Origin: Fibrobacter sp. UWEL
GTDB taxonomy: Bacteria; Fibrobacterota; Fibrobacteria; Fibrobacterales; Fibrobacteraceae
DNA length: 33,898 nt
Direction: 5' to 3'
NCBI RefSeq assembly: GCF_900142535.1
Contig: NZ_FRBE01000027.1
Coordinates: 1 to 33,898, forward strand
The notes under the pieces were generated by a model that saw only the letters and a list, made by a program, of their open reading frames with translations, had not been told where the DNA came from and made no database searches. Position 1 is the stretch's first letter, and each line of letters opens with the position of its first letter. This document shows positions 1 through 33,898 of the stretch, one piece after another. Made by a program: the position numbers and the translations under genes.

Positions 1-17
1 AACTGCGCCTAAAAGGA

Positions 18-44
18 ATGAGCCCGGTACAATACCGGACTCAT
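18..44 (-). terminator. Hairpin downstream of the glutamate synthase-like gene
   Basis: An imperfect inverted repeat (ATGAG and CCGGTA arms, loop about CAA) lies about 90 nt past the stop of the minus-strand gene. Read on the minus strand it is followed by a modestly T-rich run (CTCATTCCTTTTAGG). It could be a weak intrinsic terminator. The sequence beyond the window edge is unknown, so it could equally serve a gene to the left. Confidence 0.35.
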
Positions 45-130
45 AACTCAGTTTTATCCTAACTTTAAACTGTCCAACTTTTTGGGGTCAGTTCAGAACC
101 TCGGGGCTTCATCTTTAAACCTTTTAGGGA

Positions 131-1591
131 TTAGCCCATCAAAGCCTTGTGGATTTCGACAGCGGCATCGCGGCCAGTCTTCATGGCCATCACTACGGTG
201 AGAGGACCGTGCTTGGCGTCGCCTGCGGTGAATACGTTCTTGACGGTGGTTTCGCAAGAGTCTTCAGCCTTCACGATGTAGGTGCCGTTGCGGTTGGTTT
301 CCAGACCTGCGGTGGTGTTCTTGATTTCGTCAGAGACGCGGCTACCGATGGCCAAAACCACAGTGTCGCACTTGATTTCTTCAGATTCACCTTCGATCTT
401 GACCGGACGGGGACGACCATTTTCGTCCGGTTCGCCCAGCTGGAACTTATCAAGAATAGCCTTGCAGACGCGGCCGTTTTCGTCGGCGACGAATTCTGCG
501 GGGTTGCGCAGTTCCTTGATGAGAACGCCTTCGTTCAAGATTTCGCGAAGTTCTGCCTTGCAGGCGGGCATTTCGTTGAGTGTGCGACGATAAACGCAAT
601 GAACGCTTTCTGCGCCCAGACGGAATGCCATACGGCAAGCGTCCATAGCCACGTTACCACCGCCAACGACTACCACGTTCTTGCCAGATTCAATAGCCTG
701 ACCGCGGTTGCCCTTCTTCAGGTATTCTTCGGCGGTGTAGACGCACTTTGCGTCTTCTCCGCGGGTGCCGGTCTTCAGGGCCTGGCCTGCACCGTTACCC
801 ATGAATACTGCGTCAAAGCCCTGCTTGAAGAGTTCTTCGACGGTAATGTCCTTACCGACTGTTACGCCAGTCTTGACTTCGATGCCCATCTTGGGAAGGA
901 TGGAGTATTCGTAATCCAGAATATCCTTCGGGAGACGGAACTGCGGGATGCCGTAACGGAGTACGCCGCCTAGCAGGTCGTAAGACTCGAAAATGGTCAC
1001 GTCGTGACCCAGGGTACGGAGATCCACTGCTGCAGAGAAACCTGCAGGACCGGAACCGATTACTGCAATCTTCTTGCCGGTAGAGGCTGCCACTTCGGGA
1101 GCAGTCTTTCCGCCCATGTGTTCACGTTCGTAATCAATGCAGAAACGTTCGGTTTCGCCCATGTGGATACCCTTCTTGGGATCCTTCAGGCACTTACCCA
1201 TGGCGCAGTTGGACTGGCACTGCTTTTCGTGGGGGCAGACGCGGCTGCAGATAGCGGGCAGGAGGGACTGGGAGCGAATCATCTTCACTGCGCCTTCCAC
1301 GTTACCGCCAGCCAGCAGTTCGAGATACTGGGGGATAGGCATGCCAATGGGGCAAGCTGCAGTACAGAACGGCTTCTTGCAGTTCATGCAGCGGGATGCT
1401 TCTACGCGGGCCTGGGCCAGAGTCAAGGTGCCGGTACTTTCGTCCATAGTGGTGCGGTATTCTCGATGGGGAAGTTCCGCTCCACGCTGGGGAGGAAGGC
1501 TCATCTTGTCCTTCAAGGTAAGGGTCGGGAGAGCTGCGATTCTGTCCAGTTCGGCCTTGGCGGCCTGATCTGCTGCGGTGTTATCAAGCAT
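131..1591 (-). CDS. gltD: Glutamate synthase (NADPH) small-subunit-like flavin oxidoreductase
   Basis: This belongs to the GltD/GltA-type family of FAD- and NAD(P)H-dependent oxidoreductases, which pass electrons from NADPH through iron-sulphur clusters for glutamate synthesis from glutamine and 2-oxoglutarate. The N-terminal third carries two cysteine groups of the 4Fe-4S type (CMNCKKPFCTAACP and CSRVCPHEKQCQSNC). Two dinucleotide-binding motifs follow: IGSGPAGFSAA for FAD and VVGGGNVAMDA for NADPH. A C-terminal FTAGDA motif is typical of the family. The start at 1591 gives 486 aa, the usual length. The frame stays open to a GTG at 1681, but that extension would run through the promoter and the upstream terminator. 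No large subunit (gltB) is adjacent. It may work with a distant GltB, act as a stand-alone GltA-type enzyme, or be an NfnB-like electron-transfer subunit. Family certain, partner uncertain. Confidence 0.88.
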   Translation of the reverse strand: MLDNTAADQAAKAELDRIAALPTLTLKDKMSLPPQRGAELPHREYRTTMDESTGTLTLAQARVEASRCMNCKKPFCTAACPIGMPIPQYLELLAGGNVEGAVKMIRSQSLLPAICSRVCPHEKQCQSNCAMGKCLKDPKKGIHMGETERFCIDYEREHMGGKTAPEVAASTGKKIAVIGSGPAGFSAAVDLRTLGHDVTIFESYDLLGGVLRYGIPQFRLPKDILDYEYSILPKMGIEVKTGVTVGKDITVEELFKQGFDAVFMGNGAGQALKTGTRGEDAKCVYTAEEYLKKGNRGQAIESGKNVVVVGGGNVAMDACRMAFRLGAESVHCVYRRTLNEMPACKAELREILNEGVLIKELRNPAEFVADENGRVCKAILDKFQLGEPDENGRPRPVKIEGESEEIKCDTVVLAIGSRVSDEIKNTTAGLETNRNGTYIVKAEDSCETTVKNVFTAGDAKHGPLTVVMAMKTGRDAAVEIHKALMG

Positions 1592-1650
1592 GTGTTTACC
1601 AATATCGTCAGCAGTTCTAGATCTGCTGGTGAATGTTAATTTTTCGGGGG

Positions 1651-1658
1651 CAAATATA
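1651..1658 (-). promoter_or_regulatory. TAnnTTTG promoter box of the gltD-like gene
   Basis: TATATTTG on the minus strand, 59 nt before the chosen ATG, matches the TAnnTTTG -7 consensus known from Bacteroidota. It abuts the T-tract of the tgt terminator, so the upstream gene ends exactly where this transcript should begin. A perfect dyad (CTATAAC, 2 nt, GTTATAG; 1690-1705) lies upstream and could be an operator. Confidence 0.55.
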
Positions 1659-1660
1659 GC

Positions 1661-1690
1661 AAAAAAGTAAGCACTTTTCACAGCGCTTAC
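1661..1690 (-). terminator. Intrinsic terminator of tgt
   Basis: On the minus strand GTAAGCGCT pairs with AGTGCTTAC (one G-U pair) around a GTGAAA loop, followed directly by six T. It lies about 60-90 nt beyond the tgt stop. Confidence 0.75.
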
Positions 1691-1748
1691 TATAACTTGT
1701 TATAGATAATTCTGATGGATATTTGGAAATCCAGGATGAAGGCTTGGC

Positions 1749-2918
<1,170 letters not shown>

Positions 2919-3011
2919 TTAAAGTTCTTTTTGTAACGTGGTTTTTACGGTACTCTTTTTGTACTTTGCTGCGCACAAACAAGGTTGTTTGTAATATTTT
3001 GGAGGTTAGTT

Positions 3012-3785
3012 ATGATTAAGAAAGCTGCGTTAGCGGCTGCCTTGGCAGTTTCATCTTCTTTTGCGACTTGGGATCTTTATCCTGTTCAGGACGCCGGTAA
3101 GGGCGAAGCAAAATTAAGCTTCGCGAACTACTGGATGTCTAATAAAGGTGGAATCGGTGTGTTCACTCTTGGCGCTCGATATTCCGTGGTGAACAATTTG
3201 GAATTGGCTTTGGCCATTCCGTATGCGCCCTACGATTATGACGGAAAAGGAAATTTCCATAGCTTTGCCGATGGAATCGGTAACCTGACGGCTATGGCTC
3301 GGTACCAGTTTCTTCCAAACATCAATGGTTTCCTGGATGTGACTTTCCCTGTAGGTAACGAAAGTCTTGTTGGCTCGGATGGTGAATTCAAGTTCCATTT
3401 TGGTGGCCAGTATTCCCAGAAGTTTGGAATGGTGGATTTCGGTTCCGAGTTAGGTCTTCAGCTTGAAACTTATGGAGAAGACGAGGTGACTCCGCCCAGG
3501 AAATTGAATGCCGCTGTCGAAACGGATTTCGTGCTTGGCGGGATGTTTACGCCTTTTGTGCGTCTTGATTTCGTCATGAATTTAGGTAGGTATACTGCAG
3601 AAAGTGGTAGACATTCAGGATCTTATACAGGCTATTTTAACCTGATTCCTGATGTAGGCGTTAATGTGAACTTGACCCAGAATTTTACCTTGGCCGCAGA
3701 ATTTGGTGCTGAGACGGGCTGGTATGGTGATGGTCTCTTGGATCCTCTTTACCACGTTGGCGTCAGCGCATCTTACAAGTTCTAG
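3012..3785 (+). CDS. Putative outer-membrane beta-barrel protein
   Basis: A 257-aa protein with a clear signal peptide (MIKKAALAAALAVSSSFA, cleavage before TWDL) and many alternating aromatic/polar strands. It ends in aromatic SYKF, the usual C-terminal signature of BamA-assembled barrels. Strand-like segments repeat YSxxFGMVDFGSEL-type patterns. The start is the ATG at 3012, because GGAGG lies 6 nt upstream; a TTG nine codons earlier keeps the frame open but would destroy the signal peptide. I do not recognise a specific transporter family; the fold resembles small transporter or porin-like barrels. The gene is followed by a strong terminator and is probably monocistronic. Confidence 0.8.
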   Translation: MIKKAALAAALAVSSSFATWDLYPVQDAGKGEAKLSFANYWMSNKGGIGVFTLGARYSVVNNLELALAIPYAPYDYDGKGNFHSFADGIGNLTAMARYQFLPNINGFLDVTFPVGNESLVGSDGEFKFHFGGQYSQKFGMVDFGSELGLQLETYGEDEVTPPRKLNAAVETDFVLGGMFTPFVRLDFVMNLGRYTAESGRHSGSYTGYFNLIPDVGVNVNLTQNFTLAAEFGAETGWYGDGLLDPLYHVGVSASYKF

Positions 3786-3832
3786 TATTAAATTAAAAAT
3801 CTGACGTAAATTGACGAAATTCGTCGAAAAAT

Positions 3833-3863
3833 GAAGATCTGGTTATTCCAGGTCTTCTTTTTT
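3833..3863 (+). terminator. Intrinsic terminator after the barrel gene
   Basis: GAAGATCTGG pairs with CCAGGTCTTC (one G-U pair) around loop TTATT and is followed by six T. It separates the barrel gene from the GH43 gene. Confidence 0.85.
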
Positions 3864-3993
3864 ATACCAGCTTTTTCTTTCTGCGGTATTGTCAATTTGT
3901 CCAAGGCATATCCAATTTGGAGTATTCGCTTTTTTTCCATAGAGGGTAATTTATAGGAGTGAAATTACGCCCTTGGGGCAAAAAGGAGTAATT

Positions 3994-6264
3994 ATGACGA
4001 TTTCAAAGGCGAAAAAGCTGGTGATGAAAGCCATGTGTGGCTTTGGCGTTTTGGCGCTGCCCGCTTTTGCTTATAATCCGATTTCCACTTATCATTATCT
4101 GGCTGACCCTGGTGCCGCCGCTGATGATGAATACTTCTACGTCATCACTGACTCTGACGATCCGGCTGTTGCCAATGCTTCTGGTTATGACATTAAGGCT
4201 CTTTACGGTTTCCGTTCTAAGGATATGCAGAACTGGACCGACTTCGGTATCATTTACGATGCCCGCAAGGTAGATGGCATTGGTGATATCTGGGCTTCTG
4301 GCATTGCTGTGAACCCCAACGACCATAGACTTTATATTGTGTTCCCTGATGGCGGTGGTGGCGGTATCGGCCTTATCGGTGCCGACAGCATTGGCGGCGT
4401 CTGGAGCAACCCGGTTTCTGGTGGCAAGAAACTGATCAACAACTGGGGTGGCGGCATTGCTGACTGCGACGGTATCGGTTGGTGTTTTGACCCGGCAATC
4501 TTCTTTGATGACGATGGCCAGGGCTACTTTACCTTTGGTGGCGGTAGCAGTGATTCTCGCCCGGCTGCCGACAATAACAATAACATCTTTAATATCTACA
4601 AGCTTAACAAGGATATGAAGGGCTTCGATGTAAGCTCCAAGACTGCTCTGAAGATCGGTGGTCCCAAGGCCATGGAAGCTTCTTACATTCACAAGTACAA
4701 GGGCAATTACTACCTGTCCTACAGTACTGCAGATTTGCGTATTGCCTACGGTATGTCCGATAATCCTATGGGACCTTACACCTATAAGGGTATCTTCATG
4801 GGTAACCCCAACATTGGTGGGCAAAACATTAATGCCAATAACAACAACCATCACGGCATTGCTGAATTCAAGGGCCACTGGTACGTAGCTTACCATGACC
4901 GTCGTATTGCCAACGGTTACGATGGCCTCGAAAAGATTCCTGCCGAAGATGGCGCTGCAAACCCCACTCCGGCATACCATCGTAGCGTTAGCGTGGATGA
5001 ATTCACTTACGCTGCCGACGGCTCCATGAATTCCTTGACTTTCACCAAGGAAGGCCCCAAGCAGATCGATAACTTTGATCCGTATGATTGGTATCCGGCT
5101 CTGACCAGCTCCAAGCAGAAGGGTATCCGTAGTCGTACCAACTGGACTCCGGGCAAGATTGGCGAACATCTCTTGCTTCCTCTTTCTACCAAGGAATCCT
5201 GGATCCGCGTTTCTGGCGTTGACTTCGGTACTGCAGCAACGGGCTTTACCGTAGAGGCAGCTTCTACTGCTAGCGACGACAAGATTGAAATTCATACCGG
5301 CACTCCCACGGGCACTCTGGCGGGTACTTGTACCCTCAAGAACACTGGCTCCAAGGCTACTTTTGCCGCAACATCCTGCGATGTGGATGGCTTGAAGGGT
5401 ATCGTTGATTACCTATTCCTGGTATTCAAGGGCTCTAAGGACTCTACCATGGCTATTAAGGGCTGGGGCTTCGAAGGCAGCGGTACTACTCCTCCCACTC
5501 CGCAGTCTCCCTTTGGTGGCAAGGCTTGGGCTATTCCTGGCACCATCCAGATGGAAGACTTTGACGTTCCGGGTACGGGTCGTGGTGATGATTACGCTTC
5601 CTATAACGAAAGCGATGAAGCAAACCATGCTTGCGATACGGAAGGTGCTGCTACCTGCAATAATTACCGCGAAGGAACTGGTGTTGACATCTATAAGAAG
5701 GGTGACAAGCTGGTCGTTGGTTATATTACTGAAGGTGAATGGCTGGAATATACCGTGAATGTCGCTGAAACAGGTACTTACACCATGTATGCCGCAGTGG
5801 CTTCCGACGGAGGCTCCAGTTTCAAGCTTTCTATAGATGGCAAGGACATTACCGAAGATATTGCAGTTCCTGCTGCAAAGAAGGCCGAAGGCGAAGAACA
5901 GAATTTCGATGACTATAGCAAGGTTACTGCAAACGTGAACCTTACTAAGGGCGAACATGTGCTGCGCTTTACCGCCACTGCAGACTGGTTTGACATTGAC
6001 TACATCAACTTCGCCTCTGGTGAAAATGCCCCTGATCCCAATCCGCTGGGCAAGGATGCAATTGGCTCTCAGAAGCTGAATCTGCAGGTGTCTGGCAAGA
6101 ACGTATTCAAGGTGTTTGACCTCCGCGGTCAGCAGCTGGGCTATGTGGATATCTTTGGCAAGAATGTCTCTAAGGCTCTGAATGCCGCTGGCTTCAGCAA
6201 GGGCGTGTACATGCTCAAGCAGGTGGGTGGCTCTCAGAAGATGATGGTGAATACCGCCAAGTAA
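3994..6264 (+). CDS. Secreted GH43 glycosidase with two CBM6-like modules and a sorting-like tail
   Basis: GH43 enzymes cleave arabinofuranosyl or xylosyl bonds in hemicellulose. This 756-aa protein has a signal peptide (residues 1-26, ALPAFA then YNP). The five-bladed GH43 domain (about 30-370) shows the catalytic triad pattern: D38 in LADPG (base), D166 in FDPAIFFDDDG (pKa modulator), E228 in MEASYIHKYKG (acid). A first CBM6-like module spans about 383-495 (IRVSGVDFG, LFLVFKG). A second, more typical CBM6 covers about 505-680 (IQMEDFDVPG, GEWLEYTV, DWFDIDYINF). A short linker leads to a tail (about 690-756: FKVFDLRGQQLG, KGVYMLKQ, MMVNTAK) resembling type IX secretion type A sorting domains. 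The ATG at 3994 is set by AAGGAG six nt upstream. Substrate is probably arabinoxylan; xylosidase versus arabinofuranosidase activity cannot be told from sequence alone. It stands alone between terminators. Confidence 0.92.
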   Translation: MTISKAKKLVMKAMCGFGVLALPAFAYNPISTYHYLADPGAAADDEYFYVITDSDDPAVANASGYDIKALYGFRSKDMQNWTDFGIIYDARKVDGIGDIWASGIAVNPNDHRLYIVFPDGGGGGIGLIGADSIGGVWSNPVSGGKKLINNWGGGIADCDGIGWCFDPAIFFDDDGQGYFTFGGGSSDSRPAADNNNNIFNIYKLNKDMKGFDVSSKTALKIGGPKAMEASYIHKYKGNYYLSYSTADLRIAYGMSDNPMGPYTYKGIFMGNPNIGGQNINANNNNHHGIAEFKGHWYVAYHDRRIANGYDGLEKIPAEDGAANPTPAYHRSVSVDEFTYAADGSMNSLTFTKEGPKQIDNFDPYDWYPALTSSKQKGIRSRTNWTPGKIGEHLLLPLSTKESWIRVSGVDFGTAATGFTVEAASTASDDKIEIHTGTPTGTLAGTCTLKNTGSKATFAATSCDVDGLKGIVDYLFLVFKGSKDSTMAIKGWGFEGSGTTPPTPQSPFGGKAWAIPGTIQMEDFDVPGTGRGDDYASYNESDEANHACDTEGAATCNNYREGTGVDIYKKGDKLVVGYITEGEWLEYTVNVAETGTYTMYAAVASDGGSSFKLSIDGKDITEDIAVPAAKKAEGEEQNFDDYSKVTANVNLTKGEHVLRFTATADWFDIDYINFASGENAPDPNPLGKDAIGSQKLNLQVSGKNVFKVFDLRGQQLGYVDIFGKNVSKALNAAGFSKGVYMLKQVGGSQKMMVNTAK

Positions 6265-6303
6265 TTTGGACCCGTTTGGGGCTCTAGCCCTGAGATGAAC
6301 AAG

Positions 6304-6333
6304 ACCTCCCGAGGGAAACTTCGGGAGGTTTTT
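6304..6333 (+). terminator. Intrinsic terminator of the GH43 gene
   Basis: ACCTCCCGA pairs with TCGGGAGGT around an 8-nt loop, followed by a T-run, 40 nt after the stop codon. Confidence 0.85.
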
Positions 6334-6369
6334 GTATACGGCTTGAATGCAAGGAGAGTATATAAAGAG

Positions 6370-6397
6370 AAAAGGCTCAGTTTTCACTGAGCCTTTT
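6370..6397 (-). terminator. Terminator of tRNA-Leu (possibly bidirectional)
   Basis: A perfect 11-bp stem (AAAAGGCTCAG with CTGAGCCTTTT, loop TTTTCA) lies 4 nt past the 3' end of the minus-strand tRNA. The A and T runs at its ends allow termination in both directions, so it could also back up the GH43 terminator. Confidence 0.8.
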
Positions 6398-6401
6398 CTA
6401 C

Positions 6402-6485
6402 TGCGGTCGGACAGACTTGAACTGTCATGGGATCGCTCCCACTAGCACCTCAAGCTAGCGTGTCTACCAATTCCACCACGACCGC
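6402..6485 (-). tRNA. tRNA-Leu (anticodon GAG)
   Basis: The minus strand folds as a class II tRNA. The acceptor stem is GCGGTCG/CGACCGC with discriminator A. The D arm contains GGAATTGGTAGAC. The anticodon stem is CTAGC/GCTAG with loop TTGAGGT, giving anticodon GAG. There is a long variable arm (GGGAGCGATCCC) and a T arm GACAG-TTCAAGT-CTGTC. It closely resembles known tRNA-Leu(GAG) and would read CUC/CUU codons. The CCA end is not encoded. It is transcribed alone from its own promoter to its own terminator. Confidence 0.97.
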
Positions 6486-6507
6486 TTGGTCCTTATCGGA
6501 ACGAGCA

Positions 6508-6515
6508 CAAAGATA
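6508..6515 (-). promoter_or_regulatory. TAnnTTTG promoter box of tRNA-Leu
   Basis: TATCTTTG on the minus strand, 22 nt before the mature 5' end. Because it precedes a tRNA it supports the box being a general promoter element rather than a translation signal. Confidence 0.6.
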
Positions 6516-6591
6516 GATTAAACCTTTTATCTTGTAAAGGGTAAAGGGCGAAAAAAGTGAAAAAACTTCGGAAAATGCCTTATAAAGCAAA

Positions 6592-6625
6592 AAATAATGA
6601 CGCCCCCCAAGGAGCGTCATTATTT
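6592..6625. terminator. Perfect 12-bp hairpin between tRNA-Leu and clpB
   Basis: AAATAATGACGC pairs perfectly with GCGTCATTATTT around a 10-nt loop. It has terminator form but no gene ends immediately next to it. It might insulate clpB from read-through, or be the 3' end of an unannotated small RNA. Confidence 0.5.
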
Positions 6626-6719
6626 GGTGTATGGGATGTTTGGTTTTGTATCTATAAGATAGATTCCTGAACTACAAAGTGGAATAGTCTGAGGCAACAT
6701 AGTGTTGTTGAGTTTTACA

Positions 6720-6810
6720 ACACCTAGGAACTGGGAGTCGCGACAAACTGAACAAGTTCAGTTTGGCATGACCGAGGTGACGAGGGGGTGCGCTTGCGCC
6801 ACACCTAGGA
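6720..6810. repeat. Repeat-derived element flanked by 10-nt direct repeats
   Basis: Identical ACACCTAGGA copies at 6720-6729 and 6801-6810 bracket 71 nt holding a near-perfect palindrome (CAAACTGAAC, AA, GTTCAGTTTG, at 6744-6765), then GGCATGACC, then a GC-rich hairpin (GGTGCGC, loop, GCGCC). The palindrome plus ATGAC tail belongs to the same family as the copies near 9.65, 13.7 and 14.6 kb. No coding sequence is supported from 6486 to 6986; the 67-codon frame at 6702-6905 runs straight through this element and has no ribosome binding site. Confidence 0.55.
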
Positions 6811-6911
6811 TCCGATTGTTGTGTCGCAAAATGAATTGCGTTTTTGTTCGTTTTGAATCATCTTGTTGCTCATTTCTTTACAAAAATGCCTTTTTTGTGC
6901 GATAATAGCTG

Positions 6912-6928
6912 TTGGCACGGCATTTGCA
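6912..6928 (+). promoter_or_regulatory. Sigma-54 (-24/-12) promoter of clpB
   Basis: TTGGCACG, four nt, TTGCA is an exact match to the RpoN consensus, with the invariant GG and GC 12 nt apart (GG at 6914-6915, GC at 6926-6927). The predicted start is near 6939, about 48 nt before the clpB ATG. Dyads further upstream (6704-6723 and 6744-6765) lie where an enhancer-binding protein would sit. Confidence 0.75.
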
Positions 6929-6986
6929 CTAGTAAATGCGAAAAAAAGAAAAAAAAGTACGCCCCCGGGCGCCAAAAGAGGCAAAT

Positions 6987-9545
6987 ATGTCTGATTTTAA
7001 TAACGATGCAGAAAAGGTTTTGGCCAAGGCCCAGAGTTTGATGGACCGTAATTCTCATTCCTATCTGGGATGTGCCCATTTGGCCGTGGGTCTGGTGGAA
7101 GGCCCCGATGCCACCCTTAAGAAGCTGTATAAGTCCAAGAATGCAAAGACCCAGGACCTGCGCGGGCGATTGGAGCCTTTTGTTCAGAAGGTTCCCCGTG
7201 TGGAAGGGGCTAATCCGGATGTGGGCCCGGATAGCGACTTGAACCGTGTTTTGCGTGCTGCAGTGCAGGCTGCCCGTCAGGTGAACCGTATGGTGACCCC
7301 GGGCGATATGCTGGTGGCCTTGATGAAGTTTGCTGGGGACCGTGGCATTGCCAAGGTGTTCGAGGATGCCCTGGGTTCTGTGGAAGTGGTGGAGACTTGG
7401 CTCTCTGACCCCTTTGCAGGTGCCGCCAATGCCGAGGAACAGTCTCCGCTGAAGTTGTATGGTCGTGAACTGGTGGAAATGGCTGCTGATGGCCGTCTTT
7501 CTCCTGTCATTGGCCGTGAAGAGGAAATCCGTCGAGTCATCTTGATCCTTAGCCGAAAGACGAAAAACAACCCGTGCCTCGTTGGTGAACCTGGCGTGGG
7601 TAAGACCGCTATCGTCGAAGGGCTAGCCGAGCGAATTTATCGCGGCGATGTGCCTGACGCTTTGAAGGGCAAGAAGCTTTTCGCCCTGGATTTGTCTGCC
7701 ATGATGGCAGGTGCAAAGTACCGTGGCGATTTCGAGGAACGTCTGAAGTCTGTGCTTGACGCCCTTGAAGAAGACGGAAACACTCTTCTGTTCATTGATG
7801 AAATCCATACCATTGTGGGCGCTGGCAAGACCGAGGGCTCCATGGATTTGGGAAACATGCTGAAGCCCAAGCTGGCTCGTGGCGAATTGCACTGCATTGG
7901 CGCCACCACCACCCAGGAATACCGTAAGTACATTGAAAAGGATTCCGCTCTGGAACGCCGTTTCCAGCCGGTGCAGGTTGATGAACCGACGGAAGAAGAG
8001 GCGATCTCTATCTTGCGTGGTATTAAGGATGGCTTTGACGCACATCATGGGGTGCGCTTGCATGATAACGCATTGGTGGCTGCGGTAAAGCTTTCTAGCC
8101 GTTACATCAGTGACCGATTCTTACCGGATAAGGCTATTGACTTGATCGATGAGGCCGCAAGTTTGGTGAAGACTCAGATGGATACGGTGCCCGAAGCTCT
8201 GGATACCTTGCAGCGTAAGGAACTGCAGATGAAGATCGAGGAGCAGGCTCTGGCAAAGGAAACGGATGACAATTCCGTGAAGCGCTTAAAGGAGTTGCGT
8301 GAGGACTTGGCTGTGACTGCTGCCGCCGTGAAGGCTATGCAGGAACGCTGGCAGGATCGCAGAGCTGCCTTCGCCGAAATCCGTGATTTGAAGAAGTCTT
8401 TGGCGGATGCCCGCACCGAAATGGAACAGGCCGAAGCCCGCTACGACTTGAACCGCGCCGCCGAACTGAAGTACAACAAGATTGTAAACCTTGAAAAGGA
8501 AATCGCCGAAAAGTCTGCTGCTATTGCGAAGTCCACCACGGGCGATGACCTGAGCGAAGAGGTGACGGAAGATACTATCTCCATGGTGGTCAGCCGTTGG
8601 ACTGGCGTTCCCGTAACTAAGCTTTGCGAAGGGGAGAAGTCCAAGTTGTTGCACCTGGATGAACGCTTGCATGCCCGCGTCATTGGCCAGGATGATGCTG
8701 TGGAAGCTGTGTCTGAGGCTATCTTGCGTAACCGTAGTGGCCTGAGCCGTGAAAACGCTCCTATTGGTAGCTTTCTGTTCCTGGGCCCCACTGGCGTGGG
8801 CAAGACGGAGCTTGCAAAGGCTTTGGCTGTGGAACTTTTCGATGACGAGAATGCTCTGGTCCGTATCGACATGAGCGAGTACATGGAAAAGCATACGGTA
8901 AGCCGTTTGATTGGTGCGCCTCCGGGATATGTAGGTTACGAAGAGGGCGGCCAGCTGACGGAAGCCGTTCGTACCAAGCCTTATTGCGTTATTCTGCTGG
9001 ATGAAATCGAGAAGGCTCATCCGGATGTGTTCAACACCTTGCTCCAGGTTCTTGACGATGGTCGTTTGACCGACGGTAAGGGCCGTACGGTGAACTTCAA
9101 GAATACATTGATCTTGATGACCTCTAACTTGGGTTCTGAAAAGTTCCGTGACCGCTTGGCTTCTGGCAATACGGCTCCCGTGACCTTGGAAGAGATTGAT
9201 GCAAACCTGCATGCATTCTTCCGCCCGGAATTCCTGAACCGTTTGGATGAAACGCTGGTGTTCCAGAGCCTGACCAAGCCGCAGATTCGAGAAATCGTCA
9301 AGCTGAAGTTTGCAGGACTTGCAAAGCGTGCCGCCCGCCAGGGTTTGGAACTGACTTTGTCTGACGCCGCCCTGGATGCCATCGCCGAAGGCTCTTACCA
9401 GCCGGAATTCGGTGCCCGTCCTATCCAGCGTTTCATCGAACGCAACGTGGAACGTGTGCTGAGTCATGCAATCCTCTCCGGCGACATCAGCGCCGCAAAG
9501 CCTGCCGTTGTGGACTATGCCGACGGAACCTTCACCGTGAAATGA
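6987..9545 (+). CDS. clpB: ATP-dependent disaggregase ClpB
   Basis: ClpB is the cytoplasmic hexameric Hsp100 that works with DnaK to pull proteins out of aggregates. The 852-aa product has the full architecture: an N-terminal Clp repeat domain (1-145), AAA module 1 with Walker A GEPGVGKT (200-207) and Walker B LLFIDEIH, the coiled-coil M domain (about 400-525, rich in E/K/A heptads), and AAA module 2 with Walker A GPTGVGKT (600-607), Walker B VILLDEIE and the pore motif GYVGYEEGG. The C-terminal D2-small domain includes GARPIQR. The M domain separates it from ClpA/ClpC. The start at 6987 follows AAGAGG; an upstream in-frame start at 6936 lacks a binding site and lies at the predicted transcription start. 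Control by a sigma-54 promoter is predicted, which is unusual for this gene. Confidence 0.97.
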
Positions 9546-9611
9546 TGGTTCGGCAAGCTCGCCAACCTTTCCTCCTAACCCCCAAAGAGCTGGGTGAAAG
9601 CCTAGCAAAAG

Positions 9612-9644
9612 AACAGCCTCGGAGTAATCCGAGGCTGTTTTTTT
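9612..9644 (+). terminator. Intrinsic terminator of clpB
   Basis: AACAGCCTCGGA pairs with TCCGAGGCTGTT around GTAA and runs into a long T-tract. It stands 7 nt from a palindromic repeat copy. Confidence 0.9.
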
Positions 9645-9651
9645 GACTTAA

Positions 9652-9679
9652 GCTGATGCTGAGATTTCTCAGCATGACA
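9652..9679 (-). repeat. Interspersed palindromic repeat, copy near clpB/GH74
   Basis: On the minus strand it reads TGTCATGCTGAG, short loop, CTCAGCATC. It lies 6 nt past the stop of the GH74 gene and next to the clpB terminator. It matches copies at 13711 and 14568 in its TGTCAT/TGTCGC start and in the CTGA...TCAG stem. Confidence 0.7.
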
Positions 9680-9685
9680 TAGGGC

Positions 9686-12298
9686 TTACTTCACCATAAT
9701 GCTCTGAGTAGAAAGCTTTGCACCGCTTGCTGTAACCAGACGTACGATGTATCTGCCAACAGGAAGCTTGTTCAGGGAAACGCTTGCGTTTCCGCTTACG
9801 TTCTGGGTCATTGCTAGCTTACCGTTTGCGGAGTAAAGCATAACCTTGCTTTCGCTCGGGACGGAAATCAGCAAGTTACGTCCCTGTTGGAACATGCTTG
9901 CGGATCGGCTGACGTTAGCGACCTTCAAGCCCAACTTGATGAATTCAGTTCCTTCCGGGGCACCGACGATCAAGCCGCGACCAACGGTACTCATGTATAC
10001 GACGCCGAAGTTGTTCATGTCGCCCTGGACGAACTTGCCGTTACCCGGACCACCGAACTGATGCTTGTCGTCGTTAATACGTTCAAAGGTCTTGCACTTG
10101 TCGGTACTGCGGTACATGCCGATGGTGGAATACTTGTATTCCTTGCCACCCCATTCCTTTTCGCCAACGTATTCCTGGGTGCCGCCCCAGATATAGATGG
10201 TTTCGTAGTCGGCACCAGGAGCTGCCTTACCGATACCTACGGCTACGGCGGTGCCGACGGTTTCGCAATCAGTCCAGGTCATGCCGCCATCTTCTGTATA
10301 AGACAGACCGTAATGAGAATAACCATCGGAGTTCCAAATCTGATTCTGGTCGCGGGCAACCCAGATGTGTCCTTCCTTGCCAGGAACAGTACGAATCGGA
10401 TTACCTTCACCGTTGTAGTTCTCGTTCGTATTGAGCGTGGAAATCTTGCTAAAGGTCTTGCCTGCGTCCTTGGAAACGATGACCTGTCCCTGGGAGCCAA
10501 TCATGTAGAATACATCCGGATTGACAGGGTCGGGTGTCACGCGGCCCACACCGTCGGCGGACTTCACTTCGGACCAGCTGGCGCCATTGTCATCGGAACG
10601 ATAGTATGTATTGCCGTTCTCGGGGCGGTGCAAAATCACCGTGCCGTCTGCGTTAAGAGCAATTTGTCCCTTCACCTTCTGTTCCATGGAACTCAAGGTG
10701 TCCTGAACCAGTTCTGTCCAGGTGTCGCCCATATCGTCGGAACGGTAGATCTTCTTGTAGTTCTTGGATTCGTAGGTATAATACTTGGTGATCACACCCG
10801 TACGAATCAAGGAGCCTGTCAGGGGAGCGTAGCCCATGCTTTCGGTAGATCCCACAATAGGCGTGTGGCGTTTTACGGGCGCGTTAATGTCGGTATAGAC
10901 GCCGCCATCGTAGTCACCGATGGCTGTAACCAGGGGGCCTTCCGGAATGCTGACGATATCCAGGGGCACGGTTTCTTCAACGCCCTTGGACTGGAACTTC
11001 CAAAGGGGAACCTTGGCGGTAATGTCGTCAGTCTGGAAAATGCCGTTACCGCTGGTGACCCATACCTTCTTGTTGTCGAAGGGGTCGAATTCCAGGGAAC
11101 CTGCCCAGTGAATGGCGTTGCCCGGAATCCAGTCGGTGCCGTTGGCGTCAATGTTGGGAACGTCGCCATAGTGCTGGCCGTGAATCCAGTTCTTGCCGCC
11201 GTCGGTAGTGACATAGATGCGGTCGCCGTAATTGTCCTTTTCGTCGATGGTGACGTGACGTCCGGTGTACTTCCCTAGGGTAGAGACTACAATGTGGTTC
11301 TTGTCCTTGGGATCGATGGCGATGCCGCCGTAGGAACTTTCGTTCTTTTCGTGAGCGATGGTGCCATCTTCCTTCTCGTTATCGTCGTAAGGAGTAATGT
11401 CTGTCCAGGTGCCGCTTGCGATGTTGTACTTCATGACGGCGCCACTATTGATGGTATGAGGACCCGGGCCATCTGCATAAGTGATGTACATATCGCCATC
11501 CACAATCTTTGCGCGATGGGGCATATACTTGCTGGGACCGCCTTCAATGACCTTCCAAGTCTTACCGCCGTCCTTACTGACCTGCAGGTTGTCCTTGGTG
11601 TCGGAAATACCGATATAGATGGTGGCGGTGCTTCCGTCGGCAAGCTTACCTTGAGATTCATCGAACATAACGAAGGCGATGCCGTTCACTCCATTAAGAG
11701 ATGTGCCCGAGGCGCTGGAGGTGGCGACCTTGTAAAGGCTGTTCCAGGTCTTACCGTAGTCTTCACTCTTGAAGACACCGGCAGTACGGCTACCGCAAAG
11801 AATGATGTTGCTCTTGTTGGGGTCCACAGCCAGCTTTTCGCCAGTCTGACGGCCCATGCCGTTACCGTGGGCAAGGATGCCTTCGCCTTCCTTGTTACCT
11901 ACGTAAGTGGTATCCCAGGTACTACCGTAGTCTTTGGAAATGAGAACTGCGGTGCGCCCCCAGCTAAAATATCCCGTGCCAGCCAGAACGTAAATGCGAG
12001 CAGGGTCGTTTGGGTCCAGAGCGAAAGCTTCGGTTCCATAAAGTCCCTTGTCATTTTCGCTGATGAAGTCCATAAGGGGAACCCATACGGACTTGGTTAC
12101 GTCCCAGCGGTAAATGCCGCCCACGTCGGTACGGGCGTAAATCAAGTCTTTCTGATAGGGGCTGGGGAGAATGGCGCTCATGAAGCCGCCACCGTCAAAG
12201 CGAACATTGCCCCAATCGTATGCTTCTGCATTGGACTGGGTCACGCCTGTGGCGATCACAGCTGCCATAATCCCAATGGTCTTAATCTTTCCAAACAT
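9686..12298 (-). CDS. Secreted GH74 xyloglucanase with sorting-like tail
   Basis: GH74 enzymes hydrolyse the glucan backbone of xyloglucan. The 870-aa product starts with a signal peptide (MFGKIKTIGIMAAVIATG... cut after NAEA). Two seven-bladed beta-propellers follow, with repeated BNR-like blades (SKDYGSTW, SEDYGKTW, SKDGGKTW, SDDMGDTW, SDDNGASW). The opening YDWGNVRFDGGGF and D58 in YARTDVGGIYRWD match the family's first catalytic Asp. TAIGDYDGGVYTD (D462) matches the second catalytic region. The C-terminal part (about 795-870: VMLYSANGKLAMTQ, LPVGRYIVRL, QSIMVK) is a beta-sandwich tail like type IX secretion sorting domains. The start at 12298 is preferred because AGGA precedes it and it opens the signal peptide; a longer frame begins at 12352. 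No carbohydrate-binding module is evident. Endo versus exo mode cannot be decided. Confidence 0.93.
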   Translation of the reverse strand: MFGKIKTIGIMAAVIATGVTQSNAEAYDWGNVRFDGGGFMSAILPSPYQKDLIYARTDVGGIYRWDVTKSVWVPLMDFISENDKGLYGTEAFALDPNDPARIYVLAGTGYFSWGRTAVLISKDYGSTWDTTYVGNKEGEGILAHGNGMGRQTGEKLAVDPNKSNIILCGSRTAGVFKSEDYGKTWNSLYKVATSSASGTSLNGVNGIAFVMFDESQGKLADGSTATIYIGISDTKDNLQVSKDGGKTWKVIEGGPSKYMPHRAKIVDGDMYITYADGPGPHTINSGAVMKYNIASGTWTDITPYDDNEKEDGTIAHEKNESSYGGIAIDPKDKNHIVVSTLGKYTGRHVTIDEKDNYGDRIYVTTDGGKNWIHGQHYGDVPNIDANGTDWIPGNAIHWAGSLEFDPFDNKKVWVTSGNGIFQTDDITAKVPLWKFQSKGVEETVPLDIVSIPEGPLVTAIGDYDGGVYTDINAPVKRHTPIVGSTESMGYAPLTGSLIRTGVITKYYTYESKNYKKIYRSDDMGDTWTELVQDTLSSMEQKVKGQIALNADGTVILHRPENGNTYYRSDDNGASWSEVKSADGVGRVTPDPVNPDVFYMIGSQGQVIVSKDAGKTFSKISTLNTNENYNGEGNPIRTVPGKEGHIWVARDQNQIWNSDGYSHYGLSYTEDGGMTWTDCETVGTAVAVGIGKAAPGADYETIYIWGGTQEYVGEKEWGGKEYKYSTIGMYRSTDKCKTFERINDDKHQFGGPGNGKFVQGDMNNFGVVYMSTVGRGLIVGAPEGTEFIKLGLKVANVSRSASMFQQGRNLLISVPSESKVMLYSANGKLAMTQNVSGNASVSLNKLPVGRYIVRLVTASGAKLSTQSIMVK

Positions 12299-12353
12299 CG
12301 TATTCCTCACGTTAAACCAAATGATTATAATAATCCAAGCTATAAAGTACATC

Positions 12354-12390
12354 TAAAAAAAGAAAAAGGATAACCTGACCGGTTATCCTT
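12354..12390 (-). terminator. Terminator of the histidine-phosphatase lipoprotein gene
   Basis: AAGGATAACC pairs perfectly with GGTTATCCTT around a 5-nt loop; on the minus strand it is followed by a T-rich run. It lies between the lipoprotein stop and the GH74 start, so the two are separate units. Confidence 0.85.
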
Positions 12391-12441
12391 CTATAAAACG
12401 TTTATGATTTCTCAACGAATGTTAAGAAAAGTTGATGAAAA

Positions 12442-13572
12442 TTACCTGCCGTAGCCTTGTTCCATGCCCTTGATGGGGGCGTAGCGGATTTCGTTCTTGT
12501 CGTTGATGATGATGGCAAGACCGGACAGGAAGCCGACCCAGCGCCATTCCTTCAGTTCGTAATCGCGGAAAATCAGGTTAATCGCCTTGTTTGTTGCCCA
12601 GCTGGTAAGGGGCATGAGGAACTGGTCGTGAGAGCCCATCAAGGTATACTTGGGCATTACGCTGTAGTCTTTTACCAAGTAGTTGTTGATGACTTCGGTG
12701 CAACGTTCCTCGAGATTGTAGTAGACGTCTTCGTACATGCCCTCGTAAATCCACTTGGAGTACATTTCGTTCACGTTGTTGATGGAGTCACGGACCTTGT
12801 AAGTTTCGCGAAGTTCCTTATCCTTCAGGAACCAGCCGTCAGTGATTTGAGTGATGGTGTCGGTGGGGAAGTCTGTGGGAACCACAAATCCGTCTTCCAG
12901 GTCGGTAACCACGGTAAAGGCGGCTAGAGAATCTGCGAATCCGGCGGGGGCCTGATACTGACCGCGTCCGATGGCCATGTAGTAAACCGTCTGGAAAGTT
13001 CTCAGGAACCCGGAGTTCACGAACTTGAATTCACCGGGACCCGCCAGTTTCTGACCTGCAGCGATAGCGGCTTCAACGCCATCAATGGTGAGGGGAGATT
13101 CCTTGCCGGTTTGTGCGTCACGTTCGGCGTGGCGGACGATGAAAATCACCTTTTCGTTGCACTGGATATTCTTGTAGACGTCGCCAATGTCGTTCCAGGT
13201 GTCCTGGGGGAATGCTACCGGAGTGGGCGTTTCACCAGCGGCACAGCCTGTTTCTGCGGGAGTGTTGCCTGCGCTGGAATTTTCCTGTGAGGCGGAACTT
13301 GCTGGAATTTGGGAATTGGAGGATGTCGCTGCGGCGCAATGTTGGGCCTGACCCATTGCGCAAAGCTGTTCGGCGCTGTAGCACTCTGTGGTCAGGGCTT
13401 CACAGGTGGTTCCGCTGGGGTTTCCTGCAACGCTGGAACTAGAGACTGTGGGGACCGGGGCTGACGGTGTGGTGCTTCCGGAATTATCTCCGCAGGCGGT
13501 AAGATTCAATGCGGCGGCAGTTGCGAGCGCAGCCAACAGAATAGGGGCTTTCGAAAACAGCTTGTTCTTCAT
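12442..13572 (-). CDS. Histidine-phosphatase-superfamily lipoprotein
   Basis: The 376-aa protein begins with a lipoprotein signal (LNLTAC, lipid-modified C27), so it should be anchored in a membrane. A low-complexity Ser/Thr/Ala/Cys linker spans about 28-120. The catalytic domain has the branch-1/2 histidine-phosphatase signature: IVRHAERD (R147, H148, the phosphorylated histidine), R191 in LRTFQT, and H315 in GSHDQF. A phytase, acid-phosphatase or other phosphomonoesterase role is possible, but the substrate cannot be read from the sequence. The ATG at 13572 is supported by AGGA 6 nt upstream. Six cysteines in the linker and early domain suggest disulphides outside the cytoplasm. It is a single-gene unit. 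Confidence 0.82.
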   Translation of the reverse strand: MKNKLFSKAPILLAALATAAALNLTACGDNSGSTTPSAPVPTVSSSSVAGNPSGTTCEALTTECYSAEQLCAMGQAQHCAAATSSNSQIPASSASQENSSAGNTPAETGCAAGETPTPVAFPQDTWNDIGDVYKNIQCNEKVIFIVRHAERDAQTGKESPLTIDGVEAAIAAGQKLAGPGEFKFVNSGFLRTFQTVYYMAIGRGQYQAPAGFADSLAAFTVVTDLEDGFVVPTDFPTDTITQITDGWFLKDKELRETYKVRDSINNVNEMYSKWIYEGMYEDVYYNLEERCTEVINNYLVKDYSVMPKYTLMGSHDQFLMPLTSWATNKAINLIFRDYELKEWRWVGFLSGLAIIINDKNEIRYAPIKGMEQGYGR

Positions 13573-13669
13573 GGAAATCCTCAAAATGATCTATAGGTAA
13601 TATAGATTATTGCTCCGAAAAAACTTGTAAATAAATATTGTAGATGAACCCCGCAGGAATAATAGGCCA

Positions 13670-13709
13670 GTAAAAAAAAGACAAGCCTCGGAATGCGAGG
13701 CTTGTCTTT
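13670..13709 (-). terminator. Terminator of the hisC-hisN unit
   Basis: A perfect 14-bp stem (AAAGACAAGCCTCG with CGAGGCTTGTCTTT, loop GAATG) is followed by T-residues on the minus strand. Its core (AGCCTCGG) resembles the clpB terminator, and it also sits beside a palindromic repeat. Confidence 0.9.
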
Positions 13710-13710
13710 A

Positions 13711-13739
13711 CGCTGATGCTGACTTTCGTCAGCGCGACA
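13711..13739 (-). repeat. Interspersed palindromic repeat, copy after hisN
   Basis: On the minus strand ATGTCGCGCTGAC, short loop, GTCAGCATCAGCG. It sits 8 nt past the hisN stop and directly before the terminator, the same arrangement as the copy at 9652-9679. Confidence 0.7.
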
Positions 13740-13747
13740 TTTAAGGA

Positions 13748-14560
13748 TTACTTCTTGAAGTAGTTGGCGACTTCGTCGTGAACAAGACCGTTGGAGGCGA
13801 AGCTGGTGTAGCCTTCGTAAATGGGGGCTACGGGCTTGCCGTTGGCGTCGAACAAATCCGTCTTTCCATCGAGGGTTGTGAACTTGCCACCGGCTTCCTT
13901 GAATAGCAGGGGATAAGGTGCAATATCCCAGAGGGAGACCACGGGGTCGATCATCAGTTCGGCGCGGCCGGCGGCTACCAGGTAGTAGCCGTAGCAATCG
14001 CCCCAACCGCGATGGAGACGTGCGGCACGACGTACGGCTGCGTACTGCTCGCCATAGCCTGCTGTTTCCATAGTGTTGACGGTGCCGCTCAAAACCAGAG
14101 AGTCGGCCAGGGTGCTGACCTTGGAACAACTTACGCTGCGTCCGTCCAGGAATGCGCCGCCGTCCTTCATTGCCCAAACAGCGGTGTTCATGGCGGGAAT
14201 GCGGATGAGGCTTGCAATCGCTTCGCCGCGCTTGTACAAAGCAATCAAAGTCCCGAACAGCGGAACGCCGTGGATGAATGCCTTGGTGCCGTCGATGGGG
14301 TCGATGACCCACTGGTATTCTGCATCGGGGCTTTCAATTCCCATTTCTTCGCCAATGACGCCAAAGCCTGGAGTTTCCTTTGCCCAGAATTCGCGGCAAA
14401 GTTCTTCAGTGCTCTTGTCGGCGATGGTCACGGGAGTCTTGTCGGCCTTCCATTCCACGCCAACGTCATTCTGGAAATACTTCAGAATGTTACCCTGAGC
14501 CAGTTCGGCTGCCTTAAGGGCGATTTTCAATAAATCAAGATTTTCTTTTGTAGCTGCCAT
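13748..14560 (-). CDS. hisN: Histidinol-phosphatase, inositol-monophosphatase family
   Basis: A 270-aa member of the Mg-dependent inositol-monophosphatase fold. It shows the metal-binding set EE (71-72), DPIDGTKAF (D87, D90) and the C-terminal LWDIAP motif. GDCYGYYLVAAGRAELMIDP is characteristic of the HisN branch, which dephosphorylates L-histidinol phosphate. The gene lies 51 nt downstream of hisC on the same strand, which supports a role in the penultimate steps of histidine synthesis. Its ribosome binding site (AAGGA, 9 nt from ATG) is part of the interspersed repeat between the two genes. Inositol monophosphatase or 3'-phosphoadenosine phosphatase activity is the alternative, less likely given the neighbour. 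Confidence 0.88.
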   Translation of the reverse strand: MAATKENLDLLKIALKAAELAQGNILKYFQNDVGVEWKADKTPVTIADKSTEELCREFWAKETPGFGVIGEEMGIESPDAEYQWVIDPIDGTKAFIHGVPLFGTLIALYKRGEAIASLIRIPAMNTAVWAMKDGGAFLDGRSVSCSKVSTLADSLVLSGTVNTMETAGYGEQYAAVRRAARLHRGWGDCYGYYLVAAGRAELMIDPVVSLWDIAPYPLLFKEAGGKFTTLDGKTDLFDANGKPVAPIYEGYTSFASNGLVHDEVANYFKK

Positions 14561-14567
14561 GATTCTA

Positions 14568-14605
14568 GATCCTTCGACTTCGCTGCGCTCCGCTCAGGAT
14601 GACAC
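14568..14605 (-). repeat. Interspersed palindromic repeat carrying the hisN ribosome binding site
   Basis: On the minus strand it starts GTGTCATCCTGAGCGG, continues through GC-rich AGCG units and ends CGAAGGATC. ATCCT and AGGAT arms close the stem. It fills almost the whole 51-nt hisC-hisN gap, and its last arm gives the AAGGA used by hisN. This type (TGTCATCCTGAGC...GAAGGATC) is seen in many unrelated bacterial genomes. Confidence 0.75.
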
Positions 14606-14611
14606 AGGGGG

Positions 14612-15700
14612 TTATCCTTTAACCCACTTTTCGACCAAGTCCATAAGGAACTTGTTTTCTTCAGGCTTGCCTAGGGTAATGCGGACGTGTTCCGGCAAAC
14701 CGAAGCTGGTGAGGCCGCGGATAATCATGCCGTTTTCTTCCAGGAACTGCACCATTTCCTTGGCCTTAGGGCCGATGTGCACGCAGATGAAGTTGCCCTG
14801 AGTGGGGAGAACCTTGAAACCGAAACCTTCGAAGAAGGGCTTAAGCACCTTGATGCCTTCTGCGTTCAGTTCCTGGGTGCGCTTTACGTGATCCTTGTCG
14901 CTAAGTGCTGCAATAGCTGCTGCCTGAGCTGCCAGGTTGATGTCGAAAGGCGGCTTGATCTTCCACATGGCCTTGATGACCTGTTCGCTAGAAACTGCGT
15001 AGCCCAAGCGGATGCCTGCCAGACCGTAAATCTTACTGAAGGTGCGGTTGATGAGCAGGTTGGGATACTTTTCCAGCATGTCGAACATGCGGGGATAATC
15101 TTCGGCGGTGGCAAATTCTGAGTAGGCTTCGTCCAGGAACACCATCACGTTACTGGGAACCTTGTCCAGGAATTCCTTCAGTTCTGCGCCTGTGTAGTAA
15201 ACGCCTGTGGGGTTGTTGGGGCTGCAGATAAAGGCCACGCGGGTCTTTTCGTTAATGGCTGCGGCCAACTTGTTCAGGTCGGTCTTCTGGTCGCCTTCAC
15301 CAACGCCAATAAATTCGGCGCCGTTGGAGAGGGTTGTGAACTTGTAAACGCTAAAGGTGGGGGTGATGCCCACGCAGTTGTCGCCCTGGCGGATAAAAGC
15401 CTTACCCACCATGTCGATAATTTCGTCGGAACCGTTACCCAGAACCAGCTGGCTGGTCTTAACGCCATAAAAATCAGCCAAGGCGTTGATCAAGGTCGGA
15501 GCGTCACCACGGGGATACAGATGCAGGGTATCCACGATCTTCAGGTAGGCTTCCTTGGCCTTGGGAGAAGGACCCAGCGGATTTTCGTTGCTGGCCAATT
15601 TCACGACATCAGTCAAACCATACTTTGCACGAATTTCGTCCATGGACTTGCCAGGGACGTAGTCAGACAGCTTGGATAATTCCGGACGCGGTTCGATCAT
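14612..15700 (-). CDS. hisC: Histidinol-phosphate aminotransferase
   Basis: HisC is a PLP-dependent fold-I aminotransferase that converts imidazole-acetol phosphate to histidinol phosphate in the cytoplasm. The 362-aa product shows LASNENPLGPS near residue 35, the PLP-phosphate region GNGSDEIID, SPNNPTG, the Asp/Tyr pair in FLDEAYSEF, and the Schiff-base lysine K223 in TFSKIYGLAGIRLGYA. The closing FGLPEHVRITLG carries the substrate-carboxylate arginine. The start at 15700 has AAGAGG upstream and a TAAATTTG promoter box 25 nt away. It is followed by hisN in a two-gene unit. Related aromatic aminotransferases share the fold, but the hisN linkage favours HisC. Confidence 0.95.
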   Translation of the reverse strand: MIEPRPELSKLSDYVPGKSMDEIRAKYGLTDVVKLASNENPLGPSPKAKEAYLKIVDTLHLYPRGDAPTLINALADFYGVKTSQLVLGNGSDEIIDMVGKAFIRQGDNCVGITPTFSVYKFTTLSNGAEFIGVGEGDQKTDLNKLAAAINEKTRVAFICSPNNPTGVYYTGAELKEFLDKVPSNVMVFLDEAYSEFATAEDYPRMFDMLEKYPNLLINRTFSKIYGLAGIRLGYAVSSEQVIKAMWKIKPPFDINLAAQAAAIAALSDKDHVKRTQELNAEGIKVLKPFFEGFGFKVLPTQGNFICVHIGPKAKEMVQFLEENGMIIRGLTSFGLPEHVRITLGKPEENKFLMDLVEKWVKG

Positions 15701-15725
15701 TTTAAACCTCTTTTTCTTAACGGCG

Positions 15726-15733
15726 CAAATTTA
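15726..15733 (-). promoter_or_regulatory. TAnnTTTG promoter box of hisC-hisN
   Basis: TAAATTTG on the minus strand, 25 nt before the hisC ATG. It is two nt from the oppositely directed box at 15736. Confidence 0.55.
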
Positions 15734-15735
15734 GT

Positions 15736-15743
15736 TATTTTTG
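15736..15743 (+). promoter_or_regulatory. TAnnTTTG promoter box of the 15748 gene
   Basis: TATTTTTG on the plus strand, ending 4 nt before the ATG; no Shine-Dalgarno fits between, so the message is probably leaderless. Confidence 0.45.
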
Positions 15744-15747
15744 TGGC

Positions 15748-16455
15748 ATGAAGTTTTCCCGAATATTGACTTTGGCTATTCTGAGCCTTCTTTCCGTTAA
15801 TGCTTTTGCCCTGGACCGCATTTGGGATATGCGTTACACCTATGGCCCGGACTCTAAACCCTCCCCGAAGTTTGCTGCAGGCTTGGGACTGCGCACGGAC
15901 TTTAGCGATAATATTGTTATTCCGGTCAACCTGATGGGAACGCTAGCAAAGGAATGGGACATGGGCGTGAAGGTTGACGTGTACGCCTATAACAAGTTGG
16001 AAAACGTTGTGGCCTCTGTGGACTTTGGTGGCCGCTACCGTTACAAACCCGGTTCCTACATCGAACTGGATGGTTACTTTGGTCTAAATCGTAATGACAA
16101 GAGCGCCTTGGTCTTTACCTACGGCATGGAACACTACATTGCAAAGAATTTCTCCAACGCCTATGAATTCCGTAGCGGTTTTTTGGATGGTGCTACCGGT
16201 GAAGATGGTATCGCGAAGCTTGTGGTGGGAATGACTCCTACGCTTCATTTTGGACGTTCTGTGGTCTGCATGATTGAAATTACCTCCTCGGGTAGTATCG
16301 GAAACGTGAGGGAAGACTTCATGCTGGACATTATCCCTAAGCTGGAAGTATCCGTTGGGGGTGCCCGAGTTCGCCTGGACTTTGATATTGGAATCCTCCA
16401 GGAAAACAACAATAACCAGAAAGGTGTGGGCCTGTACGTCCTGATGGGACTATAA
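15748..16455 (+). CDS. Putative outer-membrane protein (hypothetical)
   Basis: A 235-aa protein with a signal peptide (MKFSRILTLAILSLLSVNAFA, cleavage before LDR). About ten amphipathic beta-strands follow (for example VASVDFGGRYRYKPGSYIELDGYFGLN), consistent with a small beta-barrel in the outer membrane. I recognise no named family. It diverges from hisC with back-to-back promoter boxes and ends at a strong terminator, so it is monocistronic. The ATG at 15748 opens the signal peptide and there is no upstream in-frame alternative with a better site. Confidence 0.72.
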   Translation: MKFSRILTLAILSLLSVNAFALDRIWDMRYTYGPDSKPSPKFAAGLGLRTDFSDNIVIPVNLMGTLAKEWDMGVKVDVYAYNKLENVVASVDFGGRYRYKPGSYIELDGYFGLNRNDKSALVFTYGMEHYIAKNFSNAYEFRSGFLDGATGEDGIAKLVVGMTPTLHFGRSVVCMIEITSSGSIGNVREDFMLDIIPKLEVSVGGARVRLDFDIGILQENNNNQKGVGLYVLMGL

Positions 16456-16493
16456 ATCGGGTCAAAAACAGCTAGAATTTGAACGAAAAATGG

Positions 16494-16522
16494 AAAAAGG
16501 CCCCTTTTCGGGGGCTTTTTTT
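16494..16522 (+). terminator. Terminator of the 15748 gene
   Basis: AAAAAGGCCCC pairs with GGGGCTTTTT (one G-U) around TTTTCG and ends in a T-run. Confidence 0.85.
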
Positions 16523-16544
16523 GTCATAAAGTGTAATTCTTATT

Positions 16545-16686
16545 CTTAATTATCCTATATTAACGGCCAACGTCATTTCACCTTGGTATTCCCGACCAGT
16601 TAATTCCACTGGGAGTGAATGTAGAATACTCGGGTGCAAACGTGTAACACAGTAAAACAAACAAACCAAAAGGAACAGGTAGTAAA
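16545..16686 (+). promoter_or_regulatory. Leader of rpsO with candidate autoregulatory structure
   Basis: A CCTATATTAA -10-like element near 16552 would give a leader of about 120 nt. It holds a perfect hairpin CCAGT-TAATTCC-ACTGG (16596-16612) followed by GGGAGTGAATG, and further complementary pieces (TATTC with GAATA, CCCGA with TCGGG) that could form a pseudoknot or alternative fold. rpsO leaders in several phyla bind S15 for feedback control; this one has suitable length and structure, but the mechanism is inferred. Confidence 0.4.
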
Positions 16687-16959
16687 ATGGCTACTATTAC
16701 TAAAGAAAAGGCTGCAGAAATCACCGCTAAGTTCGGCGCAAACGAAAAGGACACCGGTAACGTCCGCGTTCAGATCGCTCTCCTGACCGAAAAGATCAAG
16801 AACCTCACCGAACATGCAAAGGAACACAAGAAGGACCACCACTCTCTCCGTGGTCTGGCTATGATGGTTGCAAAGCGCAAGAACCTCCTGAAGTACTACG
16901 GCGAAAAGGATATTATCGCTCAGCGTGCTCTCATCAAGGAACTTGGTCTGCGCGGCTAA
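16687..16959 (+). CDS. rpsO: 30S ribosomal protein S15
   Basis: S15 binds the central domain of 16S rRNA early in 30S assembly. The 90-aa length is standard. The typical stretches are present: VRVQIALLTEKIKNLTEHAKEHKKDHHSLRGL and KRKNLLKYYGEKD. The ATG is preceded by AGGAACAGG. It is followed after 23 nt by pnp, the conserved rpsO-pnp order. Confidence 0.98.
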   Translation: MATITKEKAAEITAKFGANEKDTGNVRVQIALLTEKIKNLTEHAKEHKKDHHSLRGLAMMVAKRKNLLKYYGEKDIIAQRALIKELGLRG

Positions 16960-16982
16960 TTTCTGTGGACTGGAGATAATCT

Positions 16983-19253
16983 ATGTCTATTGATGCTTAC
17001 AAAGAAAAGTACGGCAAGATGCTGGACCCGAAGGAAGTGTCTGTAACACTTCCCGATGGTCGTGTCATCTCTTTCGAAACCGGCCGTATTGCTAAGCAGG
17101 CTCGTGGCGCTGCTGTTGCCAAGATGGGCGACGCATTTGTCCTGTCCACTGTCTGCTATGGCGAAGAAAAGGAAGGTGACTTCTTCCCCCTGACGGTTGA
17201 ATACCGCGAAAAGGCCTACGCTGCTGGTCGCCTCCCGGGTGGCTACTCCAAGCGTGAAGCTGGTCGTCCGTCTGACGAAGAAACCCTGTCCGCTCGTATT
17301 ATCGACCGACCGATCCGCCCCATGTTCCCGGAAAACTTCACTCGTGAAGTCCAGGTCATCGTGCAGGTCATGTCTGCCGACAAGAAGTTCGCTCCCGACG
17401 TTCTCGGTGTGAGCGCAGCTTCTCTCTCCATTGGTCTCTCTGACCTCCCGTTCGAACAGCAGGTTGCTGCAGTTCGCGTGGCCGTCGTTGATGGTCAGAA
17501 CGTTGTGATGCCCACCTATGATCAGATTGCATGTGCCGATCTGGACATGGTGGTCGCCGGTACCGAAGACTCCGTCTGCATGGTGGAAGGTGGCGCTTAT
17601 GAAGTGTCCGAAGACACCATGATCAACGCAATCCTCGCCGGTCACGAAGTCATCAAGCAGCTGTGCGTTGCTCAGCAGAAGCTGGTTGACCAGTGCGGTA
17701 AGATGCCCAAGATGGTCCTCGCCCCGAAGAACGTTGGCGAAACTCACGACAAGCTGGTCGCAACCGTTAAGGAAGTTGTGAACGAAGAACTCCAGAAGGA
17801 CGTTCACTCCAACATGGTCAAGACCGACTTCTATCCTGCTATGGCAGATCTCTGCAAGCGCATGACTGAAGATGCTCGCATCCTCGCTATCATCGGCGAA
17901 GGCGACGCTCAGGACGCTGCTCTCCTCGCAGATGCCAAGGCAATCTTCGGTGATCTGGAACGCACCGCAATGCGTGAAATGATCCTGAACGAACACGTCC
18001 GTCTGGATGGCCGTACCACTACCGAAATCCGTCCTATCGAAATCGATATGGGCGTTCTCCCCAGCGCTCATGGCTCTGCCATCTTCCAGCGCGGTGAAAC
18101 TCAGGGTTTCGTTGTATGTACTCTCGGCACCAAGGCTGACGAACAGCGCTATGAAAGCCTCCAGGGCGAAGGCGCAAAGAGCTACATGCTGCATTACAAC
18201 TTCCCGCCGTACAGCGTGGGTGAATGCAAGCGTCTCGGCACCAGCCGCCGCGAAATCGGTCACGGCCACCTTGCCGAACGTTCTCTGGCTGCAGTTCTTC
18301 CGCTGCCCGAAGACTTCCCGTACACCATCCGCGTGGTTTCCGAAATTCAGGAATCCAACGGTTCTTCTTCCATGGCTTCCGTTTGCGGTGGCTGCTTGAG
18401 CTTGATGGACGCTGGCGTTCCTATCAAGGCTCCTGTTGCTGGTATCGCAATGGGCCTCATCTCCGAAAAGGGTTCCGTGAAGGAAGGCGGCAAGATCGAA
18501 ATCTTGTCCGACATTACCGGCACTGAAGACCACCTCGGCGATATGGACTTCAAGGTTACTGGTACCGCCGAAGGTATCACTGCCTTCCAGATGGATATCA
18601 AGATCCGTGGTATTACTCCGGAACTGATGCGTCAGGCATTGGAACAGGCCAAGCAGGGCCGTCTCCACATCCTCGGCCGTATGGCTGAACTTGGCCTGGC
18701 TGCACCTCGTCCCAAGGTTTCCGAAAAGGCTCCGACCATGATCAAGATGAAGGTGCCCACCAACAAGATCCGTGACGTTATCGGCTCTGGTGGCTCCGTC
18801 ATTAAGGGTATGCAGGCTCAGACTGGCTGCACCATCAACATCGACGACAACGGTAACGTTGACATCGCTGCTCCGACTGGTAAGGCTGCTGCAGTTTGCC
18901 GCCGCATGATCGAAGAACTCACTGCAGAACCGGAACCGGGCCGCAAGTACAAGGGCAAGGTAAAGACGATCCAGCCGTTCGGCGCATTCGTTGAAATCCT
19001 CCCGGGTCGCGATGGCCTCGTGCACATCTCCGAACTTGCTGACCATCGCGTCGACAAGGTTGAAGACGTTGTTCACGTCGGTGACGAAGTTGAAGTTCTT
19101 TGCCTGGGTGTTGACCCCAAGGGTAAGGTAAAGCTCTCTATTAAGGCTTTGCTCCCCCCGAAGGCTGAAGCACCTGCCGCTGAAGCTGCACCCGCAGCAG
19201 AAGCCGCTCCTGAAGCTCCCGTAGCTCCCGAAGCACCGGCAACTGAAGCTTAA
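16983..19253 (+). CDS. pnp: Polyribonucleotide nucleotidyltransferase (PNPase)
   Basis: PNPase is the trimeric phosphorolytic 3'-to-5' exoribonuclease of the degradosome. The 756-aa protein contains the first RNase PH domain (about 10-145), an alpha-helical linker, the second, catalytic RNase PH domain (about 320-560, with FQRGETQ and TSRREIGHGHLAERSL), a KH domain with GSGG (about 583-640) and an S1 domain (about 653-722, GAFVEILPGRDGLVHISEL). The C-terminus has a 30-residue Ala/Pro/Glu-rich tail absent from shorter PNPases; such tails can be protein-docking segments. GGAG precedes the ATG, and the gene follows rpsO in an operon ending in a terminator. A 706-codon frame on the opposite strand is only a codon-bias shadow. 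Confidence 0.98.
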   Translation: MSIDAYKEKYGKMLDPKEVSVTLPDGRVISFETGRIAKQARGAAVAKMGDAFVLSTVCYGEEKEGDFFPLTVEYREKAYAAGRLPGGYSKREAGRPSDEETLSARIIDRPIRPMFPENFTREVQVIVQVMSADKKFAPDVLGVSAASLSIGLSDLPFEQQVAAVRVAVVDGQNVVMPTYDQIACADLDMVVAGTEDSVCMVEGGAYEVSEDTMINAILAGHEVIKQLCVAQQKLVDQCGKMPKMVLAPKNVGETHDKLVATVKEVVNEELQKDVHSNMVKTDFYPAMADLCKRMTEDARILAIIGEGDAQDAALLADAKAIFGDLERTAMREMILNEHVRLDGRTTTEIRPIEIDMGVLPSAHGSAIFQRGETQGFVVCTLGTKADEQRYESLQGEGAKSYMLHYNFPPYSVGECKRLGTSRREIGHGHLAERSLAAVLPLPEDFPYTIRVVSEIQESNGSSSMASVCGGCLSLMDAGVPIKAPVAGIAMGLISEKGSVKEGGKIEILSDITGTEDHLGDMDFKVTGTAEGITAFQMDIKIRGITPELMRQALEQAKQGRLHILGRMAELGLAAPRPKVSEKAPTMIKMKVPTNKIRDVIGSGGSVIKGMQAQTGCTINIDDNGNVDIAAPTGKAAAVCRRMIEELTAEPEPGRKYKGKVKTIQPFGAFVEILPGRDGLVHISELADHRVDKVEDVVHVGDEVEVLCLGVDPKGKVKLSIKALLPPKAEAPAAEAAPAAEAAPEAPVAPEAPATEA

Positions 19254-19275
19254 TTTCGAATTCGAAGCTTAAAAG

Positions 19276-19315
19276 ACAACCGCTCTGGCTCAACGCCGGG
19301 GCGGTTGTTTTTTTT
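19276..19315 (+). terminator. Terminator of rpsO-pnp
   Basis: ACAACCGC pairs with GCGGTTGT, with an inner CTGGC/GCCGG stem, followed by eight T. Confidence 0.9.
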
Positions 19316-19443
19316 GTGCTTTGTGATGCCTGTCACAATGTTGAGAATTTACGTTGCGATTTTTTAACGTTATGTTGTAATATAATTGAAAGATTATTGT
19401 AAAAAGCTATTATTAGGCTGAATTTGCGAATTTAAGGAAAATA

Positions 19444-21138
19444 ATGGTTATTGGATATCTTGTTGCACTTTGTATTGTTTCGGCAATCAACATTGTCATT
19501 CTGACCCGAATCAACCATGGGGGCCAGCGCGGTCCTTACTTTGCCATTTGCTTTGCCGCCTTTATTTCCTGCGTAGGCCATTTGTTCCTTGCTCTTTCTA
19601 CGGATGTAGGCGAAGCCATTATTGCTAATAAGATGAACTATGTGGCTGCCGTGTTCCTGCCCATGTTTACCTTCAATGCGGTGGTTGCGGTTTGCGGTGT
19701 TCGTGTTCCTTCCTGGGCAAGCCTGTTCCTTTACCTGCTTTCCTTCCTTGTGTTTGGACTTTCTGCAACGGTTGGCTTTAGCGATGTATACTACACCTCC
19801 ATTGAGTATGTGAAAACTTATGGCGTTGGCAACTACGTGGCCACCTATGGTCCCGGACATACCCTATTTAACGTTATGCTGGTGGGCTACGTTGTCGCGA
19901 ACATCAGCCTGATCGTCCACTCCTTCGCCAAGAAGAAGAACGTTTCCTACAAGAGCCTGATTGCCCTTTCCTTGATTGAAGTGGTGAGCATTGGTTCCTT
20001 TATCCTGGCCCGATTCATGGAAACGGACACCCTGATTATGCCTGCGGTGTACGTGTTCGACCAGTTTGCCCTGCTTTACATCTGCTTTAGAGTTCGTTAT
20101 TACGATATTACCCAGAATGTGGTGAACGCCCTGGAAGAAAACAATACAGACGGATATATTTCCGTATTTTCCGACTTCCATTTCCTGGGCGCCAATAAGA
20201 TTGCTTACGGTTTCTTCCAGGAACTTCGTCGTTGCCGTGTGGACAAGGCCATGTCCAATAATTCCGAAATGGAATTGCTGTTGATCAACTGGATCAAGGA
20301 TTTCGAATCCGGCAAGAAGATTGAATTCAAGGAAGTGAGCCGCGGAAGCCATCATTACAAGTTGTCCCTGAAGGTCCTTCGCTTTGCTGCCCAGAAGGCT
20401 GCTTACCTGTTCAAGGTAGAAGACGATACAGAAATTCATAACTATGTCCGCATGCTGGGTAACAGCAATAGCCGACTGGAAAATCTGGCAAAGACCAATG
20501 CTACCCAGATTCACGCCATTCAGGAACAGATGGTGGTGGGTATGGCAAACATGGTGGAAAGCCGCGATAGCAGTACTGGCGGTCACATCAAGCGTACTAG
20601 CCAGGTGGTTGCCATCCTGGTGGATGAGTTGCGCAAGGATCCCAATTCCAATTATAGCGAGAAGTTCTACGATTCCTTGATCAAGAGTGCTCCTATGCAC
20701 GACCTGGGTAAGATTGCCATTGACGATGCAATCCTGCGTAAGCCGGGCCGTTTTACTCCCGAGGAATACGAAACCATGAAAACTCACCCGGCTCGTGGTG
20801 CGGCAATCGTGGAGAACCTGCTTTCCCAGATCGAGGATCCTTCCTTTGTTCAAATTGCAAGAAATGTGGCCTGGTTCCATCATGAACATTTCAACGGCAA
20901 TGGCTATCCCAACGGCCTGAAGGGTTCTGAAATTCCCTTTGAAGCTCGCGTCATGGCAATTGCCGACGTTTATGACGCTCTGGTCAGCAAGCGTTGCTAT
21001 AAGGATAAGTTCTCTTTTGAAAAGGCCTATGAAATCATTACGGAAGGAATGGGCACTCAGTTTGATCCGTCCTTAAGAGCGTTCTTCGATAGGGCCCGCC
21101 CCCGCCTGGAAGAGTACTATAGAAGTATGGAAGCTTAA
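19444..21138 (+). CDS. Membrane-anchored HD-GYP domain protein
   Basis: HD-GYP domains hydrolyse cyclic di-GMP (or related cyclic dinucleotides). The 564-aa protein begins with seven or so transmembrane helices (about 1-220), resembling the 7TM sensory region found on histidine kinases. A PAS-like soluble segment (about 225-340) and a short helical link follow. The HD-GYP domain (about 355-555) has H419-D420 in APMHDLGKIAID, the histidines in AWFHHEHFNGNGYP, and G487-Y488-P489 intact, so catalysis is expected. Motility, adhesion or biofilm-like behaviour is the usual output; which one here is unknown. The ATG has AAGGA 5 nt upstream. A small membrane protein gene follows after 47 nt. Confidence 0.9.
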   Translation: MVIGYLVALCIVSAINIVILTRINHGGQRGPYFAICFAAFISCVGHLFLALSTDVGEAIIANKMNYVAAVFLPMFTFNAVVAVCGVRVPSWASLFLYLLSFLVFGLSATVGFSDVYYTSIEYVKTYGVGNYVATYGPGHTLFNVMLVGYVVANISLIVHSFAKKKNVSYKSLIALSLIEVVSIGSFILARFMETDTLIMPAVYVFDQFALLYICFRVRYYDITQNVVNALEENNTDGYISVFSDFHFLGANKIAYGFFQELRRCRVDKAMSNNSEMELLLINWIKDFESGKKIEFKEVSRGSHHYKLSLKVLRFAAQKAAYLFKVEDDTEIHNYVRMLGNSNSRLENLAKTNATQIHAIQEQMVVGMANMVESRDSSTGGHIKRTSQVVAILVDELRKDPNSNYSEKFYDSLIKSAPMHDLGKIAIDDAILRKPGRFTPEEYETMKTHPARGAAIVENLLSQIEDPSFVQIARNVAWFHHEHFNGNGYPNGLKGSEIPFEARVMAIADVYDALVSKRCYKDKFSFEKAYEIITEGMGTQFDPSLRAFFDRARPRLEEYYRSMEA

Positions 21139-21169
21139 TTCCACCCTAGCGGGCCGTGGCTGACTTAGC

Positions 21170-21177
21170 TATCTTTG
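21170..21177 (+). promoter_or_regulatory. TAnnTTTG box before the 21186 gene
   Basis: TATCTTTG, ending 8 nt before the ATG at 21186. It argues for that ATG rather than the upstream in-frame GTG at 21156, and for separate transcription from the HD-GYP gene. Confidence 0.45.
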
Positions 21178-21185
21178 GGCCCGTC

Positions 21186-21953
21186 ATGCTGGAATCCCTG
21201 AATTTTCACTTTACCTTTTACGACTGGCTCTTGGTGGTGATGGTCACTGCCTTGGGTACTCTAAGTGCGTATTTGAAAGATCCGCAGTTGAAGGCGGTGA
21301 CGGCAACTATCCCCATTCCTTTTGGGTTTGCCTATATTGCAGTTGGATTGCCTATTGGGGCTGCCAATGCCATTTCTGGATTTATGTGCATGCTGTATGC
21401 TAACATTGTACGAATACTGCATTACAAGGTGAAGATTCCCATTGTTCCTTCCATCATCATTGGCCTGGCCTGCTTTGTATTGCTGGGGACTTTCCTGATG
21501 CCGCGTATTCCTGACGGTGAAGGCTTCTTCCTGGGGGTGTGTGCTTTTGATTTTGTGGTGGGCGTTATCATGTTCCAGAAGCAGAAGTACAGCGCTGGCG
21601 TAAAGTACAAGACGCCGCTGCCCATTTATATCAAGGCTCCTGCAATTGCCTGCGTGGTCAGCGGCCTGATGTTCATCAAGCGATTGATGGGCGGGTTCTG
21701 CACCAGTTTCCCCATGATGAATTCCATCGTCAGCTATGAAAGCCGTTTTTCCCTGGCGGACCAGTGCAGACAATTGCCGTTGTTCCTGATTGCAGCTCCC
21801 TTTATGTTTATCGAAATGCACTTCATTGAAACTCGATTGCATTGGAACCACTGGATTGTGCTGCTTTGCGGTTATATCCTCTTTAGCTTCATTTATGTTC
21901 CTTTGAATAACGAACTGAAACGCCGCAACGCGGCTGCGGGTTCGGATAAGTAA
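21186..21953 (+). CDS. Integral membrane protein of unknown function
   Basis: A 255-aa protein with about eight hydrophobic segments, for example WLLVVMVTALGTLSAYL, ATIPIPFGFAYIAVGLPIGAA, IIIGLACFVLLGTF, FFLGVCAFDFVVGVIMF and WIVLLCGYILFSFIYV. A short basic C-terminus (ELKRRNA) should face the cytoplasm. I do not recognise the family. The start at 21186 is favoured by the promoter box 8 nt upstream; the frame also opens at a GTG at 21156. It lies 47 nt after the HD-GYP gene and converges on comEC with only 12 nt between the stops. Confidence 0.65.
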   Translation: MLESLNFHFTFYDWLLVVMVTALGTLSAYLKDPQLKAVTATIPIPFGFAYIAVGLPIGAANAISGFMCMLYANIVRILHYKVKIPIVPSIIIGLACFVLLGTFLMPRIPDGEGFFLGVCAFDFVVGVIMFQKQKYSAGVKYKTPLPIYIKAPAIACVVSGLMFIKRLMGGFCTSFPMMNSIVSYESRFSLADQCRQLPLFLIAAPFMFIEMHFIETRLHWNHWIVLLCGYILFSFIYVPLNNELKRRNAAAGSDK

Positions 21954-21965
21954 GGTCCCCTTAAA

Positions 21966-24338
21966 TCATTCCAGCATGGTGTCCACTTTCAGGGAATCTT
22001 CGCTGAAGGTGATGTGGATGGTTCCTCTTTCTGCGGTATTCAGGTGAGGGATTTGTAGGGAGTCCAGTCGCTGGATGACTTGCTTGTGGGGGTGGCGGAA
22101 CTTATTCCGGCGGCCGCTGGATATAATGGCAACTTTCGGCTGTACAGCCTGGAGAAACGCCTTGCTGCTGGAGGTTTTGGACCCGTGGTGTCCCAACTTC
22201 AGGACGTCGCTTTTAAGGTACATGTCCGTACGGAGGAGCTGTTTTTCCCCCGCGATGGTCAGGTCTCCTGTCAGGATGGCAGAGTGGCCTAGACCTTTTG
22301 CCCTGAGGGTAATGCTCTGGGTGTTTTCGTCGGTACAGCCCGAGGTGTCCGGATGTAAGGTCCATAGCTGGAAACCGTTTTCCTTCCAGAGGACACCCCG
22401 ATGGATATTGCGGATGGGTATGTTTCTGCGGTGGGCTTCCCGCAGGACTTGCTGCCATAGGGGTTTCTTTTCCCGACGGGAGCAGTTAGACATCCAGATT
22501 TCCTTAACGGGAAAAGTCTTGATGAGGGATAGGGCTCCGCCGAAGTGGTCCTTATCCGCATGAGTAATGATGAGGGCATCCAGAGAGGAAACGCCAATGT
22601 GGTGCAAGTAGGGGACGAGAATGTTCTTGCCAGCGTCCTGAGTGGACCTGCTGAATTTATCGGTCGGGTCGGGGGCGTCTCCTGCGTCGATGAGCATGTG
22701 TTTTTGGGAAGGGGTGGTGATGAGATGGGAATCGCCTTGCCCTACATCTACCGTGGTCAGTGACCAGGTGGGTGTGGCTGCCCGCTGGTAACCGACCCAG
22801 AGGAAATTGAGGCTAAAGAAAAGCAAACTCCCTAGGGCAAGTTTTCTAGCCAGCGGATTACTGCGGTAGGCGGGGATGAGAATAATCAGCACTCCGAACA
22901 GGAGCAGGATGGACGGACCAAAGGGGCCGACGGTTGTGGAAGCCTGCGATGAACTGGAAAGCAGTTTTGTAAGGAGGGAAGCGAGCCGCAGAAAGAAGCT
23001 GGCGGCGTAGCAGAAATACTGGCGGATGGAATCTACGGGAAAAAGGAGGCCGAAGAGCCCCGCCTGCATTCCCATGGAAATGGCGGGAACCACCACGATG
23101 TTTCCGAGCCAGGCTAGGGGTGACAAGGTCTTGAAATGATGGATGAGAAAGGGGGCTGTAGATAGGGTGGCGCACAAGGTGACGTAAGTAGGTTCCAGGA
23201 TGAATTCCTGAAATTTCTTCCAGAGTTTGTTGCGCTTGAATTTGGAGGGAAGATTTTTTAAGGGGTTTAGAGGCCCGCTGATGAGGATGCCTGCGGTGGC
23301 TGCAACTGAAAGCTGAAATCCGGGATTCCAGATGATGTAAGGTTCCGGAAGAATCAGGATGATTAACGCCACACCTAGGCTGTTTAGGGTGTTTGAAGTT
23401 CGCTGGAAGATGGAACCAATTTGGGGTACGGCGAACATGATGACCGCACGACGGACTGCAGGGGAGCCTCCTGTGACGGGGATGTACACCAGCAGGAGAA
23501 GTACTGCAAGAATTCGCACCATGCGGTGAGGCAATCGGGTGGCCTTCAGGAATATCATGAGGATTCCTGCCAGAAGGACCACATGGAACCCGCTGATGGC
23601 CAGAACGTGGACCAGTCCCGAGCGCTGGAAGTCACTACGCAAGGCGTCTGGAATTCCAGAGCGGTCTCCTGCTAATAACCCCAGGAGAAGTCCTGTTTCG
23701 GAGTCGTCCAGATATTTGCTGAAGCGGGACTTGATCCACTGGCGAAAAGCGTAGAAACTTCTTTCGGGAACCCAACGGAATCCGTGGACGGTCCAGTGTT
23801 TGAATTTACCGTAGGCGGCCAAGTGCTGGGAATGGAGCCATCCTGCGGTGTTGAAACCGCCTGGTACTGTAGGGGGCGTTACTGGATACCAACTGGCTTC
23901 ATAGCAGATGGAGTCTCCCGGCTGGGGAATGAGGGGCAAGTTCCGCTTTTCCGTGAGGCGGACTCGATAGGTTTTTGTAACGGAATCCTCCGGAATGTTC
24001 ACCAGGATGGCGTATCCGTTGGTTCTTGGCTGCGTTGCCTCGACCGTCCCGCAGGCCTCCACGGGAATTCGTGGCGTGGTGTCCTCTACGTTTGAAAAAA
24101 ACTCTTGGGAGAGTATCCCTGCCGTCATAGTTATAAGAATGGCCCATTGGAGTCGTCTGGAAAAGAAGTGAGTAAGGATTGCTATGCTAAGGAGAAGAAC
24201 TGGTGCGTAGGAGGGCTCCTGGATGCTGGCAATGGTTAGGGCTAGAATTAATGAGGACAAGAGTGCCGGCTTACCCATGAGGGGCTGCATTAAATTTTTT
24301 AAATCCGTCTGGATTGGCTTTAGAATTTGTTTTTTCAT
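21966..24338 (-). CDS. comEC: DNA internalization protein ComEC/Rec2
   Basis: ComEC forms the inner-membrane channel that brings single-stranded DNA into the cell during natural transformation. The 790-aa product has the three family parts: an N-terminal DUF4131/OB region (about 90-180), the competence domain with many TM helices (GLLLGLLAGDRSGIP, GLVHVLAISGFHVVLLAG, PVTGGSPAVRRA), and a C-terminal metallo-beta-lactamase domain (VDVGQGDSHLI, ITHADKDHFGG, LKLGHHGSKTSSS). The metal ligands appear intact, so nuclease activity is possible. The ATG at 24338 is chosen; the frame opens at a GTG at 24377. The promoter region is shared with the divergent lipoprotein gene at 24398. No terminator is visible after the stop. 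Confidence 0.93.
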   Translation of the reverse strand: MKKQILKPIQTDLKNLMQPLMGKPALLSSLILALTIASIQEPSYAPVLLLSIAILTHFFSRRLQWAILITMTAGILSQEFFSNVEDTTPRIPVEACGTVEATQPRTNGYAILVNIPEDSVTKTYRVRLTEKRNLPLIPQPGDSICYEASWYPVTPPTVPGGFNTAGWLHSQHLAAYGKFKHWTVHGFRWVPERSFYAFRQWIKSRFSKYLDDSETGLLLGLLAGDRSGIPDALRSDFQRSGLVHVLAISGFHVVLLAGILMIFLKATRLPHRMVRILAVLLLLVYIPVTGGSPAVRRAVIMFAVPQIGSIFQRTSNTLNSLGVALIILILPEPYIIWNPGFQLSVAATAGILISGPLNPLKNLPSKFKRNKLWKKFQEFILEPTYVTLCATLSTAPFLIHHFKTLSPLAWLGNIVVVPAISMGMQAGLFGLLFPVDSIRQYFCYAASFFLRLASLLTKLLSSSSQASTTVGPFGPSILLLFGVLIILIPAYRSNPLARKLALGSLLFFSLNFLWVGYQRAATPTWSLTTVDVGQGDSHLITTPSQKHMLIDAGDAPDPTDKFSRSTQDAGKNILVPYLHHIGVSSLDALIITHADKDHFGGALSLIKTFPVKEIWMSNCSRREKKPLWQQVLREAHRRNIPIRNIHRGVLWKENGFQLWTLHPDTSGCTDENTQSITLRAKGLGHSAILTGDLTIAGEKQLLRTDMYLKSDVLKLGHHGSKTSSSKAFLQAVQPKVAIISSGRRNKFRHPHKQVIQRLDSLQIPHLNTAERGTIHITFSEDSLKVDTMLE

Positions 24339-24378
24339 TCTGGAAAAACCTATATTACGTGCTGATACTCTATACACG

Positions 24379-24386
24379 TATTTTTG
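24379..24386 (+). promoter_or_regulatory. TAnnTTTG box before the metzincin lipoprotein gene
   Basis: TATTTTTG ending 11 nt before the ATG at 24398; no Shine-Dalgarno fits. It lies inside the divergent comEC upstream region. Confidence 0.45.
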
Positions 24387-24397
24387 GTTAGGTTTGA

Positions 24398-25684
24398 ATG
24401 AAGTTTTTTTGTAAAAAAATCTTGATGATTCCCCAGGTCCTTTTGTTCGCGGCTTCTTTGGCAGTTTTGTTGGCTGGCTGTGCGACAGAAAGTGAAGAAT
24501 CTGACTTGTTGCCGGATAATCAAGTCGCTTTCTGGATGTTTCCTAATGATGGTGCCCTAAGCGATTCTGTGGATCAGAACTTGACTCATGGAATTATTCT
24601 TGAAGTTCATGCCGATGCGGAATACACCTTGTCTTTTGATGCGGATGAAGAAGCGGGTGCGCCCACTTTAAAATTGTATCGTTTAAGGCGAGTCAGTCAG
24701 GGTGCCATTCCTTCCAAGGTGCGTTCCCTGAAGGCTTCTCTGGAGAATGGACGTTATGTGTATCGTTTCCTCTGTGAGGAAAAGGACGCTGCTGAATGGG
24801 CTACCGTCCTGCAAAAGGATGGCAAGTATTATCAGGGATCCACCAATAATACTCGCTTTACTGGGGATGGCGCCTATTCCGATCATCTTTCCCTGAATCT
24901 GGTGCTGGTAGGTAACGTAGAGCAGAAATTGAGTGGCTACACCAAGGAAGACCTTGCTTCTGCTATGCTTGCTCGCTTTAGGCAGTTCTATACAGGGATC
25001 GTTATCGATACTCTTTACGTTAATTATGCCGAAAATCATCCTACCAATGGTAAACTGTTTCCCTCTAATGAGCCGTGGATTGCTGGACGTTCCGATGATG
25101 ATATTATGATGAGTAAGCTTGGCGGTGGATGGAACGGTGCCGATGGCGCCCTGGACTTAGTCTTGGTTCATTATATTGATGAAGTGGGCTTGCTGGGTTA
25201 TTCTTATCTCTTTAGTGGAAATTTGAAGGGGGGTGAGGGCAGTACTGTTGTGCTGGGAGCCTTCGTGAAAACCAACGCGGGAACCATTGCCAATTCTATG
25301 GATGCTATTGTTGAAACGGCTGTTCACGAATCGGGACATTTCCTGGGCTTGCGCCATACCACTGCTACGAAAGCAGATCTTGCTGCTGTTGGGGACTACT
25401 CCATGCTAGAAGATGGCCTGTCGGATACTCCGTTCTGTGAAGGCTTGATTAGCAGTGGACTTGTCAAGAAGAAGACCGAAACCGGCTCGGATATGAAAAT
25501 CCGTTATGGAGGTTGGCGCCTTAGAGGCAGAACTGCTGTTGAGGCCAGAGGTGGCTTTGATATTAACGCTTGCCCGGACGTGGCAAACCTGATGTTCCCT
25601 GTGGAAACTGGAGTGGAGTATGAACCTCTAACTCCTATGCAGCAGGATTTGGTCCGCAAGACTTTGATGATTTATCCCCACTAG
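24398..25684 (+). CDS. Lipoprotein zinc metallopeptidase (metzincin type)
   Basis: A 428-aa lipoprotein with signal and lipobox LLAGC (C near residue 27). The first half is a beta-rich region without a recognised family. The second half holds the extended zinc motif HESGHFLGLRH (H310, E311, H314, H320), the HExxHxxGxxH pattern of metzincins, and a later NLMFPV with the methionine expected of a Met-turn. It is therefore probably an active surface or periplasmic protease. The substrate is unknown. The CDS is followed after 23 nt by a DUF4416 gene with its own AGGA site, so the two may be cotranscribed. Confidence 0.82.
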   Translation: MKFFCKKILMIPQVLLFAASLAVLLAGCATESEESDLLPDNQVAFWMFPNDGALSDSVDQNLTHGIILEVHADAEYTLSFDADEEAGAPTLKLYRLRRVSQGAIPSKVRSLKASLENGRYVYRFLCEEKDAAEWATVLQKDGKYYQGSTNNTRFTGDGAYSDHLSLNLVLVGNVEQKLSGYTKEDLASAMLARFRQFYTGIVIDTLYVNYAENHPTNGKLFPSNEPWIAGRSDDDIMMSKLGGGWNGADGALDLVLVHYIDEVGLLGYSYLFSGNLKGGEGSTVVLGAFVKTNAGTIANSMDAIVETAVHESGHFLGLRHTTATKADLAAVGDYSMLEDGLSDTPFCEGLISSGLVKKKTETGSDMKIRYGGWRLRGRTAVEARGGFDINACPDVANLMFPVETGVEYEPLTPMQQDLVRKTLMIYPH

Positions 25685-25707
25685 TTTTTTTGAATTTAGG
25701 ATTTTCT

Positions 25708-26253
25708 ATGAAGGCATCTAACTTTAGTGAACAGGCTCAGCTGATTGCTTTTGTTTTGCAGAAAGGTTCGGAATGGGACCCGGCTGTGATTGAACTTCTA
25801 GAAAAAACCTGGGGCAAGATCCGCCATAAGGGGAAACTTTTTGCGTTTGACAAGACTCCCTATTACCAGCCCGAAATGGGTGATGGACTTTATCGTGGCG
25901 TGGTTTCCTTCGAGAAAACTATACCGCCTGAAACCATTGCGGAAGAGAAGGCCCGCAGTAACGCTCTTGAATTGACTACCGCCGACAGCGACAATCCGGA
26001 CCACCGTCATGTGAATATTGACATTGGCTATATGGATATGGACAAGGTGGTGTTGCCCAGCTATAAACGTGGCCCCTTTAAACTTTATGCGGGAAACGGT
26101 GTGTGGCTGGATATGCTTTTGACTTATGCCAAGGGCGTTTTCCATCCGACAGCCTGGGCGTTCGAGGATTTCGTGAGAAATCCTTACCAGCATGATTTGC
26201 AGCTGATTCGTGAACGCTATAAAAAAGCGGGCGCTGGTAAGCCCGCAAAATAA
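25708..26253 (+). CDS. DUF4416 family protein
   Basis: A 181-aa cytoplasmic protein. It shows the family landmarks FDKTPYYQPEMGDGLYRGVVSFE, VNIDIGYMDMDKVVLPSYK, and the closing YAKGVFHPTAWAFEDFVRN. The family is widespread in anaerobes and has no established function. The ATG at 25708 follows TTAGGA; a TTG at 25690 would extend it by six residues. A hairpin in its last codons acts as terminator for the converging gene. Confidence 0.8.
   Translation: MKASNFSEQAQLIAFVLQKGSEWDPAVIELLEKTWGKIRHKGKLFAFDKTPYYQPEMGDGLYRGVVSFEKTIPPETIAEEKARSNALELTTADSDNPDHRHVNIDIGYMDMDKVVLPSYKRGPFKLYAGNGVWLDMLLTYAKGVFHPTAWAFEDFVRNPYQHDLQLIRERYKKAGAGKPAK
26221..26246 (-). terminator. Terminator of the M50-like gene, inside the DUF4416 coding end
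   Basis: GCGGGC pairs with GCCCGC around GCTGGTAA; on the minus strand it is followed by six T. It lies 32 nt past the stop of the minus-strand gene and within the last codons of the convergent gene. Confidence 0.65.
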
Positions 26254-26277
26254 CAAGGCAAGTATTAAAATTTCGCC

Positions 26278-26886
26278 TTAAATAAATCCGTAAAGGAAAA
26301 ATCCCGCGAAAACCAGGGGGGCTACAGCCCACATTCCCTGGAAGTAATGCTTGATGTCCACAGAACTCATGGACATGTGATTGATGACGGAAATCATCAG
26401 ATACCAGAAGAAAATTTCTGCCCAGATGGAGTAATGACCGTAAAAGATGGCGTTAATCAAAAAATACTGGGCGATCATTCCTGCAAATACAGGGGCGCAG
26501 GCTATCATGGTATGCTGAATGGCCTTGAAAGGGGCTGGACCTCGAACGATATAGTCCACATGCCCTAGGGAATCTCCCTTGGTATCCAGGAAACTGATGG
26601 CGGTAATCTTTGCTCCCGTAAGAATTCCAAACAGGGCGTGGGCGCTTTCGTGAATGATGGTGCCAGCAATGGTGACGTAGTTGCTGATGAAAAGAGCCGC
26701 CTTTAGACCGAAAATCTTTTCCAGCAGGTTGATTTGCAAACGCTGGATTCCGTTCATGATAGCGCCAATGAGCAATAGAGCGATAATCATGATGGCGGTG
26801 CAAATGAGGCTTGTGACAGCGGCTCCCTTAGGCCCGTGCCCCATCTGGATAAGACTCAGTATGTTGTAATAGAGTAGACCGATCAT
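26278..26886 (-). CDS. Membrane metallopeptidase-like protein (M50-like)
   Basis: A 202-aa protein with about five transmembrane helices. HESAH (H79, E80, H83) lies at the end of a hydrophobic helix (YVTIAGTIIHESAHALFGILTG), the arrangement of site-2-protease-like intramembrane metallopeptidases. A second-metal-ligand motif of the canonical NPDG type is not obvious, so it may be a divergent M50-type or a DUF3267-like member. The start at 26886 gives a plausible first TM helix; no strong ribosome binding site is visible. It diverges from the TPR gluzincin gene with 41 nt between the starts. Confidence 0.68.
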   Translation of the reverse strand: MIGLLYYNILSLIQMGHGPKGAAVTSLICTAIMIIALLLIGAIMNGIQRLQINLLEKIFGLKAALFISNYVTIAGTIIHESAHALFGILTGAKITAISFLDTKGDSLGHVDYIVRGPAPFKAIQHTMIACAPVFAGMIAQYFLINAIFYGHYSIWAEIFFWYLMISVINHMSMSSVDIKHYFQGMWAVAPLVFAGFFLYGFI

Positions 26887-26927
26887 TTTTCTAAACCCAT
26901 TTATAAAAAAATTCTAACTTCTTTTCA

Positions 26928-27914
26928 ATGAAGAAGGCTATTGTCATTATCGCTTTAATTGTGCTTGCAGGATACTTTCTGCATTACTACAAGGGTTATC
27001 GTAAATTTGCTGCAGAAGTGGATAGCCACAACAGTCTTGTGACGGAGGCCAATGAATGCCTGGCTGCTTACGACTGGAAATGTGCGGAACGTAGCACGCG
27101 GGCTTTGCTGAAGGAAAATCCTACGGATGAAATTCTGCTGACGAACATGGCATGGATCCTCCTGGAACAGGAACGTTACGAAGAATGCCTTGACTATATT
27201 GCGGGTCTAAGTATCCAGAATGAAAATCTGAATGATATTAGGCAGAAGGCCGCCCTGCTGAAACAGGAGATGGAAGAACTTCGCCTGGAAAAGTCCTTGC
27301 ACTTTAGACTTGAATATGATGGCAATCCTTCTCGCACCAACGTGATGGAGGCACTTGCCGTTCTGGAAGTGGCTTACGATTCCTTGAGTACCTTATTTGA
27401 CTTTGAATTGGAAAATAAGATTGGCCTTGTGCTGTACCAGGCTTCTAGTCATACTGGCATTGGTCCTCGTCCGGACTGGGTGGGGGCAATCTTTGACGGA
27501 AAGCTTCGCGTTCCTGAAAACGTCATGGAGTATTCCGGGGTTTACAGGCCCATGCTGTTCCATGAACTGACCCACTGCTTTCTGCGAGGCATGACCCATG
27601 TGAAGATTCCCTTCTGGCTCAATGAAGGTATTGCCCAGGTGGTGGATGCGTCACGTAATGATGTTGAAAAGCCGGAGGGTGCTAAGCCTTCCCTGAAGGA
27701 TCTGGAAAACGCCTTTGTGGAACAGGACCGTCGTGACGTGGCGGTAAAGCTTTACTGGTATTCCCAGAAGATGGTGGAAGGAATGCTTGCCCGCAATGGC
27801 AACTTCGTGCATTTCAGAAAGTTTGTTCAGGACTTGAGAAAACTTGGGACGGATACTGCCCTTAAGCAGTATTATGGCGTAACTGCAGAACAGTTGCTGG
27901 ATGAGGTAAGGTAA
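26928..27914 (+). CDS. Membrane-anchored TPR protein with gluzincin peptidase domain
   Basis: A 328-aa protein with an N-terminal anchor (MKKAIVIIALIVLAGYFL). TPR-like helices span about 30-125 (NECLAAYDWKCAERSTRALL, MAWILLEQERYEECLDYI). A peptidase-MA-like domain follows with HELTH (H212-H216) and E233 in LNEGIAQ, the gluzincin spacing. It is probably a periplasm-facing protease or a protease-derived binding protein. Its stop overlaps the asparaginase start by one base (TAATG), so the two are translationally coupled. The functional link between them is not obvious. Confidence 0.8.
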   Translation: MKKAIVIIALIVLAGYFLHYYKGYRKFAAEVDSHNSLVTEANECLAAYDWKCAERSTRALLKENPTDEILLTNMAWILLEQERYEECLDYIAGLSIQNENLNDIRQKAALLKQEMEELRLEKSLHFRLEYDGNPSRTNVMEALAVLEVAYDSLSTLFDFELENKIGLVLYQASSHTGIGPRPDWVGAIFDGKLRVPENVMEYSGVYRPMLFHELTHCFLRGMTHVKIPFWLNEGIAQVVDASRNDVEKPEGAKPSLKDLENAFVEQDRRDVAVKLYWYSQKMVEGMLARNGNFVHFRKFVQDLRKLGTDTALKQYYGVTAEQLLDEVR

Positions 27915-28882
27915 TGAAACGTATTGCGATTCTTGCTACGGGTGGAACCATTGCCGGTGTTGGAAATCCAGGTGAAAACCTGGGCTACGTTTCGGGCCAA
28001 CTTGCGGGAAGCGACCTGGTGGCCGCTGTGCCTGAAATCGCAGATTATGCGGATGTTTATGTGGAACAGTTCTGCAACGTAAATTCCGATGACATGACGG
28101 GTGAACTGTGGCTGAAACTGGCGAAACGTATTGATGAAATTGCAGGTGCTGCGGGAAATGTGGGGGAGGATACTGTACCGCCGGTGGATGCCTTTGTCAT
28201 AACTCACGGTACGGACACCATGGACGAAACCGCTTACTTCCTGAGTTTGACCCTGCGAACGGATAAGCCAGTGATTCTTACAGGATCCATGCGTCCTGCT
28301 ACAGCAAAGGATCCCGATGGTCCCGCCAATTTGCTGGGGGCGGTGAGAGCTGCCGCCGGATTTGCGGTGGATGACGAAGCCCCTGCGGGAAGTAACGTGT
28401 GGGTGTATTTCGGCGGGGAACTGTTTGACGCTAGACGCGTCCAGAAGTGCAGTGCCAGCAAGTTGCAGCCCATGGACGTGGATGATGAAAGTCTCCCGAA
28501 GGAGATGCCCTTCTTTGACGTCTCGGATCTTGAAGAACTACCGCGGGTGAATGTGGTTTACTTCGGGGTGGATTCGGACCCGAGAATTCTGGAGTATGCT
28601 TCCTCCGTTTCTGACGGTCTTGTGATTGCTGGAGCGGGAGCCGGAGAGTTTAGCCTTCGCTGGGCGGAAGCCTTGTCCCGCGTGGATATTCCCGTGGTGA
28701 TGAGCACCCGCATTAACCATGGGGTAGTGACGCTTAACCAGAATCTGGCTAAGGCACCCGAGGGAATTGCCCGAGTGGCTTCCGGAACTTTGCCTCCCCA
28801 GAAGGCGGCCATCCTGCTACGCCTCGCCCTGACCCAGACGAAAAATCCCACAAAACTCCGAAAGCTTTTTGAAAAGGCATAA
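27914..28882 (+). CDS. ans: L-asparaginase
   Basis: The 322-aa product belongs to the bacterial asparaginase/glutaminase family, which releases ammonia from asparagine. The first active-site motif is ATGGTIAG with nucleophile T12. The second is THGTDTMDET with T100-D101, and the catalytic lysine is in MRPATAKDPDGP. The absence of a signal peptide suggests a cytoplasmic enzyme. It overlaps the preceding gene by one base. Two hairpins with T-runs follow within 100 nt. The type I/II assignment is left open; the sequence looks closer to type II in its motifs but lacks export. Confidence 0.93.
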   Translation: MKRIAILATGGTIAGVGNPGENLGYVSGQLAGSDLVAAVPEIADYADVYVEQFCNVNSDDMTGELWLKLAKRIDEIAGAAGNVGEDTVPPVDAFVITHGTDTMDETAYFLSLTLRTDKPVILTGSMRPATAKDPDGPANLLGAVRAAAGFAVDDEAPAGSNVWVYFGGELFDARRVQKCSASKLQPMDVDDESLPKEMPFFDVSDLEELPRVNVVYFGVDSDPRILEYASSVSDGLVIAGAGAGEFSLRWAEALSRVDIPVVMSTRINHGVVTLNQNLAKAPEGIARVASGTLPPQKAAILLRLALTQTKNPTKLRKLFEKA

Positions 28883-28888
28883 AAAGAA

Positions 28889-28919
28889 TCCCACGCCAAG
28901 ACGTGGGAGCTTCGCTCCC
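28889..28919 (+). terminator. Two mutually exclusive hairpins after the asparaginase gene
   Basis: TCCCACG/CGTGGGA (28889-28908) and GGGAGC-TTC-GCTCCC (28905-28919) share GGGA and cannot form together. Neither has an immediate T-run. The switching geometry may be fortuitous. Confidence 0.4.
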
Positions 28920-28930
28920 CTTCAAACAAA

Positions 28931-28980
28931 AAAAGATCCCACCAAACAAGCTTCGCTTGTGATGGTGGGAATCTTTTTTT
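28931..28980. terminator. Bidirectional terminator between asparaginase and cvfB-like genes
   Basis: GATCCCACCA pairs with TGGTGGGAATC (one bulge) with an inner ACAAG-CTTCG-CTTGT stem, flanked by seven A on the left and seven T on the right. It serves both convergent genes. Confidence 0.88.
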
Positions 28981-28990
28981 CGGGGTTCGT

Positions 28991-29824
28991 CTAAGGCATT
29001 CTGATGCCGTCTTCCTCAATGACGATTTTGCCTTCGCGGAACAGGGTGCCCAGAAGTTTCTTGAAGGTCTTCTTGGACATGCCGAATTCCTGACGGATGA
29101 CTTCAGGATCGCTGTGGTCTCCATAGGGAAGGCTGCCACCAGCTTCTTCCAACTTGCGGAGAATTGCATTGGGGCTGTCGCTCTTCATCAGACCCTTGTA
29201 ACCTACGGGAGCCAGATTCAAAGTAATCTTCCCGTCGGCGGTAAAGCGCTGGATAAAGCCCGGCATGGTATCGCCGATGTAAATACGTTCCATACCCGGG
29301 GTGAGCATGAGGCGGCCGGTATAGCGGTAGTCCACCAGGAAGTCTACGTAATCCTGAGTGACTTCGTAGGCGGCAAGTTCTACTCGCTGGCCTACATGAA
29401 GTTCAGAGGTGTCCATGTCCAGGAAGCTCTTGATCTTTTCTGTAGCTACAATGCGGTTGCTCTTGTCATCCACCAGGATGAAAACCACACAGCGGTCGCC
29501 GCGCTGGAGTTCGCCCAGCTGCTGCTTGAAGGGGAGGAACAAATCCTTATTCAAGCCCCAGTTCAGGAATGCGCCGAAACGGTTCACGTCCTTCACTTCC
29601 AGGACGGCGAATTCACCTACCTGAGCGTAAGGCTGGTTCAAGGTGGCGATAGGACGGTCTTCACTATCGGTGTAGACGAAAACGTCCACCACTTCACCTT
29701 CTTCCAGAGTAAACTGATCCTTGTTGCCCGGAAGCAGCACTCGTTCACCGCTTTCCAGTTCCAGATAATAGCCTTGGGGAGTGATTTCTTCCACTCGACC
29801 GCGATTATATCGTCCTAAATCCAT
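28991..29824 (-). CDS. cvfB: S1 RNA-binding protein, CvfB/YitL family
   Basis: A 277-aa protein of tandem S1-like OB folds followed by a winged helix. The first domains read YNRGRVEEITPQGYYLEL and VGEFAVLEVKDVNRFGAFLNWGLNKDLFLP, the latter a clear S1 domain. The C-terminal winged helix contains IRQEFGMSKKTFKKLLGTLFREGKI. The family binds RNA and affects virulence-factor expression in Staphylococcus; its job in other phyla is unclear. The ATG at 29824 has GGAAGGG 8 nt upstream. It diverges from the DUF6434 gene. Confidence 0.87.
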   Translation of the reverse strand: MDLGRYNRGRVEEITPQGYYLELESGERVLLPGNKDQFTLEEGEVVDVFVYTDSEDRPIATLNQPYAQVGEFAVLEVKDVNRFGAFLNWGLNKDLFLPFKQQLGELQRGDRCVVFILVDDKSNRIVATEKIKSFLDMDTSELHVGQRVELAAYEVTQDYVDFLVDYRYTGRLMLTPGMERIYIGDTMPGFIQRFTADGKITLNLAPVGYKGLMKSDSPNAILRKLEEAGGSLPYGDHSDPEVIRQEFGMSKKTFKKLLGTLFREGKIVIEEDGIRMP

Positions 29825-29866
29825 AATAAGCCCTTCCGTTCAATTGATTGTTATCCCTTAATATAG

Positions 29867-29874
29867 TATATTTG
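29867..29874 (+). promoter_or_regulatory. TAnnTTTG promoter box of the DUF6434 gene
   Basis: TATATTTG, 23 nt before the ATG, leaving room for the AAGGAG site: a conventional leadered version of the same promoter type. Confidence 0.58.
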
Positions 29875-29897
29875 GCCACCTGAAGGAGCTTTTGCGA

Positions 29898-30146
29898 ATG
29901 AGACCTGGTGTTGATTCTATTGACTTGCAGACCATTATTGAACAGGATTTCGTGTGCAACGAACTGCATCGTGCATTTTTCAAGAAGCACCTGGGAACCA
30001 CATTCTCCTTCGATGTTCCTTTCTTGAACTGGCTTAAGGCTAATGCTGGCCGAACCTACCAGGAAGCCATTGAAGCTTACTGTCAAATCCAGAATGAGAA
30101 AAAGGAATCCAAGTCCACCGTCACTATCAACAAGCCGACTTGGTGA
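29898..30146 (+). CDS. DUF6434-like small protein
   Basis: An 82-aa cytoplasmic protein. The central part (IIEQDFVCNELHRAFFKKH, then FLNWLKANAGRTYQEAIEAY) matches the helix pattern of DUF6434, usually found as the C-terminal half of SAP-domain proteins. Here the SAP half is missing, and no SAP-like sequence is coded immediately upstream. AAGGAG stands 9 nt before the ATG. Function unknown; DNA association is possible by analogy with the SAP fusion. Confidence 0.72.
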   Translation: MRPGVDSIDLQTIIEQDFVCNELHRAFFKKHLGTTFSFDVPFLNWLKANAGRTYQEAIEAYCQIQNEKKESKSTVTINKPTW

Positions 30147-30198
30147 AATTCTCCTAACAAGGCTGACGAATCTTCCAAGTAAAAAGATTTGTTATTCT

Positions 30199-30240
30199 AG
30201 CAGAAAGGGACTGACGATTCAACGTCAGTCCCTTTCTGCT
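30199..30240. terminator. Perfect 18-bp hairpin between convergent genes
   Basis: AGCAGAAAGGGACTGACG pairs without mismatch with its complement around loop ATTCAA. Its position between two convergent stops suggests a bidirectional terminator, although the T-tracts are poor. Confidence 0.7.
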
Positions 30241-30267
30241 AATTACAGGCGCTTGTGTATTGCGGGG

Positions 30268-31215
30268 TTAGAAACCCTTGATCACCAGCAGGCTGGAAAT
30301 GCCGATGGCAAACCACAGAATCACGCCCTGGATAAAGGGCTTGGGACCGCACTTCTGGAGGGCTGCCTTGGAGAGACCGGTACCGATGAGGAACAGGGTC
30401 ACGGCGAAACCGCGCTTGGCGATCATGACGATGGTCTTGCCTACAGATTCGGGAACGCCCAGTGCGGGGAACAGGTAGGTGTTGATGACCATGGCGATGG
30501 CGAACAGGAAGATGAACCAGGGAACCACATTCAGCTTGCCCTTGCCAGCGTTCTTGCGGAAGAACACCATGGTGATGAGTGCGAGAGGAAGAATCCAGAG
30601 AGCTCGGGTGCATTTGACCATGGCGGCCACCTGCAAGGATTCGTCGCTGTAGGCTGCGGCAGCGCCCACCACAGAACTGGTGTCGTGGATGGCGATGGCA
30701 GCCCATTCACCGAACTGCTGGTTATCCAGGCCGAAGAAATGGCCCAGGGGAGGGAAGATCAAGAGAGCGAGAGCGTTCAGCACGAAGATGGTGCCCAGAG
30801 ACATGCTCATCTGCTTGTCGTCGGCGTCCACAACGGGAGCAACTGCTGCGATGGCGGAACCACCGCAAATTGCGGTACCGCTGCTAACCAGGTAAGAAGT
30901 CTTGGTGTCCACCTTAAGAATCTTGCCCACCAGGAAGCCCAGCACCATGACGGCCACCACGGAAATGATGGTGAACATCATGCCGTCCTTACCGCTGGCA
31001 AGTGCTGCCTGCAAGTTCATGCCGAAACCAAGGCCCACCACGCAGCCCTGAAGCAAGTACTTCTGGGTTTTCTTGGCAAACTTGGGGAAGACGGGACCTC
31101 CGAAGGCGAAGGCGTAGACGATACCTGCCATCAATGCCATCCAGGATGCTACGCAGGGGACGCAGGCTGCAATAATCAGGGCAACGAAGGCGATTTTTGC
31201 GATTTTCTCTTTCAT
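30268..31215 (-). CDS. YeiH/UPF0324 family putative sulfate exporter
   Basis: A 315-aa inner-membrane protein with about ten TM helices. Family marks include VVGLGFGMNLQAAL, YLVSSGTAICGGSAIAAVAPV, FGEWAAIAIHDTSSVVGAAAAYS and the end VKCTRALWILPLALITM. The family is annotated as putative sulfate exporters from weak evidence; the real substrate is uncertain. The start at 31215 begins a normal first helix (IAKIAFVALIIAACV). It lies 18 nt downstream of the DUF5662 gene on the same strand and may be cotranscribed with it. Confidence 0.87.
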   Translation of the reverse strand: MKEKIAKIAFVALIIAACVPCVASWMALMAGIVYAFAFGGPVFPKFAKKTQKYLLQGCVVGLGFGMNLQAALASGKDGMMFTIISVVAVMVLGFLVGKILKVDTKTSYLVSSGTAICGGSAIAAVAPVVDADDKQMSMSLGTIFVLNALALLIFPPLGHFFGLDNQQFGEWAAIAIHDTSSVVGAAAAYSDESLQVAAMVKCTRALWILPLALITMVFFRKNAGKGKLNVVPWFIFLFAIAMVINTYLFPALGVPESVGKTIVMIAKRGFAVTLFLIGTGLSKAALQKCGPKPFIQGVILWFAIGISSLLVIKGF

Positions 31216-31233
31216 TTTGTTCTCTTTGTTGAA

Positions 31234-31770
31234 CTACTCCGTAGGGAGCTTGTTTGCGTGTCGGATAAAGGCTAAAGTTTCTTTCTCGCCTTTTTCTGCA
31301 AGCATGGTTAAAAGGTACAGAAGTTTCTTGTAGGTGTTTTCTTCCATCTTTTCGCGAGCCGTACTCTTGGTTAAATACTTCAGAGGGCTGGTGCGGTCGT
31401 AATCCTTGCCGCCGTAGGTCTTGGATGCTGCAACGCGGTCGCAGAACATTTCCTTGATGTAGCGGTCCGGCATAGGCATGGGCACGATTTTCTTGGTAGC
31501 CATTTCATAGTCGTACCAGAATTCAAAGTGATGCTTGTTTCTACCCTTATGGTGCATCCATGCCAGGCTATAACCTGTGGCGTTACGTTCGCCATTGTTG
31601 GGAGATTCCTTTCCGGTATAGTACTTGGCTCCAGGAATAAATTCCGTGGGACTGTACTTGGACAAATCGTGGAAAAGACCCTGGAATCCGATACCCGCGC
31701 GGAAGCATAGACGAATCACTTCGTGACGGTGCTTGCTGATGGTGATAAAATGTCTAATCGGATGAAACAT
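31234..31770 (-). CDS. DUF5662 family protein
   Basis: A 178-aa soluble protein, rich in His, Tyr and charged residues. HRHEVIRLCFRAGI, FHDLSKYSPTEF and AWMHHKGRNKHHFEFW are hallmarks of DUF5662. The HD and HH pairs (FHDLSKYS, MHHKGRNKHH) resemble the metal sites of HD-type phosphohydrolases, so metal binding is plausible but unproven. The ATG at 31770 is chosen: a GTG two codons upstream overlaps the TATATTTG box. The gene probably gives a leaderless message that continues into the transporter gene. Confidence 0.78.
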   Translation of the reverse strand: MFHPIRHFITISKHRHEVIRLCFRAGIGFQGLFHDLSKYSPTEFIPGAKYYTGKESPNNGERNATGYSLAWMHHKGRNKHHFEFWYDYEMATKKIVPMPMPDRYIKEMFCDRVAASKTYGGKDYDRTSPLKYLTKSTAREKMEENTYKKLLYLLTMLAEKGEKETLAFIRHANKLPTE

Positions 31771-31775
31771 GTACA

Positions 31776-31783
31776 CAAATATA
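31776..31783 (-). promoter_or_regulatory. TAnnTTTG box of the DUF5662 gene
   Basis: TATATTTG on the minus strand, 5 nt before the ATG, with no Shine-Dalgarno between. Confidence 0.5.
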
Positions 31784-31812
31784 GTTATTTCTTATAGCCG
31801 GTCAAAAAAATG

Positions 31813-31844
31813 AAGGGCCGCGCCTTCACTGGTGCGACCCTTTT
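31813..31844. terminator. Orphan terminator-like hairpin between divergent genes
   Basis: AAGGGCCGCGCC pairs with GGTGCGACCCTT (one mismatch, one G-U) around TTCACT. Seven A flank the left side and TTTT the right side, so it could stop transcription both ways. No gene ends here. Confidence 0.5.
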
Positions 31845-31893
31845 GTATTTATATGGGATGTCGAAAACCGAATATAAAGCCTTGATTTCCTCG

Positions 31894-31935
31894 GGGTAAT
31901 GTTGACAGAGAATCATTCAGTAATGTATATTACCC
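31894..31935 (+). promoter_or_regulatory. Promoter with flanking inverted repeat, toxin-antitoxin operon
   Basis: TTGACA (31902-31907), 18 nt, TATATT (31926-31931) is a sigma-70-like promoter, unlike the TAnnTTTG boxes elsewhere. GGGTAAT (31894-31900) and its exact complement ATTACCC (31929-31935) bracket it, one arm overlapping the -10. This is a candidate operator for autoregulation. Confidence 0.5.
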
Positions 31936-31954
31936 TGTAGAAAAGGAGCTTGAT

Positions 31955-32134
31955 ATGTCGAATGCGGAAGCTTTGCACCAACTATTTGCGCAATGTCAAA
32001 AGATCAATTTTGACGAGTCCTATGATATTATCGCTTCTGCCCAAAGTCAGGACGAGGCTGACTTCTTTCGCCTTGCAACGGATTTGATTCTCAAACAGAA
32101 GCAGAAAAAGGTCGTCGAAGAGAATCGGTTCTGA
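31955..32134 (+). CDS. Small protein, candidate antitoxin of the zeta-like kinase
   Basis: A 59-aa acidic/helical protein (start MSNAEALHQLF, middle INFDESYDIIASAQSQDEADFF, end KQKQKKVVEENRF). AAAAGGAG lies 7 nt before the ATG. Its TGA overlaps the next ATG by one base (TGATG), so it is translationally coupled to the zeta-toxin-like kinase. Small size, order (small gene first) and coupling are the usual type II toxin-antitoxin layout. It has no recognisable DNA-binding motif, and I do not recognise the family; it does not clearly resemble epsilon or PezA. The role is inferred from context. Confidence 0.7.
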   Translation: MSNAEALHQLFAQCQKINFDESYDIIASAQSQDEADFFRLATDLILKQKQKKVVEENRF

Positions 32135-32679
32135 TGAAACGATATATTCTTTTTGCTGGATGCAATGGCGTCGGAAAGTCAACTCTCTATCAGACGAACG
32201 AGATGTTCCGCGAGATGCCTCGCGTCAACATGGACGAAATTGTTCGCGAGTTTGGCTCATGGAAAAATGAGGCCGACGCATTCAAGGCTGGAAAGATTGC
32301 AATTTGCAAGATCAGGGAGTACTTTTCGCTTGGCCTTTCGTTTAATCAAGAGACGACGCTTTGTGGACAATCTGTGTGGAAAAATATCCGGCAGGCGCGC
32401 CAACTTGGCTACAGGATAGAAATGTACTATGTTGGGGTCCAATCTGTCGAAATTGCCAAGGAAAGAATACGAGGCCGTGTTTTAAAAGGTGGGCACGGTA
32501 TCCCGGATGCCGATGTCGAACGTCGCTTTATCGAGTCTATTGAAAATCTTCAAAAAGCCATTCAGCTTTGCGACGTAGTTGAAGTATTTGACAATACGGA
32601 AACATTTATTCGCGTTGCGCGCTTTGAATGTGGTCAATGTGTTTTGAGAACGGAAGGCGTGCCGGACTGGGTTCCGTAA
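32134..32679 (+). CDS. Zeta-toxin-like P-loop kinase
   Basis: The 181-aa protein has a Walker A motif GCNGVGKST (residues 9-17), N32-M-D34-E matching the catalytic-aspartate strand of zeta/PezT kinases, SFNQETTL, and GGHGIPDADVERRF with the arginine-rich ATP/substrate lid typical of the compact zeta-like family. VEVFDNT closes the fold. Zeta toxins phosphorylate UDP-N-acetylglucosamine and block wall synthesis; compact relatives may use other substrates. The partner is the overlapping 59-aa gene. An RHS tip begins 17 nt after the stop. Toxicity itself is not demonstrated by sequence. Confidence 0.8.
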   Translation: MKRYILFAGCNGVGKSTLYQTNEMFREMPRVNMDEIVREFGSWKNEADAFKAGKIAICKIREYFSLGLSFNQETTLCGQSVWKNIRQARQLGYRIEMYYVGVQSVEIAKERIRGRVLKGGHGIPDADVERRFIESIENLQKAIQLCDVVEVFDNTETFIRVARFECGQCVLRTEGVPDWVP

Positions 32680-32696
32680 TTTCCGTTGAGGCTCGA

Positions 32697-33590
32697 ATGA
32701 ACAATACGACTTGTGAAACATGCCAGCGCAAGCAGGGCACGACGAATGTAGCCCTTGACGAGTTCTACCTCAAGAATCACCTCGGCAGCACGGTCGCTGT
32801 GATGGACAATGGGGCTGTAAGCACGCTTAAGGCCGCCTACGACTACCGCGCTTTTGGCGAGCAGGTAGATTTGGAACAGAAAGGTGACAAGGTCACCGAG
32901 AACTTCACGGGCAAATGTCCTCAAGGTGAGTGCAGCGAAAATACACTTGTGTATTTTCATTGCCGAGCCGCTGGACATAGCGCTTTGCGCCAGGAGAAGG
33001 ATGACGAAACCGCGCTCAACTACTTCGGCGCAAGATATCTCGACCCCATGCTCGGATTGTGGATTTCAGTTGATGCAGCAAGACAGTACCAGAATCCGTA
33101 TCTATATGCTGGCAATAATCCTATTATGCGTACTGATCCCGATGGGAATCAGGATGCTACAGCTTTGGGATGGAATATATTTGTTCGTGAACAGGAAGCT
33201 AATTTTAGAGGAGCTGCGTCAAAACTTGTTGATAAGAGCGAAGAATATGGTAATAAGGCCCTTGAATTTGCAAAAGATGAAGGTGTGGATATAGGTGTGG
33301 ATATAGCGTTGGTTACATTGGCAGTAATCCAGCCAGAACTAGCTCCGTTATGTGCTGATGCTTTGCTTGTAAAAGGGGTGGCTCAGGGGATAATGAATGA
33401 TTCTCCAGGTCAGGTGTTGACCTCTACAGTAGGTTTTTTCATTCCTGGAGTGAATTCGGTTGGAAAAGCACTTGGCATTTACGCAGTAGAAAAAATTGTC
33501 AATGAAACTGTTGTCAATCCTTTCTTAGATGAAGATTTTGAAACAAAAAATATAGATATGCAAAAGAATTACAACGATTATGCCGAGTAA
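32697..33590 (+). CDS. Orphan C-terminal tip of an RHS protein (truncated)
   Basis: A 297-aa fragment. The first 130 residues are the end of an RHS repeat-associated core: DEFYLKNHLGSTVAVMD, AAYDYRAFGEQV, NFTGK, NYFGARYLDPMLGLWISVD, NPYLYAGNNPIMRTDPDGN. The long YD-repeat barrel that normally precedes this is absent; upstream sequence is the zeta-kinase gene. After DPDGN comes a 140-residue variable domain with helical and hydrophobic stretches (VDIGVDIALVTLAVIQPELAPL, VLTSTVGFFIPGVNSVGKALGIYAVEKIV) that could insert in membranes; no nuclease or deaminase motif is seen. A 26-codon insertion (32916-32993) splits the FTGKE motif. The ATG at 32697 has only a weak upstream TTGAGG, so expression is uncertain. 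It may be a displaced polymorphic-toxin cassette or a decaying remnant. Confidence 0.75.
   Translation: MNNTTCETCQRKQGTTNVALDEFYLKNHLGSTVAVMDNGAVSTLKAAYDYRAFGEQVDLEQKGDKVTENFTGKCPQGECSENTLVYFHCRAAGHSALRQEKDDETALNYFGARYLDPMLGLWISVDAARQYQNPYLYAGNNPIMRTDPDGNQDATALGWNIFVREQEANFRGAASKLVDKSEEYGNKALEFAKDEGVDIGVDIALVTLAVIQPELAPLCADALLVKGVAQGIMNDSPGQVLTSTVGFFIPGVNSVGKALGIYAVEKIVNETVVNPFLDEDFETKNIDMQKNYNDYAE
32916..32993 (+). repeat. In-frame 78-nt insertion with perfect palindrome in the RHS tip
   Basis: Between the K of NFTGK and the E of EKDDETALNYFGARY, which are contiguous in RHS proteins, there are 26 extra codons. They contain a perfect inverted repeat, GAAAATACAC, TT, GTGTATTTTC (32937-32958). 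The insertion keeps the frame and adds two Cys-containing peptide stretches (CPQGECSEN, YFHCRAAGHS). It has the look of a palindromic protein-coding repeat. Confidence 0.6.
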
Positions 33591-33604
33591 AAGGACTGTA
33601 ACTT

Positions 33605-33796
33605 ATGGGGTTTGTTTTTTCACTTTTTTTCCTGATTTTATTTGTTGTTGCTGTTTGTGAAAAAAAGATATACATTCATGATCTTAACATAGATCTTCGC
33701 GAAAAACCAATGCTGTTCTTGATATACACAATTTCTTTTTTTGTATTTGCAGTCATCTTTTTTATGATAGGATTGGTGAAATTGAATATTTTATAA
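33605..33796 (+). CDS. Two-TM small protein, candidate immunity protein of the RHS tip
   Basis: A 63-aa protein with two hydrophobic helices (GFVFSLFFLILFVVAVC and MLFLIYTISFFVFAVIFFMIGLV) joined by a polar loop (EKKIYIHDLNIDLREKP). AAAGGA precedes the ATG, 14 nt after the RHS tip. Small membrane proteins directly after RHS tips are commonly immunity proteins against membrane-acting toxins, which fits the hydrophobic RHS C-terminal domain. No family is recognised; the sequence is more AT-rich than most of the window. Confidence 0.65.
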   Translation: MGFVFSLFFLILFVVAVCEKKIYIHDLNIDLREKPMLFLIYTISFFVFAVIFFMIGLVKLNIL

Positions 33797-33820
33797 TTTT
33801 GGTTCTTCATCAACATGTGT

Positions 33821-33843
33821 GGGTGGCTTCGCCACCCTTTTTT
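33821..33843 (+). terminator. Terminator of the RHS tip/immunity unit
   Basis: GGGTGGC-TTC-GCCACCC followed by six T, 24 nt after the stop. It closes the accessory islet at the window end. Confidence 0.9.
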
Positions 33844-33898
33844 GTTGACTTTCGCCTAAATTAAACAAAAAATGGGCTATTTTCTAAAATTTAATCGC

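What the first reader, a model, noticed from the sequence alone, without database searches (positions are those of the whole stretch)
31894..32679. Possible new small partner of a compact zeta-like kinase
The zeta-like kinase overlaps by one base a 59-aa protein of no recognised antitoxin family. Known zeta antitoxins (epsilon, PezA) look different. A sigma-70-like promoter bracketed by an exact inverted repeat adds a likely autoregulatory site. Together this looks like a complete and little-described toxin-antitoxin module.
Basis: partly seen in the sequence, partly recalled or inferred. Interest (0 to 1): 0.65.

Follow-up and report, generated by a model that had tools for sequence, protein, structure and literature searches.

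The report
Conserved small partner of zeta-like kinase
A Fibrobacter genome carries a two-gene module, a tiny 59-residue protein plus a compact kinase shaped like the zeta toxins, and the tiny protein turns out to be an unnamed family that precedes such kinases in at least three bacterial phyla, which makes it a likely antitoxin of a new type for a known kind of toxin.

Summary
In detail: a 59-aa ORF (31955-32134) overlaps by one base a 181-aa zeta-like kinase (32134-32679), behind a near-consensus sigma-70 promoter. In Fibrobacterota every intact close kinase (9 loci) has the small gene directly upstream. A profile made only from Fibrobacter copies picks out, among 2,269 ORFs, the ORF directly upstream of related kinases in Fusobacterium, Enterococcus and Lactobacillus plasmids and in a viral contig; the reverse search recovers the Fibrobacter copies. 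Sixteen members match no Pfam, NCBIfam, PHROGs or PDB family. The kinase model (pLDDT 94) matches zeta, PezT and AvrRxo1 over nearly its whole length. The small gene often survives where the kinase is deleted or broken; no intact kinase of the close Fibrobacterota group lacks it. Best reading: a type II toxin-antitoxin module of the zeta kind with a previously unnamed three-helix antitoxin family. UNAG-contacting residues of zeta are mostly absent, so the substrate is open. The promoter-bracketing inverted repeat is not conserved and is common by chance; autoregulation is unsupported. Toxicity and neutralisation are untested. Related Campylobacter kinases lack the partner.

The parts
31902..31931 (+). 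sigma-70-like promoter (TTGACA-18-TATATT) of the operon; the -10 region is conserved in relatives
   Evidence: 11/12 match; TATATT kept in 8 of 9 upstream regions, TATCTT in the ninth
31894..31935 (.). inverted repeat GGGTAAT/ATTACCC around the promoter; probably incidental
   Evidence: exact, but chance-level frequency and absent from all but the 98%-identical relative
31942..31948 (+). Shine-Dalgarno-like AAAGGAG
   Evidence: read; purine-rich GGAG-type site kept in most relatives
31955..32134 (+). 59-aa small partner, proposed antitoxin; predicted helices 3-16, 19-27, 32-58; Q50 kept in 14 of 14 paired members and C-terminal F59 in 13 of 14
32134..32679 (+). 181-aa compact zeta-like kinase, proposed toxin; Walker A GxNGxGKS (K15), D34, E73, T75, R111, R115, R131 invariant in the 14-member alignment

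Best explanation
The locus is a type II toxin-antitoxin module of the zeta kind. The upstream 59-aa three-helix protein is the antitoxin, made first from the shared promoter and translationally coupled to the downstream kinase. The kinase is a minimal zeta-fold phosphotransferase (zeta core without the C-terminal extension) that, when free, would phosphorylate a small essential metabolite and stop growth; the antitoxin would hold it inactive by direct binding, by analogy with epsilon/zeta and Arc1/AvrRxo1, where the partner occludes the ATP site. Shown: the operon, its conservation across phyla, the predicted kinase fold and conserved catalytic motif residues, purifying selection on both genes, and decay of the kinase with the small gene kept. 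Inferred: toxicity, direct binding, site of inhibition. Open: the substrate; most UNAG-contacting residues of zeta are not conserved.
For: Pairing: 9 of 9 intact Fibrobacterota kinases of the >=50% identity group have the small gene immediately upstream. Cross-phylum: a Fibrobacter-only profile against 2,269 ORFs ranks the ORFs next to the kinases in L084, L067, L074, L068 and L064 at E 8e-9 to 7e-5, just below the separately found L063 domain; the Bacillota/Fusobacterium profile finds the Fibrobacter copies at E 7e-15 to 1e-6 and L085 at 3e-6; profile-profile probability 97.6%, E 4e-12. Partner and kinase distances correlate (Mantel r 0.86, 0 of 10,000 permutations; subset r 0.51, 16 of 10,000). 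On the kinase tree the partner label needs 2 changes against 14.4 when shuffled. Fold: model pLDDT 93.9; zeta 1gvn/3q8x, PezT 2p5t and AvrRxo1 4z8v at Z 15.1-16.1 over 163-178 of 181 residues. Selection: dN/dS 0.05 (kinase) and 0.08 (small) for window versus L003, and 0.02-0.18 for other small-gene pairs where dS could be computed, several of those dS values being near saturation. Asymmetric decay: small gene intact while the kinase is gone or broken in L011, L035, L036, L044, L048, L049, L053, L054, and kinase broken in plasmids L072, L080, L082. Many relatives sit on mobilizable or conjugative plasmids beside replication or relaxase genes, or beside canonical zeta modules.
Against: No toxicity, binding or neutralisation data. 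Closely related kinases in three Campylobacter plasmids have no such partner. The kinase fold also matches bacterial polynucleotide kinase (Z 17.2), so a repair or metabolic kinase with a small subunit is not excluded. The decay asymmetry is weak statistically: the kinase gene is three times longer and the loci are not all independent. No structure of the pair could be predicted.
Confidence: 0.72

Rival explanations
1. The kinase is a housekeeping or repair phosphotransferase (polynucleotide- or nucleotide-kinase-like) and the small protein is a positive subunit or adaptor needed for its activity or stability.
For: Best structural Z score is Clostridium thermocellum polynucleotide kinase, 17.2 over 157 residues; UNAG-contacting residues mostly absent.
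Against: Patchy distribution (14 of 168 genomes hold a clear copy of the small gene), plasmid and mobile context, small gene kept without a kinase, zeta/AvrRxo1 matched over more of the chain (171-178 residues, including the C-terminus).
Confidence: 0.15
2. An anti-phage (abortive infection) device built on a zeta-type pair: the small protein is the sensor or labile inhibitor that releases the kinase on infection.
For: Marginal matches of the kinase to PADLOC defence models; relatives are present on viral contigs.
Against: The PADLOC matches are weak and limited to the P-loop end; no defence gene was identified among the neighbours examined; no phage data.
Confidence: 0.08
3. The small protein is not an antitoxin but an independent small regulator that became linked to the kinase; the operon is only co-transcribed.
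For: Solitary copies are common in Fibrobacter, and a 152-aa Enterocloster protein carries the domain at its C-terminus with no kinase beside it.
Against: Adjacency and order are the same in Fibrobacterota, Fusobacteriota and Bacillota, and partner divergence tracks kinase divergence. Solitary copies are also what antitoxins that outlive their toxin look like; L035 and L037 keep the first and last codons of a deleted kinase.
Confidence: 0.05

Closest known systems
epsilon/zeta (pSM19035; 1gvn, 3q8x)
   Same: Small helical antitoxin gene upstream, zeta-fold kinase downstream, plasmid context of relatives; kinase aligned over 171-172 residues, Z 16.0-16.1
   Different: Partner is 59 aa and not related to epsilon by profile comparison (probability 0.5%); kinase lacks the C-terminal ~90 residues of zeta; only 1 of 5 UNAG-contacting positions conserved (alignment)
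PezAT of Streptococcus pneumoniae (2p5t)
   Same: Zeta-fold kinase, Z 15.1, chromosomal two-gene operon
   Different: PezA has an N-terminal DNA-binding domain (own knowledge); no such domain is recognised in the 59-aa partner
AvrRxo1:Arc1 (4z8v; PMC4938570)
   Same: Zeta-fold kinase over 178 of 181 residues at 2.6 A; small helical antitoxin; UNAG contacts also poorly conserved
   Different: Arc1 homologues are mostly 81-98 aa, encoded downstream of the toxin, with a double-tyrosine motif not seen here; AvrRxo1 is a longer type III effector
ng_zeta1/ng_epsilon1 (PMC5923241) and PezAT-Mtb Rv0366c-Rv0367c (PMC6362051)
   Same: Non-canonical zeta modules in which the substrate or the antitoxin departs from the classical pair
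   Different: Rv0367c is reported with an RHH domain and PezA/epsilon signatures; the present partner shows no similarity to an epsilon sequence or to a known domain. Not compared directly here

Membership tests
zeta-fold kinase family (PF06414) | Sequence match to the Zeta_toxin profile above its curated cut-off | tested here: met
   24.0 bits against cut-off 22.3 for the window kinase; 48-50 bits for the Fusobacterium and Lactobacillus relatives
zeta-fold kinase family (PF06414) | Zeta fold with Walker A and conserved catalytic residues | tested here: met
   Model pLDDT 93.9; Z 15-16 to zeta/PezT/AvrRxo1; K15, D34, R111, R115 invariant. Equating D34 with zeta D67 is inference by motif position; the profile alignment shifts there
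canonical UNAG-kinase zeta toxins | UNAG-contacting residues E100, T118, R120, T121, T128 (list from PMC4938570) | tested here: not met
   In the hhalign alignment they face I57, T75, C77, G78, N84: one of five kept
epsilon antitoxins (PF08998) | Similarity to epsilon | tested here: not met
   No PF08998 hit where the Enterococcus epsilon scores 91 bits; profile comparison with that epsilon 0.5%
PezA antitoxins | N-terminal DNA-binding domain plus epsilon-like C-terminal part | tested here: not met
   59 aa with no DNA-binding Pfam or NCBIfam hit; no direct comparison with a PezA sequence was made
type II toxin-antitoxin module | Two-gene operon, small gene first, translationally coupled, conserved as a pair | tested here: met
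   (coupling inferred from overlap or abutting codons)
type II toxin-antitoxin module | Kinase is toxic alone and neutralised by direct binding of the small protein | not testable with these tools
   needs expression and co-purification
type II toxin-antitoxin module | Antitoxin (or complex) represses its own promoter; common but not universal | tested here: inconclusive
   Inverted repeat not conserved and at chance frequency; no DNA-binding domain found; a TAAT-N4-ATTA core at the -10 is only partly kept

The most novel reading that the evidence does not exclude
The small proteins are an undescribed antitoxin family, spread over Fibrobacterota, Fusobacteriota and Bacillota, dedicated to compact zeta-fold kinases that act on a substrate other than UDP-N-acetylglucosamine.
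Probability: 0.4. Interest if true: 0.6.

Novelty: new variant of a known kind. Interest (0 to 1): 0.48.

Why it matters
Zeta-like kinases are common on plasmids and chromosomes and are often annotated alone as 'zeta toxin family protein' with a nameless ORF in front. A profile for this partner family would give many of them an immediate, testable antitoxin, and shows that kinases of this fold have acquired yet another unrelated candidate neutraliser. The small zeta core also offers a simple system in which to find the substrate of zeta relatives that lack UNAG contacts.

Tried and rejected
Autoregulation by the inverted repeat: not supported. Similarity of the small protein to epsilon: none. 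A structural relative of the small protein in the PDB: best Foldseek E 2.9, so nothing reportable for a 59-aa helical model; a PDB sequence profile gave nothing convincing. Relation of the partner to the 63-aa partner of other Fibrobacterota zeta-like kinases (L027, L031): not detected by the profiles. Viral collection with the small-protein profile alone: nothing; with a Bacillota profile: no stretch conserved enough to search with. Joining both proteins into one chain for a pair prediction: a read-through of L085 was translated and aligned, but the aligner misplaced the small proteins and the tool returns no coordinates, so the last prediction went to the small protein alone. Literature: no paper found that names this partner (open-access library only).

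Full report
What is there. The ORFs, their one-base overlap, the promoter and the inverted repeat are at the stated coordinates. The genome is a Fibrobacter: the nearest held relative, 98% identical in both proteins and of the same genus, is a Fibrobacter sp. MAG from horse faeces. The kinase scores just above the Zeta_toxin cut-off of Pfam; the small protein matches nothing in Pfam, NCBIfam or PADLOC.

Conservation inside the phylum. In 168 Fibrobacterota genomes the close kinase group (52% identity and more) has nine intact members: window, G089, G091, G114, G144, G097, G094, G090, G080. All nine have the small gene directly upstream with the same order and near-zero spacing. A tenth kinase (G128) lacks an internal stretch and its proper start, with the small gene intact. 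G143 holds only a kinase fragment, its Walker A serine changed to phenylalanine, and no small gene was seen there. Small genes without a kinase are frequent: L048, L053, L054, L049, L035, L036, L044. In L035 and L037 the kinase has been cut out so that its first and last codons remain (L037's small gene is itself frameshifted), and in L049 only the first codons remain. Two pairs of solitary copies show dN/dS about 0.14, so they have been under purifying selection for at least part of their history. Copy counts are small and not independent, and the kinase gene is three times longer, so I treat the asymmetry as supportive and not as proof.

Conservation outside the phylum. tblastn with the kinase on plasmids found relatives at roughly 35-47% identity in Fusobacterium, Campylobacter, Enterococcus and Lactobacillaceae. 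A profile built only from Fibrobacter small proteins was run, unfiltered, against all 2,269 ORFs of at least 30 aa in the non-Fibrobacter loci and the distant Fibrobacterota kinase loci. Apart from an Enterocloster protein that had been found by its own similarity, the significant hits are exactly the ORFs immediately upstream of the kinases in L084, L067, L074, L068 and L064, and the next ones (L085, L082, L080, L073; E 0.02-0.25) are also the upstream ORFs. The reverse profile, built only from Fusobacterium and Bacillota members, finds the Fibrobacter copies. Profile-profile comparison agrees. The aligned family has one invariant residue, Q50 of the window protein, and a nearly invariant C-terminal F59. 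Distances in the two proteins correlate, which fits a pair that travels together.

Limits of the pairing. The kinase tree puts the partner-bearing kinases together with three Campylobacter kinases that have no such neighbour. Other zeta-like kinases in Fibrobacterota and on plasmids have different or no small partners. The partner therefore marks one kinase clade, not all zeta-like kinases.

Fold and catalysis. AlphaFold2 gives the window kinase pLDDT 93.9. The structural relatives covering most of the chain are zeta, PezT and AvrRxo1 (163-178 of 181 residues, Z 15.1-16.1); bacterial polynucleotide kinase scores slightly higher over 157 residues. Walker A and the basic and acidic residues expected for catalysis are invariant in the 14-member alignment. 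Of the five zeta residues that contact UDP-GlcNAc (listed in PMC4938570), only T118 has an equivalent in the profile alignment. AvrRxo1 shows the same lack, and that paper reports that it does not phosphorylate this substrate, so I do not assume UNAG. The small protein is predicted as three helices, the last one long (pLDDT 80, five sequences), with no convincing relative of known structure.

Regulation. The -10 hexamer TATATT is kept in 8 of 9 aligned upstream regions, solitary copies included, so the promoter is probably real. The bracketing repeat is kept only in the near-identical relative and such repeats are frequent by chance. I do not support an autoregulatory site.

Mechanism. The most likely reading is a type II toxin-antitoxin module of the zeta kind: antitoxin first, coupled kinase second, direct inhibition. 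Everything about toxicity and binding is inference from fold, order, mobility and decay pattern. It works like epsilon/zeta; as to membership, the kinase belongs to the zeta kinase family, the partner does not belong to the epsilon family, and the kinase fails the residue test for canonical UNAG kinases.

Novelty. No curated family and no open-access paper found here names the partner. Several other zeta antitoxins are already known (epsilon, PezA, Arc1, Rv0367c, the EzeT domain), so this is a new variant of a known kind.

Noticed in passing
L067 1281-3446 (Enterococcus plasmid NZ_CP033739.1): The small partner and compact kinase sit inside a canonical omega-epsilon-zeta operon, between epsilon (PF08998) and zeta (PF06414); the same 61-aa partner is on 8 Enterococcus plasmids. 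The kinase is unannotated there.
   Followed up: partly
L064 652-2660 (Fusobacterium hwasookii plasmid): A canonical 300-aa zeta gene lies directly before the small partner and compact kinase, so a long and a short zeta module stand in tandem in a second phylum.
   Followed up: partly
L063 1737-2195 (Enterocloster bolteae plasmid pCbo51): A 152-aa protein whose C-terminal third is a clear member of the small-partner family (E 1e-15) with no kinase beside it; near an ADP-ribosyltransferase and an integrase.
   Followed up: no
L027 48-239 and L031 1196-1495: Other Fibrobacterota zeta-like kinases are overlapped by a different small protein with a shared YRxxSxDEPxxExLxxLMxEVA-like motif, possibly another unnamed partner family.
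   Followed up: no
L004 1501-3232 (G091): The partner-type kinase and a kinase of the other (L027-like) type lie close together and convergent.
   Followed up: no
window 32697-33590; L056 1715 and 3888; L012 558: Rhs core-end fragments (YFGARYLDPMLG) adjoin the module in the window, in G089 and at the G143 remnant, but were not seen at the other loci, suggesting an Rhs-tip hotspot.
   Followed up: partly
L072, L080, L082 (Lactobacillaceae plasmids): The kinase is broken by a stop or frameshift while the preceding partner ORF is still present; several further plasmid hits come in two pieces.
   Followed up: partly
window 31809-31836: Terminator-like hairpins on both strands between the DUF5662 gene and the module.
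   Followed up: no
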